DNA of 64,000 nucleotides from Brevibacillus choshinensis (GTDB lineage: Bacteria; Bacillota; Bacilli; Brevibacillales; Brevibacillaceae). The position numbers were made by a program, and so were the translations under genes. Of the stretch, positions 1 through 64,000 are shown in pieces. Location: positions 3,137,001 through 3,201,000 of the forward strand of contig NZ_CP069127.1 of the NCBI RefSeq assembly GCF_016811915.1. The letters run 5' to 3'. Numbering within the stretch: the stretch's first letter is position 1; every line of letters begins with the position of its first letter. The notes below the pieces were generated by a model. It ran no database searches and was not told the DNA's origin. It saw only the letters and a list, made by a program, of their open reading frames with translations.

Positions 1-13
1 GTTTTTCGGTCAT
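1..13 (-). CDS. Possible 5' end of a gene running off the left edge
   Basis: An ATG at 13 (read leftwards) opens a frame beginning M-T-E-K before the window ends. A purine-rich GGGAGAG stretch lies about a dozen bases upstream, a loose but usable ribosome site. It follows the stop of the 51-380 gene by 37 bases, so it could be the next gene of the same transcript. Four codons cannot show a product. Confidence 0.35.
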
Positions 14-50
14 GATCAACACTCACTCTCCCAAATTACGTTTCACTTGG

Positions 51-380
51 TTAGGGAAGGATCCATTCCTCCGGCTCTTTGAGGATGGAAGAATGGTTTT
101 CTGAACGATACCAAGCGGTGAACGGCTGCCCATCTTTCGTATAGTCGATTTTGTAGATGGTGTTTCCTTTCCCGCCACGTTCGAATGGACTTTCGTCTAA
201 GGGTACAGCCGTGACGCCACCCGCAACGATCACACCGCCTTTATCCTGAATCACTTGCTTGATAATAGCCATATGCTCTTGTCCTGTTGTTGACATGCCC
301 TTGAATGCTACAAATCCCAGCAGGAGCGCTCCTGCTAAAAAGGAAACGATCAAGACTTTAGACTTCTTCGCTGGATCCAC
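51..380 (-). CDS. Small membrane-anchored protein of unknown function
   Basis: This 109-residue protein starts with GTG, supported by a GGGGGT stretch six bases upstream. A short basic N-terminus (K5, K6, K8) precedes one hydrophobic helix at about residues 9-27. The remaining roughly 80 residues are soluble, with no cysteines and no recognised motif; by the positive-inside rule they would lie outside the membrane. The C-terminal half (about 70-109) is rich in Tyr/Trp and charged residues and looks like a small beta domain. It lies 26 bases downstream of mnmA on the same strand, so cotranscription is plausible but says little about function. I do not recognise the family. Confidence 0.7.
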   Translation of the reverse strand: MDPAKKSKVLIVSFLAGALLLGFVAFKGMSTTGQEHMAIIKQVIQDKGGVIVAGGVTAVPLDESPFERGGKGNTIYKIDYTKDGQPFTAWYRSENHSSILKEPEEWILP

Positions 381-406
381 CGTACTACCCCCGTCAATCT
401 CTCGTT

Positions 407-1516
<1,110 letters not shown>

Positions 1517-1648
1517 CTAGCTCCTCTTTTTTCAATTTGTTCCTCTAACAGATTACCACGTTTCGCAAAACAAATCATGTCTTGTTGCACTTCTATGAGA
1601 AAACCTGGCAATCTCAAACCTTTGGGTGAGCCTCCGAGTATGAAAAAA

Positions 1649-1674
1649 CGCCTGTCCCATGGTGGCAACAGGCG
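1649..1674 (-). terminator. Rho-independent terminator after tlp
   Basis: A seven-base-pair stem (CGCCTGT/ACAGGCG) has a run of T on the outside in both directions. On the minus strand it lies 15 bases past the tlp stop and is followed by TTTTTT. It probably also insulates mnmA from upstream transcription. Confidence 0.8.
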
Positions 1675-1688
1675 GCTTTTTTGTTCGA

Positions 1689-1910
1689 TTAGCTCTGAGA
1701 GGCTTCATCTTTAATTTCAGAACGAAACCCTTCGATGCTCTCTTCACGACGCTGGTTTTTCTCTTCGATGTTCGCTTTTTCTTCAGCAGAAATCTCACCT
1801 GCGTGGGCTGCCAAGTAATCTCTCGACTCACGAATGCTTTCCTCGGTATTTTGCAGCATTTCCTGCAGTTTTTCCACATTGTCAGAACGATCGTCCGGCT
1901 TTGCCATCAT
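1689..1910 (-). CDS. tlp: Small acid-soluble spore protein Tlp
   Basis: The 73-residue product contains the family signature KPDDRSDNVEKLQ close to the start and EEKNQRREESIEGFRSEI near the end, matching Tlp, a minor small acid-soluble protein found in the Bacillus spore core. The protein is almost wholly charged and helical, as expected. Two adjacent ATGs (1910 and 1907) follow AAGGAG; I chose the first, with six-base spacing. An open frame extends farther upstream to 2054, but it lacks family similarity and crosses the divergent promoter region. In Bacillus, tlp is transcribed in the forespore by sigma-G (established knowledge). Its presence supports an endospore-forming host. Confidence 0.9.
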   Translation of the reverse strand: MMAKPDDRSDNVEKLQEMLQNTEESIRESRDYLAAHAGEISAEEKANIEEKNQRREESIEGFRSEIKDEASQS

Positions 1911-1980
1911 TACGCACTCCTTCGCTTCCATGATATCGTGGTGAATGCACCTGTACCATTGTGCGCCATTCTTGGATGAT

Positions 1981-2008
1981 TTATGTAAGGGCAAGGCCGT
2001 GCTATAAT
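1981..2008 (+). promoter_or_regulatory. Candidate sigma-A promoter
   Basis: A perfect -10 TATAAT at 2003-2008 sits 40 bases before the ATG of the 71-residue protein. The best -35 is a weak TTATGT at 1981-1986 with a 16-base spacer. Confidence 0.45.
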
Positions 2009-2047
2009 GCAAATGTCGAAATACACGAAACGAAGAGGTTGGAATCC

Positions 2048-2263
2048 ATGGCATCCCTAGATTTATTGGAACGCAAGCTGCTCAAAATTATTTCCGATAC
2101 GGATCCTGTCCGGCTCAAGCGGCAGCGAATGAACCCACAAATACAGCGCGAAACCGATGCAGAGCAACGACTGCGAATCGAGCTTCTCCTGCGCAGGCTC
2201 GACAAGCTGCCTGATCAGAAGCGACAGGAAGTTTTGGACCTGCTCAAATGGTTTAACTGGTAA
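2048..2263 (+). CDS. Small charged helical protein, unknown
   Basis: This 71-residue protein starts at ATG 2048 with GAAGAGG upstream. Its sequence is dominated by Leu, Arg, Lys and Gln in amphipathic spacing, with no cysteine and no membrane segment. It looks like a short helical-hairpin protein. The C-terminus ends in a Trp-Phe-Asn-Trp cluster. It stands alone between tlp (divergent) and the DUF952 gene (convergent, six bases away). I do not recognise a family. Confidence 0.6.
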   Translation: MASLDLLERKLLKIISDTDPVRLKRQRMNPQIQRETDAEQRLRIELLLRRLDKLPDQKRQEVLDLLKWFNW

Positions 2264-2268
2264 CGGCT

Positions 2269-2613
2269 TTAGCGAATACTGGCACCGATCTCCCAGCGTC
2301 CGTCCGTTCGCTGCATGCTTTTTACGTCCACGATCGCGTCGTGATTCAGCGGCCCATAAATATGCGGGTACAAGAGTCCGTCCTTGGCTTGCTCATATTT
2401 GATCGGCGAAGTCGTCTTGTGCTCGTCCACAACAAGCACCAGAAGTTCACCCTCGTACTCCTTATATACCCGGTTGGCGACTTTCCCCAGAAGCTCATCC
2501 CCTTTTGTTGCATGGATGAAACCCTCCTGTTCATAGTCACGCGGGAGATAATGCTCCCGTATTTCCCACTGCTCCCAGTATTCTTTTGGCACTAAGCAAT
2601 AAATCGTATTCAT
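2269..2613 (-). CDS. DUF952 family protein
   Basis: The 114-residue protein matches DUF952 over its whole length. The conserved block GFIHATKG at about residue 31, the central LVLVVDE strand, and YPHIYGPLNHDAIVDV near residue 82 are the family hallmarks. Family members are small cytoplasmic alpha/beta proteins, structurally related to ADP-ribosyl-transferase-like folds, without an assigned reaction. ATG start. The gene converges with the preceding small gene and shares its strand with the 80-residue gene to the right, about 30 bases away, so the two may be cotranscribed. Confidence 0.85.
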   Translation of the reverse strand: MNTIYCLVPKEYWEQWEIREHYLPRDYEQEGFIHATKGDELLGKVANRVYKEYEGELLVLVVDEHKTTSPIKYEQAKDGLLYPHIYGPLNHDAIVDVKSMQRTDGRWEIGASIR

Positions 2614-2643
2614 GGCTGCTTCCCCTTTTACACTATTCTTTTC

Positions 2644-2886
2644 CTACCGTCCCAGATGTTTATCAATGTGCCGGATCGCTTTATCGTAAAACATTCCATC
2701 TATTCTACCTTGATCTCGTCTCCACTGAATGAAGTTCCGGAGGGAATGGAGATCTACCCAGGCATCCCTGGACTGCGGATTGTTGCCCGGGACCTCGCCG
2801 GTAATTTCCCCTTCATACACCAGCCTGGCCATCTCGTTCGGGTGATACCCAATTTGGTATGCAATCTGATGCAATGCGATTTTCAT
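2644..2886 (-). CDS. Small protein, possibly DNA-binding, unknown
   Basis: The 80-residue product starts at ATG with AGGAGG four bases upstream. The N-terminal 30 residues (IALHQIAYQIGYHPNEMARL) have the spacing of a helix-turn-helix or excisionase-like wing start, but the match is only by eye. The C-terminal half is basic and aromatic. No membrane segment or cysteine is present. It is probably the first gene of a two-gene unit with the DUF952 gene. Confidence 0.6.
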   Translation of the reverse strand: MKIALHQIAYQIGYHPNEMARLVYEGEITGEVPGNNPQSRDAWVDLHSLRNFIQWRRDQGRIDGMFYDKAIRHIDKHLGR

Positions 2887-2953
2887 GGAACCTCCTAGCT
2901 CCTATCTTGGCTTTTCATTTATTTTGCCAGTCTTTTGATGACATGCCAAGTCC

Positions 2954-2982
2954 TTAACCTGCTCAGACTGATTTGTTACAAT
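2954..2982 (+). promoter_or_regulatory. Candidate sigma-A promoter for the phosphodiesterase gene
   Basis: A -10 TACAAT at 2977-2982 and a weak -35 TTAACC at 2954-2959 are separated by 17 bases. The start codon follows 39 bases after the -10. Confidence 0.45.
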
Positions 2983-3021
2983 GAATGGGCCTGATCAAAC
3001 ATTCTGGAGGTACCACCTAAG

Positions 3022-4032
3022 ATGAATGGGAAACGAAAATCGCGCAAGCCTTTATGGAAGCGCAAGTGGTCATGGGTTATTCTGGCGCTTATCGCCTTTG
3101 TATACGTCAACAATAGCTCTTTTTTGGCAAAAGAGTCTGATCGCGGGCCGTTTTTACTCGCCCATCGAGGAATGGCACAAACGTTTCATATGGAAGGGAT
3201 CACCGACGAGACTTGTACAGCGGAGCGAATCTATCCCCCAGAGCATCCGTATCTGGAGAATACGCTCTCGTCCATGCAAGCTGCTTTCGAAGCTGGAGCT
3301 GCTGTCGTAGAGTTGGACGTACAGCCGACGAAAGACGGGACGTTTGCCGTCTTTCATGATTGGACACTCGTATGCCGAACAAACGGTGAGGGAGTGACCC
3401 GCGACTTCTCATTGGACGAGCTGCAAAAACTCGACATCGGGTACAACTATACCGCCGATCAGGGTGCGACTTTCCCCTTTCGCGGGAAGGGAATCGGCTT
3501 GATGCCTTCACTCGATGATGTATTCAAACAGTTCCCCAATCAACCCTTGCTGATTCATGTCAAAAGCAATGACCCAACAGAAGGAATCCTGCTGGCAGAA
3601 TATTTGTCCGCGCAGCCAAAGGAGCGCCAAGCGAGTTTGACTGTATACGGGGGAGACGAACCGATCGCGGCGCTGCACGAACAACTTCCTGATATGCGGG
3701 TGATGTCCAAAGCCAGCCTAAAGAGCTGCTTGATTCCCTACCTCGCCGTTGGCTGGACCGGCTACATTCCAGAGGCTTGCAGTCAGACCCAACTGCATAT
3801 TCCCGACAAGCTGGCACCGCTACTCTGGGGATGGCCGAATCGATTTATGGAGAGAATGGACGAGCAAGGTACTCGGGTGATCCTCGTGGCTGGCAGCGGA
3901 GATGTATCGAGCGGGTTTGATTCGCTGGAAGATCTCAAGCGAATCCCCAAAGGCTTTTCCGGCGGCATCTGGACCAATCGCATCGATCGAATCTCGGCTG
4001 CCTATCCAAAAACGGAGAAGCGGATCGACTGA
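3022..4032 (+). CDS. Glycerophosphodiester phosphodiesterase family protein
   Basis: The 336-residue protein carries a GDPD domain, which hydrolyses glycerophosphodiesters to glycerol 3-phosphate and an alcohol. A basic N-terminus (KRKSRKPLWKRK) precedes one membrane helix at about residues 15-32, so the catalytic domain is probably anchored on the outside. Family motifs are present: LAHRGM near 48, ENTLSSMQAAFEAGA with ELDVQPTKDG near 79-110 (metal-binding Glu/Asp), and VFHDWTL near 117. The C-terminal region is less canonical: the usual late SVWTVN block is replaced by GGIWTNRID near residue 320. ATG follows GGAGG by ten bases. Substrate is not readable. Confidence 0.88.
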   Translation: MNGKRKSRKPLWKRKWSWVILALIAFVYVNNSSFLAKESDRGPFLLAHRGMAQTFHMEGITDETCTAERIYPPEHPYLENTLSSMQAAFEAGAAVVELDVQPTKDGTFAVFHDWTLVCRTNGEGVTRDFSLDELQKLDIGYNYTADQGATFPFRGKGIGLMPSLDDVFKQFPNQPLLIHVKSNDPTEGILLAEYLSAQPKERQASLTVYGGDEPIAALHEQLPDMRVMSKASLKSCLIPYLAVGWTGYIPEACSQTQLHIPDKLAPLLWGWPNRFMERMDEQGTRVILVAGSGDVSSGFDSLEDLKRIPKGFSGGIWTNRIDRISAAYPKTEKRID

Positions 4033-4103
4033 TGCAAAAAAATTGAAACGATTTGTCTACTTATTCGTATAAACGAATATCGACACACGAGGAGTGATTG
4101 GGT

Positions 4104-4301
4104 ATGCTGAAAAAACTGTTGAAAAGTCTGATGGGGAATCACTCGTCATCGCACAGCTACCGCAAGTACAGCAGCAGCGACCACAAGCACCGCAAAGGAT
4201 ACGGTCATCCCAATGGACATGGTTCCGGACACGGACATTCCTATTACGGAGGCTCGCACTACAAGAAAAAGCACTCCAGCCGGAGCTTTTTCAGTAGTTA
4301 A
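4104..4301 (+). CDS. Small His/Ser/Gly-rich basic protein
   Basis: This 65-residue protein starts at ATG 4104, nine to ten bases after AGGAG; an in-frame TTG at 4098 is too close to that site. After a short basic amphipathic start (MLKKLLKSLMG) the sequence becomes low complexity, with about a dozen histidines in HxH, HGHGSGHGH-like clusters mixed with Ser, Gly, Tyr and Lys. It has no cysteines or membrane helix. Such composition is compatible with metal binding or a spore-surface role, but neither is shown. A strong terminator follows, so it is a monocistronic gene. Confidence 0.65.
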   Translation: MLKKLLKSLMGNHSSSHSYRKYSSSDHKHRKGYGHPNGHGSGHGHSYYGGSHYKKKHSSRSFFSS

Positions 4302-4328
4302 ACGAACGTTTAAAATGTTGAATCAAGA

Positions 4329-4372
4329 AACGGCAGCTCAGATCATGTGAATCCATGGTCTGGACTGCCGTT
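4329..4372 (+). terminator. Long hairpin terminator between convergent genes
   Basis: A roughly 18-bp imperfect stem (AACGGCAG...CTGCCGTT outer part) with a short loop ends the small His-rich gene. It abuts the stop of the convergent Nudix gene, so it can serve both. Confidence 0.7.
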
Positions 4373-4373
4373 C

Positions 4374-4985
4374 TTATTTAGCGAGGTCTGGATGCTGCCT
4401 CAACACCCAATGCAGCAGCTTCAGGTGCGGAAAAGGCTCCAGTCTCCCATTCATGGGGAGATTTTCGTGAATGACCGCTTTTCCACCCGCCTGCAAATAC
4501 TGCTTCAACGTGATTGGCTTTGCTATAATTTTCGATATGTCGGTTGGCGTCAACAGCAGCAGGCCCTTTGTTTCATTTGCCGGCACCGGATTGTCCTGGG
4601 ATACAGCCAAATAGATCGGCGTCATATGATTGCGGTTCAAATGTCTCCCAATCAAGATCGGATTGATTCCGTTCTCCGGCCATTTCTCCAGGAACCTGGC
4701 AGGAGAGTCGGCGGCTGATGTCTCGTACCAGTAGGTAGCCGGTGGCTTGAGTGCTGTGATCTGCAAAGATGCCTCCTCGTAAGCTTCTCTAGCAGCACAT
4801 TCCCATCCCGTCTCAGTCCCTTCGCGGTGTCCGCCTAATCGAATGATTCCGAGAGCTGTACCCGCCCGGTTGGGACCGACTTGAAATGGAAATCTGCCGT
4901 TCACCAGAACGTATACCCCAGCCGTCACAATCACTTCATTTGAAATCTTGAAGACACACCCTCCTCTCCCCAAGCCTTTGCACAC
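4374..4985 (-). CDS. Nudix hydrolase
   Basis: A complete Nudix box is visible, beginning GGHREGTE and ending REAYEEAS (around residues 51-73), matching Gx5Ex7REUxEExGU with Ser/Leu at the end. Nudix enzymes cleave nucleoside-diphosphate-linked compounds; the substrate cannot be told. The 203-residue frame opens with GTG at 4985, but an AGGAGG lies inside it, so the true start may be a downstream GTG near 4934, giving about 186 residues. The C-terminal 90 residues extend beyond the Nudix fold and contain no recognised domain. The gene is isolated and convergent with the His-rich gene. Confidence 0.85.
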   Translation of the reverse strand: MCKGLGRGGCVFKISNEVIVTAGVYVLVNGRFPFQVGPNRAGTALGIIRLGGHREGTETGWECAAREAYEEASLQITALKPPATYWYETSAADSPARFLEKWPENGINPILIGRHLNRNHMTPIYLAVSQDNPVPANETKGLLLLTPTDISKIIAKPITLKQYLQAGGKAVIHENLPMNGRLEPFPHLKLLHWVLRQHPDLAK

Positions 4986-5200
4986 GAACCAAGTAGAAGC
5001 ACACGGATTCCCTTTGAATAATGTTTACTTATTCGTAAACGGTTTTTTGTATGACTGCGTAGGGATGATTCTTATTCGGACAAGCTTACGAGCGGTTGTT
5101 ACTTGCGCATTTGCCATGGATCTTTCACAGTTTTGATACCCAATTTATGGTAGCATTTGATTGTAAGCGTTGTCATTCCATGTAAGGGAGAGTGTATATT

Positions 5201-6013
5201 ATGGGACAAACAGGATTTTTGCCATGTAACGGGGCTTCCATCCACTACGAAATGGCTGGAACAGGTGACACCATCGTTTTGCTGCATGGCGCTCCCTTGG
5301 ATAGTCGCATGTGGGAGCCTCAAATGGCAGCTCTCGCAAAAAGGTACCAAGTCATTCGTTTTGATATGCGTGGAATGGGGCAGTCAGTAGATCCCGGCAC
5401 TCCCTTTACGTTGTATGAGGATCTCTCTTCCTTGCTGCAGCAATTGCACATTCGCCGAGCTTCATTGATAGGGGCTTCCTTTGGTAGCTACGCCAGCGTG
5501 GAATTCGCCCTGGCTTACCCGGATGTCGTACAGAGCCTGATCCTCGTTTGCCCTGGAGGCTTTGCGCCGCCATCCGAAGGTCAACAGCGAATGTTTCAAA
5601 AAGTTCAGGAACAACTGGCGACAGGTAACCTGGACGAAGCACTGGAAATCAATCTACACCTTTTGCTAGACGGCCCGGATCAACCAAGAGGCAGAGTGAC
5701 AAAAAAACGTTCGTGGCTCAAAGAGATTTACCGCGACATCTTTTTACAGTCCCGCTCATTTACAAAGCCGGACGCACTGCAGCCTGACCCGAGAAATCGT
5801 CTCGCTGAAATCGCAGTCCCTACACTCGTCATTTCCGGTGAGCTCGATCATCCCGATTTTTTGGAGACCGCTGCAAATCTCGTGCGCACCATCCCCAACG
5901 CCACTCAGCGCTTTTGCAAAAACTCTGCCCATTTCCCGAGTATTGACTGTCCGAATGAGTTCGTAGAGATCGTCGAGGACTTTTTCCGTCAGCAGACACC
6001 TTCCGCACGGTAA
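5201..6013 (+). CDS. Alpha/beta hydrolase
   Basis: The 270-residue protein has the alpha/beta hydrolase fold. The oxyanion HGAPLD block is at residues 29-34, the nucleophile elbow GASFGS places Ser at residue 93, the acid is probably the Asp of SGELDHPDF, and the catalytic His is in NSAHFPSI near the C-terminus. Architecture and spacing are those of esterase/haloperoxidase-like members; the substrate is not deducible. I chose ATG 5201 because AAGGGAG lies ten bases upstream; GTG 5192 would sit on top of that site. It is followed by a hairpin terminator and is monocistronic. Confidence 0.85.
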   Translation: MGQTGFLPCNGASIHYEMAGTGDTIVLLHGAPLDSRMWEPQMAALAKRYQVIRFDMRGMGQSVDPGTPFTLYEDLSSLLQQLHIRRASLIGASFGSYASVEFALAYPDVVQSLILVCPGGFAPPSEGQQRMFQKVQEQLATGNLDEALEINLHLLLDGPDQPRGRVTKKRSWLKEIYRDIFLQSRSFTKPDALQPDPRNRLAEIAVPTLVISGELDHPDFLETAANLVRTIPNATQRFCKNSAHFPSIDCPNEFVEIVEDFFRQQTPSAR

Positions 6014-6027
6014 CTTCATGCTTTGGG

Positions 6028-6058
6028 AAGGGAACGGTCCCTCTGGTGCTGTTCCCTT
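6028..6058 (+). terminator. Terminator after the alpha/beta hydrolase gene
   Basis: An eight-base-pair stem AAGGGAAC/GTTCCCTT with a 15-base loop lies 15 bases past the stop. The downstream T tract is interrupted. Confidence 0.6.
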
Positions 6059-6151
6059 TATCACTCCCCTTTTCTTTACATAACATTAATTATGTCGCGT
6101 TACTTCGTTGCTGGCTCCTATGTTACAATAGGTAGAAAGGAGCGTGCTCGC

Positions 6152-6376
6152 ATGAAATCGTCCAAATCATTTTATTATACAGTTGATCAATCCATGGTGG
6201 ATGAGTACAAAAAAATGCTGGATCTCATGAAAATCCCGTATGAGATTGAGACTCCTGTCGCCTTGCTCGCTCAGGGTGCCAATCAATATTCATTTGTTTT
6301 CCCCAATATGCCCGGCAAGCTCTACGCCATGGTCAGCAAACTGTTTCAAGGTGATGCCAAACCCTACCCCCAATGA
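6152..6376 (+). CDS. Small protein of unknown function
   Basis: The 74-residue protein starts at ATG 6152, nine bases after AAGGAG. It begins with basic and aromatic residues (KSSKSFYYTVDQ) and has a mixed alpha/beta pattern: a helix about 17-30, a strand IPYEIETPVALLAQGANQYSF, and a C-terminal helix. The pattern suggests a small cytoplasmic fold with a beta hairpin. It has no cysteine or membrane segment. It is convergent with the yedK-like gene, two bases away. I do not recognise the family. Confidence 0.65.
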   Translation: MKSSKSFYYTVDQSMVDEYKKMLDLMKIPYEIETPVALLAQGANQYSFVFPNMPGKLYAMVSKLFQGDAKPYPQ

Positions 6377-6378
6377 TT

Positions 6379-7056
6379 TTACTCATGAAATGAGACTTCG
6401 CGTATACACTCCGGTTCGTCATTCTTCACGTTTCCTACTGCCTTGGCTACGGGATAAGCGCGCATCCGATCTGCAGCATACGGGACCAGCAGAGACTGCA
6501 GCTTGTCCATGTCCTGGAAATCACGATCGAGCCACAGAGACTCGTCTTCTTCTCGTAGGATGACAGGCATTCGCTGATGAATCGGAGCCACCACTTCATT
6601 GGGCTTGGTCGTTATGATCGTGCAGGTATGCAGTTTTTGTCCATCCGGCTGGATCCACGTGTCAAACAAACCAGCGAAGGCAAATGGCTGCTCATCTTTT
6701 CTCTGGATGCGCATCGGCTGCTTCCCCGACTCCGTTTGCTTCCATTCATAGAAGCCGTCTGCCGGAATCATGCATCGTTTGCGTACAAGCAGCTTTTGAA
6801 AGGACGGCTTCTCCTGCAGGCTTTCCGCTCTAGCATTGATCAGTTGAAATCCTTGCCCCGCATCCTTCGCCCAGGAGGGAATCAACCCCCAACGCAGCTC
6901 ACCGATTCGGCGTTTCCCTTTTTCCGCAATAATGGCAAGGATCTGTTGACCTGGCGCAATATTATACCGCATGCGGTACTCCAAATTTTGCAAATCTACT
7001 TGAAACCGTCTCACCATCGTCTCCGGTGCAATCACCAGCGTAAATCGTCCACACAT
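6379..7056 (-). CDS. SOS response-associated peptidase (SRAP/YedK/HMCES family)
   Basis: The 225-residue protein is a full-length SRAP domain. Family members bind abasic sites in single-stranded DNA and form a stable thiazolidine crosslink through the N-terminal Cys after removal of Met. Catalytic Cys2 (MCGRFT), the NIAPGQ turn near 31-36, LINARAES near 72, GFYEW near 101 (active Glu), and HQRMPVIL near 160 (active His) are all intact. In many bacteria the gene is SOS-linked; I saw no clear LexA box here. The start is ATG with GAGTGAGGG upstream. It is probably monocistronic. Confidence 0.95.
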   Translation of the reverse strand: MCGRFTLVIAPETMVRRFQVDLQNLEYRMRYNIAPGQQILAIIAEKGKRRIGELRWGLIPSWAKDAGQGFQLINARAESLQEKPSFQKLLVRKRCMIPADGFYEWKQTESGKQPMRIQRKDEQPFAFAGLFDTWIQPDGQKLHTCTIITTKPNEVVAPIHQRMPVILREEDESLWLDRDFQDMDKLQSLLVPYAADRMRAYPVAKAVGNVKNDEPECIREVSFHE

Positions 7057-7143
7057 GCTGCCCTCACTCCCCAGCCGTATTTCCTCATCCTTTCATTTTC
7101 TACACACTCGCTGAAATCCACTCTTTTTAGACAAAAAAAAAAG

Positions 7144-7162
7144 GACCCAGGAAGCCTGGGTC
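7144..7162 (-). terminator. Hairpin terminator upstream of yedK-like gene
   Basis: A perfect eight-base-pair stem GACCCAGG/CCTGGGTC with a three-base loop is followed on the minus strand by a long T run. It would end transcripts from the symporter gene to the right, 174 bases beyond its stop, before the SRAP promoter. Confidence 0.75.
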
Positions 7163-7335
7163 AAAGATAGGAAGTGGAGAGAATGCATGCTATGTAATAT
7201 ATACTAACACAAACGAAATAGTAGTCAATGAATTTTTCAAATTTTATGTTAGGTTTTCTCACACAAAGTTTTCTCAAATGTTTTTATGTCATGTTTTCTA
7301 CATATATGTAAGCTTCTCATTCTATCCTCACCGTC

Positions 7336-8325
7336 TTATCCTGCTTTTTCGCTGGCTGTCGCCTGTCCAACTAATACAGACTCCTTCTCCACCATGGACA
7401 AGAACTTCCCGAATGTAGAGGCAAGTATTTGCTGAAAGAGCATCCCCAGAACAACAGGCAGTGCGACAGGTGCAGGAAAGTACGAAATTGCCATTACGGC
7501 CCCTGCGCTAATGTTGCGCATACCGCTATTGAACGTCAGAGTCACGATGATATCCCGTTCCCATCCGAACATCCGGGATACGAACCAACCGAGCACATAG
7601 CCGAAGATGGCCAGTACCAATACCAAACCTGCCAAGCTGATTACTTTTCCGTCCAGGTTTGTCAAATAAGGTGCCACAACCGAACTGTTTATCGCGACAA
7701 CGACCCCCATCCCGATTTTGGAAAACGGAGCTAGCTTGGGCGCCAATGTTTTTTTGACGTTTCCATGCGACAGTTGATTGAGCGCCATTCCGAGCAGCGA
7801 TGGGAGCACAATCATGAAAAACATTCCTTTCATCATGGCTGCCGCATCCATCTCGACTTTCGCCCCGAGAAAAAGCGCCATTGCCAGAGGCACTACAAAT
7901 GGCGAGAGCATTGTGTCGATCAAGATAATGGAGAGCGTCAACGCTACATTTCCCATGTAAATGGAGGTCCACAGAAAACTGGATATGCCTGTGGGTATGA
8001 CAGCAGCCAGGATAAGTCCCGTCACGATATGGATATCGTCCGGGTAAAACAGCAAAGCCGCCCCCCAGGCGATCAAAGGCATAATTGCATGTAAGATGAG
8101 CAAATTAACGAGTAAAGGCAAAGGTCTTACAAGTACCCTGGCAAACTCGCCAAATCCAGAACCGAGACTGCCTGCGAAAGTCATGAAGGCAAAGATCCAA
8201 GGAGCCAAAGGTGCCATTGGCTGCAGGTGACTCCCGGACAATACACCAATCGCGACACTGCTAGGCGTGAGGATCGGCATGATTTTTTCTAGGCCCTTGT
8301 TTAGCTTTGTTAGTGTATTCATCAT
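7336..8325 (-). CDS. Bile acid:sodium symporter family transporter
   Basis: The 329-residue protein is hydrophobic throughout with nine to ten predicted membrane helices, the topology of the SBF/BASS family, which couples uptake of organic anions to sodium. The conserved crossing helices show as VIPTGISSFLWTSIYMGN near residue 111 and LTFNSGMRNISAGAVM near 263; the latter GMRN motif is typical of the YocS/PanS-like bacterial branch. The substrate is unknown; relatives have been proposed to move pantoate or keto acids. It stands alone, with no enzyme gene next to it. The start is probably the second of two adjacent Met codons. Confidence 0.88.
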   Translation of the reverse strand: MMNTLTKLNKGLEKIMPILTPSSVAIGVLSGSHLQPMAPLAPWIFAFMTFAGSLGSGFGEFARVLVRPLPLLVNLLILHAIMPLIAWGAALLFYPDDIHIVTGLILAAVIPTGISSFLWTSIYMGNVALTLSIILIDTMLSPFVVPLAMALFLGAKVEMDAAAMMKGMFFMIVLPSLLGMALNQLSHGNVKKTLAPKLAPFSKIGMGVVVAINSSVVAPYLTNLDGKVISLAGLVLVLAIFGYVLGWFVSRMFGWERDIIVTLTFNSGMRNISAGAVMAISYFPAPVALPVVLGMLFQQILASTFGKFLSMVEKESVLVGQATASEKAG

Positions 8326-8519
8326 CGTTCACCTCTGCCTCCTATTTTTTTGAACCGCAAAGAACATCGATGTGAGGTATGTTACCATGTAATGGCGGAT
8401 CCAACAAGACTAACCGATGTACATATGCTCACACATTACTGCCTTATCCCGTTGAATGCTGCATACTTTCCTTGACGCTTGTAAAAGCTATGATTGATTG
8501 GAAAGGAGGACTACTATAT

Positions 8520-8729
8520 ATGAACGGAATGGATTGGGTAGAATTCATTCGAAAAACCGAAGATAAGATGTTTCATCTCCATCGCGCGATCGATGGGATC
8601 GTTAACGAATCCGAATATAAAGAGTCTGTCGCGGCGTTGACAGAGGTCGTCAGAGATTATCAGGTGCTGGTGGATAAGGCAAAGGATGAGCTGCGCTCCG
8701 TTAGCTTCAATCGTGAGCACCATGACTAA
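8520..8729 (+). CDS. Small helical protein of unknown function
   Basis: The 69-residue protein starts at ATG 8520 with AAAGGAGGA upstream. It is acidic and helical throughout, with a hydrophobic periodicity compatible with a two-helix coiled coil, and no cysteine. It is monocistronic, with a hairpin terminator about 40 bases after the stop. The family is not recognised. Confidence 0.7.
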   Translation: MNGMDWVEFIRKTEDKMFHLHRAIDGIVNESEYKESVAALTEVVRDYQVLVDKAKDELRSVSFNREHHD

Positions 8730-8770
8730 CCACATATCCATCCACCTGAACCAGCGTCAGTTCAAATAGG

Positions 8771-8794
8771 AAGGCCTCCATAATCGGTGGCCTT
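8771..8794 (+). terminator. Terminator after the 69-residue gene
   Basis: The stem AAGGCC/GGCCTT has a 12-base loop and is followed by CTTTTGTTT. Confidence 0.7.
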
Positions 8795-8834
8795 CTTTTG
8801 TTTCCATCCCGCACTTCTTCTCTTGAACCTCGAC

Positions 8835-8872
8835 AAAAAAGCAGACCTCTGCTTTTTGACAGAAGTCTGCTT
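8835..8872 (-). terminator. Terminator of the yebC-like gene
   Basis: An eight-base-pair stem AAGCAGAC/GTCTGCTT lies just past the stop on the minus strand and is followed by a run of T. Confidence 0.8.
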
Positions 8873-8879
8873 GGGTAAC

Positions 8880-9599
8880 TTATTCGCTCAAATCTACATT
8901 GTGATAGACTTGTTGGACATCATCCAAATCTTCCAGAGCGTCAATCAGCTTTTCAAATTGAGCCTGAGCGTCTTCAGGCAAAGCGATTTCATTTTGTGCG
9001 AGCATGGTCAATTCCGCTACGGTAAACTCTGTAATGCCCGCTTTTCTAAACGCTTCTTGCACGATATGGAACTGGTCTGGCTCAGCATACACGATCACGG
9101 AATTATCTTCTTCGATAATATCACGCACATCAACATCGGCTTCCATCAGCATTTCCAATACTTCATCGGCTGTCTTTCCTTCGACCCCGATAACAGCGGT
9201 GGCATCAAACATGTATGCCACAGAACCCGTTACACCCATGTTCCCGCCATTTTTGTTGAAGGCCGCACGCACTTCAGGCGCTGTACGGTTTACGTTGTTA
9301 GTCAAAGCATCTACGATAATCATGGATCCATTTGGTCCGAATCCTTCGTAACGCAGCTCGTCATAGACCTCGTCAGAACCGCCTTTTGCTTTCTCGATCG
9401 CCCGGTCAATAATCGCTTTTGGAACACTGTATGTTTTTGCACGCTCGAGTACAACTTTCAGTGCACGGTTGGACTCAGGATCCGGTTCCCCCTGCTTGGC
9501 TGCCACATAAATTTCCTTACCGAACTTCGCATATATACGACTCGTGCTTGCGTCTTTGGACGCCTTTTTTTCTTTAATATTATTCCACTTACGACCCAT
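8880..9599 (-). CDS. YebC/PmpR family regulatory protein
   Basis: The 239-residue protein is a full-length YebC/TACO1 family member, starting [12 protein letters not shown] with [16 protein letters not shown] after it. The three-domain arrangement and the acidic C-terminus are normal. Family members act as transcription factors in Gram-negatives; recent work on relatives supports a ribosome-associated role that eases proline-rich stalling. Which role applies here cannot be told. The motif [17 protein letters not shown] near residue 107 is highly conserved. ATG start, and a good terminator follows. Confidence 0.95.
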
Positions 9600-9835
9600 T
9601 TTTTCCCACTCTCTTTCAATTGGAAAAGATTAATTGCTAGTTCGTGGCTCTGGCCACTTCTTCACGATCGTTGACCAAAGAGCGCGAACAACATCACACT
9701 CTTTCACAAGACTATATTATACCTTACTTCCTATGTGATTATAAGGTAGATTCTCAAAAAAAGTATAGAAGGACACGTTGCTGATCCCATCGTCTGTAAG
9801 AGATTTACCTGATCGGCGGCTTGCAACCCATCAAG

Positions 9836-10330
9836 TCAAGCAACCGTATCTAGCTTCTCCGATTTTGCTGCTACCTTGTTTCCCAAAATGAAAGACAAGA
9901 GTTCTGCCTTCCTTTTCTCGATCAGCTCCGCCACAACTAAAAATAGCATAAGACCAAGCATAACCGCGCAGATCGATAATGGGATAAACCAGTGATTTGG
10001 AGAATGCGAGAAAAACGGGATGAGTGAGACCGCAACAATCGGTGGTGCATTCCACTTGAACCGCGTCACCATCCACATCGTGATAAGCGCGTTTGCAAAA
10101 AGCGAAATCGGACTCGGATACATGTAAAAGAACAAAGTACCAAGCGCAGACGAAAGAAAGGATCCCAGAATGATTTTGCTGATTTCCGTCATACGAAATG
10201 ACTTCGTGGCGAATAGAAAACTATAAGCCCCGAGTGCTGGAAAAAACAAAGTATCTAGGTAAGGAATTCGCAGAGAAAGCCAATACACTAGCATGATGTA
10301 CATGCAAATCACAATCATTTTTACATTCAT
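9836..10330 (-). CDS. HPP-family-like integral membrane protein
   Basis: The 164-residue protein has about five membrane helices. The stretch LFFPALGAYSFLFATKS at about 28-44 and WNAPPIVAVSLIPFFSHSP near 93-111 resemble HPP family proteins, where small membrane domains of this size occur; a few characterised members transport nitrite in plastids and cyanobacteria. The signature His-Pro-Pro is replaced by Ala-Pro-Pro, so assignment is tentative. The ribosome site is weak (AGGATTGAG). No neighbouring gene suggests a substrate. Confidence 0.6.
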   Translation of the reverse strand: MNVKMIVICMYIMLVYWLSLRIPYLDTLFFPALGAYSFLFATKSFRMTEISKIILGSFLSSALGTLFFYMYPSPISLFANALITMWMVTRFKWNAPPIVAVSLIPFFSHSPNHWFIPLSICAVMLGLMLFLVVAELIEKRKAELLSFILGNKVAAKSEKLDTVA

Positions 10331-10425
10331 TTGACAGACTCAATCCTAACAATCTTTAAATTTCAAGCATGCTACATTTTATTTAGTTTTATAGCCGCTG
10401 TCAATCCAGCTTCCACCATTCCTCC

Positions 10426-10656
10426 TTGTTTTCTAAGAAAAGCGTTCAAATTTCAATTTTTGAAAGGTTTGCCGATCTGGAGATTTCCGTGATTGACATG
10501 GTACCTGTTTTTTCATTTAGCCCGAACCTACCGATACCCATGATGAAGGAAAAAGGCGTCAAGATGGCCTTGGGTACGAACAGTGCCTATGACACCTGGG
10601 GACCGTTTGGAAATGCCGGCTTTGTTCCGCAGACGCCAGCTGCTCAGCTGAAGTGA
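10426..10656 (+). pseudogene. Fragment of an amidohydrolase (cytosine-deaminase-like)
   Basis: The translated frame contains VPVFSFSPNLPIPMMKEKGVK followed by ALGTNSAYDTWGPFGNA, which resembles the C-terminal metal-site region (usually GTDxxxDxWSPFGNGDML) of cytosine-deaminase-like amidohydrolases. The usual Asp of GTD is Asn, homology stops after FGNA, and the N-terminal 300 residues are missing. It has no convincing ribosome site. I take it as a relic; the match is by eye. The intact amidohydrolase at 33860 belongs to another branch. Confidence 0.45.
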
Positions 10657-10738
10657 TTGCCAGAAGAAGCAAGCGACAAGGCCGACTGGTAGCAGGTTCC
10701 CTTTCTTTCCACGATGGAGGAAGTCACTCCTAACAGCA

Positions 10739-10770
10739 AAAACCACCACAAAAGCATCCGTGGTGGTTTT
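10739..10770 (-). terminator. Terminator of the YczE-like gene
   Basis: A perfect eleven-base-pair stem AAAACCACCAC/GTGGTGGTTTT with a ten-base loop lies seven bases past the stop of the gene to its right. Confidence 0.9.
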
Positions 10771-10776
10771 TCTCTA

Positions 10777-11433
10777 CTATTTGGCCAGCTCTCTTTTTTG
10801 TGCCGCCGACAGGTACAACCGTGCCATGACTCGCTCCCAAAACGGGATGAACCGCTTGATCAATGGTCCGATGGAAAAAGCCGTGACGATCGTTCCTACC
10901 GATACCGGTCCTCCGAGCAAGAAGCCCAGCAGGGTAACCGTGCACTCGATTCCGATTCTGACTTTACCGATATCCCATCCCAGACGATCGTGCAAAGCTA
11001 GCATAAAGCTGTCTCGCGGCCCCGCGCCTAACCGCGGCGAGATGTACATCCCGGTCCCGAACGTGTAGATCAGAAGACCGGCTGCGAAGAGTACGATCCG
11101 CTCCGTGACAGTGCTTCCTACCGGTATCCATTTCAACCACATGAACAAGTCGATAAACAATCCGAAGAAAAACATGTTCAGAAACATTCCCACACTCGGC
11201 TTGATTTTGCCGATGAGGTAGGAAGCGACAATAATGAACAATCCGACTATCTGCGACCACATGCCGATCGTCAATCCAAACGTCTTCTGCAATCCAATAT
11301 GCAAGGTATCCCATGGTGCGACACCGAGATTGGCCTCAATCATCGTCCCGATGCCATACCCCATGACGGCTAAGCCCAGCATGAATACAGTGTACTGAAT
11401 GGCAACAGGGCGTATCGCGAACTTCGTCTGCAT
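10777..11433 (-). CDS. YczE/YyaS/YitT family membrane protein
   Basis: The 218-residue protein has five predicted membrane helices. The start GYGIGTMIEANLGVAPWDTLHIGL at residues 21-44 is the family signature, repeated in pseudo-symmetry as GTGMYISPRLGAGPRDSFMLAL near 125. In Bacillus subtilis, YczE is needed for efficient surfactin production by an unknown mechanism; most relatives are uncharacterised. ATG is preceded by GGGGGGAACAAAGG. It is monocistronic with a strong terminator. Confidence 0.88.
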   Translation of the reverse strand: MQTKFAIRPVAIQYTVFMLGLAVMGYGIGTMIEANLGVAPWDTLHIGLQKTFGLTIGMWSQIVGLFIIVASYLIGKIKPSVGMFLNMFFFGLFIDLFMWLKWIPVGSTVTERIVLFAAGLLIYTFGTGMYISPRLGAGPRDSFMLALHDRLGWDIGKVRIGIECTVTLLGFLLGGPVSVGTIVTAFSIGPLIKRFIPFWERVMARLYLSAAQKRELAK

Positions 11434-11693
11434 CCTTTGTTCCCCCCAAGGGACGGTCAGCCCCTAATTTGTTGTCCGTTTCAGGACGCAATTGGGGGTG
11501 ATTGTGCGAATGCTAACCAGGACCTGTTCACTGCTATCACCTACTTTCTAATCAGCTGTGTCATCTACGTGATGGACCTTATTGATTAGGGGGATAAGAC
11601 GGAAGGCCCTCTAGATTGCCCCATGCCACAACTCGATACGATCGCATAGAAGTGTGAAGTTCCACTCATTGTCGTATACTTCTGTCGGATTGT

Positions 11694-12449
11694 CTATAGA
11701 TTCCGCAATTTTTCAAAAACTCCGATTGCCTCTTCAGCAGTGGGGACCTTGCGCACATTTTCGTCCGCAAACTCTTTCGCTTGCGGGTAAAGGCTTTTCT
11801 GAATCTCTCGGGCGGCCGCCTCCACGTCATACGATGTTTTGCGAAACTCGCATCCCTCTGGCCCAAGTAACAGCCAATAGGCTCCCGGTTCATCCGCGTA
11901 GGGCATTCCGACACTGCCAGCATTCACAACTCGCGTTTCGCCTATCCGCATGTCAAATTGAATATGGGTATGACCGCAAATGACGGTGCGTTGTTGGACG
12001 TTTTCAAAAATCTCCTCGAGTCTTTGCAGGTCGGTCATCGGTGTGAAAATCACATCGTCACTCCCAGGAGTGGCGTGGCAGAACAAAACTTCGCCAATCC
12101 CTTCTACCGAATGCGAATATTGGGCAGGAAGCTGCTCCAGGAATTCGCGATGATGGGTGGTCAATTGATTGGCTACCCATTCGGTGATTTCACGTCCTTT
12201 TTCAGACATCCCTGGTCGGAGGGGAATACCATCATACGCGAGGGCAACCTCTCGATCACAGTTGCCTCGTATGAATTGGACGGGTGCCGACAGCTGCAGG
12301 AGTCGCTCCAATGTCTGCACCGGCATCGGGCCTGAGAGGATATCTCCCCCGATGACAATCAAATCTGGTTTCAGTTCTTCCAACTCTGTCAGAACTGCCT
12401 GCAGAGCGAAGACATTGCCATGGATATCGTACAGCGCTGCAATTTTCAT
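11694..12449 (-). CDS. Metallophosphoesterase (YfcE/ApaH-type)
   Basis: The 251-residue protein has the calcineurin-like metal motifs in order: DIHGN (residues 8-12), GGDILSGP near 34, RGNCDRE near 63, CHATPGSDD near 118 and CGHTHIQFD near 153, then NAGSVGMP. This is the small bacterial branch that hydrolyses phosphodiesters or phosphomonoesters with two divalent metals. I chose ATG 12449 (AGGAG ten bases upstream); an open frame continues 52 codons upstream without similarity and crosses the divergent gene. Substrate is unknown. Confidence 0.9.
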   Translation of the reverse strand: MKIAALYDIHGNVFALQAVLTELEELKPDLIVIGGDILSGPMPVQTLERLLQLSAPVQFIRGNCDREVALAYDGIPLRPGMSEKGREITEWVANQLTTHHREFLEQLPAQYSHSVEGIGEVLFCHATPGSDDVIFTPMTDLQRLEEIFENVQQRTVICGHTHIQFDMRIGETRVVNAGSVGMPYADEPGAYWLLLGPEGCEFRKTSYDVEAAAREIQKSLYPQAKEFADENVRKVPTAEEAIGVFEKLRNL

Positions 12450-12542
12450 TTTCCCATCACTCCTCTGCTCTTTTTTGGGGAATTCGAGAGGCATAGGAAC
12501 CGACAACTTTCCACACCCTACAGCATGAGGAGGTGGAACTTT

Positions 12543-12701
12543 ATGGACAAGAAAAAACATGACTCCAAGCAAGAACCTACTGTGGCCCCAAGTATGAACG
12601 GTCACGATCCGCTCGAAGAAGAAGCAACAGCTAAAGAAGTCGAAGCCGGAGATTACACCTCTGTAACCAAGCTCTTCCTGGATCGTACTCCGGAGGATTG
12701 A
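12543..12701 (+). CDS. Short acidic protein, unknown
   Basis: The 52-residue product starts at ATG with AGGAGG eleven bases upstream. It is highly charged (Lys-rich N-terminus, Glu-rich centre), ends LFLDRTPED, and looks disordered. It is divergent from the metallophosphoesterase. It has a good ribosome site, which is the main support. Confidence 0.6.
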   Translation: MDKKKHDSKQEPTVAPSMNGHDPLEEEATAKEVEAGDYTSVTKLFLDRTPED

Positions 12702-12746
12702 TACGTGTCGGCTTTCTTGTTGTCAACCTGAGTCTTTCTACCTTGA

Positions 12747-12772
12747 AAAAGCCACTAAATAGGTGGTTTTTT
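12747..12772 (+). terminator. Weak terminator after the 52-residue gene
   Basis: AAAAGCCAC pairs with GTGGTTTTTT with one G-T pair, across a seven-base loop, about 46 bases past the stop. Confidence 0.55.
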
Positions 12773-12957
12773 CTTATGCCCGCTTCGTTATCTTTCTAAA
12801 ACTGCTCACCAGTCCATACCTCGTGGTGCTTCTACCCGGTGCCAAATCGTTTCTTTCTCATACAAGCACGGACACGAACGATTAGGCATAGGCTCATAAT
12901 GGATGATATCCCGCTATTCTCACCTCAGACATTCTTTCTTGGAAAGGAATGGCTTGA

Positions 12958-13791
12958 ATGGTTCACACCATCAATCATAATGGCTTTACGAGTAAAGAAG
13001 CCATTTTACTTGCAGCAATGTGCTATCAGACTTATCCTTTATTTTTTGAGGGAGAGCTGCTTTTGCCAAAAGGGTTTAAGCTTGTATACACGATTCGTGC
13101 TTTTGCGGATGTAGAGAACCCTACAGAACATGTGTATGGCTTTCTTGCAGAGTCAAAGGAACAGATCGTTATTGCATTCAGAGGTTACGCAGCCTATCCG
13201 GCTGATCTTTTAGCTGCCTATGACATTCTGCAAGTACCGTATTCTTTTGTCAGCAGCGGAGGGAAAACCTCCCGTGGCTTTACATGTCTATATCGTTCGA
13301 CCCGGAATGAACTCATAAGGAAAGTGAGCAAGCTGTCGGCAAACAAACATTTGTTTATAACCGGCCACAATTATGGGGGCGCTCTTGCAGTGTTAGCCGC
13401 GTTAGATATCGCGGTAAATACGAAGTTTCATGAACCTTTTGTTTATACCTACGGCAGTCCACGTATCGGAGATCCAGAGTTTTCGCAACGATTCAATCAA
13501 GTGATTAACAATAGTATGCGTATCGTAAACATCCATGACCCCTACCCTACGTTTCCAGATCGAGAATATCCCCCTCCATTTACAGAACAAGGAGTTTTTT
13601 ACCAACATGTGAAAACAAAGGTGCCAATCTCTTTCCAATTGAACAATACGCCTCGCAATGATGCGATTGCCTGTTATTTTAAAGCCCTCAGCCAGCTCGA
13701 TCCTGACTTTACCCATTCGCTGTGCACAGAAAATCCGGGTTTTTGTCCCGATACCACATTCTGTGTACCCTTTCAGGGAGCATGCAGGTAG
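12958..13791 (+). CDS. Class 3 lipase-like protein with lost active site
   Basis: The 277-residue protein is a close tandem paralogue of the next gene and has the class 3 (Rhizomucor-type) lipase fold. The nucleophile elbow reads GHNYGG with Asn138 instead of Ser. The expected catalytic His in the RNHE block of the neighbour reads RNDA (Asp235), and the oxyanion FRGT is FRGY near 75-78. Only the catalytic Asp (D194 in NIHDPYPTFP) remains. By the family mechanism it should not hydrolyse esters. Both copies keep a Cys-patterned tail (FCPDT..CVPF.G.C). The frame is intact with a good ribosome site (AAAGGA), so it is not simply decaying. It has no signal peptide. It may be a partner or regulator of the second lipase, which begins 23 bases after its stop. 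Confidence 0.85.
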   Translation: MVHTINHNGFTSKEAILLAAMCYQTYPLFFEGELLLPKGFKLVYTIRAFADVENPTEHVYGFLAESKEQIVIAFRGYAAYPADLLAAYDILQVPYSFVSSGGKTSRGFTCLYRSTRNELIRKVSKLSANKHLFITGHNYGGALAVLAALDIAVNTKFHEPFVYTYGSPRIGDPEFSQRFNQVINNSMRIVNIHDPYPTFPDREYPPPFTEQGVFYQHVKTKVPISFQLNNTPRNDAIACYFKALSQLDPDFTHSLCTENPGFCPDTTFCVPFQGACR

Positions 13792-13814
13792 CCAATGCGA
13801 AAGGAGCCTCATAG

Positions 13815-14705
13815 ATGGAAGGCACTAAAGTCGATCAGATTTATAACAGCGAAGATGCCATCTTGCTGTCGGCCATGCTCCATCAATCCTATCAGCTTTT
13901 CGAAACAAAGACTCTTATCTTGCCGGTTGGGTTTACTCTTCGATACACCATTCGTGCGTTTGCCGGAGTTGAAGATCCGAAACAGGAAGTATTTGGCTAT
14001 ATTGCAGAATCAAAAGAGGATATTGTTGTTACCTTTCGTGGAACCCGAACTTTTGACGACAATGAGTCGGACCAAGATTTATATCAAGTTCCTTATCCTT
14101 ACGTCAAAAACGCAGGAAAAACACATCGAGGATTTACCTGTATTTATGAATCGACAAGAAACGAATTAATGAGCGTCATGAAAAAGCTGCCCGCATCAAA
14201 AAGATTGCTTGTTGCTGGTCACAGTTTAGGTGGAGGTTTGGCTGTCCTCGCTGCATTGGATATTTCCGTTAACACGAAATTTAAAAAACCTGTCGTGTAT
14301 ACGTATGGCAGCCCGCGCGTTGGAGATCCTTCCTTCGCCACCCGTTTTAACCAGTCGGTAAAGAACAGTATTCGAATCTTCAATGTGCATGATATTATTC
14401 CGACTCTACCAGCTCGGGTATACCCGCCTCCGTTTACGAAGAAAGGGTTGTATTATCAGCATGTAAATAAAAAGTACGCACTTTCATTTCAGCTGAACAG
14501 TTTAGCGATTCGCAATCACGAAATCGTTTGCTACTTTGCCTTTCTAAGTAAGCAGAATCCTCATTTTACTGAGGCGTTACGTACGTCTACCCCTGGCTTT
14601 TGTCCCGATACGGAACTTTGTGTTCCGTTTTTAGGAACTTGCAGCGAGAATGATACGCAAGATTTTCATCGGACGGCTCTGTCCCCAAGGAAACGCAAGA
14701 AGTAG
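13815..14705 (+). CDS. Class 3 lipase family protein
   Basis: The 296-residue protein has an intact class 3 lipase triad: Ser137 in GHSLGG, Asp193 in NVHDIIPTLP, and His235 in IRNHEIVCYF. The oxyanion FRGTRTF is near residue 75. The fold hydrolyses acylglycerols or similar esters. No signal peptide is seen, so it is probably intracellular or leaves by another route. The C-terminal tail has Cys in PGFCPDTELCVPFLGTC and a basic extension absent from the first copy. It starts at ATG, eight bases after AAGGAG, 23 bases downstream of its inactive-looking paralogue, and both are probably one transcript. Confidence 0.92.
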   Translation: MEGTKVDQIYNSEDAILLSAMLHQSYQLFETKTLILPVGFTLRYTIRAFAGVEDPKQEVFGYIAESKEDIVVTFRGTRTFDDNESDQDLYQVPYPYVKNAGKTHRGFTCIYESTRNELMSVMKKLPASKRLLVAGHSLGGGLAVLAALDISVNTKFKKPVVYTYGSPRVGDPSFATRFNQSVKNSIRIFNVHDIIPTLPARVYPPPFTKKGLYYQHVNKKYALSFQLNSLAIRNHEIVCYFAFLSKQNPHFTEALRTSTPGFCPDTELCVPFLGTCSENDTQDFHRTALSPRKRKK

Positions 14706-14770
14706 CTGGCGGCCACCTAACCTGCTAGCATACACTCGCTGCTATCCATGGTCTCCGTAAACCATTTCCA

Positions 14771-15145
14771 TCATTCCGTCACGATAAATCGATACGCAGT
14801 TGAGGCAGTTCCACCTCTTTGATCACTTGCTGTCACTATGATCGTAACCCTCCCCGTCTTCTGTGCCATCACTTTTATCATACTTCCCTCCACTTCCACT
14901 TTTGCTACCGACTCACTTTGCGACATTGCAGTAAATACTAACTCATCCCCATCCTCATCCGAAAACACATGACTTACATCTATCTCATACACGACCCAAG
15001 GGAAAATCTGCTCAGGATCCGTCACTTCTTCCCGTAACACAGGAGGATGGTTTACGACTTTTGACCCGGATTCTGAAATATCCCCATTCATTAAGAATCC
15101 TGACATTGCTACCAGTACGGCCTTATATAGCAGCCAACCCTTCAT
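14771..15145 (-). CDS. Single Ig/cadherin-like domain protein
   Basis: The 124-residue protein has a hydrophobic N-terminus (about 6-19) that could be a signal or anchor. One beta-sandwich domain with the pattern NHPPVL...DVSHVFSDEDGDELVFTA...VTASDQRGG follows. The DEDGDEL turn is the calcium-binding signature of cadherin/dystroglycan-like Ig repeats. Such domains usually occur in tandem in large surface proteins; here it is alone and the gene looks complete, with GGAGGG upstream of ATG. It is convergent with the lipase pair. Confidence 0.75.
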   Translation of the reverse strand: MKGWLLYKAVLVAMSGFLMNGDISESGSKVVNHPPVLREEVTDPEQIFPWVVYEIDVSHVFSDEDGDELVFTAMSQSESVAKVEVEGSMIKVMAQKTGRVTIIVTASDQRGGTASTAYRFIVTE

Positions 15146-15316
15146 GTCTGCCCTCCATTCCTGACCATTTATCGTGTTCTATCTCCAGAAAATCATGCCG
15201 AGTCTCACACCCGACAAGCTTTGAATGAAAAATAAGGCCCCTATCCTATTCGGGGGAACTTCTAGCAGGGCTCAGAAAAATTTGTTTTAGACTGAACCCG
15301 CCGCTGTTTTAGTACG

Positions 15317-16156
15317 CTAACGAACCCGTTCGTTGCATTCGTTGTCGTTGCCTAAAACTTTCCCCAGAAAGGCAAGCATCGGGATGTTAAATGACTCAGG
15401 CCTCTGCAGCGGTGCGAAATGACTCACACCTTCCAAGGTAACGAATACCGCGTTTGGAATGCTGCGACTTAGATATTCAGCGTGCTCGCGCTTGATGAAT
15501 TCATCATGTTCGCTATGTACAATCTCCACAGGGACGCTGATCTGAGCCAAATCTTGCGCCGAATAATTGGGTTCTGTTTGCATCATGAGATTTACAGCGG
15601 CACAGAAAGCTTCGAATTGGTCAGGCGTGGCCGATAGCTGCGCGTAGTCTATCGCGTGTCGGCGAAAACACCGGCTGATGATCGGGCTCATCTCTGCCAT
15701 TTCCTTTGCACCGCTCGGATCCATGTTGCAGCCAAAATAGAAAACGCCTGCGACTCGTTCGGGTGATTTCATGGCGAGGATCATGGCTACGACAGCGCCG
15801 TCGCTCCAGCCCACCATTCCCGCTTTTTCGAGGTTCAATGAATCCATGACCGCCAAAACATCAGATGCCATCCGTTCATACGTATACGGCCGCTCATCGC
15901 GCGTGCTGCGGCCGTGGCCTCGGCTGTCTATCAAAATCGCGCGATAGCCACTCCTCACCAGCGCTTGAACCTGATAGCCCCAATTGCCACTGTGTCCTAA
16001 ACCACCATGAAGCAAAATCACAACTGGACCAGTTCCGTATGTGGCGTACCAGATTCGAGCACCTTCGTGTTCGACATAACCCTGTTCTTTCGTGTCAGGC
16101 AGCGGCGCTGCGCCGTCCGATTCAAACCTGCATAGCTCATCGTCATAACCTTCCAC
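15317..16156 (-). CDS. Alpha/beta hydrolase
   Basis: The 279-residue protein has HGGLGHSGNW after the first strands, the nucleophile elbow GWSDGA, SEHDEF for the acid, and GVSHFAPLQRP for the catalytic His. This looks like the esterase/lyase branch that includes MhpC-type hydrolases. I chose GTG 16156, with GGAGGGG six bases upstream; ATG 16186 has no ribosome site. The first 30 residues precede the fold and are not conserved in appearance. Substrate is unknown. The gene stands alone. Confidence 0.85.
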   Translation of the reverse strand: MEGYDDELCRFESDGAAPLPDTKEQGYVEHEGARIWYATYGTGPVVILLHGGLGHSGNWGYQVQALVRSGYRAILIDSRGHGRSTRDERPYTYERMASDVLAVMDSLNLEKAGMVGWSDGAVVAMILAMKSPERVAGVFYFGCNMDPSGAKEMAEMSPIISRCFRRHAIDYAQLSATPDQFEAFCAAVNLMMQTEPNYSAQDLAQISVPVEIVHSEHDEFIKREHAEYLSRSIPNAVFVTLEGVSHFAPLQRPESFNIPMLAFLGKVLGNDNECNERVR

Positions 16157-16292
16157 TGCGTTCCCCTCCGTCCCATAGCCTTGCATGATCTATTTCTCAT
16201 TTCTCATTCAAATATCCTGCTCGTTCATACACTCGAATGATTACCTGCAGCCTCGATTTTGTTTGGGCTTCCCATTCGCTGATTTTTCAGTT

Positions 16293-16811
16293 TTATTCAT
16301 CGGCTTCTCCACTAAAATTATCCTCATAAATACCGTCTTTCCATACGATAACTCCACTGCTCGACAAGGCTTCAATCTTTAAGGGGTCTGGTTTTCCAGG
16401 GTCAGGGTTTTCCAAAATATCAAAATAGGTAAACCATATACGTCCTTGTTCCGTTTCCATTATCTTTGCTTGTTTATACCCTGTCTTTTGTCGTACCAAA
16501 ACCTTTTCTATCTTACTGTCAGTAATGATCCCGAGAATGTCACGATCGGTATGGCAATGTCATGAATCATGGTCCAAGTGAAGCCATCATTTGGATTTAG
16601 TTCAGCATTTCCACTGATATTCACATACTCCGAATCCTCTGAAATGAACGCATGGCGAAATTCCTTTTTCTATTTCTTCTTGATGGAGTACTTCAATCGT
16701 CTCTGGATATGGAGATTTCTTCATTAACAGCTTCATGTTCTGATCTTCTTCAGATAATGAACATCCTGCCAAGAATGTGATTAGAATGAACCCTAATAGT
16801 AATTTTATCAC
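16293..16811 (-). pseudogene. Frameshifted lipoprotein gene
   Basis: Read leftwards, a GTG at 16811 with GGAGGTG upstream opens a lipoprotein signal sequence ending LITFLAGCS, with the lipobox Cys. After about 45 residues the reading must shift near 16670 to continue as EFRHAFISEDSEYVNISG, and again near 16545 to continue as DRDILGIITDSKIEKVLV and run to the stop at 16293. The three segments join smoothly in hydrophobicity and charge. I infer one former lipoprotein of about 170 residues broken by two indels, unless the sequence has errors here. Confidence 0.6.
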
Positions 16812-17022
16812 GGATTCTGCCACCTCCATCAGTTTAACCCGGATCGTACTGGAACGATTGCTTGGTGAGAAGTTTGCTCCCAAAGGTTCAGTTCTGGATG
16901 TAATGGGCCTTTCAGATCATAGAGGCATTGGAAAGAATAACTGGGCGGACACTGAGCCTGGAAAAAATAGAGTTATCGGGGAGCTGGAACAAATATCATT
17001 CTTGCTTAAAGAGACGATTTAA
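16777..17022 (+). other. Orphan open frame, probably a gene tail
   Basis: This frame overlaps the start of the lipoprotein relic on the other strand and lacks a ribosome site. Its last 45 residues (GLSDHRGIGKNNWADTEPGK onward) look like real protein; the first part does not. It may be the C-terminal remnant of a lost gene. No family is recognised. Confidence 0.25.
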
Positions 17023-17138
17023 TCGTTCTTTAGTCGTGTCTCCCCGACTCATTGGGTAATCATTTATTTTGTAAAACGAGACAACATTATTCAGTAAAGA
17101 GCGTCAAACAAGTAACAACTTATTCGAGGTGAATACCT

Positions 17139-17411
17139 TTGTGGATTAAACTATCTGCTGTCATCTTGAACATTCTCCTCGGGATCGCGGGAGTTTATGT
17201 CTTCATATTTGTCATAATGACTGGCGGAGCTCTTGATGGCAGCCGGCCTCCAAGTCCCACTCCTTTAGGGTATTTGGTCATTCTGGTTTACTTATTAATT
17301 TGTTTGGGATCCAATATTCCTTTTGCCCGAAAATCCTCCAGCATTTTGAGGTATTTCCTGACTAGTGTTTCAGTATGGTTGGTTTCATTTTTCTTGACCA
17401 TTCTGTTATAG
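17139..17411 (+). CDS. Small three-helix membrane protein
   Basis: The 90-residue protein starts with TTG, eight bases after GAGGTG. Three hydrophobic helices lie at about residues 4-28, 43-60 and 70-90, with a Pro-rich loop (SRPPSPTPLG) between the first two. It has no charged residues within the helices and no family I recognise. A perfect terminator seven bases after the stop supports a real, single-gene transcript. Confidence 0.7.
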   Translation: MWIKLSAVILNILLGIAGVYVFIFVIMTGGALDGSRPPSPTPLGYLVILVYLLICLGSNIPFARKSSSILRYFLTSVSVWLVSFFLTILL

Positions 17412-17417
17412 TTGCCT

Positions 17418-17453
17418 GCCTAATTAACATAATTATTCTTATGTTAATTAGGC
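17418..17453 (+). terminator. Strong terminator after the 90-residue membrane protein
   Basis: A perfect 13-bp stem GCCTAATTAACAT/ATGTTAATTAGGC with a ten-base loop is followed by ATTTTTTC. Confidence 0.92.
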
Positions 17454-17466
17454 ATTTTTTCAACTG

Positions 17467-17677
17467 TGAACAAGGCTGTAAGCTATCGAATTCGACGTAT
17501 TATGAGGTCAGCCAGTTTTTACTGGAAGGTTGTGTTAAACCGCTCTAAAAGGAATTCTTTGTTATTTGTTTGGAAAAACTACGTAAGAAAGGAGTGTTGG
17601 ACCAGATATTGGGATTCCCTCGAATTACGAAGCGAATCAATCCGGGACCAAGAAAAGTCTTTCGGGCTTTGAAGTAA
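17467..17677 (+). pseudogene. Gene remnant with an in-frame stop
   Basis: One frame reads LSNSTYYEVSQFLLEGC, then a TAA, then KEFFVICLEKLRKKGVLDQI and GFPRITKRINPGPRKVFRAL to a stop. Both halves look like coding sequence by composition, but no start or ribosome site is present. I cannot name the family. Confidence 0.3.
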
Positions 17678-17784
17678 GCAAACATATCGGTAGACTGTAG
17701 TCCTCGAGATTCGGGGATTTTTCCTTTCTCTTACGGGTATAAATAAGCAAGGATTTTACAAACATTCACTGAGGAGTGATTAGA

Positions 17785-17994
17785 ATGACTCAATTCGATG
17801 TTGGCTTGGTTCACAGGCTTGCTGACCAAATGGAGGGCCTTGCTTCAAATATTAAAAAGCATGTAAACTCCCCAAATCAACTAAACGAGGACATAAAACA
17901 GATGAAGAGTATCCTCAACAGTTTTCAAACGCTAACCAATTCGTCTGAGAATAACGGTACCTATCCAATTGCAAAGGATAATGATGTAAGATAA
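17785..17994 (+). CDS. Short helical protein, unknown
   Basis: The 69-residue protein starts at ATG 17785, eight bases after GAGGAG. Heptad-like spacing of Leu/Ile/Met (residues 8-52) suggests a coiled coil; the tail is polar. It lies in a patch of broken genes but has good initiation signals itself. No family is recognised. Confidence 0.6.
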   Translation: MTQFDVGLVHRLADQMEGLASNIKKHVNSPNQLNEDIKQMKSILNSFQTLTNSSENNGTYPIAKDNDVR

Positions 17995-18463
17995 GGCATT
18001 AGATCGTAACGGCAGTTTGAATCCAAATCCATTTCATCTCGATTCGAAAGAACCCCATCTCCGAAAACTCTATCGGCGGCTGGAAACACTTTGCTTGTAG
18101 CTGCATTTCTTTGCCGCCCTACTCCTTTACAGCCATGACCCCTTATAAAAAGCTTTTTTAGGGAAATCTTACTCTGATTATATTTTGTGTGGTGCTACAG
18201 CTCACACTTTTTCTTCTCAATGTTCCATTGGAATGCGCACGCGCTGCGATGACCATTTCGACTTGGTTAAAGAAATTTGATCCCAACTAATGCATACTTC
18301 CGCGCAGGTGTACTTTACTCCTCTCTAGCAGTTCCCTCTTCATGGAAATTTCAATGCGCTTCTGTTTCTGTCTCCGGGTATATAGCTGAACGAACTACTA
18401 GCAGGAGTCCACATAGATATATCGAGTTATGTAAATATTAGTAGAATTTTAGCTGAAAATGAG
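17995..18463. other. Gene-free stretch
   Basis: No frame here has a start, ribosome site and protein-like composition together. Nothing functional is visible except the inverted repeat that follows. Confidence 0.5.
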
Positions 18464-18495
18464 AACTCCTAAGTTCCACTCTGAACTTAGGAGTT
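18464..18495. terminator. Perfect inverted repeat, probable terminator
   Basis: A perfect 13-bp stem AACTCCTAAGTTC/GAACTTAGGAGTT has a six-base loop. A T tract is poor on either side (CATTTT on the minus strand), so a terminator role is likely but not certain. Confidence 0.5.
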
Positions 18496-18540
18496 TGTCT
18501 GTAATCTGAGAGATAAAAGAATCCTCTCGCTCAACGAAAA

Positions 18541-18577
18541 ACGACAGCCGCTATTCTAGAGGCTGCCGTCGCTTTTT
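18541..18577 (-). terminator. Terminator of the sigma-54 operon
   Basis: A GC-rich imperfect hairpin (GCGACGGCAGCC...GGCTGTCG on the minus strand) flanked by T runs lies about 50 bases beyond the creatininase-family stop. Confidence 0.7.
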
Positions 18578-18628
18578 TGAACTATCGAATCCGTTAGCAG
18601 AATCATAAGATTGGTTTCTTTTCTAATT

Positions 18629-19378
18629 TCACTTATAAGAGACGTTCCATGTTTCATGGAGGAACCGGGCAATGCGATCTACGGAGCGCTGCACCAGTGC
18701 CTCTCCTTTTTCACGACTGGCCAGACTCGGATAGCCGATCGTCCCAGACTCTGTTTTTGTGCCGTAACGCGCGTATTTAATTACTTCGGGAAACAGATCC
18801 TTTTGCTTTGGCACCTCGTCTACCGCCTGTTCCAGGTCAACCAGCTCTGGGTACAGGTAAAGCAAGACAGATGTGCCTGCTTCCCCCGCGTGACCATGTG
18901 CCACCTCTCCGGACTCAACAATGCCCTGATCCTGAGCCTTGATAAAGCGCCAGCAGTCAATCTGGGCACAACGAAGCTCCGGCCGTTGACGCAGCGTCTG
19001 GGAGACATGGTTCACCATCGCCACATTCCCTGCATGCCCGTTAATAAACAGAAAATTTTTGAAGCCCCATTTGATCAGACTGTCCACTACGTCTTTCAAA
19101 TACGCTTTGAAGCTGTCAGGTGTGATAGTAATCGTACCAGGAAAATCATCGAGGGCCGATGAATCTCCCACTTCCAAGGTCGGACCGATGATGGCATGTA
19201 CCCGCCCGGCCACCAGCTCGGCCAATTTGGCTGCGACTAGCATATCCGATCCCATCGGTAAGTGAGGACCATACACTTCGCATGCCCCTGTTGGGATAAT
19301 GACCAGATCCGTCTGTCTTTTGCGCTCCAGAAACGTCGTCCAGCTCATCTCTTTCATCCGATTCGTTGCAGCTGCCAT
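18629..19378 (-). CDS. Creatininase-family amidohydrolase (altered metal motif)
   Basis: The 249-residue protein belongs to the creatininase family, zinc/manganese amidohydrolases that open cyclic or linear amides. Recognisable blocks are GPHLPMGSD at 37-45, NGHAGN at 113-118 and HGHAGEAGTS at 161-170. The usual EQHG metal motif reads E34-V35-Y36-G37: the Glu and Asp45 are kept, but the His ligand is Tyr. This may mark a subgroup with another metal site or function. The gene is last in the OppBCDF/nitrilase operon, 33 bases after oppF, which points to a role on the imported compound. ATG follows GGGAGGG. Confidence 0.88.
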   Translation of the reverse strand: MAAATNRMKEMSWTTFLERKRQTDLVIIPTGACEVYGPHLPMGSDMLVAAKLAELVAGRVHAIIGPTLEVGDSSALDDFPGTITITPDSFKAYLKDVVDSLIKWGFKNFLFINGHAGNVAMVNHVSQTLRQRPELRCAQIDCWRFIKAQDQGIVESGEVAHGHAGEAGTSVLLYLYPELVDLEQAVDEVPKQKDLFPEVIKYARYGTKTESGTIGYPSLASREKGEALVQRSVDRIARFLHETWNVSYK

Positions 19379-19410
19379 GGCAGTTGTCCCTCCCGTATTC
19401 GCTCCTATTT

Positions 19411-20376
19411 TTATTCGTACAAGTGACAGGCGATATATCGACCGTCCCTATTTTGGAAGACAGGGTTAACAGTTTTGCATATGTCCATGCAAGCCGGACA
19501 ACGCGGATGGAATGTGCATCCGGCTGGCGGATTAGCTGGGCTTGGCACATCTCCGCGAAGAACGATCCGCTCTTTCTTGACCAACGGATTTGGAGTCGGT
19601 ACGGCCGACAGCAATGCTTTCGTATACGGATGCATCGGGGAATCAAACAGCTCCCTTTTGTCAGCCAGCTCCACGATTCTTCCCAGGTACATCACACCGA
19701 TCCGGTTACTGATATGCTTAACGACACTGAGGTCATGGGCGATGAACAAGTAGGTCAAGTGAAATTGTTCCTGCAAATCTTGCATCAAATTGATCACTTG
19801 TGATTGGATGGACACGTCCAGGGCGGATACCGGCTCGTCTGCCACAATCAGCTTGGGATTAAGGGCCAGCGCTCGGGCAATCCCAATTCTTTGGCGCTGC
19901 CCGCCGCTGAATTCGTGACCGTACCGCTTGGCGTGATAGCTGCTCAATCCGACGACATTCAGCAACTCGTCGATTCTCTTGTCCTTTTCCTTGCCATGTG
20001 CAATCTGATGAATCTCCAAAGGCTCCGCGATAATATCGCCAACCGTCAGGCGGGGATCGAGCGACGCATACGGATCCTGAAAGACCATCTGCATATCCCT
20101 GCGCAGCTTGCGGAGCTGTGATGTATTCATGCCGACCAGGTTTTGTCCTTCGTATTTGACTTCGCCTTCCGTAGGCGCAAGCAGCTGCAGGAGCAATCTA
20201 CCCGTCGTCGATTTTCCGCAGCCGCTCTCTCCCACCAAGCCTAACGTTTCCCCTTTGTGAATGGAAAAATCCAAACCGTCAACTGCCTTCACATACCCTG
20301 CAGTTCGACTGAAAATCCCCTTTTTAATCGGGAAGTATTTCTTTAAATTCGTCACTTCCATCAAGGGTTGCTTCAT
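19411..20376 (-). CDS. Oligopeptide-type ABC transporter ATP-binding protein (OppF/DppF-like)
   Basis: The 321-residue ATPase has Walker A GESGCGKST, the ABC signature FSGGQRQRIGIARAL, Walker B LIVADEPVSALDVS, and H-loop IAHD. The C-terminal oligopeptide-type extension carries the Cys motif CTFHPRCPACMDIC, which in this family can hold an iron-sulphur cluster. ATG 20376 overlaps the oppD stop as ATGA, so translation is coupled. It powers import together with the OppD-like partner. Confidence 0.95.
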   Translation of the reverse strand: MKQPLMEVTNLKKYFPIKKGIFSRTAGYVKAVDGLDFSIHKGETLGLVGESGCGKSTTGRLLLQLLAPTEGEVKYEGQNLVGMNTSQLRKLRRDMQMVFQDPYASLDPRLTVGDIIAEPLEIHQIAHGKEKDKRIDELLNVVGLSSYHAKRYGHEFSGGQRQRIGIARALALNPKLIVADEPVSALDVSIQSQVINLMQDLQEQFHLTYLFIAHDLSVVKHISNRIGVMYLGRIVELADKRELFDSPMHPYTKALLSAVPTPNPLVKKERIVLRGDVPSPANPPAGCTFHPRCPACMDICKTVNPVFQNRDGRYIACHLYE

Positions 20377-21356
20377 CCCCTGTCCCCTCCTTTCCCAGAT
20401 GCGTGAAGCCAGCATCTGCTGAAATGTCTCGATTCAATCTCTTCCAATGGAGGAGACTGATCGCGACAAATCGCCATGGCGTGCTCACAGCGAGGAGCAA
20501 AGCTGCATCCGATGCGCAGGCTTCCTTGGGCAGGTACACTTCCTTTGATGGAATACAGTCGCTTCTCTTCCGAATCGAGCGTGGGCATGGACTTCATCAG
20601 ACCTTGCGTGTACGGATGATGCGGCTGGTTAAAAAGAGTAATGACATCGCTCTCTTCCACCACTTTTCCGTCGTACATGACGACGACCCGGTCGCACATC
20701 TCTGCCACTACCCCCAGATCATGAGTGATGAACAGAATCGCGGTTCCTTTTGTGGCTTTCAGCTCACGCATCAGGTCCAAAATCTGCGCTTGAATCGTCA
20801 CATCCAGAGCTGTCGTCGGTTCATCGGCAATCAACAGCTTTGGATCGCAAGCCATCGCCATGGCGATCATGACCCGTTGCCTCATCCCGCCTGACAAGCG
20901 GTGCGGATATTCGTTGACGATTTGCTCCGCCCTTGGAATCCCAACCAGCTTGAGCATTTCCACGGCTCGCGCTCTTGCTTGCGCTTTGCTGTAATGACGG
21001 TGGATACGAACAGCCTCGCCGATCTGATCCCCGATTGTAAAAACCGGATTCAGGGAAGTCATCGGCTCCTGGAAGATCATCGCGATTTGGTTTCCCCGAA
21101 TCTCTCTCATCTCTTCTTCCGACAACGCCAGGATGTCTTTTCCGTTAAAGGTGATCGAGCCTTCTACCACTTTGCCTGGTGTCAATCGCATCGCTGTCAA
21201 AGAGGTTACACTCTTCCCGGAGCCGGACTCTCCCACGATCCCGACCGTTTCTCCCTCGCGAATGCTGATGTCTACGCCATCGACGGCAGCCACGACCCCT
21301 TCATCCGTGTAAAAATACGTTTTTAGTCCTTTGATCTCGAGTAGTTTGCGCTCCAA
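20373..21356 (-). CDS. Oligopeptide-type ABC transporter ATP-binding protein (OppD/DppD-like)
   Basis: The 327-residue ATPase has GESGSGKSVTS (Walker A), LSGGMRQRVMIAMAM (signature), LLIADEPTTALDVT (Walker B), and the C-terminal CSFAPRCEHAMAIC motif. The start is TTG with AAAGGGGG upstream. It follows oppC by 16 bases and overlaps the oppF start by four bases, forming a tight operon. Two distinct nucleotide-binding subunits are normal for this transporter class. Confidence 0.95.
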   Translation of the reverse strand: MERKLLEIKGLKTYFYTDEGVVAAVDGVDISIREGETVGIVGESGSGKSVTSLTAMRLTPGKVVEGSITFNGKDILALSEEEMREIRGNQIAMIFQEPMTSLNPVFTIGDQIGEAVRIHRHYSKAQARARAVEMLKLVGIPRAEQIVNEYPHRLSGGMRQRVMIAMAMACDPKLLIADEPTTALDVTIQAQILDLMRELKATKGTAILFITHDLGVVAEMCDRVVVMYDGKVVEESDVITLFNQPHHPYTQGLMKSMPTLDSEEKRLYSIKGSVPAQGSLRIGCSFAPRCEHAMAICRDQSPPLEEIESRHFSRCWLHASGKGGDRG

Positions 21357-21372
21357 TGCTTATCCCCCTTTC

Positions 21373-22275
21373 TCACAGCTTCATCTTCGGATCCAACGCA
21401 TCTCGCAAACCGTCTCCCAGCATATTAAAGGCGAGCACCATGAACATGATCGCCAATCCAGGGATCGTGCTCACATGTGGAGCAGTACGCAAATATTCCC
21501 TGCCGGTACTCAGCATCGCTCCCCATTCCGGTGTCGGAGGCTGAGCGCCCATCCCGAGAAAGCTCAGTCCAGAAGCCGTGAGAATCGCCGTCGCAATACG
21601 CATGGTGGATAGAACGATGATCGGTGCCACGCTGTTCGGAAGCACATGCTTGAAGATCACCCTGGCATGGCTCGCTCCCATCGATTTAGCCGCTTCGATA
21701 AACTCTTTGTTCTTTACGGAGATGACCGCACTTCGGGAAATCCGGGCAAAGGTCGGTACAGAGAAAATCCCGATCGCGATCATGACATTTACCATTCCCG
21801 GACCGAGGACACTGACGATGGCCAGCGCAAGCAGAAAGCTGGGGAAAGCCATAAAGATATCCATGATCCGCATGATGAACATATCCGTCCTACCTCCAAA
21901 ATAGCCAGAGAGCGTTCCCAGCCCTACGCCGATAACGACGGAGATCAACACACCCACGATCCCGATCATCAAGGAAATTTGTGATCCGTAAATAATCCGG
22001 GACAAAATATCCCGCCCGTACTCATCCGTGCCAAATGGATGGTTGGCGGAAGGAGGCTGCAGGATCATATTCATGTCTTGCTCGATCGGATCATACGGGG
22101 CGATCACCTGTGCCAAGAGAGCAATGCCGACAAAGACGACAGCCATCCAGAACCCTACGAGTGCTCGCTTGTTTTTTCGAAATCGGCGCATCATGGATGC
22201 CCATGGAGATCGCCGCTGGTAGGACACCTCTGTCGGGTGGGAGGCTACCTGTACGCTTACTTCCGTATCGCTCAT
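21373..22275 (-). CDS. ABC transporter permease (OppC/DppC-like)
   Basis: The 300-residue permease has the N-terminal OppC segment (RRFRKNKRALVGFWMAVVF at about 30-50) and five to six membrane helices. The EAA-type loop (EAAKSMGASHARVIFKHVLPN) is at about residues 200-220. The sequence HPFGTDEYGRDILSRIIYG is the DppC/OppC hallmark. ATG follows AGAAGGGGGAG. It pairs with the upstream oppB-like gene, 15 bases apart. Confidence 0.95.
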   Translation of the reverse strand: MSDTEVSVQVASHPTEVSYQRRSPWASMMRRFRKNKRALVGFWMAVVFVGIALLAQVIAPYDPIEQDMNMILQPPSANHPFGTDEYGRDILSRIIYGSQISLMIGIVGVLISVVIGVGLGTLSGYFGGRTDMFIMRIMDIFMAFPSFLLALAIVSVLGPGMVNVMIAIGIFSVPTFARISRSAVISVKNKEFIEAAKSMGASHARVIFKHVLPNSVAPIIVLSTMRIATAILTASGLSFLGMGAQPPTPEWGAMLSTGREYLRTAPHVSTIPGLAIMFMVLAFNMLGDGLRDALDPKMKL

Positions 22276-22290
22276 CGCTTTCTCCCCCTT

Positions 22291-23211
22291 CTAGTCGTAT
22301 CGAATCCGAGGATCTACCGCACCGTAGCATAAGTCGACTACGAGATTCACGATGACAAAAATCGCAGCGACGAAAAGAATGCTCCCCTGAATAGCCGGAT
22401 AATCCCGAAACTGAATCGATTGGATAATATAACGTCCGATTCCATTCATCGAAAATACTGTCTCGGTCAGAACGGCTCCACCAAGCAAGTGGCCGAATTC
22501 CAGCCCCACAATCGTAATGATGGGAATCAAAGCATTTTTCAGGGTGTGCTTGTAAATGACCAGCTTTTCCTTGACTCCTTTTGCACGCGCCGTACGGATG
22601 AAGTCCTGATGAATCACCTCCAGAATACTGGAGCGAGTCAAACGAGCCAGTACCGCTGAAGAGGATAGTCCCAGCGCGAGTGCAGGAAGGATGTAATGCT
22701 TGAACTGCGTGCTTCCGCCAGAGGGCAGCAATTGCAGGTAGTAAGAAAAAACCAAGATCAGCATGATCCCCGACCAGAATACCGGCATCGATATCCCGAA
22801 CAGGGAAACCATCATCGTCGCGTTGTCCCTCATGCTGTTCGGCCTAATCGCAGACATGATACCAGCGAAAAGACCTACGATGACCATGACGACGACAGAG
22901 AGCATGGTCAGCATGATCGTGCTTGGAAAGCGGGACAGGATTTCTTCTGCCACAGGTCTGTCTGAGCGCAGCGATTTGCCCAAATCTCCTTGCAGAAGCC
23001 CCATGACATAGCTTCCGTACTGTTCATGCAAGGGGCGGTCGAGTCCCAAGCGTTCCTTTACAATCTGAATCTCTTCCGCCGTAGCATCCACGCCCGCAAT
23101 CAAATTGGCTGGATCCCCGGGTACCGAGTGAATGATGATAAAGCAGAGAATCGATACACCGACCAAGGTAGGGATCATTTGCAGCAAACGTTTTGCGATA
23201 TATCCCAGCAA
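22291..23211 (-). CDS. ABC transporter permease (OppB/DppB-like)
   Basis: The 306-residue permease begins LGYIAKRLLQMIPTLVGVSI, the OppB/DppB start. It has HSVPGDPANLI near 29, six membrane helices and the EAA loop (TARAKGVKEKLVIYKHTLKN) near 215. TTG start with AAGGAGG seven bases upstream. A 51-base gap separates it from the nitrilase-family gene, so it is still in the same operon. Confidence 0.95.
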   Translation of the reverse strand: MLGYIAKRLLQMIPTLVGVSILCFIIIHSVPGDPANLIAGVDATAEEIQIVKERLGLDRPLHEQYGSYVMGLLQGDLGKSLRSDRPVAEEILSRFPSTIMLTMLSVVVMVIVGLFAGIMSAIRPNSMRDNATMMVSLFGISMPVFWSGIMLILVFSYYLQLLPSGGSTQFKHYILPALALGLSSSAVLARLTRSSILEVIHQDFIRTARAKGVKEKLVIYKHTLKNALIPIITIVGLEFGHLLGGAVLTETVFSMNGIGRYIIQSIQFRDYPAIQGSILFVAAIFVIVNLVVDLCYGAVDPRIRYD

Positions 23212-23262
23212 CTCGACGCCTCCTTTTCTTGTGATTCATTCGCATTCATGAGAGGTCGTTCG

Positions 23263-24072
23263 TCAGGCGTACATCGCGGGCTGTCGGTGCAAATGGGAAG
23301 GCAGCTTTTCCCGTACCTCTTGCACGCGCGCCAGATCGACTCGACAAGGGATGAGTCCTTCTATCTCCACCCCACGTGCCAGGACTACCCCCATCGGATC
23401 CACGACCAGGCTCTGTCCGATATAGTGGTCGTTCACCTGGTTGCACGCAACGACGTATGCCGTATTCTCCAATGCCCGCACCGTCACGAGACTCTCCCAA
23501 TGTCTTTCCTTGACAGGTCCCTTTACCCATCCAGAAGGAACGATCAGAATGTCAGCCCCATGAAGCGCTTGATACCGGGAAATTTCCGGAAAGCGCAGCT
23601 CGTAGCAGACGAGCAATCCAATTTTTCCAAATGGCGTTTCGATCGGCTGGAACAAGGAATCACCTGGCTTGATCGACGCCGATTCCTTTGCCCCAAAGGC
23701 GTCGTATAAATGCGTTTTCCGATACGTACTAACGACCTTCCCTGTGGAATCTGCCAGGACGACGGAGTTGTACACCCTGTCATCCTCCGGGTCTTCCGCC
23801 CGCTCACGCATGCCGAAAATGATCCACACACTGTATTTGTGCGCCAGTTCACACATTCCATTTACGAACGGGCCGTCGATAGCCTCGGCATCATTCAGCT
23901 TCACTTCGCGCGGTGTGCCAACGATGAAGTAGCTCATATACGCCTCGGGGAAGACCACCAGATCCGCCCCGTATACTTCTGTCGCCTCCTTCAGCGCCTT
24001 TTCCGCTTTTTGCAGATTCACTTTCTTGTCATCCGTCGAACCAAGCTGGGCCATCACGATTTGAAAGGACAT
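23263..24072 (-). CDS. Nitrilase-superfamily carbon-nitrogen hydrolase
   Basis: The 269-residue enzyme keeps the nitrilase triad: Glu43 (FPEAYMSYF), Lys119 (YRKTHLYD) and Cys156 (VCYELRFPE). These enzymes hydrolyse nitriles, amides or carbamoyl groups by a Cys nucleophile. The length and CYELRFPE box fit the amidase/omega-amidase-like branch. It lies between the binding-protein gene and oppB of the ABC operon, so its substrate is probably the imported compound or a product of it. ATG follows GAGGAGAG. No signal peptide; cytoplasmic. Confidence 0.93.
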   Translation of the reverse strand: MSFQIVMAQLGSTDDKKVNLQKAEKALKEATEVYGADLVVFPEAYMSYFIVGTPREVKLNDAEAIDGPFVNGMCELAHKYSVWIIFGMRERAEDPEDDRVYNSVVLADSTGKVVSTYRKTHLYDAFGAKESASIKPGDSLFQPIETPFGKIGLLVCYELRFPEISRYQALHGADILIVPSGWVKGPVKERHWESLVTVRALENTAYVVACNQVNDHYIGQSLVVDPMGVVLARGVEIEGLIPCRVDLARVQEVREKLPSHLHRQPAMYA

Positions 24073-24089
24073 ATAGGATCACTCTCCTC

Positions 24090-25637
24090 TTATTTTTTCA
24101 CTACCTTGCGCAAGTCCCAGATATACGTAGGTTGAACCTCGACGCCCTCGATGTTTTTCCTCATGCCTACGTACCCCACATCCTCGTGAAGGGAGATCCA
24201 CGGTGCCTCTTCCTTGATCAGCTTGAGAGCTTCGGCGTATGATTTTTGGCGTTCCTCTGGCTTGGTCTGCGCAGCGCCGGCTTTGATCCATTCGTCGACC
24301 TTTGGATTTGCGTAGTGGGAGTAATTCGTGGCACTCGTAGACAGCAATCCGTCACTCAGTACGGAATCAGCATCTCCCGTGGAAGCAGAAGCACCTCGGA
24401 CGAACAATTCATAAGTGGATGGATCTTTCAGCGTTTCCAAATACGATCCCAATTCGAGAATCTTCAGTTCCACATTCAGACCCAATTTTTGAAGGTTATT
24501 TTGGACGAACTCAGCGGCCGGACGGTCCTGAATGACGTTTGCAGCGAGGATCAAGCGAATTTTGGTACCTTCCTTGACACCAGCTTCCTGCAGCAGCTGC
24601 TTTGCCTTCTCCACATCGTAAGAATAAGCACCCACATCGCTGTAACCAAACGTTTGGGCGGCCACAGATGCTGTCGCCAGCTTTACCCGTCCTTCGTACA
24701 GTTTGTTGACCAAGGTCTCCCGGTCAATCGCGTAGTTTAGAGCCTGGCGTACTTTTACTTGGTCAAAGGGAGCGACAGTCGTATTGATGCCCACGTACAG
24801 CACCCGATTCGTCGGTCTGGAGACGACTTGCACTTCTTCATTCGATTTGAGTCTCTCGAATTCAGAAGCAGGTACTTTTTCGATCACATCTGCCTCACCT
24901 GTCTCCAGCATGATGACACGTGCCGCATTTTCCGGAACCGGTTTGAAGGTGACGGATTTTACCCCTGGCTTTCCGCCCCAATATTGCGGATTTGCCTCCA
25001 GCACAACCTGGTTTCCGGGTGTCCATTCCTTAAACGAAAATGGCCCTGTTCCGATCGGTTTTTTTGCAATGCCTTGCTCATTTTCTCGGATCGACTTGGG
25101 GCTGAGAATCCCGCTCGCTGTAACCGCCAAGTTATTCAAGAAAGGTCCTTGCGGGGTGTTCAGCTGAAAGACGACCTCGTAATCGCCATTGGTGGTGATC
25201 TTTTCGATGAATTGCCCCACCAGCACACGTCGACTCAGCTTCTTCCCTTTGTCGGCCAAACGCTCAAAGTTGATTTTCACTGCTTCGGAATTAAACGGGG
25301 TGCCATCCTGGAAAGTCACTCCCTGTCTGAGCTTGAACGTCCAAGTCTTCCCGTCCTCGGACACCGTCCAGCTCTCCGCCAAGCGCGGTACGATTTGCAT
25401 TTTGTCATTGAAGGCAACCAGTGTATCCAATATTTGATAGTTAATCAGGCTGGAAATCGTATCTGTCGCATTATGTGGGTCCAGACTTACCGGATCTCCC
25501 GTCAATCCTACGATCAAATCTTTTGCTTCCACTTCGGCTCCTGGCGAAGACGTCTCGTTCGCACCGCACGCGGTTACAAGCAACGAGAAAGCCAATACGA
25601 TGGGACCAGCCCATTTTGCAATCCGCTTCTGTTTCAT
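24090..25637 (-). CDS. Peptide/nickel-type ABC substrate-binding lipoprotein
   Basis: The 515-residue protein has a lipoprotein signal (LAFSLLVTACGANE; lipobox Cys near 24) and an SBP family 5 domain. The early block VGLTGDPVSLDPHNATD near 43-59 and RQGVTFQDGTPFNSEAVKIN near 104 are hallmarks of the DppA/OppA/NikA family. It would sit on the outer face of the membrane and feed the OppBCDF-like permease downstream. Ligand cannot be read from sequence. It follows the RraA-like gene by 33 bases. Confidence 0.95.
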   Translation of the reverse strand: MKQKRIAKWAGPIVLAFSLLVTACGANETSSPGAEVEAKDLIVGLTGDPVSLDPHNATDTISSLINYQILDTLVAFNDKMQIVPRLAESWTVSEDGKTWTFKLRQGVTFQDGTPFNSEAVKINFERLADKGKKLSRRVLVGQFIEKITTNGDYEVVFQLNTPQGPFLNNLAVTASGILSPKSIRENEQGIAKKPIGTGPFSFKEWTPGNQVVLEANPQYWGGKPGVKSVTFKPVPENAARVIMLETGEADVIEKVPASEFERLKSNEEVQVVSRPTNRVLYVGINTTVAPFDQVKVRQALNYAIDRETLVNKLYEGRVKLATASVAAQTFGYSDVGAYSYDVEKAKQLLQEAGVKEGTKIRLILAANVIQDRPAAEFVQNNLQKLGLNVELKILELGSYLETLKDPSTYELFVRGASASTGDADSVLSDGLLSTSATNYSHYANPKVDEWIKAGAAQTKPEERQKSYAEALKLIKEEAPWISLHEDVGYVGMRKNIEGVEVQPTYIWDLRKVVKK

Positions 25638-25670
25638 CTACTGATCTCCCCCTTTATCGTTGGATTGAAT

Positions 25671-26306
25671 TCAAGTTGGTGTCACACGGGATTCAAAGAG
25701 TCTGTCATATCCGCGCTCGGTGCGCATCTGAAGTTCCTTTTGCTGTTTTTCGAGCGCTCTCTCCCCGAATTCTTTCGCTTTCTCGGGACTCACGACAAAA
25801 ACGCCGTCGTCATCCGCGACGATCAAATCCCCCGGATGAATGGCTACTCCACATATGCTCACGGTTGTGTTGACCTCTCCTTCGATCCCCAGTGTCCGGG
25901 TCGTAAGGGCACTCACCCCGAGCGAAAAAACAGGAAAGCCAAGTTCCATAATCGGGCGAACATCTGTCACGCAACCGGAGATGATGACGCCCGCTACTTT
26001 TTTCGTGACAGCTGCATAGGTCAAAAACTCACCCCAGCATGCGCGTTTCTCGTCACCTGACATATCAATAACGAGTACATCTCCTGGCTCAACCTGGTCC
26101 AAAGCGTGACGTATCGCCGTCGCATCCATATGTGGAATCCGTACCGTCACGGCATTGCCTACCAACCGAATCGGTCGAAACAGCGGCGTAAGCCCATTGA
26201 GAAAACCAAAATCCGTGAAATGCCCGATGGTCGATGGACTGACCGTTTTGTAAAGGTTGAGAATCTCTTGCGTTACTCCTTGCACTCTTGGTTTCACAGT
26301 AAACAT
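25671..26306 (-). CDS. RraA-like family protein
   Basis: The 211-residue protein has the RraA/HMG-aldolase fold markers: GDVLVIDMSGD near 75-85, WGEFLTYAAV near 91-100, VAGVIISGCVTD at 104-115 and the late PGDLIVADDDGVFVV. In aldolase members the last motif is GxxRD; here it is GCVTD, so Arg is Thr114 while Asp115 stays. Relatives cleave 4-hydroxy-4-methyl-2-oxoglutarate or decarboxylate oxaloacetate, or bind RNase E. I chose ATG 26306 with GGGGGAG five bases upstream; an earlier ATG (26324) overlaps that site. It is the first gene of the sigma-54 operon. Confidence 0.88.
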   Translation of the reverse strand: MFTVKPRVQGVTQEILNLYKTVSPSTIGHFTDFGFLNGLTPLFRPIRLVGNAVTVRIPHMDATAIRHALDQVEPGDVLVIDMSGDEKRACWGEFLTYAAVTKKVAGVIISGCVTDVRPIMELGFPVFSLGVSALTTRTLGIEGEVNTTVSICGVAIHPGDLIVADDDGVFVVSPEKAKEFGERALEKQQKELQMRTERGYDRLFESRVTPT

Positions 26307-26340
26307 GATAGCTCCCCCTTTCATTTACGAGAATCGACGT

Positions 26341-26357
26341 TGCAACTAACGTGCCAA
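26341..26357 (-). promoter_or_regulatory. Sigma-54 (-24/-12) promoter
   Basis: On the minus strand the sequence TTGGCACGTTAGTTGCA contains TGGCAC-N5-TTGC, the exact sigma-54 consensus with invariant GG and GC. It lies about 36 bases before the rraA-like ATG, leaving a leader of roughly 20-25 bases. Confidence 0.9.
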
Positions 26358-26419
26358 CAGTGAAAATATTCAGATAATATCATTTGCACTCTATTACGAA
26401 CAAGGGATCCGTTCCATAT

Positions 26420-26449
26420 TTGATACAAACGTACTAAAATAGGTACCAA
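26420..26449. promoter_or_regulatory. Possible activator-binding inverted repeat
   Basis: An imperfect dyad TTGATAC...GGTACCAA lies about 65-95 bases upstream of the sigma-54 promoter and about 45 bases before the activator gene. A second palindrome CATTTGCAAATG is at 26455-26466. Either could be the enhancer site of the divergent activator; unproven. Confidence 0.3.
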
Positions 26450-26493
26450 TCAGACATTTGCAAATGCCATTTCTCTGACCAGGAGGGAACAGC

Positions 26494-28440
26494 TTGACTA
26501 CCAAGATAGCTATTGTGGGACAAGGAGATTTTATCAACCTGGCCAAGCGTGTTACCGCTAAGCTCGCACATCGTTTGAATGTTCATTTGCAGCTCCTGGA
26601 AATCAATCAGGCCGATTCCCCTGGCTTGGTTCCGTCCATCTTGTCACTGATCGAGAAAATCGACACAGACATCATCATCACGGGCCGTTTTATCGAGAGC
26701 CTGCTTCGAGGCAAAACCAGCATCCCGATCATTCACCTACATTTGACTCCTTCAGACATACTCATAGCCGTCAACCAATCCATCCCGTATTCGCGCCGGA
26801 TCGCGATCGCCATGGCAGAGCTTGCGGATCTGAGATACGATTTCTCTGCTCTGCAAGATCTTTTGAATATCAAGCTCGAATATATCAACTACACGACTCC
26901 GGCAGAGCTGCACTCGAAAATAAGGGGATTTTCGGACGAGGAAGGCACGGTGATCGGAACGGGACTCGCGGTCAGGTATGCCCAGCAGTTCGGCATGCAT
27001 GGGACACTCATTTATACCGAGAAGAGCATCATCGAGTCGATCGAGCGCGCTTTGGAAATCATTCATTTTAAAAAAGAGGAAGAAAAACGCAATCAGGCCT
27101 TTATGGCCATTATCAATTCCGTGCGCGACGGGATTATCGCAACCAACAGTAACGACGAGATTACCATCGTCAACGATTCAGCCCGCCAGCTCCTCCAGCT
27201 CCCAAACGAAAATCTCCTAGGAACAAACCTATCCGCTGCTCTCTCGCCTCTCTCCTTGCTGGAGCTTGCCCATGAAGAGAGCTTCCAGGACAAGATCATC
27301 AAATTCAGGCATATCCGGTTGAATACGACCAAAACGGGAATCTATCAAAAGAATGTCAAAATCGGCAACGTGCTAACCTTTCAGGACATGACGCATATCG
27401 AGAACATCGAGCAGAAGTACCGGCTGGAGAATGAAGCGAAAGGACAGATTGCCCGATCGCATTTTCCAGATATCATCAGCTCAAATTCAGCCATGAGTCA
27501 AACCGTGGAACGAGCCAAACGATTTTCACAGACCGACTCCACGATCCTGATCATCGGCGAGACTGGAACAGGTAAAGAGCTCTTGGCTCAGAGCATTCAC
27601 AATCACAGTGACCGCAAATCGCAGCCTTTTGTCGCCATCAATTGTGCAGCCTTGCCGGAAACGCTCTTGGAAAGCCAGCTGTTTGGCTACGAAGACGGAG
27701 CGTTCACAGGCGCCTCCAAGAACGGAAAAAAGGGCCTTTTTGAAATTGCCCACAACGGCACTGTTTTTCTGGATGAGATCAATTCCATTTCCCTGCATTT
27801 TCAGGCCCGGTTATTACGGGTTCTGCAGGAAAAAGAAGTGGTTCGGGTCGGGGGAAACAAGGTGATCCCTATTAATATCAGAGTCGTCGCTGCCACCAAT
27901 GAGGACTTGTTGCCTCTGGTGAAGAGCAGCAAATTCCGTGCGGATCTCTACTACCGCCTCAATGTATTGAAGCTGAATATCCCTCCGCTGCGGGAACGGC
28001 TGGAGGATGTCCCGCTGTTGACCAAGCAATTTTTGCTGCATCAAAACAAAGAGCTCTATCAGCACGTCGAACCGTGCATTGAAAAATTGTGCGCGGAGCT
28101 CAAGAAGTATACATATCCAGGCAACATCCGCGAACTATACAATATTTTGGAGCGCTTCTCTATCCTCTGCGAGCCTGAGAAAGTTCAAGATTTCGAAACC
28201 TGCAAACAGATCATCAGGGAATGCATGGAGGACCGCTCAGCGGATATAGGAAACCACGGTCAAAGTTTGGAGATCGACCTGCAGGAAAGCTATCGGGAGA
28301 GCTTGATTGCAGCAGAACGCATCATTATGACCAGATACATCGATAAATATTATGGGGATAAGACTAAGCTCGCCTCCAAGCTGGGAATGGGAAGGACGAC
28401 CTTCTATAGAAAGCTGAAGGAATTGGGGATTTCGTACTGA
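26494..28440 (+). CDS. Sigma-54-dependent transcriptional activator (PrpR-type)
   Basis: The 648-residue regulator has a PrpR-like receptor domain at about 1-190 and a PAS-like domain at about 200-300. The AAA+ domain has Walker A GETGTGKE (355-362) and the sigma-54 contact loop GAFTGA (402-407), and a Fis-type helix-turn-helix ends the chain (KLASKLGMGRTTFYRKLKEL). PrpR-type receptor domains sense small metabolites. It starts at TTG 26494, seven bases after AGGAGG. It is transcribed away from the operon that begins at 26306 behind a sigma-54 promoter, which strongly suggests that it activates that operon. Confidence 0.96.
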   Translation: MTTKIAIVGQGDFINLAKRVTAKLAHRLNVHLQLLEINQADSPGLVPSILSLIEKIDTDIIITGRFIESLLRGKTSIPIIHLHLTPSDILIAVNQSIPYSRRIAIAMAELADLRYDFSALQDLLNIKLEYINYTTPAELHSKIRGFSDEEGTVIGTGLAVRYAQQFGMHGTLIYTEKSIIESIERALEIIHFKKEEEKRNQAFMAIINSVRDGIIATNSNDEITIVNDSARQLLQLPNENLLGTNLSAALSPLSLLELAHEESFQDKIIKFRHIRLNTTKTGIYQKNVKIGNVLTFQDMTHIENIEQKYRLENEAKGQIARSHFPDIISSNSAMSQTVERAKRFSQTDSTILIIGETGTGKELLAQSIHNHSDRKSQPFVAINCAALPETLLESQLFGYEDGAFTGASKNGKKGLFEIAHNGTVFLDEINSISLHFQARLLRVLQEKEVVRVGGNKVIPINIRVVAATNEDLLPLVKSSKFRADLYYRLNVLKLNIPPLRERLEDVPLLTKQFLLHQNKELYQHVEPCIEKLCAELKKYTYPGNIRELYNILERFSILCEPEKVQDFETCKQIIRECMEDRSADIGNHGQSLEIDLQESYRESLIAAERIIMTRYIDKYYGDKTKLASKLGMGRTTFYRKLKELGISY

Positions 28441-28461
28441 GGGCATCAAGCTAGATAATAT

Positions 28462-28629
28462 TCATTTGCCGGTTATGAGGCAATTGACATTATCCCTCTT
28501 GGAATAATAACGACCTTGCTCGTAAAAGTGATCCGAGAGTACAATCGGTTTTTCTGACCCGGGAGCAAGAGAGCTCAAGACTTTGCTTAGCCACTCGTTT
28601 CGCTTCCGATCCCAATCTCTTGCATTCAT
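28462..28629 (-). CDS. Short basic protein, unknown
   Basis: The 55-residue product starts at ATG 28629, seven bases after AAGGAAG. It contains WDRKRNEWLSKVLSSLAPGS and a Tyr-rich DHFYEQGRYYSKRD segment; one Cys near the C-terminus. It converges with the sigma-54 activator and lies just after a terminator-like hairpin on its own strand. No family is recognised. Confidence 0.5.
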   Translation of the reverse strand: MNARDWDRKRNEWLSKVLSSLAPGSEKPIVLSDHFYEQGRYYSKRDNVNCLITGK

Positions 28630-28661
28630 AACTAGTCTTCCTTTGGTTTTTTGACAACGCA

Positions 28662-28713
28662 AAAAGCCCGCTGAGAAGGTAGGTTTACAAAAAACCTACC
28701 AGCCTGCGGGCTG
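28662..28713 (-). terminator. Two-part hairpin with T run, terminator or attenuator
   Basis: An outer stem AGCCCGC/GCGGGCT encloses an inner stem GGTAGGTTT/AAACCTACC; on the minus strand it is followed by TTTTT. It lies 33 bases before the small gene and about 215 bases beyond the PheC-like gene. Confidence 0.7.
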
Positions 28714-28795
28714 AATCAACATAACCAGAAATTCCTAGAGTACAGAACCTTACATAGGTGGTTCATCAGAGAAGTGAATTACATTACACTCCACT

Positions 28796-28801
28796 ATTAT
28801 A
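28796..28801 (-). promoter_or_regulatory. Candidate -10 box
   Basis: A perfect TATAAT (minus strand) in TTGGTATAATAGTGG lies about 85 bases before the hairpin. No good -35 is present at 16-18 bases. Confidence 0.35.
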
Positions 28802-28928
28802 CCAAGTAAGCCTACCGATTGGGACACGAATAAAAAGCAATACTCACGCCAAACAGTAGGAGCCAGACAATGGAGCGGGTGTTTTTCCCACGTTTTCCTT
28901 AACTGAAAGGTTTTCTTACTTTTCCTTG

Positions 28929-29765
28929 TTAATCCATCCACTTATTCGTTAGTTTCTCCAAATCCCCTTTGAGGGTCATTTCCTCCATCCACACATTGAC
29001 CCAATTGCCGAAGACAAAGTCCCCGCGAGGCATTAAAATTCCCATTTGGCTCTTTGTAAACGTTTGGTCAGTCAACGGAGCGTAAAGCCGTTGGTCCTCT
29101 TTCGCATACGATTTCGCTTCAATGCTGTCGGTGATCATTACATCAACTTCTCCTGAGGCCACTTTTCCGGGAATCTCCAGATTTTTCTCGAATACCATGA
29201 TCTGCGCGTTTTTCAAGTTTTCTTTGACAAATTTTTCGTTTGTACCTCCTGGATTGACCCCGATTTTCACGTTTGGCTGGTCAATATCAGCCAAGCTTTT
29301 AAATTTATCCTTGTCAGCCATTCGAATCAGCGGAGACTTTCCAAAATTGATATACGGACGGGAGAGCTGAGCTTTTTTTGCGCGCTCAAGGGTGCGGGTG
29401 ATGCCTCCTATTGCAATGTCATACTTGTCTGCCAGCAGATCATCCATCAGTGTGGGCCATGTAGTCTTGACAAAGACGACTTTGACACCCAGATCGTCCG
29501 CCAGTTTTTTCGCCATATCGATATCGTGTCCTTCATACTCGCCTGTTGCCGGATTCAAGTATGAAAAAGGTTTGTAATCTCCCGTCGTCCCCACACGGAT
29601 GTAGCCATTTTTCAGAATCGCATCGAGTCGGGATTCCACTTGCCCATACATTTCTGGACCTTTCTTGGTTTCCGCAGACATGGCATCAGTGCCGGAAACG
29701 AGCAAGCCGACAAACAGGATGAGAGACAGCGCAATGGTTAACCAATTATTACCAGTTCGTTTCAT
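28929..29765 (-). CDS. Secreted PheC-like protein (SBP family 3 fold)
   Basis: The 278-residue protein has a cleavable signal peptide (about 1-31) without a lipobox Cys. Its mature part matches cyclohexadienyl dehydratase PheC in key stretches: VGTTGDYKPFSY near 58-69, KTTWPTLMDDLLADKYDIA near 100-118 and VNPGGTNEKFV near 170. PheC is a periplasmic enzyme built on the amino-acid-binding fold; it turns prephenate or arogenate into phenylpyruvate or phenylalanine. No permease or ATPase gene is adjacent, which fits a free secreted enzyme or binding protein rather than a transporter part. It may alternatively be an orphan binding protein. Confidence 0.85.
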   Translation of the reverse strand: MKRTGNNWLTIALSLILFVGLLVSGTDAMSAETKKGPEMYGQVESRLDAILKNGYIRVGTTGDYKPFSYLNPATGEYEGHDIDMAKKLADDLGVKVVFVKTTWPTLMDDLLADKYDIAIGGITRTLERAKKAQLSRPYINFGKSPLIRMADKDKFKSLADIDQPNVKIGVNPGGTNEKFVKENLKNAQIMVFEKNLEIPGKVASGEVDVMITDSIEAKSYAKEDQRLYAPLTDQTFTKSQMGILMPRGDFVFGNWVNVWMEEMTLKGDLEKLTNKWMD

Positions 29766-30070
29766 GATACCAACTCCTTATTGTTTCCTTATTTTTAAAA
29801 CATTCAGATAGATTCTGTTCATATTCTGCAATTCCTTCACAAAAAATCAGAAAAACCGGGTATGGCGCCGAGTGACAATTAGGAACGAAGCAGCGGTAGT
29901 CTGAGGAATCGTAAATAAAGTCTTAGATTGCAGCTGATTTTATTGAGCTCGGTGGTGAGGTGATCAGTTGCTCCTTGAAGGTTTCAGCCATCGGGGCTGT
30001 TACAGGAGCGGCGGTACGCGGAAGCAGAATGGGCGATAAGGATGAAGATTGTCCTCGTCAAAAAATAAAG
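29766..30070. other. Gene-free stretch with a possible relic
   Basis: No complete gene is seen. A plus-strand frame at about 29937-30076 reads AADFIELGGEVISCSLKVSA and continues in protein-like composition, but it has no start and I recognise no family. Confidence 0.3.
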
Positions 30071-30097
30071 CCTTGAGGGGAATTGAGCCGCTCAAGG
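30071..30097 (-). terminator. Terminator at the end of the kptA fragment
   Basis: The stem CCTTGAG/CTCAAGG overlaps the stop codon and is followed on the minus strand by CTTTATTTTTTG. Confidence 0.65.
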
Positions 30098-30493
30098 TTC
30101 AACCGATTCTTCCAGGAGAGTAATGAACGTAGAAGGAACACGATCCGCTAACCATACAGCATGATTGCCTTGGTAAAACGCGATCCCTTCTATCGAGGCC
30201 TTCTCAGCGTTTACTTGCAGCAAGACAGGTTTGCGGTCCTTCCGTTTTCCGACCTGCATCGCCATTTCTCTGTCGACCGACAAATGCACATACTGCCTGC
30301 CCATCGGTAGAATCCCCTCCGCGATAATCCTCTTGATGGAATCTCTGGAAGTTCCATGATAGAGAATGGAGGGGGGAATGCCAGTTGTTTTTACTATTTT
30401 CTGTGGAACCGAATGACCGTACAAAGCCCTTATCTGAGAGGCATCGAGCCCCTCCATTCTACGTTCATCACGTTTCCCGGCCCCGCCTACCAA
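30092..30493 (-). pseudogene. kptA: KptA/Tpt1 RNA 2'-phosphotransferase lacking its N-terminal lobe
   Basis: The 133-residue frame contains the C-terminal ADP-ribosyl-transferase lobe of KptA: IRALYGHSVPQK, PPSILYHGTS, GRQYVHLS, MQVGKRKDRKP and VWLADRVPS. Full-length homologues are about 180 residues and start with a winged-helix lobe containing the catalytic Arg-His pair; that lobe is absent. The TTG start at 30493 lies at the 3' end of the aldo/keto reductase gene (seven-base overlap). The two catalytic Arg of the remaining lobe are still there. I infer a 5'-truncated gene that is probably inactive, though the frame is intact. Confidence 0.75.
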
Positions 30494-31479
30494 GTCCGCC
30501 TGAATCTTTCCTGCATGCGGCCCGGATATTCGCTTGGCAAACGGCTGATGTCATCCAGATAGCTCCACTGCTCAGGCGTGAGCGACCAACCGACAGCTCC
30601 CATATTTTGTTCAAATTGAGCAAAGCTGTTCGCCCCTATGATTGGGGACACAATTCCTTTTTTGCCTAACAACCAGTTCAATGCGACCTGTGACGGCGTT
30701 TTTTCCGTTTGGCGCGCCACTTCATTCACTGCTTGGACAATCTCGAAATTTTTCGGCGTAAACTTGTTCTGGTAATCAAACTCCCCGCTTAATCCGAGAG
30801 AGAATCGACCGGCGTCCGGCTTTTCAAGCGAACTGTATTTACCCGTTAAAAGACCTCCTCCTAGCGGCCCCCATGGAATGATCCCTACCTGCTCCTCCTG
30901 GCACAGCGACATGTGCTCCCGATCCATTTCCCGGCTCACCAGGCTGTACTGCTGTTGAATGGAAACGAAGCGTACATAGTCTTTGGCATCGCTGCAGGCC
31001 AGCGATTTCATCAGCTGCCATGCGAGAAAGTTGCAGCAGCCCACATATCGTATTTTTCCCGCCTTAACCAGATCGTCGAGCGTCCGCAACGTTTCTTCCA
31101 ACGGGGTTTCGTGGTCCCATACGTGCAATTGAAACAAATCGATGTAGTCGGTATTCAAACGGTGCAGGCTTGCCTCCACGCTATCCACTAGATGTTTCCG
31201 GGTAGAGCCCCTGTCGTTCGGGTGAGGTCCGACTGCAATCCCCGCCTTCGTAGCAAGCACGACCTGGGCTCTGCGCCCTTGGATCGCTTTCCCCACAATC
31301 TGCTCGGAAACTCCTTCTGTATAAACATCCGCCGAATCGATAAAGTTTCCGCCAGCATCAAGAAACTGATGCACCATGCGGATTGCCTCCCCCTCCTCTG
31401 TTGACCCGCCAAACAGCATGGTTCCCAGGCACAATTCCGATACGAGCAGTCCGCTTCTTCCTACTTTCCGGTGGTTCAT
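30487..31479 (-). CDS. Aldo/keto reductase
   Basis: The 330-residue protein is a full-length AKR, an NADPH-dependent carbonyl reductase with a TIM barrel. The family Asp/Tyr/Lys/His tetrad is recognisable: DSADVYTEG near 48-56 (Asp, Tyr), ATKAG near 77 (Lys) and QLHVWDHE near 118 (His). It resembles the YrpG/IolS-like group with C-terminal IIGANSFAQFEQNMGAV for NADP binding. Start ATG with AAGGAGG seven bases upstream. It is divergent from the SgrR-like regulator, which may control it. Confidence 0.93.
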   Translation of the reverse strand: MNHRKVGRSGLLVSELCLGTMLFGGSTEEGEAIRMVHQFLDAGGNFIDSADVYTEGVSEQIVGKAIQGRRAQVVLATKAGIAVGPHPNDRGSTRKHLVDSVEASLHRLNTDYIDLFQLHVWDHETPLEETLRTLDDLVKAGKIRYVGCCNFLAWQLMKSLACSDAKDYVRFVSIQQQYSLVSREMDREHMSLCQEEQVGIIPWGPLGGGLLTGKYSSLEKPDAGRFSLGLSGEFDYQNKFTPKNFEIVQAVNEVARQTEKTPSQVALNWLLGKKGIVSPIIGANSFAQFEQNMGAVGWSLTPEQWSYLDDISRLPSEYPGRMQERFRRTW

Positions 31480-31619
31480 TTCCGTTCCTCCTTGCGTATT
31501 TTCGGGACACAGCTATGATTTCCGTGTCGCACTCTTCTAATCGTAGCTTGAATGCGTGAAAGAAAAAGGGTATTATCTAAGCCAAAACTTCACCCTTTTC
31601 TAAAAACGGAGGACCAAGA

Positions 31620-33425
31620 ATGAACCCCAACGAGCATTACATGACGATCCTGATGTCACCCCAGGCAAAACGTGCCAAGGACGGAATCGTCTCGATCACG
31701 GTCCAGGAGCTGGCGGAAATTCTGTACTGTACGCCGCGAAACGTGAAGATGACCCTGCGCAAGCTGATCGAGGATGGCTTTATTGAATGGCGTGGCGGTG
31801 TAGGCCGGGGCAACCTTTCACAGATGCGCTTCCTTCGGGATTTGGAGGATGTGGTGGGCGAACACTTTCTGGACCTGCTGGACAAGGGCAAAATCAAAGA
31901 GGTCATGGATCTGATCTACCATAAAGATTTACCCCTTCCCTTGCGCAATAATCTGCGTGGGCAGCTCGACCAGCAGTTTGGCCATCGAGTGGAACAGAAA
32001 GACACTGCTGCCGTCGACGTGCTTCGGGTAAAAATGACCCGGAGATCTGCATCCCTCGATCCCGCTTTTGTATCCAGCTCGGCTGAAGCCTTTATTCTTC
32101 GGCAAATCTGCAATACGCTGGTTTCCTTCGATCCCAGGACCAATACCTACACTCCGGCACTCGCCCATGACTGGGAATGCAACGAAGATGGAAGCCGGTG
32201 GACGTTCTTTTTAAGGAAGGGTGTTCGTTTTCACCACGGGCGAACGCTTACCAGCAAAGATGTCCGGTATACGCTGGAACGACTCCAGGATGTGAATTCT
32301 CCATCGCGCTGGCAGTACCGGGAGATCGAACGAGTCGAAATCGAATCCGACCATGTGATCTCCTTTTCCCTGCGTCGGCCCAATCGCATGTTTTTGCATT
32401 TTTTCGGTTCGTTCTATATGTCGATCATCCCTTATGACGTCGAGTATTCGGAAAGAACCATGATCGGTACGGGGCCATTTCGTATCGCCGAGTTCACAGA
32501 CCAGGCGATTGTCCTGGAAGCGCATGAGGATTATTTCCTGAATAGACCTCTCTTGGATCGGGTCGAGTGGTGGATGATGCCAAAGGACGCCCCGGACGAT
32601 CTGTATCAGCTCCCGAGGCTGGGGAGCGCTCCGCTTCCAATCAACTCGCCTAGCGGTGAATTTGAAGCGGTACTGGAGGGCTGCCAAGTCATCGTTTTCA
32701 ATTTTAGAAAAAATGGGATTCATCATCATCGAGCTTTTCGTCAGTCCGTCCGGCTGCTATTCGACCGACTTGCGATCATCCAAGAATTGAAAGGAAATCG
32801 GATTGCACCGGCGGACAGCTTTTTCCCCGAAAAAAGCAAGCATGCCCACTACGGGAGGCCCACGCTGGAAGAAGCGGCGACTTCTCTTGTAGAAAGCGGG
32901 TATCGGGGTGAACCGCTGAAGCTGTACTATCTGGACAGGAAGGAATTGCGGGACGACGCCAGATGGCTGCAGCTGCGATGCGAATCGATCGGGCTGAACA
33001 TCTCTCTCCATCCTTTTTCGCTGTCCGAATACTATACGACCGATGCGGACCAAGAGGCGGATTTGCTTCTCATCAACGAAGCGCTGGAGGACGATACAGA
33101 ATGGGGATATCTGCGGCTGCTGCAGGATGAAGCCAGCTTTGTGCATCGATTTTTCGATCTTGAGCAGCATGCTTGGGTGGAGGAATACCTGGACAGCATG
33201 GTTCAACTGCCGTCCCGGGATTTGCGTGATCGGATCGCGGATCGAATCGAACAGGAAATGCGCCATGAGAATTGGGTCTTGTTCGGTTACCACATCAACC
33301 GGGTATCGAAGCATCATCCTGCGCTTCATGGTCTTTACCGCGATTCCTTTGGGTGGATTGATTTCACAAAGGCATGGATTCGAAAAGGGGCGGAGGCGAG
33401 ATCAGATAAAAAATCCCCTTCCTAG
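31620..33425 (+). CDS. SgrR-like transcriptional regulator with solute-binding domain
   Basis: The 601-residue protein has an N-terminal winged helix (about 1-110; VSITVQELAEILYCTPRNVKMTLRKL) joined to an SBP family 5 domain (about 130-560; SLDPAFVSSSAEAF, FLRKGVRFHHGRTLTSKDVRY). This is the SgrR architecture; in Escherichia coli SgrR senses sugar-phosphate stress and activates sgrS. Firmicute homologues have usually unknown ligands. No signal peptide is present, so the binding domain senses a cytoplasmic ligand. The gene is divergent from the aldo/keto reductase gene, its likely target. ATG follows GGAGG by seven bases. Confidence 0.9.
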   Translation: MNPNEHYMTILMSPQAKRAKDGIVSITVQELAEILYCTPRNVKMTLRKLIEDGFIEWRGGVGRGNLSQMRFLRDLEDVVGEHFLDLLDKGKIKEVMDLIYHKDLPLPLRNNLRGQLDQQFGHRVEQKDTAAVDVLRVKMTRRSASLDPAFVSSSAEAFILRQICNTLVSFDPRTNTYTPALAHDWECNEDGSRWTFFLRKGVRFHHGRTLTSKDVRYTLERLQDVNSPSRWQYREIERVEIESDHVISFSLRRPNRMFLHFFGSFYMSIIPYDVEYSERTMIGTGPFRIAEFTDQAIVLEAHEDYFLNRPLLDRVEWWMMPKDAPDDLYQLPRLGSAPLPINSPSGEFEAVLEGCQVIVFNFRKNGIHHHRAFRQSVRLLFDRLAIIQELKGNRIAPADSFFPEKSKHAHYGRPTLEEAATSLVESGYRGEPLKLYYLDRKELRDDARWLQLRCESIGLNISLHPFSLSEYYTTDADQEADLLLINEALEDDTEWGYLRLLQDEASFVHRFFDLEQHAWVEEYLDSMVQLPSRDLRDRIADRIEQEMRHENWVLFGYHINRVSKHHPALHGLYRDSFGWIDFTKAWIRKGAEARSDKKSPS

Positions 33426-33652
33426 AAAAGGGGCGATTTCCGCTCTTGCGGTCCCGCTCCCTTTCTAATTAAGGGGTTGTTCGACTTTAAGCTTTTGCAT
33501 TGGTGCAAGAATGCAGTGGACTGCTACATCTTCACCAGCGTCAGCCCTCCCGCCACAAACTCTAATCCTAGTATGGCTTTTAAAGAAGGGACCTCCGAAA
33601 AGAACAATTAAGAAACGACGAGCAATGTCGCGATCTCTGTCATGTTGTTCGA

Positions 33653-33835
33653 CTATTTGTATCCGATCTTAAAGCCGGCGCCAAGCAAGAGGTTGACGAT
33701 GAAGAATACAGGCAGTACATACAGCTGATACTTCACGATATCGGAAAAACCTTCCCACATGTACTTCACCTGGTAGGCAAAAACGGAATTCGCCAGGAAA
33801 AAGGCGGCGATCAAAATGACGACGGATAGTACCAT
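33653..33835 (-). CDS. Small two-helix membrane protein linked to NhaC/amidohydrolase
   Basis: The 60-residue protein has two hydrophobic helices (about 1-19 and 37-55) joined by a charged aromatic loop (YQVKYMWEGFSDIVKYQLY). It begins 24 bases after the amidohydrolase stop on the same strand, with only a weak ribosome site, so it may be translated by coupling. Its position at the end of a transporter/enzyme operon suggests an accessory subunit or assembly factor of the carrier. I do not recognise a family. Confidence 0.65.
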   Translation of the reverse strand: MVLSVVILIAAFFLANSVFAYQVKYMWEGFSDIVKYQLYVLPVFFIVNLLLGAGFKIGYK

Positions 33836-33859
33836 GGCTCTGCCGTGACCCGCACCTTC

Positions 33860-35284
33860 TTACAGATATCCGTCTTTCATCATGTTGGCGATCGGGGTGT
33901 CTATCTTGTGAAAGGAAGCTTTCGCTCTTTCGGCCAGCTCTGCCGCGGCTTCGTGCGCTTTCCTCACCGCTTGCTTCTCATTCACCGTGAGCACGACGCG
34001 ATTCTCCATGACAAACTGCCCGTCAATGATCACCGCCTCTACTTCGCTGCCTTTCGCGGAATAAATCAAGTTCGGAATGATGTTGCGAATCGGTTCCTGG
34101 ATGATCGGTACTAGGTTCGGGCTATCGAAATCGACGATGATCACGTCTGCTTTTTTCCCTTTTCGCAAAGAACCGATTTCATGCCCGAGCCCAATCGCTT
34201 TTGCGGAATCAATGGTAGCCATGCGCAGTACCTTCCACGATGGGAAGACGCGCGGGTCCTTCACCTTGCACTTGTTTAAGATGGCTGTGAATTTCATCTC
34301 GTTGAACATGTTGTTGCAGTTGTTGCCAGGCGCCTGATCGGATCCGAGTGCCAGTCGATTGCTTACCTCCAAAAACTCCGCAGCCGGCGGCACGATGCCA
34401 TCGATAATTCCGATGCTTCCCGAGCAAAGGATCATGGCAGCACCCGAACGGCCCAATACGTGCGTCTCCTCCCGCGTCGCCTCGGTGAGGTGCACGGCCA
34501 TGAGACGCTCATCCAGATAATTCAGTTCCTCTAGAAATTGGATGCTCCTCTTCCCGTACCTCTTGATCATTTGGTTGATTTCCCGATCTCCCTGGGCCAC
34601 GTGCATATGGATGCTCGTGTCGTACTTGTTGGCCAGTTCTTTGACTTCCAGCAGGAGTTCCTTGGACATCATGTCCGGCCCCTGAGGACCCAGGAGGCAA
34701 GTGATGCGTCCATTCTCTTTCCCGTGCCATTCTTCGAGGAGGGCGATATTTTCCTTCAGCTTTCGCTGTCCGATCGCCGAATCAAAGGTGTACAGCTCGC
34801 CCACTTTCACATCGCTCAAATCGTCCGGGAGCTCGTTTACCATTTCGGTGACCCTGGCCCTCGTCCCGAGCATCGCATGATTTTTCACAATCTCGCGCAT
34901 CGGCTCGTCGTAATCGCAGAAGGTCGTCGTACCCGCTTTCAGCCCTTCGATGATGTTGACCAACGAGCCCGCGACCCGATCTTCAGGGGTCAGCACTTTA
35001 TGGAAGGGCCATAGCCCTTTTTCCATCCAGTTGTCCGTATCCTGTGACAATCCTCGCAATAGTGCGATCCCGGAATGGATATGAGCGTCGATGAGACCCG
35101 GCATGACAACTTTCCGGTGTGCATCCACATAGCGGTGGGCTTTGTAGTCCTGAAGCACTTCCGACGTTTCCCCCACGACTTCGATGAGATTGCCTTTGAT
35201 CCCGACAGCTCCGTTTGGGATGGCGCCTACTCCTTCTCCCTCCATCGTGATCACGGTACCGTTGTAAATGATGATATCCAGCAT
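33860..35284 (-). CDS. Amidohydrolase (TrzA/AtzA/cytosine deaminase-like)
   Basis: The 474-residue enzyme is a metal-dependent amidohydrolase with the urease-like barrel. The ligands are visible: DAHIHSG near 66-72 (HxH), HMHVAQGD near 226, VHLTEAT near 264 and GSDQAPGNN near 322 (Asp). The composite beta domain wraps the barrel (IIYNGTVITM at the start). Members deaminate or dechlorinate ring compounds such as guanine, triazines or S-adenosylhomocysteine; substrate is unknown. It lies between an NhaC-family carrier gene and a two-helix membrane protein gene, so the carrier probably imports its substrate. ATG follows AAGGAGG. Confidence 0.93.
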   Translation of the reverse strand: MLDIIIYNGTVITMEGEGVGAIPNGAVGIKGNLIEVVGETSEVLQDYKAHRYVDAHRKVVMPGLIDAHIHSGIALLRGLSQDTDNWMEKGLWPFHKVLTPEDRVAGSLVNIIEGLKAGTTTFCDYDEPMREIVKNHAMLGTRARVTEMVNELPDDLSDVKVGELYTFDSAIGQRKLKENIALLEEWHGKENGRITCLLGPQGPDMMSKELLLEVKELANKYDTSIHMHVAQGDREINQMIKRYGKRSIQFLEELNYLDERLMAVHLTEATREETHVLGRSGAAMILCSGSIGIIDGIVPPAAEFLEVSNRLALGSDQAPGNNCNNMFNEMKFTAILNKCKVKDPRVFPSWKVLRMATIDSAKAIGLGHEIGSLRKGKKADVIIVDFDSPNLVPIIQEPIRNIIPNLIYSAKGSEVEAVIIDGQFVMENRVVLTVNEKQAVRKAHEAAAELAERAKASFHKIDTPIANMMKDGYL

Positions 35285-35340
35285 GTGAAAGTCCTCCTTT
35301 TGGCTTTTGGCGTATGGCTATTGGCTCTGCACCAACTTCT

Positions 35341-36891
35341 TTACGCCACGTTTTCTATGTTTTTCGCGGCCCGTGCTTTCTTCTTCACTTTTTTGTTCAA
35401 GATCCAGAAGATCGCTATGATCAAAACAGCCTGTCCGCACAAGCTCGGAATCGCTTGCCCCGTCATTCCCCCGACTAGGAAGCCGCAAACCGTCGTCGCT
35501 GCGATAATGAGCGCGTACGGCAATTGCGTACGGACGTGCTCGATGGGGTCGCAAGCGGCGGCTGTTGCGGTCATGACGGTCGTATCCGCGATCGGCGAGC
35601 AGTGGTTTCCAAACAGGCCGCTGCTGATGACTGCTCCTATGACCAAGGGAAGCGACAACCCCATGCTGTGCGCCATCGGAATGGCAATCGGCATGAGAAT
35701 GGCCCATACTCCCCACGAGCTCCCGGTCGCGAACGAAATGAGGGCACCGATCACGAAAACGCAGGCTGGAACAATGCTTGCAGGCAGGAAGCCATCGATC
35801 AGCTGAGTGATGTATCCCCCTACGCCCATTTTGCTGGTGACCGCACCGATCGACCAGACCATGACCAAAATGAGAGGGACGTTCATCATCTGCTTGACGC
35901 CCTTCACCCAGTCATCCACCGCTTGCTGAAAGGTGCGCAGGCGAGTCACAACCGCCATCGACGACGCTCCGACCGCTCCTGCCAAAAATCCGATGGAAAT
36001 GGCAGTGACAATATCTCCATGCAAGAAAGCGCCTACAAAACCATTCGTTCCAATTTCCCCTGTCCAAAAAATCACCGAGAAGATCCCGATGAAAAGAAGC
36101 CCCATCGGAACAAGGAAGTTCCACAAGCTCGGACGATAACCGGACGGCAGCGCATCTTCCTCATTTTCCGAAACCATCGGGACGTCATTCTCCCCGATCA
36201 GCTCTCCCGTATCGTCAGCCCTTTTTTGCGCCTGGTACATGCCGCCGATATCAAACCCGGTGAGCACCACGAAGGAAACCGTCAGCATGGCAAACAGTCC
36301 GTACAGGTTGAAGGCGAACATATCGAGGTAAACGGACCATGGATTGTCGCCAAGCTGCAAAGCCACCAGCTGCGGGGCGATCAGTCCGATGATAAAGGGC
36401 CCGTAGCTGCTGATGGGAGAAAACGAAGCGAGTGGACCGCCCATCGAGTGGAGAATATAAGCCAGCTTTACTCTCGCTACCTTAACCTTGTCCGTAATGG
36501 GCCGCATCACTGTGCCCAGAATCAGAATCGGCTCCGTATAGGAAAACAGGAACGCGCATGCCCACGTCATTAACTGTGCCTTTTTCTTCGTGTTGATCTT
36601 CTTCGTAATGATTCTTGCAAAAGATTCGGCTGCTCCCGAAACTTTCAGGCTATAGATGAATCCTCCGGCAAGGGAAACGAGAATGAGCAACGATGCGTTT
36701 CCTTTGTCGCTGACAGACGGGACCACGAAGTCGGAAATAACTTTGACGAGTCCCTCGACCGGATTCCATGCATTGAGAATCGTGGCCCCTACCCAAACCC
36801 CTGCGAATAAAGACAATAAGGTCTGCTTGGTCTTTAAAGCGAAGATAATGGCTACTAGCGGCGGGATAAGCGAGAGAATGCCATACTCCAT
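35341..36891 (-). CDS. NhaC-family carrier
   Basis: The 516-residue protein has eleven to thirteen membrane helices and belongs to the Na+/H+ antiporter NhaC superfamily. Marker stretches are SFATGSSWGVWAILMPIAIP near 391-410 and GLFGNHCSPIADTTVMT near 430. NhaC-type genes next to catabolic enzymes often act as sodium- or proton-coupled carriers for organic solutes rather than antiporters; I infer this here from the amidohydrolase that follows after 56 bases. ATG follows AAGGGAGG. The upstream region holds an AT-rich promoter with a palindrome. Confidence 0.92.
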   Translation of the reverse strand: MEYGILSLIPPLVAIIFALKTKQTLLSLFAGVWVGATILNAWNPVEGLVKVISDFVVPSVSDKGNASLLILVSLAGGFIYSLKVSGAAESFARIITKKINTKKKAQLMTWACAFLFSYTEPILILGTVMRPITDKVKVARVKLAYILHSMGGPLASFSPISSYGPFIIGLIAPQLVALQLGDNPWSVYLDMFAFNLYGLFAMLTVSFVVLTGFDIGGMYQAQKRADDTGELIGENDVPMVSENEEDALPSGYRPSLWNFLVPMGLLFIGIFSVIFWTGEIGTNGFVGAFLHGDIVTAISIGFLAGAVGASSMAVVTRLRTFQQAVDDWVKGVKQMMNVPLILVMVWSIGAVTSKMGVGGYITQLIDGFLPASIVPACVFVIGALISFATGSSWGVWAILMPIAIPMAHSMGLSLPLVIGAVISSGLFGNHCSPIADTTVMTATAAACDPIEHVRTQLPYALIIAATTVCGFLVGGMTGQAIPSLCGQAVLIIAIFWILNKKVKKKARAAKNIENVA

Positions 36892-37300
36892 GTAGTGAAC
36901 CTCCCTTATGATCGTTTGTTTTACTGCTCCCCCGTGTCAAAACATCGGTTCGTCGATTCGAAAGTGCAGCCTCCTCATCTATCTAAAAATTAATTATATT
37001 TAATATAATAGCAATTGTATTGCGATAATCAAGAACAAAAATTACTCACATTACTTTTTTATTACCCATATTTATAATTTCTAAATTCACTCAATTCGAT
37101 CGCTTCCGAATCCCAACAGTCTTCTACAGGGCTTCCCAGTGTGTCGCACGCAGGATGCGCAATGGTTTCGTGTTCGACAGCTTCTGTCCAAATAAAATAC
37201 CCTCCTGGCCGACAACGGGAGCCCATCCTTTCAGACGGCTTTCATCCTTGTCACCACGAGGGAAACACTCTTGCTATTCAACCTGTCCATACCGTAGCGA
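36892..37300. other. Intergenic region with promoter, otherwise empty
   Basis: The left part holds the AT-rich promoter and palindrome of the NhaC operon. From about 37080 to 37300 I see no gene, RNA or hairpin. Confidence 0.5.
37005..37032 (-). promoter_or_regulatory. Promoter with palindromic operator for the NhaC operon
   Basis: On the minus strand TTGATT (37027-37032) and TATTAT (37005-37010) are separated by 16 bases. A perfect palindrome GCAATTGTATTGC (37011-37023) fills the spacer, where a bound repressor would block the polymerase. The nearby XRE-cupin regulator is the obvious candidate. Confidence 0.55.
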
Positions 37301-37888
37301 TTAGCTTTCATCGATTGGCACCCATGGAGTCCCCGTCCAAATAGCGATGGCGGGCTCCGTTCCCGGGTTGCGGAACGCATGGGGCTTGGTGCTGTCAAAG
37401 TAGATGCTGTCCCCTTGCTTCAGCAAATAGGTTTCATCGCCAATGGTTATCTCCATTTCTCCGTGCAGCACGATGCCGCCTTCCTCCCCCTGATGAGGCA
37501 AGGGCACGATTTTTTCTCCGCGGTCAGGGCTGACGATGATTTCGAAGAACTCCAGCTTGGTGCCGGTCAGAGGAGCCAAGACCCGATATTGCACATTCGG
37601 GTGCCTCATCGTGAGAATCTCCTGCTCTTCGCGTCTGGAAAGGAATACGGAGCTTTTCTTGATCCCCTCGAAAAAATAGGAAAGGGAGACGTCAAAGATG
37701 ATGCTTAATTTCCATAGCGTATCCAGAGAGGGCTTCGCCTTTCCTCGTTCCAGCTGGGAAACCATGCTCTGGCTCAAACCGATTCTCTCCGCGACCTCGT
37801 CCACGGTCAGATTCGCCTCTTTACGTTTGGAGCGAATTCTCTCTCCGATGATGCCGATCGGGAGCTCGAACTGATGTATGTCATTCAT
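37301..37888 (-). CDS. XRE-family regulator with cupin domain
   Basis: The 195-residue protein joins an XRE helix-turn-helix (about 12-68; VDEVAERIGLSQSMVSQLERGKAKPSL) to a C-terminal cupin (about 110-190; PHQGEEGGIVLHGEMEI, DSIYFDSTKPHAFRN). This architecture is common in regulators of small-molecule catabolism, with the cupin binding the effector. It is encoded upstream of, and on the same strand as, the NhaC/amidohydrolase operon, a 409-base gap apart. I infer that it controls that operon through the palindrome at 37011-37023. ATG with AGGAGG twelve bases upstream. Confidence 0.92.
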   Translation of the reverse strand: MNDIHQFELPIGIIGERIRSKRKEANLTVDEVAERIGLSQSMVSQLERGKAKPSLDTLWKLSIIFDVSLSYFFEGIKKSSVFLSRREEQEILTMRHPNVQYRVLAPLTGTKLEFFEIIVSPDRGEKIVPLPHQGEEGGIVLHGEMEITIGDETYLLKQGDSIYFDSTKPHAFRNPGTEPAIAIWTGTPWVPIDES

Positions 37889-38139
37889 TCTACTTACATT
37901 CCTCCTGGATCTATCTTGAATGGGTATAGGGAAGCGATCGAAGCGATCGAAAGCAATTCGGATACAGCTACGTTACATATCTATGCAAAACGCATGTTGA
38001 TCCGACTCGCACCAGCCGCGGCTGGCGCACGATCACGTATTGGTTTCGGGTTATGTCATTTTAGTATACCATTTGTTGGGGCACTTTCGATAATGGGAAA
38101 AATGAAGGTCAGTGAAAGAACTCCTTCGCCATGGCTGAT

Positions 38140-39489
38140 TCATCCGGTTTGATTACGCCCCCGCCTCACTTCTTCGATGATCCCCTTTACTCCTTCCTCG
38201 ATTTGCTCCTGCTGCGCTCGTGCGATGCTGATCCGCAAAAACTTCTCCCGTTCCAAAAAGTCCGATAAATAAAATCGCTTTCCGGAGAGGACAAGAATCC
38301 CTCTCGCCGCAAGTCGCTCGATCAGGCGTTCCAGATTGACCGTTTGAGGCAGCTTGAACTGCACGTACACACCGAATTGGACCTTTGTTATCTCTAGCAA
38401 TCCTGCATCGTTATGCCTCTGGACCGCATCGTTCAGCATCTGAATCCGCAGTGCATACTGGCTGGCTATTTTGCGTTTGTGCCGCTCGTACATGCCGTTT
38501 TTGATATACACCTCGAGCGCCCCTTGGGATAGCTGCGATGTATCCGCATATCCCTTGTGTTCGAGGTACGTCTCCAGCAGAGTTTCCGGCAATACGGCGG
38601 CGCCGAGTCTGAGTCCCGGGAAAATGATTTTTGAGAAGCTTTTCAAATAAACAACATGGGAGGTATGGTCGTAGGCGTAAATAGGATCGGAGCCCGGCTC
38701 TTCGCCCAGATCGGCCATGTAATCGTCCTCCACGACGTATACGTCATATTTGCTCGCCAATCGGGCAATCCTTTTTCTCTCGTCGACGCTGTACGAGGTG
38801 CCGAGAGGAGAGTGGTACCTCGACATGGTGTAGAAAAACTTGATTTTGCCCTGTCTGAACTTCTCTTCCAATTCCCGCAAATCAATACCGGAAGCCGTGC
38901 GGGCAATTCCGATCACCGGTATGCGCTCCGCCTCCAGAAAACGCAAAAATATATCGTAGCTTGGCTGTTCCACCAATATGGTCGAGTTCTCGTTCGGAAA
39001 CGGCATTTTCGCCAAGATTTCCAGTGCCGGCTGAATCCCTGACATGACGATCACCTGATTCGCTTTGGCAAAAACTTGGTCTCCCGCCAAGTGGGAAACG
39101 AGCGTGTGGCGGAGAGTTTCCAGTCCTGTCGCATCTCCGCACGTAAACAGGTCGTACTTGTAGGTGTCCAATGCTTTATTCAAGCAATGCTGGAAGTCCA
39201 AATAGGGAAACAGGCTCGGATCCGGCGACGAAGCGGAGAAGTCGATCGTCTTGCATTCCGTAGCGTTGTGCCGGCTCCCGGGCTTTTCCACCACGTAATA
39301 GCCGCTTTGGGCAATGGAATAGATGGCATGGCGCTTTTCCAATTCCATATACGCACGCGATACCGTGTTGACACTGCAACCATACATCCTGGCGGCATTG
39401 CGGACAGATGGCAGCTTTTGGCCCGAGGCGAATCTCCCTTCGTTGATTTGTTGCTCGATATCGGAGAGAATCTCCACGTATTTTTTCAT
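38140..39489 (-). CDS. MocR-type regulator (GntR-aminotransferase fusion)
   Basis: The 449-residue protein has a GntR winged helix at about 1-75 (IEQQINEGRFASGQKLPSVRNAARMYGCSVNTVSRAY) and a class I aminotransferase domain at about 95-440. The PLP lysine is in LKSFSKIIFPGLRLG, and the VEDDYMADLG Asp that contacts the PLP ring is present. MocR regulators sense PLP or amino compounds. It is divergent from a nitroreductase-family gene (about 200 bases between starts), a likely target. I chose ATG 39489 with GAGGG eight bases upstream; the longer frame to 39534 has no ribosome site. Confidence 0.93.
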   Translation of the reverse strand: MKKYVEILSDIEQQINEGRFASGQKLPSVRNAARMYGCSVNTVSRAYMELEKRHAIYSIAQSGYYVVEKPGSRHNATECKTIDFSASSPDPSLFPYLDFQHCLNKALDTYKYDLFTCGDATGLETLRHTLVSHLAGDQVFAKANQVIVMSGIQPALEILAKMPFPNENSTILVEQPSYDIFLRFLEAERIPVIGIARTASGIDLRELEEKFRQGKIKFFYTMSRYHSPLGTSYSVDERKRIARLASKYDVYVVEDDYMADLGEEPGSDPIYAYDHTSHVVYLKSFSKIIFPGLRLGAAVLPETLLETYLEHKGYADTSQLSQGALEVYIKNGMYERHKRKIASQYALRIQMLNDAVQRHNDAGLLEITKVQFGVYVQFKLPQTVNLERLIERLAARGILVLSGKRFYLSDFLEREKFLRISIARAQQEQIEEGVKGIIEEVRRGRNQTG

Positions 39490-39690
39490 TCCGATCCCTC
39501 GCTTTCCCCTAGCCCCTCTATTATACGCGGTCAACTGTATTGAGACACTTTGAAAAAAATCCGATTGTTCTAAGCCGCAAATCGAACTACCATCTCAGGT
39601 AACGGATTCAAGCCACGAGAAAGCCTGACAAGGTGATACATGCAAGAGTCCGCGCCCATTCTTCATACAGACAAAGGAGTCGATTGGATC

Positions 39691-40344
39691 ATGTCATCTG
39701 CCCTGCAAGCCGACTATTCCACCCTGTTTCGTGAACGTCATTCCGTCAGGCATTTCGATGCCTCACACAAGCTGAGCGAACAAGAAGTCAAGGAGCTGCT
39801 TGAGATCGCTGGCAGAGCTCCGTCGTCCTGGAATCTTCAGCACTGGAAGTTCGTCGCTTTTACCGACCCTGCTGCCAAGGAAACATTGCTCCCGATCGCG
39901 AACGGTCAAAAGCAAGTCGTCGACGCTTCCGTCACCATCGCCATCCTCGGAGACCTCGAGGCCAACCGGAATACAGAAGCGGTGTACGGCCCCGTCATCC
40001 AGGCCGATGGCGAAGATTCTTACGCGGGCTACCATTCCCATCAAGTCCTGTTCACTCAAATCGAAGAGGCATATGCGGCCGGTGCATCGTCCTCGTATCG
40101 GCGCGATGAAGCGATACGAAACGCCTCCCTGGCCGCCATGCAGCTCATGCTCGCCGCAAAAGCGAAAGATCTCGATTCCGGCCCGATGGTTGGCTTCGAC
40201 GCCGACGCCTTCGTCAACACGTTCCATGTCCCGCCTCGATACATTCCGGTCCTGCTCGTGGCCATCGGCAAAGCCGCCAGACCTGCCCGGCCTACTACCC
40301 GCTTCCCGGTGGAGCAGACGGTCGTTTGGAACGGGTTTGAATGA
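39691..40344 (+). CDS. Nitroreductase family protein (YodC/MhqN-like)
   Basis: The 217-residue flavoprotein carries RERHSVRHFDASHKLSEQE at the start, AGRAPSSWNLQHWKF (FMN-binding) near 43-57, NASLAAMQLMLAAKAKDLDS near 150 and a C-terminal VLLVAIGKAARP. The look is that of Bacillus YodC/MhqN, which reduce quinones or nitro compounds with NADPH. I chose ATG 39691 (AAAGGAG eleven bases upstream); ATG 39640 is a weaker alternative giving 234 residues. It is followed by a terminator and is divergent from the MocR regulator. Confidence 0.9.
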   Translation: MSSALQADYSTLFRERHSVRHFDASHKLSEQEVKELLEIAGRAPSSWNLQHWKFVAFTDPAAKETLLPIANGQKQVVDASVTIAILGDLEANRNTEAVYGPVIQADGEDSYAGYHSHQVLFTQIEEAYAAGASSSYRRDEAIRNASLAAMQLMLAAKAKDLDSGPMVGFDADAFVNTFHVPPRYIPVLLVAIGKAARPARPTTRFPVEQTVVWNGFE

Positions 40345-40402
40345 GCCCGTGCCACGTGTCTTTACGCCATTGCGCTGAATGACAGACCATCGAAAGCAGA
40401 AA

Positions 40403-40429
40403 GACGTCACCGTGAAGATCGGTGACGTC
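40403..40429 (+). terminator. Terminator after the nitroreductase gene
   Basis: A perfect ten-base-pair stem GACGTCACCG/CGGTGACGTC with a seven-base loop is followed by TTTGTC. Confidence 0.85.
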
Positions 40430-40541
40430 TTTGTCAGTCAATTTTCTTTGAACAGCAGGTGTTAAAATATAAAAAACTCTCTTTCAAAAATCAAAAACTG
40501 TATAATTTTAGGTGAATCTAATGAGAGAATAGGGTGATAGA

Positions 40542-41090
40542 ATGAATGGTTCAATAAAAATCCTCGCCATATCAGGGAGCCTGCGTAAAAGTTCAACGAA
40601 TACTGGTCTTTTGCTTGCTTGTACATCTATCGCGAATGAAAATATTACATTTACTATTTATGATGGATTAGGTAACCTCCCGCACTTCAATCCGGATTTT
40701 GATGATGAAAATGCACCAGACTCGGTTTACGATTTTCGCATGAAGCTGAAGGAAGCTGATGGAGTGCTGATTTGTACACCGGAGTATGCAAATGGAGTAC
40801 CGGGTGTTCTAAAAAACGCTCTGGATTGGGTCGTATCTTCAGGTGAATTTATGTATAAACCGACAGCAGTCATTAGTGCCTCCCCTTCCCAGTTTGGTGG
40901 CGATAAAGCGCACGATTCATTGATTCTTACCCTTTCCATTATGACCGCAAAAATAGTGGAAGGTGGTACACTGAAGATCCCGTTCGTCACCAAAAAGGTG
41001 AAACCACAAGGAGAGCTGACAGACTCTGCCACAGCACACTCTCTAAGATCATTAATTGATGCACTTACTCAGACAATCCATTCTAGTTAG
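40542..41090 (+). CDS. NADPH-dependent FMN reductase
   Basis: The 182-residue protein is a flavodoxin-like FMN reductase/NAD(P)H:quinone reductase. The phosphate loop ISGSLRKSSTNTGLL (residues 8-22) and the CTPEYANGVPGVLKNALDW block near 77-95 are the family signatures. It reduces free flavin or azo/quinone compounds in the cytoplasm. ATG follows AGGGTGA. It is monocistronic with a perfect terminator 87 bases downstream. Confidence 0.93.
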   Translation: MNGSIKILAISGSLRKSSTNTGLLLACTSIANENITFTIYDGLGNLPHFNPDFDDENAPDSVYDFRMKLKEADGVLICTPEYANGVPGVLKNALDWVVSSGEFMYKPTAVISASPSQFGGDKAHDSLILTLSIMTAKIVEGGTLKIPFVTKKVKPQGELTDSATAHSLRSLIDALTQTIHSS

Positions 41091-41176
41091 TACAACAGTC
41101 TAATCTTCGCTCGCCGATTGTCTTAGTGACACCTGATTACAGCTTCTGATTCCGAAATACTGCCTTAATAGCTTAA

Positions 41177-41207
41177 AGAGGCTGCTGGATCATCTCCAGC
41201 AGCCTCT
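41177..41207 (+). terminator. Terminator (AGAGGCTGC type, copy 1)
   Basis: A perfect 13-bp stem AGAGGCTGCTGGA/TCCAGCAGCCTCT around TCATC is followed by GATGCTTTTGTT. Nearly the same element recurs at 46087 and, in reduced form, at 47949. Confidence 0.9.
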
Positions 41208-41309
41208 GATGCTTTTGTTATCGTCTTCTTCTTTACTTCCCTGTCTATTTAGCTAGTCGTTTTCTAATCAGTCGAGAGGGATCTCAAAACGCATTTTGCA
41301 ACTTAACAC

Positions 41310-43040
41310 TTAGACTTTATAATTGCTCAAAGAACCCTGCAGCTCTTCCGCCATTTTCGAAAGGGTATGGGCTGCGGCTGTAATTTCGTCCATCGATGCC
41401 AACTGTTCCTCAGCTGAGGCTGCCACAGTCTGCGCAAGTTCAGCAGATATTTCAGTTACATGTGAAATGTCATCGATGGAACCGACCATACTCTGTGCTC
41501 CCACATGTATTTGGTTGACAGCTTCTGTAACCTCTTTCGTTTGCGTGTACACATCTTCCACTGCTCTCAAAATTTCTATGAATGCGGATCCTGCATGATT
41601 GGCCAAAACAAGACCATCGGATACGGCTGTAGTTCCTCCGTTCATCGCCTCGACTGCTTTTTGGGTACCGTTTTGAATCTCCTGAATGAGTGTCCGAATC
41701 TGACCAGCCGCTGCTCCAGATTGTTCGGCCAATTTGCGCACCTCATCAGCTACTACCGCAAAGCCTCTTCCTTGCTCCCCTGCGCGGGCGGCCTCGATCG
41801 CCGCATTTAACGCCAGCAGATTTGTTTGTGCCGCAATTTCAGTAATGATCGAGACGATGTTTCCGATTTCATTTGATTGATTCCCAAGCGTATTTACAAC
41901 ATTTGCAGAAAATAAAACCTTCTCATTTATAAGATTCATTTGGGTAATCGTATTTCTGATGACTTCATTACCGCTTTGAGAGAGTTGCGAAGCATGAGAC
42001 GTCGATTCAGACATATTCTGCATATTATTCGTAACTTCGCTCAATCCCCTTGCCATTTCGGTTACGAAATCATTTGCATCCTTCATGCTGGAAACTTGTT
42101 TTTCCGCACCAGCGGACACATCTTGAATGGCATTCGATATTTGATCGGAAGCTTGACTTGTTTGCTCCGTGCTTGCCAATAATTGTTCCGAGGTTGCTGC
42201 TACTTGGTGGGCATTGCCCGAAAACTGCAAAATCATGTGTTTCAATGTGCTCGACATTTTATTAAAATCTTTTCCCAATTCCCCGATCTCATCGCGATTC
42301 TTAATAACGAGCGGTTCCGCCGTTAGATCACCATCTGTGATTCTTCGGACTTGCTGGGAAATCTGTTTGATCGGATTGGAAATATGCCTGGTAAATAAAA
42401 GGACAATAAAAGTTCCCAATACCCAGCATACCCCGATTGTGATAACAATCATCGTAATGATGCTATTTGCCTTACTGTTGTAATCTTTCATGTATGAGCC
42501 TGCTGTCACAATCCATCCCCAATTCGGATCCATTTCCGAATATGCGATTTTCGGCGCCACGACTTCGGATTTTGGCAGTTTATAATTGTAATAAGTATAC
42601 CCGCCTCCATTCATGCCTTGTTTGATAATTTCCTGCATGAAATAAAAACCATCATCCGATTTCAATTCCCAAACATTTTTGCCCTCTAGCGTGGGATGGG
42701 CAACCTCCAATCCTGTCTGATCAAGTACTAGAAAGTATCCGTTTTCCCCCAAATCGATATTTTTATTGATCGGGCGAGTGCCGTCTGGTTTTTTCTCTCC
42801 CAGTATTTGAACTTTTACTTGCTCTTGTGCCTCTTCGAGTGTGAGCTGACCTTTTTCCACTGCTGACTGTAATGAATCGATCATGGCAATAACCAAGCGG
42901 ACGTTATTTTTCAAGCCGGTGGAGCCACTTTCATTAAGGGCGTCTCTGCTGAAAGTGAAGCTGAAAATCCCCACCACCATACTAGGAATTGTTAGTAACA
43001 GAATGGATACCAGCAATAACTTTTTAAAGGTCGTTAATTT
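41310..43040 (-). CDS. Methyl-accepting chemotaxis protein
   Basis: The protein of about 576 residues has a membrane helix near 4-27, an extracellular single-Cache domain (about 30-180; [34 protein letters not shown]), a second helix near 190-215, a HAMP domain and a signalling domain. The conserved hairpin tip ([46 protein letters not shown] region) is intact. It directs CheA/CheW signalling for an unknown ligand; Cache domains often bind small carboxylates or amino acids. GTG 43040 has GGGGGT upstream; ATG 43067 has no site. It is isolated. Confidence 0.94.
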
Positions 43041-43107
43041 CACGGTGTCTACCCCCACATGTCTCATTCACTGATCTAATAACTTCAATACCCGTTCAAG
43101 AAAGGCA

Positions 43108-43278
43108 TCAAACGTATGGAAAAGTGATATAAGCCAAATGTGGGCCCTTTTCGATCGCCTCAAATGGAAGATTCGCGTAGTGCCTAACCCCCATTCCGGT
43201 ATTCAAGATACCGAAGGCACCGAGGGTCAATATAAAGATCAGTAATTTCTTATGTTTCCGTATAATTCCCAACTTCAT
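43108..43278 (-). CDS. Small membrane protein, unknown
   Basis: The 56-residue frame starts at ATG 43278, six bases after the SDR stop on the same strand. One hydrophobic helix (residues about 11-28, LLIFILTLGAFGILNTGMG) follows a basic start, and the tail is polar. The ribosome site is poor, so coupling to the SDR gene would be needed. No family is recognised. Confidence 0.4.
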   Translation of the reverse strand: MKLGIIRKHKKLLIFILTLGAFGILNTGMGVRHYANLPFEAIEKGPHLAYITFPYV

Positions 43279-43283
43279 GTCCG

Positions 43284-43991
43284 TTACCAATCCGTTCGTT
43301 TTCCGTCTCTGAAGAACCCTCCATTCGGTCCTTCAGGTCCAGTAGTGGCTAACCAAAGGATCGACTCAGCAGCTTGCTTGGGAGTTCGCGGAGCCGATGG
43401 TCCACCCATATCTGAGCTCACCCATCCCGGATCGACCGCATTGATTTGAATATCGCCTTTGATTTCTGCAGCTACCAATCGAGTCAATCCATTTAGGGCA
43501 AGCTTAGACAACTTATATGCACCAACTCCTGGGGAGGACATTTCCCTCAACGCCCCATATTCCGAAGAAACATTAATCACTCTTCCATAACCTTGCTTTT
43601 CCATAATAGGCATAAAGGAACGGATGACATGGTAAGCGCCGAAGAAATTCGTTGCCATCGTTGCCTCCAGAATGGAGGGTTCCATTTCCATCAACTTCTC
43701 GTTTTCGTCCAAATACACGCCAGCATTATTAATCAATACGTCTAATCTTCCAAAACACTCACTTACTGTGATCGCAGCTTGCCGTATGCTCTCTTGACTG
43801 TCTACATCCATCTGCACAAAGGATACGTCCAATGTCGACACCTTCAGTTTTTGGGCGGCTTCATGCCCCGTTTCAGAATCCCGACTAGTCAAAATGACCT
43901 GAAATCCCTTCAAAGCCAACTGTTTGACTAGTTCATACCCAATTCCTCGATTCCCTCCGGTGACAAGTGCAACTTTACGCTCCTTTGACAT
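43284..43991 (-). CDS. Short-chain dehydrogenase/reductase
   Basis: The 235-residue protein has TGGNRGIG (residues 11-18) for NAD(P) binding, NNAG near 86, the catalytic Ser in NVSSEYGAL, Tyr-Lys in AYKLSK, and the GWVSSDMGG substrate-loop motif. This is the classic SDR, carbonyl-reductase-like; substrate unknown. ATG 43991 has a GGGG tract upstream; an upstream extension to 44081 has no similarity. Confidence 0.93.
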   Translation of the reverse strand: MSKERKVALVTGGNRGIGYELVKQLALKGFQVILTSRDSETGHEAAQKLKVSTLDVSFVQMDVDSQESIRQAAITVSECFGRLDVLINNAGVYLDENEKLMEMEPSILEATMATNFFGAYHVIRSFMPIMEKQGYGRVINVSSEYGALREMSSPGVGAYKLSKLALNGLTRLVAAEIKGDIQINAVDPGWVSSDMGGPSAPRTPKQAAESILWLATTGPEGPNGGFFRDGKRTDW

Positions 43992-44149
43992 TGTAATCCC
44001 CCATTTCATGATTTGGATCAAATGCCCCACCTTTAAGGAATGAGGCACACCAGTAGGAGTGCCCCAAACAAATTTCTTCAATCTCTCAAGAATGTTTCAA
44101 CTTGCCCACGGTAAATTGCGAAATGAGGTTTTTTTGGTGGTACGTACGG

Positions 44150-45199
44150 TTATTCATTCTCCATCGTGCTGATGTCGATCACGAATCGATACCGGACATC
44201 CGAAGCCAGTACGCGTTCCCAGGCTTCATCGATCTGGTTGGCGGAAATCACCTCGATCTCGGTAGCGATGTGGTGTTCAGCGCAAAAGTCCAACATCTCC
44301 TGCGTTTCGCGAATACCGCCGATCATCGAGCCAGCATACGACCGACGATGACCGATAAGTGACATGGCTTGAACGGACAACGGGTCGGCTGGCGCACCGA
44401 CGTTGACCATCGTGCCGTCCAGAGCCAACAGCGAAAGGTAGGCGTTCACATCAACCTTCGCGCTCACTGTATTTACGATGAGATCGAACGTACCGGCCAG
44501 TTTCGCAAACGTCTCCGGATCGTTCGTCGCATAATAATGGTCCGCGCCAAGTCGCAAACCGTCTTCTTTCTTCTTCAAGGATTGGGATAAAACTGTGACC
44601 TCCGCACCCATGGCATGAGCGAGCTTCACTGCCATGTGGCCAAGCCCGCCAAGTCCGACAACAGCGACCTTCTTGCCGGGACCGGCTCCCCAATGACGCA
44701 GCGGAGAATACGTTGTAATGCCAGCGCACAAGAGCGGAGCGGCAACGTCAAGTTCCATACCATCAGGAATTTTAACCACGAAGTCTTCCGTTACAACGAT
44801 GTGCGTGGAATAACCACCCTGCGTATACTGCCCGTACCGGTCTGTAGCCCCATAGGTGCCAGTCATTCCGTTCAGGCAATACTGTTCTTCTCCCTTATGG
44901 CAGTTCACGCACTCTCCGCAGGAGTCAACCATGCAGCCAACCCCTACGCGGTCGCCAACGGCATACTTGGTCACTTCCGAACCAACTTGGGCGACAATGC
45001 CAGCGATCTCGTGCCCTGGAACAAGAGGGTATTGAACCGGTCCCCACTCGCCGCGAGCCGTGTGGATGTCAGAGTGGCAAATACCCGCATATTTAATCTC
45101 GATGAGGACATCATGCGGCTGGAGGTCCCTACGTTCGATCTCGGTCAGTTTGAACGGACCTTCCGGATTGAATACAGCACGTGCATTGGCATGAATCAT
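44150..45199 (-). CDS. Zinc-dependent alcohol dehydrogenase
   Basis: The 349-residue enzyme is a medium-chain alcohol dehydrogenase of the cinnamyl-alcohol/YjgB-like group. Catalytic zinc ligands are in [12 protein letters not shown] (C41, H42-D44 region) and GHEIAG near 63. The structural zinc cluster is [20 protein letters not shown] near 90-110, and the nucleotide loop is [20 protein letters not shown]. It reduces aldehydes with NADPH. The gene is divergent from a TetR regulator, 334 bases apart. Confidence 0.95.
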
Positions 45200-45533
45200 A
45201 TATATCCTCCTGTAATTCTGATTGATTGGTTTTGCGGGACATGCAATCGCCTAAGCTAGGGAGGTATATTCGGGACAGCGCCTCGTTGCGAGGACCTGAT
45301 CACTCACCCATCCCCTCGTCTTGCACCAGTAATGAATGGAACCTTCGTTTTCTTATCAACTCGAATTCATACAACTACAAGCGAATAAACAAAATACATT
45401 GCTTAATCAACTTATGTTCATTATTATATAATCAAGAGAACGACATTCAATGGTTAAAAACACGCGAAACGTTGATATATTAACAATGGAATCAAAATTG
45501 TTCATTATCTCAAAAAAGCTAGGTGAATAATCG
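45200..45533. other. Intergenic region between adh and tetR-type gene
   Basis: This is the divergent control region. The right half is AT-rich and would hold both promoters. No gene or clear palindrome stands out. Confidence 0.4.
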
Positions 45534-46079
45534 ATGGCAAAAGTGGATCGGAGAATTGCTAAGACGCAAGAGTCCTTGAAAAAAGCTGTTATTGAATTAA
45601 TGAGCGAAAAAAGTTTCGATGAGATTACCATTCAGGATATTGCGGACAAGGCTAACCTAAACCGCGGAACCATTTATCTTCATTATCAGGACAAATATGA
45701 TTTGCTGGATAAACTGATCGAGGCACACATGAATGAACTAGCAGAGATGGATGAATGGGCATGTAGACTGGATTGGGGCAATGCTCTTGTACATTTTTTT
45801 GAGTACTTTGAGAAAAACTATTTATTTTTTTCGACTATGTTAGCCAGTAAAGGAGCCCCCTCTTTTAGAACTCGGCTTCTTCATTATATTATGGAAGGAT
45901 TCAAAGGTGAGATTGATAGAGAAAGCGGAAGAAATGCGGATATTAGTGAAGAAGTCATGTTGCAATATGCGGGTACCGCTTATGTAGGGGTAATTGAGTG
46001 GTGGATTAGAAATGGCATGCCGCATCCACCGCAAATCATGGCGAAACAAGTTGGAGCCTTATTGGAGAGAAGTCTATAA
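45534..46079 (+). CDS. TetR/AcrR family regulator
   Basis: The 181-residue protein has a TetR helix-turn-helix at about 10-55 (ITIQDIADKANLNRGTIYLHYQDKYDLLDKLIE) and a ligand-binding helical C-terminal domain of the short Firmicute type. It probably represses the divergent alcohol dehydrogenase. The start is ATG with AGGTGA seven bases upstream. A terminator follows. Confidence 0.93.
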   Translation: MAKVDRRIAKTQESLKKAVIELMSEKSFDEITIQDIADKANLNRGTIYLHYQDKYDLLDKLIEAHMNELAEMDEWACRLDWGNALVHFFEYFEKNYLFFSTMLASKGAPSFRTRLLHYIMEGFKGEIDRESGRNADISEEVMLQYAGTAYVGVIEWWIRNGMPHPPQIMAKQVGALLERSL

Positions 46080-46086
46080 GCTTATC

Positions 46087-46115
46087 GAGGCTGCCGGATC
46101 ATCTCCTGCAGCCTC
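46087..46115 (+). terminator. Terminator (AGAGGCTGC type, copy 2)
   Basis: A 12-bp stem GAGGCTGCCGGA/TCCTGCAGCCTC (one mismatch) around TCATC is followed by GCCGCTTTTGTTTT, matching copy 1 across about 40 bases. Confidence 0.8.
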
Positions 46116-46160
46116 TGCCGCTTTTGTTTTGCTAATGCCCCCATTACCTTGCTCCATTTC

Positions 46161-46390
46161 TTAATGCTCTTCGTCCACTTTCGTTATGAATTCAATCTTC
46201 TCTTGAATTTCCGTGCGCAAAAATGCTTTTGCCTCTTCGGTTCCCGTAAGCTCTAGCAGTATCGGCTCCTCTTCGTTGCTCGCAATGACCGTAAACGTCA
46301 AGAATGGGCAGCATTTTCGCTCCATTCTTACCCATTCTGTAACAAGCTGAAGCGTTCCCGAATCCCCTTCTTCATTTACATCACTTCCTT
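46161..46390 (-). pseudogene. C-terminal remnant of a conserved small protein
   Basis: On the minus strand, a frame without any start codon reads TLQLVTEWVRMERKCCPFLT, FTVIASNEEEPILLELTGTE and EAKAFLRTEI to a stop at 46161. The ERKCCPF motif and following pattern resemble the tail of small conserved proteins often found beside metal-stress regulators. The frame runs into the MerR promoter without a start, so the N-terminal half is missing. Confidence 0.55.
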
Positions 46391-46414
46391 CATGGGATAT
46401 ATTCGAATCATAAA

Positions 46415-46434
46415 ACTTAAAGTGAACTTTAAGT
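46415..46434 (+). promoter_or_regulatory. MerR-type operator dyad
   Basis: A perfect 20-bp inverted repeat ACTTAAAGTGAACTTTAAGT lies 15 bases before the MerR-family start. MerR regulators bind such dyads between the -35 and -10 of their own promoters. Confidence 0.8.
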
Positions 46435-46448
46435 CAAGAGGTGTAGCT

Positions 46449-46892
46449 ATGTCAGGTCTAAGCATAGGTCAGCTCGCCGCAAGAGCAGATTTGAACGCAT
46501 CGACACTTCGTTATTATGAATCCGTTGGTTTGCTGCCATCGCCTGAGCGAAAAAACGGTCAGCGCCGCTATGACGAGGGGCTGCTTGACCGTATCCATTT
46601 TATTAAAGTGGCGCAGCAGACTGGCTTTCGTATTCAGGAAATAGCTGTTTTATTAGAGGGCTTTGAAGCCGGCCATTCACTTTCAGAACGCTGGGAGCTG
46701 ATGGCGAGACAAAAACGCTCGGAGTTGGAAGAGCGAAAGAAACAGATCAATTCCATGATACAGATCCTTGATTGCGGGTTACGGTGCAAATGTCTTACGT
46801 GGTCCGAATGCTTGGAGAAGATAGAAAATACGGGTTCGTATCAGGAAGGGACAGGGTCGGGAAGTGATTTCAAGAGAACAATTAGAAAATAA
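46449..46892 (+). CDS. MerR family regulator with C-terminal cysteine cluster
   Basis: The 147-residue regulator has the MerR winged helix at residues 5-70 (IGQLAARADLNASTLRYYESVGLLP) and a dimerisation helix. The C-terminal segment LDCGLRCKCLTWSEC holds four Cys in the order Cx3CxCx5C, close to the SoxR iron-sulphur pattern Cx2CxCx5C but one residue longer. It might bind a metal or a cluster. It overlaps the Acr3-like gene by 29 bases, so both are one unit behind a perfect dyad. ATG 46449 with AGAGGTG five bases upstream. Confidence 0.9.
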   Translation: MSGLSIGQLAARADLNASTLRYYESVGLLPSPERKNGQRRYDEGLLDRIHFIKVAQQTGFRIQEIAVLLEGFEAGHSLSERWELMARQKRSELEERKKQINSMIQILDCGLRCKCLTWSECLEKIENTGSYQEGTGSGSDFKRTIRK

Positions 46893-47838
46893 TCAAGTTT
46901 GGCTCTATGCTTTCGTACTACTGATAGCCGCTGGAATAGGCTTGTTATGGCCAGAATCCAGCGAAAGCTTAGATGGCATGATTTCAATCGTACTTGGCAT
47001 CTTGATGTATGGAATGTTTGCCCAAATCCCTTTTTTCCGTTTAAAAGAGGCACTAACAAATCGAAAGTTCATCTATGCGCTGCTTATTACGAATTACATA
47101 GCTGTACCTCTCCTTGTTTGGGGGTTAACACGGTTTCTTCCAGCCGATTCAGCAATACGACTAGGTGTACTCCTTGTTTTGCTCACCCCCTGCATTGACT
47201 ATGTGATTGTTTTTACACATCTTGGACGTGGCAACGAGAAGCTTGTTTTGGTCTCAACACCTATCCTTTTTGTCACTCAAATGCTTTTATTGCCTATTTA
47301 TTTATGGCTATTTATGGGCGAGAATGCTGCAGAGATTGTGAGCGTCGGGCCATTTTTCGAAGCATTTTTAGGTCTTATTGTTGTTCCGCTGGGACTTGCT
47401 CTACTTACGCAATGGTGGGCATGGCGACAACCACAAGGAGAGCGTTGGCTTGATGTGACAGCATGGCTTCCTGTACCTTTTATGGCGTTAACCCTTTTTG
47501 TTGTCGTTGCATCACAAATCTCTAAACTATACGCCTCGTTTGATTCTATCATCCAGGTGGTTCCGGTCTATGTAGCCTATATGGCCATTACACCGATTCT
47601 TGCGCGTATCGTTTCTCATATATTCCATTTAGATACCGGCGCAGGGCGGGCTCTTATTTTTAGTGCAGGAACCCGTAATTCTCTTGTCGTTCTTCCTTTT
47701 GCACTGGCGCTGCCGGAACCTCTAAACGGGGTTGCCTCAGCAGTAATCGTAACGCAAACAATTGTAGAACTGATTGGGGAGCTCTTATATATTCGGCTTG
47801 TCCCAAAGGTACTTTTACGTGGGACGGATGGGCACTGA
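46864..47838 (+). CDS. Acr3-like arsenic-resistance/bile-acid-symporter carrier
   Basis: The 324-residue protein has ten membrane helices and belongs to the BASS superfamily near the Acr3 arsenite exporters. The block LLVLLTPCIDYVIVF contains the conserved Pro-Cys of Acr3, and GRALIFSAGTRNSLVVLPFAL is the second crossing motif. No arsC or arsR is nearby. The GTG start lies within the merR gene in another frame, with translation coupling likely. It may export arsenite or another metalloid or organic anion. Confidence 0.85.
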   Translation: MISREQLENNQVWLYAFVLLIAAGIGLLWPESSESLDGMISIVLGILMYGMFAQIPFFRLKEALTNRKFIYALLITNYIAVPLLVWGLTRFLPADSAIRLGVLLVLLTPCIDYVIVFTHLGRGNEKLVLVSTPILFVTQMLLLPIYLWLFMGENAAEIVSVGPFFEAFLGLIVVPLGLALLTQWWAWRQPQGERWLDVTAWLPVPFMALTLFVVVASQISKLYASFDSIIQVVPVYVAYMAITPILARIVSHIFHLDTGAGRALIFSAGTRNSLVVLPFALALPEPLNGVASAVIVTQTIVELIGELLYIRLVPKVLLRGTDGH

Positions 47839-47948
47839 AAAGTTGAGAAAGTCAAAAGGCAAACTTACGAGGAAATATAGCTAATGCCAGTTCAAGAATA
47901 TAAGCTTGACTGTTTCCCGGTTGAAGCGATCCTGCTCTTTCGTTAATC

Positions 47949-47980
47949 AGAGGCTGCCGGTAGTAACACTAGCAGCCTCT
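47949..47980 (+). terminator. Terminator (AGAGGCTGC type, reduced copy 3)
   Basis: A nine-base-pair stem AGAGGCTGC/GCAGCCTCT with a 14-base loop lies about 110 bases past the carrier gene. Confidence 0.6.
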
Positions 47981-48073
47981 ATAGGTTGTGGGTATTTTTT
48001 GCATCAAACCTCTGCATTTGTTACTTTTACCCTGCCTATTAGCATGATGACTCCTTTGCTGTGTATTTCTTAT

Positions 48074-48216
48074 TCATATTGAAAACGAATTTCCAGGCAG
48101 TTGAATGCTGCGCCAGCCGCTTACATCGCATTGGCCATATTCATTATCACCCACAGCTACCACCGTGCCGTCCGATTTAAGCCCAACGGTATGACGACGC
48201 CCCGCCGCTATGCCTT
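48074..48216 (-). pseudogene. RCC1-repeat fragment
   Basis: A minus-strand frame without a start reads GRRHTVGLKSDGTVVAVGDN followed by EYGQCDVSGWRSI, the standard RCC1 beta-propeller repeat, then a short tail and a stop. Complete RCC1-type proteins have seven or more such blades; only the last is left here. The upstream limit is a TGA before about 48216. Confidence 0.6.
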
Positions 48217-48255
48217 TTCATCTTCCGAATTATTAGACGTTTTTGCATTCTTTCG

Positions 48256-49059
48256 CTACGACCTTTCCGACATGTATTTCCAAATGCTGTGATCAAACAA
48301 CGAACGATTTACCCCGATGTGATCAGCTGCGCGATTAATGATTTCGCTCGTCTTCTGATAGCTTTCAAAAGGAACCCCTGATTGCTCCAGGAAATGGATC
48401 AAATGTCGATCTACTGCATTCCCTTGCTGGCCAACCAAGATCTTCATATAGTCGGCTGTTTTATCTTTAATACCCTTGAGCTTTTTAATGCGAATCACAT
48501 TTTGATCATCCGATAACCATACAGCGAATTCGTCTTCTGTTTCAATTTGCTCAGATTGTAGAAATTCTGCGACCTGCTTTATTCTCTCTACTTTGGCTCC
48601 CTTAAAATTGATCATCCTATCCAGACCGTGTTCGCTCATCGTTTTCAAAAATCCACTTGTTGTGCTGGCAGAGGGATATTGTGTTTTGATATTGTTGACT
48701 CTTGGCTTTACTACTGACTTGTAATCGATCCCTGATTGTAGGATGGCATCAGTTAGGGTCGCTCCCATATGACCATACGAGCCATCTATTTCAGTAACCA
48801 GTTTAAAATCAGGAAGCATAGTGAGGAAAGAAACCAATTTATTTACCGAAACTTCTACGGATATGTCTGAATGATGCGTTTCGAGCAACCGAAGGGCACC
48901 GTCAGCAATACCAAAGAAATCTTTCGCTATTTTTAATGAGGTAAAGGCTGAAGTCCCGTCCGATTTCCCTCCTTCTCTTATACGAATATCATTTTCGGCA
49001 GTCGAACGTATCCATCTCAAAGCTTCTCGGATTGCTTCAGCATTATGATTGATGCTCAT
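48256..49059 (-). CDS. HhH-GPD-like domain protein
   Basis: The 267-residue protein has a helix-hairpin-helix base-excision-like C-terminal domain. The stretch LKGIKDKTADYMKILVGQQGN and AVDRHLIHFLEQSG (about 200-235) follows the HhH and the conserved Asp of DNA glycosylases of the GPD type. No iron-sulphur Cys loop is present. The N-terminal 150 residues are not recognised. The best start is ATG 49059 with AAGGAG seven bases upstream; an open frame continues to 49179, but its first 40 residues look like an unrelated remnant. It may repair DNA or be an odd nuclease; no defence genes surround it. Confidence 0.7.
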   Translation of the reverse strand: MSINHNAEAIREALRWIRSTAENDIRIREGGKSDGTSAFTSLKIAKDFFGIADGALRLLETHHSDISVEVSVNKLVSFLTMLPDFKLVTEIDGSYGHMGATLTDAILQSGIDYKSVVKPRVNNIKTQYPSASTTSGFLKTMSEHGLDRMINFKGAKVERIKQVAEFLQSEQIETEDEFAVWLSDDQNVIRIKKLKGIKDKTADYMKILVGQQGNAVDRHLIHFLEQSGVPFESYQKTSEIINRAADHIGVNRSLFDHSIWKYMSERS

Positions 49060-49218
49060 TGGAGATCTCCTTCGTATAAACTCCTGGATTTTTAATCCTC
49101 TCATTACCTCTGAGGAAAAGACCTTACGACGGAACAGTTGTTGCTTTAGAATACGTACTTCATCAAGATTGATGTTCATCTATGAAATGTTTTAACCTGG
49201 AGTAATGGATGCAAAAAG

Positions 49219-49527
49219 CTAACCTGTTCCATCGTACCATTCATATTTTATGAGGAGCCCTGAATCTTTGTCGACCCAAAAGCGGAATGTTTTCGCTCCG
49301 TGTTTATCGCTATTATTCAACTTTCCTTTTAAAACGATGGTAGTGTGATTCAGCACGATCTCATTTTGATTTTCAATTTCCCAATCCCCTGGGTATTGCT
49401 GGAAGGCTATAGTTAGCAGGATAATATACTGTCCACTTCCGATTCTATAGGGTGCTAGCTCTGATGAAATCAATATCAGCGAGAAATGGCAGAGATATAC
49501 TGGGCGTTCGATTCTCGGATCCAACAC
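49219..49527 (-). pseudogene. Remnant of a secreted or lipoprotein-like protein
   Basis: The last 60 residues of this frame (PGDWEIENQNEIVLNHTTIV, then AKTFRFWVDKDSGLLIKYEW) look like the beta-strand end of lipoprotein-sorting-factor-like or sigma-regulator lipoproteins. The upstream 40 residues do not fit, and no start or signal peptide is present. I read it as a 5'-broken gene. Confidence 0.4.
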
Positions 49528-49715
49528 TCCAAATCCTTTACTCGTATGAGCTTACATGTTTACCGCCAAAGCCATTCGTACAAAATGGGGAATACACACC
49601 GGATAAAGGCTGGTCTATTCGGTACTCAGCCATCATTCATTTTCTTGGAATGATACACCTTCGTTGGCACCTTTTCATTTAATTCTCTTGTCACTCACAT
49701 TCTCGGAGGAGCTAC

Positions 49716-51239
49716 ATGACATTCCTGATATCCTTACTCATTGTCCTCGCCATCGTGTCAGTTGGAGTCATCAGTCCCGCTCTCTTTTCTCAGGCGGCGT
49801 CAAAGATCCTTACTCTCACAACCACAAATTTCGGCTGGTTTTACTTGATTGTGACATTCGGCTTCTTAACTTTTTGCCTCTTCCTCGCTTTTAGCAAGTA
49901 CGGGCAAATCACGCTTGGGGAAGATGACGATGAACCGGAATTTTCTCTCCCTACCTGGTTTGCCATGCTATTTAGTGCCGGAATGGGGATCGGGCTTGTG
50001 TTTTGGGGAGTCGCGGAGCCAATCTCCCATTATTTCTCTCCTCCTGCGGGTGTTGCTGGTCAGACGCCAGAGGCAGCACAGACTGCCATGCGCTTTGCTT
50101 TTTTTCACTGGGGGCTTCATCCTTGGGGCATTTATGCTGTCATCGCTCTCTGTCTAGCTTACTTTCAATTCCGAAAGGGGGCCAAGGGGCTCATCTCTTC
50201 CACATTTTTTCCTTTGCTCGGTGACCGGGTTAATGGCCCCATCGGCAAAGGAATTGACGTGTTCGCCATCATCGCCACCGCCTTTGGTGTCGCTACTTCG
50301 CTGGGATTGGGGACCCTGCAAATTAACGGGGGTCTTGCCCATCTCTTTGGGCTCCCTTCCAACCCCACCGTTCAGATCATCATTATCGCAGTCATCACTG
50401 TGCTCTACCTTTTGTCCTCTACATCCGGGCTGGATAAAGGAATCAAAATCCTTAGCAATATCAATCTAGCTTTGGCTTTCTTCCTTTTGCTGCTCACCCT
50501 TTTTATGGGACCGACCGCCTTTTTGTTCGACACCTTTACGACTACTCTTGGCAGCTATTTAAATAATTTAATCTCGATGAGCTTGCGGCTCACTCCTTTC
50601 ACGCAAGGAACCTGGGTGGCAAACTGGACACTGTTTTACTGGGCGTGGTGGATTTCCTGGGCACCTTTCGTCGGCACCTTCATTGCACGTGTCTCCAAAG
50701 GCAGAACCATCAAAGAGTTCGTCATTTGCGTCATGCTCGTCCCAAGCTTGCTCAGCTTTATCTGGTTCTCCGTTTTTGGAGGAACTGCACTGCATCTCGA
50801 AATGTTTGACAAGGCTCCGATCGGTTCTGCCGTTCATCAGGATATTTCCACTGCCTTGTTCTTGGCCTTGGAGCAGCTCCCACTCGGGCAAATCCTGAGC
50901 TTAGTCGCCCTCTTTTTGATTATCGTGTTCTTTATCACTTCTGCCGATTCTGCCACATTTGTGCTTGGCATGCTGTCATCGGAAGGGAATCTGCACCCGA
51001 CCAATCGGGTTAAGATCACTTGGGGTATTCTCCAGTCAGCTACAGCCGTTGTATTGCTTTTGAGCGGCGGTTTGGAAGGACTTCAGACGGCTTCTATCGT
51101 CGCTGCACTGCCTTTTGCTATCATCATGGTACTGATGTGTTACTCGCTGCTGAAGGCATTAGGGGAAGAGGCTCGCCACGAACGAAAAAGGCGGAAGGAG
51201 CAGCAGAAAAAGTTGGAGAGACTTTTGAAAGATGTGTAG
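49716..51239 (+). CDS. BCCT family betaine/carnitine/choline transporter
   Basis: The 507-residue protein has twelve membrane helices and the BCCT signature MGIGLVFWGVAEPISHY near 91-107, plus the second motif WTLFYWAWWISWAPFVGTFIARVSKGRTIKEF near 305-335, the most conserved family region. BCCT carriers import compatible solutes such as glycine betaine with Na+ or H+. The C-terminal tail is charged (HERKRRKEQQKKLERLLK), like osmosensing members. ATG follows GGAGGAG. It is monocistronic with a terminator. Confidence 0.96.
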   Translation: MTFLISLLIVLAIVSVGVISPALFSQAASKILTLTTTNFGWFYLIVTFGFLTFCLFLAFSKYGQITLGEDDDEPEFSLPTWFAMLFSAGMGIGLVFWGVAEPISHYFSPPAGVAGQTPEAAQTAMRFAFFHWGLHPWGIYAVIALCLAYFQFRKGAKGLISSTFFPLLGDRVNGPIGKGIDVFAIIATAFGVATSLGLGTLQINGGLAHLFGLPSNPTVQIIIIAVITVLYLLSSTSGLDKGIKILSNINLALAFFLLLLTLFMGPTAFLFDTFTTTLGSYLNNLISMSLRLTPFTQGTWVANWTLFYWAWWISWAPFVGTFIARVSKGRTIKEFVICVMLVPSLLSFIWFSVFGGTALHLEMFDKAPIGSAVHQDISTALFLALEQLPLGQILSLVALFLIIVFFITSADSATFVLGMLSSEGNLHPTNRVKITWGILQSATAVVLLLSGGLEGLQTASIVAALPFAIIMVLMCYSLLKALGEEARHERKRRKEQQKKLERLLKDV

Positions 51240-51252
51240 AGGCATGAGGGTA

Positions 51253-51277
51253 GAGGACAGCCATTCAGGTTGTCCTC
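51253..51277 (+). terminator. Terminator after the BCCT gene
   Basis: The stem GAGGACA/TGTCCTC with an 11-base loop is followed by TTTATTT, 13 bases past the stop. Confidence 0.75.
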
Positions 51278-51635
51278 TTTATTTGCTAGACACGAACCTT
51301 CCTTCATTAACAGTAGCGTCACGATTCAGGTAAGTGTCGTTGGTAACAATTTGAGCATCCAGCGCAGTTGCAGGATCTGGTCTGCACGAACAAGCATTTT
51401 TACCGTAGAATTCATTCCCTCTTTACCTTTGTCTTGGGAGTGGGACGTCAGACGATAGCGACTTCGTATACGGATACAGCGGAGAGCGAAATAGTTGCTA
51501 CACAGGAGCCTGTTTTAAAACCGCATGATCCTATAATCTTACATGAGGCTTTAGTTGTCCAACGATAATCTGTTTTTTCTTGTTTATTCTGTCATTACGG
51601 GTGTCCTCCTTTTCCACGAGCTTATTCTAGTATTT
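51278..51635. other. Gene-free stretch
   Basis: Short open frames on both strands have no ribosome site. One plus-strand tail around 51440-51567 (TIATSYTDTAESEIVATQEP) has protein-like composition and may be a relic, but nothing else supports it. Confidence 0.4.
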
Positions 51636-52520
51636 TCATCTACCTAAAAATCTCATAACACGTTCATTTACGTATGAAGGCTGTTCCATCGATAAAACGT
51701 GCCCAGCACCGCTCACTATTTCTGCTTCAATACCAGCAACAAGGGTAGAAGCTCGCTTGAAGGCGGATTGCGGATTGTATATGACCTCATGTTCCCCAAG
51801 TAATAAAAGGATGGGAACAGTAATAGATTTTAATTCGTCATCAGAGAAAACATATGGAAATCCGTCCGCTTTGGGCTTCGGGTTTCTTACTTCATCCTGC
51901 CACATTACTCCTGCATGGAACTGCTTTGCAAAATCAGATTGTAACACACAGCGATCTTCCATCATCCACTTTAAAAAATTCTCAACACCGTTAGGCTCTA
52001 CAAGGCCCAGAGCATATTTATAGAAATCTTGATCAAATGATACAAATGTCTCTGCAGGACTAAGAATGACTGCCCTTTTGACTCTTTCAGGCATTCGTAA
52101 AACAAAATTCAAGGTATGAAGCCCGCCAAGCGAAAGCCCCAGGACATGTGATTTTTCGATTTCTAATTGGTTAAAAACATCATGGAGCCAATTGGCGTAA
52201 CCCGCTCTTGTGCCGCATAAATCAGTTGGAATACTTTTATTTTTATCACCAATGATATCAACGGCATAGGTTCGGTATTTACTGCTCCAATCCGCAATAT
52301 TAGGGTACCACATGGTGGAACTGAATAATGCTCCATGGAGCAATACAAGTGGTGGAGCACCTTTGGGGCCGCTTGCAATGATATGCGTTTGACCATAGCG
52401 AGTAGGCGCATAGAACGTTTCGTAAGGGACTGGCCAAAGAGCAAGGCTATTATCATATGTTTGATAATAGTGAATACCACTGTTACTTCGAGTTGGCATA
52501 ATAGGTAAATGATTATTCAT
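51636..52520 (-). CDS. Alpha/beta hydrolase
   Basis: The 294-residue protein shows HGALFSSTMWYP (oxyanion), GLSLGGLHTLNF (Ser nucleophile), LLGEHEVIYN (acid) and SGAGHVLSMEQP (His), the alpha/beta hydrolase order. It is near the esterase/proline-iminopeptidase-like group. ATG 52520 has GGAGGGG six bases upstream; a longer frame to 52598 has none. Substrate is unknown; it has no operon partner. Confidence 0.88.
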   Translation of the reverse strand: MNNHLPIMPTRSNSGIHYYQTYDNSLALWPVPYETFYAPTRYGQTHIIASGPKGAPPLVLLHGALFSSTMWYPNIADWSSKYRTYAVDIIGDKNKSIPTDLCGTRAGYANWLHDVFNQLEIEKSHVLGLSLGGLHTLNFVLRMPERVKRAVILSPAETFVSFDQDFYKYALGLVEPNGVENFLKWMMEDRCVLQSDFAKQFHAGVMWQDEVRNPKPKADGFPYVFSDDELKSITVPILLLLGEHEVIYNPQSAFKRASTLVAGIEAEIVSGAGHVLSMEQPSYVNERVMRFLGR

Positions 52521-53188
52521 ACAAATCCCCTCCAAATTCTGCTCGTAATGAACGCTTCGATTCAAACCGAAGTCTGTTTGTCGTATAAAACAGATCACTT
52601 AACAAGTGTAATACAGATTACTATATCATCAAATACAACCACAGACATTAATTTTCTTTGTTATAACAGAATTTTTATTTTAGTATAACAGTTTGTTTAA
52701 GATGAATCTTCTTTACTGTAATGAGTTATCGATACCTGAGTGTATGGATTGCTCAATTCCTTACTTTAATCGTTTATAAAACCAGAAAATGAAAATCGTA
52801 CGTATATAAATAACCCTAAGACTCCCTCTGAGTGTTGTGCCGATTGTTTTCTAATTCTGGGGCTTCCGTGCCAACTGGCAATTTCCTAATAGCCAATACC
52901 TCCTTCTTCATTTTTTGGTTCTATTCGTTCTATTAGTTTCTATTGAATCCGTTCAAACTTCTTGCCGCCTTATTTTTCGGCAGAAGATTCCGTAACTTCC
53001 AGTGCTCTCGGCTGATCGGGTCGATTCTCGGGAACGCGATTATTCAGGCGAAAGTATTCCCGTCGTTTGTCGGTATCCTGAGCATTCTGACTGGAGTGTT
53101 CTATTCCGGTCCGATCTGTGAAAATAATGGGAGCTTGACAAATTAATATTACACTTGTAAAAACGGTTATTTTTGGGTAGAGTACGAT
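52521..53188. other. Gene-poor stretch with a possible membrane-protein relic
   Basis: A plus-strand frame near 53013-53110 reads GSILGNAIIQAKVFPSFVGI with a hydrophobic continuation, like a piece of a small multi-helix membrane protein (DUF4386-like by eye). It has no start. The remainder is AT-rich and empty. Confidence 0.3.
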
Positions 53189-53290
53189 ATGTGCTACGAG
53201 GTAACGTTTTTAGAGGAGATTCCGCAGCAACAAGAGATTGTCGCTGAATTGATGAAAGCAAAACAGGTAGATATCAACCAATTGAAATAA
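53189..53290 (+). CDS. Very short open frame before a terminator
   Basis: The 33-residue frame starts at ATG and reads MCYEVTFLEEIPQQQEIVAE onward to a stop. Its composition is protein-like and a strong hairpin begins three bases after the stop. No ribosome site is apparent, so it may equally be the tail of a lost gene. Confidence 0.3.
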   Translation: MCYEVTFLEEIPQQQEIVAELMKAKQVDINQLK

Positions 53291-53293
53291 GTC

Positions 53294-53332
53294 AAAAGGG
53301 AATTGTACGGATCTTTTGTACAACTCCCTTTT
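53294..53332 (+). terminator. Strong hairpin terminator
   Basis: AAAAGGGAATTGTAC pairs with GTACAACTCCCTTTT (one mismatch) and is followed by TGTTG. It faces both directions. Confidence 0.8.
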
Positions 53333-53498
53333 GTTGCGGCCAGATTATGCAACCTCGGTCGGTGACCTGATAAAGATCCCCTTTGAGTTAACTTTACTGA
53401 ATGTATTAGTAACTTTGTACCAATGTTGAATTCGTAGATAGCCGACTTAATAAGAGTGGCCGCCTGCACCTTCAGCAAGACTCCAGGTAAGAGAAAAG

Positions 53499-54569
53499 CT
53501 ACCTTGTTGCACTTTCCTGAAGCACCGGCCCACTCTCCCAAGCATGGCTCGGAATCTCTCTTTTTAAAACCGGGATGACTTCTTGCGCGAATCGCTCCAG
53601 CTGTTCACGCTGCTCCGATGCGGGAAGACCATCTACACTGATCGTCAGCACTTGGTGACCAAATGCCTCATGATATTGCAGGATCTTTTCGATCACACTT
53701 TCCGGACTTCCAACCAGAATGGGGCCATTTGCTACATTGTCTTCGAGATCCCTGAATGGAGGAATATCATGGGGTTGAGTCAATCGGGATCGAAATGCCT
53801 GATCATAGGGACGGAATCTATGTATCGCTTCTTCCGTCGTGTTGGCCAGATAGATGCTGCCTCCGGCTCCTGCCCCTACGATCGCTTTTTGCGGATCATG
53901 CCCATAAAAAGCCAGTCGCTCGCGGTAATGGTCGATCAAGGCTTTGTATTTCTCCTGACGATGCAGGGTATTGGATGAAAAGATAGGTTCGCCATATTTT
54001 GCCGCCAATTCGGTAGACAATGTACTGGATGCACTGCCATGCCAGATGGGAATTTCCTTTTGGAAAGGTCTCGGCTGCGTCGTGACATTCTGCAGGGGCG
54101 GTCGATATTTTCCATCCCACGTCACATTTTCTTCGGTCCAGAGTCGTTTCAAAAGGGCGTACCGTTCGGCGAGAGACTCCCACTGCTCCTCTTCCTTGAT
54201 CCCGAACAAAGGGTAGTGCTGGGCGAAATTGCCCTTGCCGATGATGATCTCCAAGCGGCCACCCGAGAGGTGATCGAGCGTCGCATAATCCTCAGCGACC
54301 CTAACCGGATCGAGAATACTCAGCACCGTGACGGTCGTCAGGAGCCGAATCCGGGATGTCCTCGCCGCTATGGCTGTCAGGACAACAGGCGGCGAGGAGG
54401 ATAGAAACGGGGCACCATGCCTCTCTCCCACTCCGTAAGCCTCAAATCCCAATTGCTCTGCGAGCTTCGCTTGGTTGATGATATTCTGGAATTTTTGCTG
54501 GGCAGTTAAGGTTTCTCCCGTCACTGGATTCGGATTATTGGCCATCAGACTCATGACTGCGAACTTCAT
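53499..54569 (-). CDS. LLM-class flavin-dependent oxidoreductase (copy 1)
   Basis: The 356-residue protein is a bacterial-luciferase-like flavin monooxygenase. Recognisable are LAEQLGFEAYGVGERHG near 34, SSSPPVVLTAIAARTSRIRL near 58, the SGGRLEIIIGKGN block near 101, and GHQVLTISVDGLP near 320. It uses reduced FMN/F420-like cofactor to oxidise an unknown substrate. It is the last gene of the second ABC operon and a close paralogue of the gene at 60755, with the same length and most residues shared. ATG 54569 has AAGGAGGG upstream. Confidence 0.93.
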   Translation of the reverse strand: MKFAVMSLMANNPNPVTGETLTAQQKFQNIINQAKLAEQLGFEAYGVGERHGAPFLSSSPPVVLTAIAARTSRIRLLTTVTVLSILDPVRVAEDYATLDHLSGGRLEIIIGKGNFAQHYPLFGIKEEEQWESLAERYALLKRLWTEENVTWDGKYRPPLQNVTTQPRPFQKEIPIWHGSASSTLSTELAAKYGEPIFSSNTLHRQEKYKALIDHYRERLAFYGHDPQKAIVGAGAGGSIYLANTTEEAIHRFRPYDQAFRSRLTQPHDIPPFRDLEDNVANGPILVGSPESVIEKILQYHEAFGHQVLTISVDGLPASEQREQLERFAQEVIPVLKREIPSHAWESGPVLQESATR

Positions 54570-54609
54570 AGGTTTTCCCTCCTTTGTGTCAACGCGCACA
54601 TTTATTGCC

Positions 54610-56643
54610 TTAAATAGGGTAATGACAAGCGACGGAATGACCCGTGCTGACGGTCTTCATGACCGGTGCCTCTTCTCTGCAGCGGGCAGTCGCAGCGGGG
54701 CAACGTGTATGGAACCGGCATCCCGCTGGCGGTGCGGCAGGTGAAGGAATCTCCCCCTGGATCGGCGTGAAAAAACGCTTTCGCGCAGGATCTGCCCATG
54801 GAATGGAAGCGATCAAAAGTGCCGTATATGGATGGGCTGGATGGCTGAATAACTCTTCTGCTGTGGCAATTTCCACGAGATTGCCCAAGTACATGACTCC
54901 GATGCGTGTGGAGACGTGCCTAACAATATTCAACCCATGCGCGATAAACAGGTACGTCAATCCCAGTCTGTTTTGCAGCTCTTGCATCAGATTGATGATC
55001 TGCGCCTGTACGGATACGTCGAGAGCAGAGACTGCCTCATCTGCCAAAACAAATCGTGGGTTAAGTGCGATTGCCCGAGCGATTCCAATGCGCTGTCTTT
55101 GGCCACCGGAGAACTCATGGGGATAACGGTCTGCCCAAGCCGGATTCAAGCCGACCATCGACAATAATTCTTCTACTCGTGCACGACGCTCCCCCTTGGC
55201 AGCCACATGATGTACATCAAGTGGCTCTGCGATGGTTTCCCCCACCGTCCAGCGTGGATTGACCGAGCCATAGGGGTCTTGAAAAATCATTTGCATGTCC
55301 CGCCTGATTTGGCGTTGCTCTCCACCGTCACTGTCGGTCAACAATTTCCCGCGAAAACGAATATGACCTGCTGTCGCTTTTTCCAGCTGAATCAGCACTC
55401 TGCCCAGCGTTGATTTTCCACTGCCCGATTCCCCGACAAGACCAAATGTTTCCCCTTCGTAAATTTGAAACGAAACGTCATCCACTGCATGGATAACCGC
55501 TTTCGTCCTGCCAAAAGACCCTTTGATCGGGTAATGCTTGGTCAGTCCCTCCACATCAAAAAGCACGATCTTGCGTTCAGAAGAATCATTCTTTTGCGCA
55601 CGGGGCTCTTCTTGCATTTCCAATCGACTACCCGGCTTGCTTTCGCTCCTTTTTTGTTCTTCTGACTTGACCAGCAAATCAGAATGCCAGCAAGCGACAT
55701 CGTGCGCACCATCCCCGATGAGTGCAGGTGCCTCTGCCTTGCATTTGCTTGTGGCAAGCGGACAACGAGGATGGAACCGGCATCCACTCGGAAATTCGGA
55801 GACATTGGGAGGCGTGCCCTCGATCGTATGCAACGGCGCGTTTCGATCACTGTCGAGAGTCGTAATCGAACGAAGCAATGCCGCCGTGTAAGGATGACGC
55901 GGCTCGGCAAACAGCCGATCTGCCGCCGCCTGCTCGACGATCCTGCCTGCATACATCACGATCATGCGGTCCGCCATTTCTGCAGCGATGCCCAGATCGT
56001 GGGTGATCAACAGTATGGACATGCCGTATTCAGCCTGCAAGTCCATCAAAAGACTCAAGATCTGCGCTTGAATCGTGACATCCAGTGCAGTCGTCGGTTC
56101 ATCCGCGATAAGAAGCTCTGGCCCGCATGCGAGTGCCATCGCGATCATCGCCCGCTGAAGCATCCCGCCTGACAATTCGTTCGGATATTGATGGTAGCGA
56201 AGCTCCGGTTCAGGCAATCCGACGCGCCCGAGCAACTCAATGGCATGTATTTTCGCTGTATTTCCGCTTTTTTTATCATGACGCCGGATGGTTTCGACCA
56301 ACTGATGGCCGATGGTGAATACTGGATCAAAAGCAGACATGGGCTCCTGAAAGACCATCGCGACCTTTTTACCGCGAACAGACTGAAGAATCCGCTGGGG
56401 AATATTCGTCAGCTCTGAACCATCGAGCTTCACGCTCCCTTTTGCAATCCGACCACGCTCAAAATCGATCAGCCGCATAATGGCTTTGGAGGTAATCGTC
56501 TTACCGCTCCCCGATTCTCCTACGAGGCATACCGTCTCACCACGACCAATATGAAACGAAACATCTGTGACAGGAGTCAAGGCACCATTGGCTGTCGGGA
56601 ATTCGACGGTCAACCTGTTAATCTCCAGTAATGCTTGGGTCAT
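54610..56643 (-). CDS. Fused OppD-OppF ATPase of a dipeptide-type ABC transporter
   Basis: The 677-residue protein has two complete ATPase halves. Half 1 (about 1-330) has Walker A GESGSGKT, LSGGMLQRAMIAMAL, LLIADEPTTALDVT and a CRFHPRCPLATSKC motif. Half 2 (about 370-677) has GESGSGKST, FSGGQRQRIGIARAI and CRFHTRCPAATARC, but its Walker B reads VLADEAVSALDVS (Pro to Ala) and the H-loop IAHGLN (Asp to Gly after the His). The catalytic Glu and His are kept. The linker is polar and charged. ATG 56643 follows GGAGGAG. In the first operon the same two functions are on separate genes. Confidence 0.94.
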   Translation of the reverse strand: MTQALLEINRLTVEFPTANGALTPVTDVSFHIGRGETVCLVGESGSGKTITSKAIMRLIDFERGRIAKGSVKLDGSELTNIPQRILQSVRGKKVAMVFQEPMSAFDPVFTIGHQLVETIRRHDKKSGNTAKIHAIELLGRVGLPEPELRYHQYPNELSGGMLQRAMIAMALACGPELLIADEPTTALDVTIQAQILSLLMDLQAEYGMSILLITHDLGIAAEMADRMIVMYAGRIVEQAAADRLFAEPRHPYTAALLRSITTLDSDRNAPLHTIEGTPPNVSEFPSGCRFHPRCPLATSKCKAEAPALIGDGAHDVACWHSDLLVKSEEQKRSESKPGSRLEMQEEPRAQKNDSSERKIVLFDVEGLTKHYPIKGSFGRTKAVIHAVDDVSFQIYEGETFGLVGESGSGKSTLGRVLIQLEKATAGHIRFRGKLLTDSDGGEQRQIRRDMQMIFQDPYGSVNPRWTVGETIAEPLDVHHVAAKGERRARVEELLSMVGLNPAWADRYPHEFSGGQRQRIGIARAIALNPRFVLADEAVSALDVSVQAQIINLMQELQNRLGLTYLFIAHGLNIVRHVSTRIGVMYLGNLVEIATAEELFSHPAHPYTALLIASIPWADPARKRFFTPIQGEIPSPAAPPAGCRFHTRCPAATARCREEAPVMKTVSTGHSVACHYPI

Positions 56644-56660
56644 ATGCTGTCTCCTCCGTT

Positions 56661-57545
56661 TTAACCCTGGCTTTTTTTCGGGTCGAATGCATCCCTGATA
56701 CGGTCCCCGATGATGTTCACTGAGAGGACGAACAACGCGATGGCCAGCCCCGGGAAGGTGCAGACCCACCAGGCAACTGTCAAATAGCCTCGACCCTGGG
56801 ATAAGACTGCTCCCCAATCCGGAATTTCCTTGATCACGCCAAGCCCTAAAAAGCTGAGTCCAGACCCTGTCAAGATGGATGTCCCCATTCCGATGGTGGC
56901 CATCACTAAAAAGGGAGCCGTCGAGTTCGGCAGCACATGCTTGAAAAAGATGCGGACAGGCGAGCTGCCGATGGAGCGCGAAGCCAAAACAAATGCCCGG
57001 TTTTTTACCGTGAGGATCTGGCTCCTCATGACTCTCGCGTACCTCGGAATCGTGCCTGCCGCTATCGCCAGGACAACATTGATGGTGCTTGGACCCGTGG
57101 CGGCGGCTATAGCCAATGCGAGCAAAATACCCGGAATCGTCATGAGGACCTCAATCAATCGCATGATGACGAGATCGACCCATCCACCCACATAGCCGGA
57201 AATCGTGCCAAGCGCAGCTCCAGTCAAACCACCGACCAGTACGGAGGCAAAGCCTATCAACAGAGAGTCCCGGCTACCGTAAATCACCAGCGTAAACACA
57301 TCTCTCCCAAAGTAATCCGTCCCGAAGAGATGGGATGAGCTCGGAGGCTGGAGCAGATTGGCTGGATCGATCGCTGTCGGTGAATACGGTGCGACCCATT
57401 GTGGCGCAGCCGCACAAATGATCAGAAAAGCTACGATGAATCCTGCCACAGACACAAAAAGCTGTGAGGCAGTGATTTGCTGTACTCGATTCCACCTCCA
57501 CCGAACCGTCGTTCGCATAGGCTTCACGATCATCGTTTCCTTCAC
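56661..57545 (-). CDS. ABC transporter permease (DppC/NikC-like)
   Basis: The 294-residue permease has five to six helices, the SSHLFGTDYFGRDVFTLVIYG hallmark near 68-88, the EAA-like loop (ASRSIGSSPVRIFFKHVLPN) and a C-terminal DRIRDAFDPK. GTG start. It lies 15 bases from oppB-like and 17 bases before the fused ATPase, a tight operon. Confidence 0.95.
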   Translation of the reverse strand: MKETMIVKPMRTTVRWRWNRVQQITASQLFVSVAGFIVAFLIICAAAPQWVAPYSPTAIDPANLLQPPSSSHLFGTDYFGRDVFTLVIYGSRDSLLIGFASVLVGGLTGAALGTISGYVGGWVDLVIMRLIEVLMTIPGILLALAIAAATGPSTINVVLAIAAGTIPRYARVMRSQILTVKNRAFVLASRSIGSSPVRIFFKHVLPNSTAPFLVMATIGMGTSILTGSGLSFLGLGVIKEIPDWGAVLSQGRGYLTVAWWVCTFPGLAIALFVLSVNIIGDRIRDAFDPKKSQG

Positions 57546-57560
57546 GCTACTCCCTCCTTC

Positions 57561-58487
57561 TTATTGTGAGCGCCGGATGCGCGGATCGACGAATGAATAC
57601 GAGATATCTACGAGAAAATTCACCAGCACGTAGATGATCGCTGTAAAAAAGACCACACCTTGCACGACTGGCAAATCTTTTGCCATGATCGCATCTGCGA
57701 GGATCCGCCCGATTCCTTGACGAGCAAAGACTGTTTCCACGACCACGGTCCCGCTGAGCAGCTCTCCGATCATGACCCCAATGACCGTCAACGCAGGAAT
57801 GAGTGCGTTGCGCAGGGCATGTCGATACATCACGGCTTGTTCCGCTAGACCTTTAGCACGCAGCGTGACAATGTAGGGTTCGCTGATCACCTCCAGCATC
57901 GTGTTGCGCACCATCCGAACAATCAGACCAGCTCCCACCAGTCCCAGCGTGATCCCTGGCAGCACCAGTGACTTCCATCCGGTAGACCCTGCTATCGGAA
58001 GCAAGCCGAGCTGGATGGAGAACAACAGCAAGAGAAGGATTCCCGTCCAAAACGTCGGCATCGAGATCCCAAACAAACCTACAAAGCGGGCGAGCATATC
58101 GATGAACCCATTACGATGAATGGCGGAAAGAACACCGAGGATCGTACCTACCAGGATCGAAACGGTCGCACTCACCAATGTCAATGCCAGTGTAGCTGGA
58201 ACGTGTTCGAGAATTTTCGCCAGTACGGGACTGCTGTCTATTCGGGATATGCCAAAATCGCCCTGCAGCAAGTGAAGAAAGTACTGCAAGAATTGCACGT
58301 AGAACGGTTGATCCAGCCCTAGCTGTTTCCGTACTTGCTCGATGGCCTCAGGTGATGTGGCATTTCCATCCAGCATTTGCAGCACGGGATCGCCAGGCAA
58401 AACGTACATGATCACAAATACCAGCATGGAAGAGCCAATGACCACGAGGGCGGCTGTCAGCAAGCGGGTTGCGATGGTTCCAGTCAC
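57561..58487 (-). CDS. ABC transporter permease (DppB/NikB-like)
   Basis: The 308-residue permease begins RLLTAALVVIGSSMLVFVIMY, has LPGDPVLQMLDGNATSPEAI near 29, six helices and the EAA loop (TLRAKGLAEQAVMYRHALRN) near 215. GTG start. It follows the binding-protein gene by 21 bases and forms the channel with the DppC-like partner. Confidence 0.95.
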   Translation of the reverse strand: MTGTIATRLLTAALVVIGSSMLVFVIMYVLPGDPVLQMLDGNATSPEAIEQVRKQLGLDQPFYVQFLQYFLHLLQGDFGISRIDSSPVLAKILEHVPATLALTLVSATVSILVGTILGVLSAIHRNGFIDMLARFVGLFGISMPTFWTGILLLLLFSIQLGLLPIAGSTGWKSLVLPGITLGLVGAGLIVRMVRNTMLEVISEPYIVTLRAKGLAEQAVMYRHALRNALIPALTVIGVMIGELLSGTVVVETVFARQGIGRILADAIMAKDLPVVQGVVFFTAIIYVLVNFLVDISYSFVDPRIRRSQ

Positions 58488-58508
58488 AAGTCGTCCCCCC
58501 TTTTCCGT

Positions 58509-60140
58509 TTAGTTCCGGATCTGGACGTCATAGAACTGCGGGTAGCCGAGGAGGTCAAATTTCAGACCTTCCACTGACTTGGAGTGAGCCACCGTATACG
58601 GAAATACGTAAATCGGCAGGGCAATCGCGTTTTCGATCATGTATTGCTGTATCTTTGTGTAAATCGCTTTTCGCTTTTCCGGATCGCTTTCCGAAGATCC
58701 CTGCTCGAGCAGCTTATCGATGTTCGGATCAGACAATTGCGCCCAGTTCGTCCCGCCTTTTGTAAACATGCGATCGGAACGCAGCAGATTGGTCAAAATG
58801 TCCGGATCTGCCTTTACCTGCGAATTCCCAAAAATATCGTACTCGCCCTTGGAGATCGGAGTATTGGTGTCTTTGGTAATCGTGAGGTTGACTTGAACCC
58901 CGATCTGCTTCAGCTGCTGTTGGACAATGGCCGCAATGTCATTGCGCTTTTCTCGATTCGGAGACGGCTCGAGATAACGAATGATCAGTTTCTTTCCGTC
59001 CTTTTCACGTATACCATCTGCCCCTTTTTTCCAGCCGAGCTCATCCAGGTATTGATTGGCTTTTGCGACATCCGGTGCGAGCTTGTTCTCCAGTGTTACA
59101 TCGTAGCCGAGCATTCCTGGAGTAAGCGGAGACCACGCCCGCTGATAAGTTCCCAGATAAAGCGTGTTTACAATCGTATCCACATCGATTGCGAGATGAA
59201 CGGCTTTTCGCGCCTTCACGTCGTTCCACGGTTCGTTCTTCGTATTGAAATAGAGGGAGAAAGCCGTCCCATTTGTAATGGACTGATCCACCTTGAGCTT
59301 TTCATCGTTTTGCAGGGCGGAAATCAGCTGCGGCGGTACTGTTTCGGCGGCAAGTCCTTGACCGCTTTGCACGCTGCCGATGCGCGTCGCTTCTTCCGGA
59401 ATGATCTTGAAAATGAGCTTGTCGAGATGGGAAGGACCCTTATTTTCAGCAGTTGGCGGCCCCCATTTGTAATCCGGGTTCTTTTCGAGCACGATCTCAT
59501 CGTTTTCCGACCATTTTACAAACTTGAAGGGTCCCGTTCCGACTGGATGCTTTCCGTATTGATCCCCAAATTCCTGAATCGCTTTTGGCGAGGATATTCC
59601 CAGAAAGCCGGAGCTCAGGCCACTGAGGAGGGGTTCAAATGGCTTGGAGAGTATAATTTTGATGGTGTATTCATCGACGACTTCTGCTGATTGGAACGGA
59701 CCTAGAAGTGCGATCGACTGGCCTCTGCCACCCGAATAAATATGGTCAAAGTTGGCTTTCACGGCCTCAGCATTGAACTTCGTGCCATCCTGGAACGTTA
59801 CATCCTGCCGGAGCGTAAATGTATAGGTCTTTCCATCCTCTGACTTTTTCCAACCCGTTGCGAGCCAGGGCTGGAAGGTACCGTCTTTTTGCTGCGAGAC
59901 GAGACTATCGAATATATTTCGGAATACCCGATGCGATACGGCAAAGCCACTGGCACCAGCATCAAGGGAATCAGGCGAAGTGGCGAGAGCGTAGGTCAGC
60001 TCGCTGGCGCTGCCGGCACTCACTGCCTGCGCGGAGCTTGTTCCTTGCCCCTGATCGGTTCCGCATCCCGCCAGCAGCAAGGCAGCTGCCAGTGTAATCG
60101 CTGTGCTTTGTAACCATTTCTTTGTCTGCTTCTTCTCCAC
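58509..60140 (-). CDS. Peptide/nickel-type ABC substrate-binding lipoprotein
   Basis: The 543-residue protein has a lipoprotein signal (ITLAAALLLAGCGTDQ; lipobox Cys near 26) and an SBP family 5 domain with YALATSPDSLDAGASG near 50 and RQDVTFQDGTKFNAEAVKAN near 112. It is anchored outside the cell and captures the ligand for the operon's permease. The start is GTG with GAGGAG upstream. The ligand is unknown; the neighbouring monooxygenases suggest an oxidisable small organic molecule. Confidence 0.95.
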   Translation of the reverse strand: MEKKQTKKWLQSTAITLAAALLLAGCGTDQGQGTSSAQAVSAGSASELTYALATSPDSLDAGASGFAVSHRVFRNIFDSLVSQQKDGTFQPWLATGWKKSEDGKTYTFTLRQDVTFQDGTKFNAEAVKANFDHIYSGGRGQSIALLGPFQSAEVVDEYTIKIILSKPFEPLLSGLSSGFLGISSPKAIQEFGDQYGKHPVGTGPFKFVKWSENDEIVLEKNPDYKWGPPTAENKGPSHLDKLIFKIIPEEATRIGSVQSGQGLAAETVPPQLISALQNDEKLKVDQSITNGTAFSLYFNTKNEPWNDVKARKAVHLAIDVDTIVNTLYLGTYQRAWSPLTPGMLGYDVTLENKLAPDVAKANQYLDELGWKKGADGIREKDGKKLIIRYLEPSPNREKRNDIAAIVQQQLKQIGVQVNLTITKDTNTPISKGEYDIFGNSQVKADPDILTNLLRSDRMFTKGGTNWAQLSDPNIDKLLEQGSSESDPEKRKAIYTKIQQYMIENAIALPIYVFPYTVAHSKSVEGLKFDLLGYPQFYDVQIRN

Positions 60141-60169
60141 GTCTTGTGCTCCTCTCTCTTTCCGACTGT

Positions 60170-60652
60170 CTAGTTCGTTTCGGTTAGCAGTGCCGCTTGC
60201 GACTGCTTGATCCGATCGATTTGACCGATATGGTGGTGGACATGTTTGATAAAGGCTCCGACAATATCCGGAATGCGAACGGTATCTCCTTTTTGATTGA
60301 TCCCGTTCTTTTGCAAGTCCGCCTCCGTCAGTCTTTTGAAAAGCAGCGAATTATAATGAAGCAACGCCTTATAGGTGTCCAAAATCTCTTCAGCATGGCT
60401 GGTGTTTCCATGCTGCCCGTTTACCCAGTTGTCTTGCTGGAATCCAGGCAGTTGCACAGGAGAATCCGCAAGTATTTCCCGTATGCGAAAGGAAACGATC
60501 AAATGATGATCCAGCAAGTGAGTGAGAACTTCCGTCACGCTCCACGCCTCAGGTCTTGCCTTCCAGCGCAGTTCTACGTCAGATAGACCTTCTATAGCCG
60601 AATGCAGGTGGCTGTGAGTTTGGAGAAACGCTTGAATATCGATTTGGCTCAT
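60170..60652 (-). CDS. DinB family protein
   Basis: The 160-residue protein is a four-helix DinB-type bundle. Metal-binding His are apparent in LTHLLDHHL near 44-52 and KHVHHHIGQID near 137. Some family members are thiol-dependent S-transferases using bacillithiol or mycothiol; most have no known reaction. It lies within the operon between the LLM oxidoreductase and the binding protein, so it probably acts on the same compound, perhaps by thiol conjugation. Confidence 0.88.
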   Translation of the reverse strand: MSQIDIQAFLQTHSHLHSAIEGLSDVELRWKARPEAWSVTEVLTHLLDHHLIVSFRIREILADSPVQLPGFQQDNWVNGQHGNTSHAEEILDTYKALLHYNSLLFKRLTEADLQKNGINQKGDTVRIPDIVGAFIKHVHHHIGQIDRIKQSQAALLTETN

Positions 60653-60754
60653 CCTCGTAACACCCTTTACTTTTATAAGTTTTTTTATATGTTTACTTGG
60701 TTTTGTCTGTTGGTGATATCCCGATTCATTCTTTTCAAGTGTCGGGACAAGCGT

Positions 60755-61825
60755 CTAAAAGGAGGAAGCTGCTTGTTGTACGAGTGAGTCTTGGTCCCAG
60801 ACGGTGCTCGGAATTTCACGACGCAAGACAGGCATGACTTCAGAGGCAAACCGCTCGATCTGTTCGCGCTGCTCTGATTCAGTCAGACCGTCCACGCTGA
60901 TACTCAGCACTTGATGCCCGAATGCTTTTTGGTACCGCAGGATCTTTTCGATGACCATCTCTGCATTGCCTACTAGGGACGGTCCATTCTTGATATTGTC
61001 TTCCAGATCCGTGAATGGCGATTGGTTGTGCTGCGAGGCCGCTGTTGCATGAAAAGCGTCGTAGTACGGTCGATATCGCTTGATCGCTTCTTCCCGGGTA
61101 TCAGCCAGATACAGGGCCCCTCCTCCAGCTCCGACCACAGCCTTTTGCGGATCATGCCCATAAAAGGCCAATCGTTCCCGGTAATGATCAATCAGCGCCT
61201 TGTATTTCTCCAAATGGTGAAATCCATTCGAGGAAAAAATCGGCTCTCCGTACTTGGCTGCCAACTCCGTGGACAATGTACTGGACGCGCTGCCATGCCA
61301 AACGGGAATAGACGTTTGATACGGTCTGGGCTGCGTGGTCACTTGATGGAGCGGCGGTCGATATTTCCCTTCCCAGGTGACCTGCTCCTCGTTCCACAAG
61401 CGCCTGAGTAGTCCATATCTCTCAGCCATGGACTCCCATTGCTCTTCCTCTTTGATTCCAAACAACGGGTAGTGACGCGGATCGTTCCCTTTGCCGATAA
61501 TCATTTCGAGGCGCCCACCCGACAAGTGATCCAATGTCGCATAATCCTCGGCCACTCGTACCGGATCGAGGACGCTCAGTACAGTCACGGTGGTGAGCAA
61601 TCGGATCCGCGATGTTTTCGCAGCGATGGCAGTGAGGACTATGGGAGGCGCTGAAGAGATAAACGGTTCCCCGTGTCTCTCCCCCACTCCATACGCCTCA
61701 AACCCCAGCTCTTCCGCAAGTACAGCCTGCTTCAGCACATTTTGGAATTTTTGCTGCGTCGTCAGTGTTTCTCCCGTTACCGCATTGGGGATGTTCATCA
61801 TGAGACTAAATAAAGCAAACTTCAT
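60755..61825 (-). CDS. LLM-class flavin-dependent oxidoreductase (copy 2)
   Basis: The 356-residue flavin-dependent monooxygenase shares the blocks of copy 1 (AEELGFEAYGVGERHGEPF, SGGRLEMIIGKGN, GHQVLSISVDGLT), with differences concentrated in the loops. It is the first gene of the operon behind the LysR regulator. Both copies keep the same length and start MKFA, so they arose by duplication and may act on related substrates or as a heterodimer like luciferase. ATG follows AAGGAAG. Confidence 0.93.
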   Translation of the reverse strand: MKFALFSLMMNIPNAVTGETLTTQQKFQNVLKQAVLAEELGFEAYGVGERHGEPFISSAPPIVLTAIAAKTSRIRLLTTVTVLSVLDPVRVAEDYATLDHLSGGRLEMIIGKGNDPRHYPLFGIKEEEQWESMAERYGLLRRLWNEEQVTWEGKYRPPLHQVTTQPRPYQTSIPVWHGSASSTLSTELAAKYGEPIFSSNGFHHLEKYKALIDHYRERLAFYGHDPQKAVVGAGGGALYLADTREEAIKRYRPYYDAFHATAASQHNQSPFTDLEDNIKNGPSLVGNAEMVIEKILRYQKAFGHQVLSISVDGLTESEQREQIERFASEVMPVLRREIPSTVWDQDSLVQQAASSF

Positions 61826-61951
61826 CTGCCGACTTCCTTTCTGCTCTGCTTTCCATCGAATCTTATTATTCCGATGTTTTTAGTTGGTTTAATGCTACAA
61901 AGAGTATCACCTCGCATCTCGCGCGTCAATGCATTGCACAATCAGGGATTT

Positions 61952-62866
61952 CTATCGATTGATAGAAACCTTCGATCTTACAAAAGTGCCAATATCCGAT
62001 GTCCGAATCAGGTCGAGAAACACTCCACGCAGCGCCATTCCTTCCCCTTTCAAGGTGATCGCATTGGTGCGAAGCGTGAGGCTGGCCAATGAGGGGATGC
62101 GGACAGGAAACAACAGCTGCTCGATGACTTCTTTATGCGCGCAAAGATCGGGCAAAAATCCGATGCCCATCCCCTTGGCTATGCATTTCTTGGCCGTCTC
62201 CTGATTGTCGATATACACATCGATGACAGGAGGACGCTGCAAGGTCTCAAACAAGCTGTGCAGCTTGATCCAATCCAAGGAACCGCACTCAAAAAAGATA
62301 AGCGGCTCTCCAGCCAGTTCATCCAGTGTAACGGGCGGTTGTTCGATAAACCGATGTCCCCTATGCACGTAAAGCTGGATCGGGTCTTCATAGAACAAGG
62401 CGGATTCTACCAAAGGATGGCCGATATTGCGGACGAAGCCAATATCCACCTCCTTCTGCAGTACTTTTTCGAGAATCGCTTCACTTGAGGCTGTCGTAAG
62501 CTTGATGTGCATATCTGGATACTGCTCTTTCAAACGGGGCAGTACCTCCGGCAAAATATACGAGGACACAGAAACCGTGCTGCCGATGGAAATCTTACGC
62601 ATACTCGTGTGGTTTCTTCGCAGCTGCTGTTTGCCTTTGCGATAGGACTGCAGGATTTGCTGCGCATAAGGCAGGAATTCCTTCCCCTTCTCTGTCAGCG
62701 AAAAGGTTTTGCCTTCACGCAGAAACAGTTTGGTATCCAGATCGCGTTCCAATGACTGGATCCTCGCGCTGATCGAAGGCTGCGATAAAAACAAAGCTTC
62801 TGCGGCTTTGTGAAAGCTGTTGTGATGCACGACATAGACGAATGCCTCGAGATTTTCGATGTTCAC
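61952..62866 (-). CDS. LysR family transcriptional regulator
   Basis: The 304-residue regulator has the LysR helix-turn-helix at about 1-60 (FHKAAEALFLSQPSISARIQSLERDLDTKLFLREGK) and a substrate-binding domain. It resembles the CysL/CbbR-like group by general shape only. It is encoded upstream of, and on the same strand as, the LLM/ABC operon with a 126-base gap, and probably controls it. GTG start with GGGGGAG four bases upstream. Confidence 0.93.
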   Translation of the reverse strand: MNIENLEAFVYVVHHNSFHKAAEALFLSQPSISARIQSLERDLDTKLFLREGKTFSLTEKGKEFLPYAQQILQSYRKGKQQLRRNHTSMRKISIGSTVSVSSYILPEVLPRLKEQYPDMHIKLTTASSEAILEKVLQKEVDIGFVRNIGHPLVESALFYEDPIQLYVHRGHRFIEQPPVTLDELAGEPLIFFECGSLDWIKLHSLFETLQRPPVIDVYIDNQETAKKCIAKGMGIGFLPDLCAHKEVIEQLLFPVRIPSLASLTLRTNAITLKGEGMALRGVFLDLIRTSDIGTFVRSKVSINR

Positions 62867-62889
62867 GTTACTCCCCCTCTATCTAGCTC

Positions 62890-63168
62890 CTACTCGAAGA
62901 TGGACACTCTCGTTCCGAGCGCATTCAAGCCTGAAAACGTACGTGAGTCGAAATGTTCAACACATAACACTTCTGACACGATTAATGGCTGGTCAGCAAG
63001 AAGCTCCTGGATTTGAGCATCGCTGTAAAACTCGTACGCGTAACGATGGAGAAAGCGTATCCGCCAGATTTTTTGCCCTTGCAATGAGACGAATAATTCG
63101 TGGAGGTGCGGGCAGAGCTCCTTCCTTTTTTCAAAAGCTTGCTGACAGGTCTGACAAAAATATTCCAC
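62890..63168 (-). CDS. Small zinc-ribbon-like protein, unknown
   Basis: The 92-residue protein starts at GTG 63168, nine bases after GAGGGGG. The N-terminus has a CQTC knuckle and a third Cys in ELCPHLHE, with His next to it, which could form a metal site. The rest is a mixed alpha/beta domain rich in Leu and Phe. It is upstream of lysR on the same strand, 24 bases away. I recognise no family. Confidence 0.6.
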   Translation of the reverse strand: MEYFCQTCQQAFEKRKELCPHLHELFVSLQGQKIWRIRFLHRYAYEFYSDAQIQELLADQPLIVSEVLCVEHFDSRTFSGLNALGTRVSIFE

Positions 63169-63404
63169 GGTCCCAACCCCCTCAAAAAAGGCTGCAAACA
63201 AAAAAGACTCCGTTACGCTTGCATCGGGTACATGCGTACTGGAGCCTTCAGTTAACTGATCGGCTTGCTATGTGAGACATCCTGTATTAACCATCAGTTT
63301 AAACAGAGAAAACCTACCGGTCAAGTGGTTATATCTAATGCCGCGCATAATGAAGGGTGTCCAATTCCCCTAAACGACATGTGTAAGGGGGCTTTGCTGC
63401 TTCC

Positions 63405-64000
63405 TCACTCGATGATATTTTCCAATATGCCAAGCCCGGTGATTTCCAGCTGCACGATGTCTCCCGGCAACAGCCAGCGATGCACGTCAGGCCCTAATTC
63501 AAGCAGGCATCCCGTTCCCACAGTTCCGGAGCCAATCACATCCCCCGGATACAGCGTAACGCCATCTGAAGCCCGTTCGATCATCTGTCCAAAGGTGTAA
63601 TAGATGTCTTTGAAATTGCCCCGGGAGAGCTCCGTTCCATTCACTCTGGCGACCATCTCCAGATTATGCCGCTCACCGATGCGATACGGGTCCAATTCGT
63701 CCTTAGTCACGAGATACGGTCCTATCGAGGTGGCAAAGTCTTTTCCCTTGGCAGGACCCAGACCGATTTTGGATTCCTTCATTTGGAGATCACGCGCCGA
63801 CCAGTCATTTAAGATTGAATAGCCAAAAATGTATTCTTCTGCATCCACGGCTCGAATATTCTTGCCTTCCTTGCCGATGACGCACGCGATCTCGAGCTCG
63901 TAATCCAACCATTGGCAGCTGGGTGGTTTTGCAATTCTGGTACCAGTGCCTGAGATGACTTGATGATTGGTAAAATAAAACGCGGGGATTTCGTACCAGG
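63405..64000 (-). CDS. Fumarylacetoacetate hydrolase family protein (5' end beyond window)
   Basis: The frame is open through the right edge; about 198 C-terminal residues are visible. The metal ligands are in WLDYELEIACVIGKEGK (Glu-x-Glu) and NDWSARDLQ (Asp), with KGKDFATSIGPYLVTKDEL and the late GDVIGSGTVGTGCLLELG box. The family cleaves or hydrates/isomerises acyl-pyruvate-type beta-diketones in aromatic catabolism. The C-terminus fits the ring-cleavage-product hydrolase group. It lies about 200 bases right of the small zinc-ribbon-like gene on the same strand. Confidence 0.92.
   Translation of the reverse strand, partial: WYEIPAFYFTNHQVISGTGTRIAKPPSCQWLDYELEIACVIGKEGKNIRAVDAEEYIFGYSILNDWSARDLQMKESKIGLGPAKGKDFATSIGPYLVTKDELDPYRIGERHNLEMVARVNGTELSRGNFKDIYYTFGQMIERASDGVTLYPGDVIGSGTVGTGCLLELGPDVHRWLLPGDIVQLEITGLGILENIIE

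Follow-up and report, generated by a model that had tools for sequence, protein, structure and literature searches.

A 64,000-nucleotide stretch of the genome of Brevibacillus choshinensis, here referred to as the window, encodes two adjacent homologues of class 3 lipases, the first of which (A) has lost most of the active site that is preserved in the second (B). The relationship of both proteins is reflected in their matches to the Pfam profile Lipase_3 (PF01764), which with 88.1 bits for A and 104.8 bits for B are above the gathering cut-off of 22, and in a pairwise sequence identity of 58%. A gap of 23 bp separates the two genes (Table 1). The intact reading frame, ribosome binding site and conserved Cys tail that a first-pass annotation had described for the first copy were all recovered, with the tail found in A and B alike. 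A profile search of the genome gave no match to Lipase_2 (PF01674), and the NCBIfam matches of B were all below the cut-off. Just downstream of B, on the opposite strand, we find an alpha/beta hydrolase (PF00561, 91 bits, 15317-16186) that lies outside the class 3 family.

Table 1. Features of the A-B locus, in coordinates of the window
Feature	Coordinates	Strand	Basis
Putative sigma-K-type promoter: AC (12868-12869), 17 bp, CATAGGCT (12887-12894)	12868..12894	+	Single match in window
Ribosome binding site of A, GGAAAGGA	12941..12948	+	Sequence; kept across Brevibacillus, Metabacillus and Paenibacillus loci
Gene A, class 3 pseudo-lipase, 277 aa, ATG start	12958..13791	+	Lipase_3 match, alignment, model
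A residues 77-88 (YAAYPADLLAAY), rebuilt oxyanion/lid motif	13186..13221	+	Tyr77, Tyr80, Pro81, Leu84 and Tyr88 fixed in A, other residues in B
A Asn138-Tyr139, replacing nucleophile-elbow Ser-Leu	13369..13374	+	37/37 A; Ser-Leu in 38/38 B and 37/37 solo homologues
A Asp194, kept triad Asp	13537..13539	+	Invariant in A, B and solo homologues
A Asp235, replacing catalytic His	13660..13662	+	A: Asp 34, Asn 2, gap 1; B: His 38/38
A Cys-rich tail (C256, C263, C269, C276)	13723..13785	+	Alignment
Ribosome binding site of B, AAAGGAG	13800..13806	+	Sequence
Gene B, class 3 lipase, 296 aa, Ser137/Asp193/His235/oxyanion Thr77 intact	13815..14705	+	Lipase_3 match, alignment, model

The distinct properties of both proteins are most evident at the residues that define catalysis. 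An alignment places Tyr77, Asn138, Asp194 and Asp235 of A opposite Thr77, Ser137, Asp193 and His235 of B, which bears out the numbering of the annotation (Asn138, Asp235 and a Tyr in place of the oxyanion Thr) and illustrates that, of the four key positions, only the Asp of the triad, contained in an HD motif, is retained and the other three have changed. At the level of motifs, GHSLGG has become GHNYGG, RNHEI has become RNDAI and FRGT has become FRGY. These changes are not confined to the window, since Tyr77, Asn138, Tyr139 and Asp194 are invariant in all 37 aligned A proteins, in the same way as Thr77, Ser137, Leu138, Asp193 and His235 are in all 38 B proteins, and they can thus be attributed neither to chance nor to a private mutation. 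In 37 solo homologues, Ser, Asp and His are kept and the oxyanion site is occupied by Ser or Thr. A, which lacks both the Ser of the GxSxG elbow (Asn in 37 of 37) and the catalytic His (replaced by Asp or Asn), is almost certainly not a lipase of the Ser-His type. In contrast, B contains each of the residues expected of an active class 3 lipase (Ser, Asp, His and an oxyanion Thr or Ser), every one of them in 38 of 38 proteins, and by this measure it would be the intact enzyme that the annotation had taken it for. In the B proteins of Clostridia, Negativicutes and Gottfriedia (L074, L077, L082, L085-L088, L097, L098) the elbow reads GYSLG instead of GHSLG, with the Ser kept.

A comparison of conserved positions emphasizes how localized the difference is. 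With a threshold of at least 92% conservation within each group, no more than eight sites of the alignment combine conservation within A and within B with a difference between the two, and all are located either in the oxyanion/lid loop (77, 80, 81, 84, 86, 88) or in the nucleophile elbow (138, 139), whereas residue 235 falls slightly below the threshold owing to two Asn and one gap. The confinement of these sites to loop and elbow indicates that the former active site of A has been remodelled and subsequently held, without drift. Such conservation, as strong as at the equivalent site of B, would not be needed in a pure scaffold and it argues for a neofunctionalized A, whose rebuilt pocket (Tyr77, Asn138-Tyr139, Asp194 and Asp235) would bind a ligand or catalyse another reaction, with the link to B reflecting a common pathway instead of a complex. 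We regard this as rather unlikely, since the pocket is left with no plausible nucleophile or general base, we found no known enzyme of the lipase fold with the same set of residues, and the obligate position of A next to a closely related copy, described below, is better explained by a role as partner.

Despite the altered active site, the predicted fold is preserved. AlphaFold2 models of A and B are confident, with pLDDT values of 93 and 90, respectively. The closest relation of the A model is to feruloyl esterase A (1uza; Z 26.0, 3.0 Å, 221 residues), followed by the Rhizomucor and Thermomyces lipases (Z about 25) and, more distantly, the lipase-like chains of plant EDS1, PAD4 and SAG101 (Z 16-20), which are also reached in a profile search with A. 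The model of B has the same neighbours, feruloyl esterase A (Foldseek E 3e-15 to 1uwc) and fungal lipases. By these matches, A has kept the fold of a lipase. Both proteins thus resemble class 3, or fungal-type, lipases in fold and in their assignment to PF01764, and B also in its GHSLGG elbow, Asp and His, but A differs by the absence of Ser and His and by its oxyanion Tyr, and both have a tail rich in Cys and lack an obvious signal peptide.

The evolutionary history of the pair can be inferred from a tree in which A forms a single clade (support 100/99) and B another (98/90), with the solo homologues that contain full catalytic residues placed outside of both. This topology fits one duplication and a single loss of catalysis in the ancestor of A. 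Both copies have since been equally constrained, as illustrated by median dN/dS values of 0.144 (A) and 0.152 (B), obtained by the Nei-Gojobori method from pairs with dS < 1. The annotation had proposed selection for a non-catalytic role, and this part of its reading has held well: the same substitutions are found in at least about 40 species, the A proteins form one clade, and their dN/dS, indicative of purifying selection, equals that of B. A shared loss in orthologues combined with purifying selection is what characterizes a pseudoenzyme under selection, and we are thus as good as certain that A is maintained for a function. That A might instead be a functionless, decaying duplicate finds its only backing in frameshifted copies of Priestia abyssalis, Bacillus sp. 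AFS088145 and an uncultured Brevibacillus and in a fusion in Bacillus sp. FJAT-25509. In two of the cases with a broken A, B is broken as well, and the gene is intact, with identical substitutions, in at least about 40 species of several classes at a dN/dS of 0.14. Its breadth and its constraint refute decay, which we consider scarcely credible. The two findings that the annotation had set against its own proposal, relatives with a first copy full of stops or an Asn138 private to one genome, thus do not hold as general statements, since broken A genes are few and the Asn is invariant.

Which role A might play is suggested by the distribution of the pair. Relatives with the same substitutions, which the annotation had advised to look for, were found. 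The tandem is present in 13 of 26 genomes of the same genus (12 intact and one frameshifted), with remnants in one more, and in the wider family in one genome of another GTDB genus (G037), with a single catalytic homologue in G033. Strong matches in 398 genomes of Bacilli are patchy, comprising Brevibacillaceae, both genes in three Paenibacillaceae, and one further genome with B only (G187, L142). A broader scan, which included one genome per species and thus provides a lower bound, located the pair in at least about 40 named species of Bacilli, Clostridia and Negativicutes. Among the matches listed, carriers are found in Brevibacillus, Paenibacillus, Metabacillus, Bacillus, Gottfriedia and Priestia within the Bacilli, in Clostridium acidisoli, Candidatus Formimonas, a Eubacterium MAG and a Clostridiales MAG within the Clostridia, and in Sporomusa and Lucifera within the Negativicutes. 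In both clades, Gottfriedia is placed near Clostridia and Negativicutes, a position in the tree that suggests that the pair has moved as a unit. An apparent Gram-negative carrier, a locus labelled Pseudomonas sp. ISL-84 (L072, JAGGRA010000068.1), was rejected, as it clusters with Bacillus sp. NTK034, with full support, among the A as well as the B proteins, and the assembly is probably mislabelled or contaminated.

Wherever the pair occurs among the matches listed, A precedes B, adjacent and on the same strand, and within the same set there is no intact A without B. The reverse is observed in at least two genomes, Priestia abyssalis, where A is frameshifted, and G187, where it is absent. B is thus not strictly dependent on A everywhere, and the asymmetry, with B at times alone and an intact A never so, fits a dependence of A on B. 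The lone B of G187 adjoins ORFs resembling an integrase and a transposase. Thalassobacillus pellis has only a 5'-truncated B with no traceable A, whereas both genes are broken in the uncultured Brevibacillus and in Bacillus sp. AFS088145. In the fused gene of FJAT-25509 (L091:6001-6780), the intervening stretch has apparently been lost, leaving a hybrid with GHNYGG in its front part, NH and the tail of B behind, and a stop in mid-frame. The distance matrices of A and B agree closely, with a Mantel r of 0.87 in 36 genomes compared to a permutation maximum of 0.26, as would also be expected, together with the tandem linkage, from simple co-inheritance. The partnership with the active neighbour that the annotation had envisaged has thus gained indirect support from constant adjacency, order, the lack of an intact A without B among the matches listed and the agreement of both trees; a chaperone or a lipid sensor, which it had named as examples, would be candidate forms of such a partner. 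The function of A probably involves B, and we lean slightly towards a direct complex between the two.

The control of an active enzyme by a catalytically dead paralogue has its best-known examples in eukaryotes. In trypanosomes, the prozymes of AdoMetDC and DHS are dead paralogues that activate the live enzyme by forming a heteromer (PMC5201418, PMC3663545). The A-B pair shares with them a catalytically dead paralogue retained beside a live enzyme but differs in fold, organism and the tandem arrangement of its genes, and an activation of B by A would be hypothetical. A second parallel is provided by the plant heterodimers of EDS1 with PAD4 or SAG101, which also consist of paralogues with a class 3 lipase fold, although the likeness of the presumed A-B complex to them extends only to fold and pairing logic. 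EDS1 and PAD4 retain the SDH triad and interact chiefly via their lipase-like domains (PMC9528080). In A and B, the lipase domain is followed by no more than a short Cys tail, and the lack of a C-terminal EP domain places them outside the EDS1 family. They share 16-20% sequence identity with the plant proteins and are unrelated to them in organism and role. By analogy, the working logic of A-B would be nearest to that of the prozyme systems and the EDS1-PAD4 pairs.

A further pronounced feature concerns the region upstream of A, where we searched for a sigma-K-type pattern (AC, 15-18 bp, CATAnnnT, within 208 bp upstream of A). The motif is found in 22 of 41 loci, three of which are not clean A genes but a solo homologue and broken copies, compared to 18 of 271 other genes of the same loci (Fisher p 2.7e-12; start codons assigned by a simple rule), and in 13 of 22 loci if each clade contributes one hand-chosen representative (p 4e-9). 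Neither the patterns of sigma-E, -G, -F and -A nor a reversed control are enriched upstream of A, and the sequences in this region otherwise diverge widely among Clostridia, Metabacillus, Brevibacillus and Paenibacillus. A sigma-K promoter of C. difficile is reported to contain AC and CATATAAT, elements said to resemble those of B. subtilis (PMC3789822). In the genome at hand, the exact -10 form of the window is not in excess (17 occurrences compared to 41 in the reversed control), with no recognizable spore genes downstream; the site in the window is thus weak by itself and the argument rests on the enrichment across species. SpoIVA was detected in 25 of 26 carriers tested, the exception being a 3.2 Mb metagenome assembly; its presence shows only the capacity of the carriers to form spores, in classes such as Bacilli and Clostridia that are rich in spore formers anyway. 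Judged from these motifs, expression of the pair during sporulation, a link that the annotation had not noticed, appears reasonably likely.

A regulation of B by A outside of spores, for example by blocking B until export or by sensing lipids in vegetative cells, would be in line with the nearly half of the 41 loci without a sigma-K-like match and could invoke the precedent of pseudoenzyme paralogues that control an active copy, such as the AdoMetDC prozyme of trypanosomes (PMC5201418). Since the sigma-K type is the sole enriched pattern among those tested, and since both proteins begin without an obvious signal peptide as judged by eye, we consider such a role quite improbable.

If A and B were produced late in sporulation, their C-termini would offer a clue to their destination. 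Both end in the tail LCxxNPGFCPDTxxCxPFxGxC, with an Arg at the first of the four conserved Cys positions in the B of the window. Such tails would fit disulfide-linked spore layers, and the pair resembles the coat and exosporium proteins of the sigma-K regulon in the type of its promoter motif, its Cys-rich tail and its spore-forming hosts. In the open-access literature, we found no record of the A-B pair, be it among spore proteins or elsewhere, nor of class 3 lipases of spores. A location in such a layer may be considered, if just short of an even chance. Spore coat layers are known for recruiting enzyme folds. Both proteins could thus be mainly structural, cross-linked via their tails, with lipase activity and mutual contact of little relevance, which would agree with the conserved Cys residues, the lack of an obvious signal peptide and the sigma-K-like promoter. 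Yet a structural use alone would not demand that B preserves every one of the four catalytic positions throughout all 38 proteins, and the solo homologues likewise retain Ser, Asp and His, which makes this explanation unlikely.

The reading that we tentatively favour, while hesitating to call it probable as a whole, thus combines a late mother-cell lipase B with an obligate pseudo-lipase partner A, both ending in the spore coat or exosporium. In this scheme, A would have been born by duplication of the catalytic ancestor of B, its active site swapped once (Ser to Asn, His to Asp and Thr to Tyr, together with a new YAxYPxxL motif), and A since kept as the obligate partner of B. The two genes would constitute a unit transcribed in the mother cell late in sporulation from a sigma-K-type promoter. 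B would be an active class 3 lipase or esterase, with which A would pair through the common lipase fold, presumably as a heterodimer, to control how stable B is, where it is placed or how its active site opens. Both proteins, Cys-tailed and with no evident signal peptide, would be built into the coat or exosporium, where B might act on lipids or esters as the spore matures or germinates. In a more specific version, which we regard as unlikely, the rebuilt and strictly conserved pocket of A would bind a small ligand, such as a fatty acid or a germination cue, to switch a lipase at the spore surface on or off via the heterodimer, and the pair would then be a bacterial counterpart, in its logic, to the plant EDS1-PAD4 pairs.

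Irrespective of these details, A and B illustrate a widespread bacterial case of a very simple layout, with two adjacent genes, one fold and one swapped active site, that is testable in genetically tractable Bacilli. If the link to spores is correct, it would add an unrecognized lipase system to late sporulation. The pair also holds a warning for annotation, since A, for which the mechanism of a lipase is impossible, will likely be given the name of one. Finally, we found no neighbour of the pair that is conserved across genera, with one exception: some loci contain, upstream, a gene resembling an arylsulfotransferase (PF14269, 177-183 bits) or what is left of it. About 44 bp separate the end of this gene from A in Paenibacillus arenilitoris and Gottfriedia (L073:4629-5942, L087:4415-5941), and apparently decayed pieces precede A in several other genera (L079, L077, L088 and others), a hint of an older cluster of three genes.
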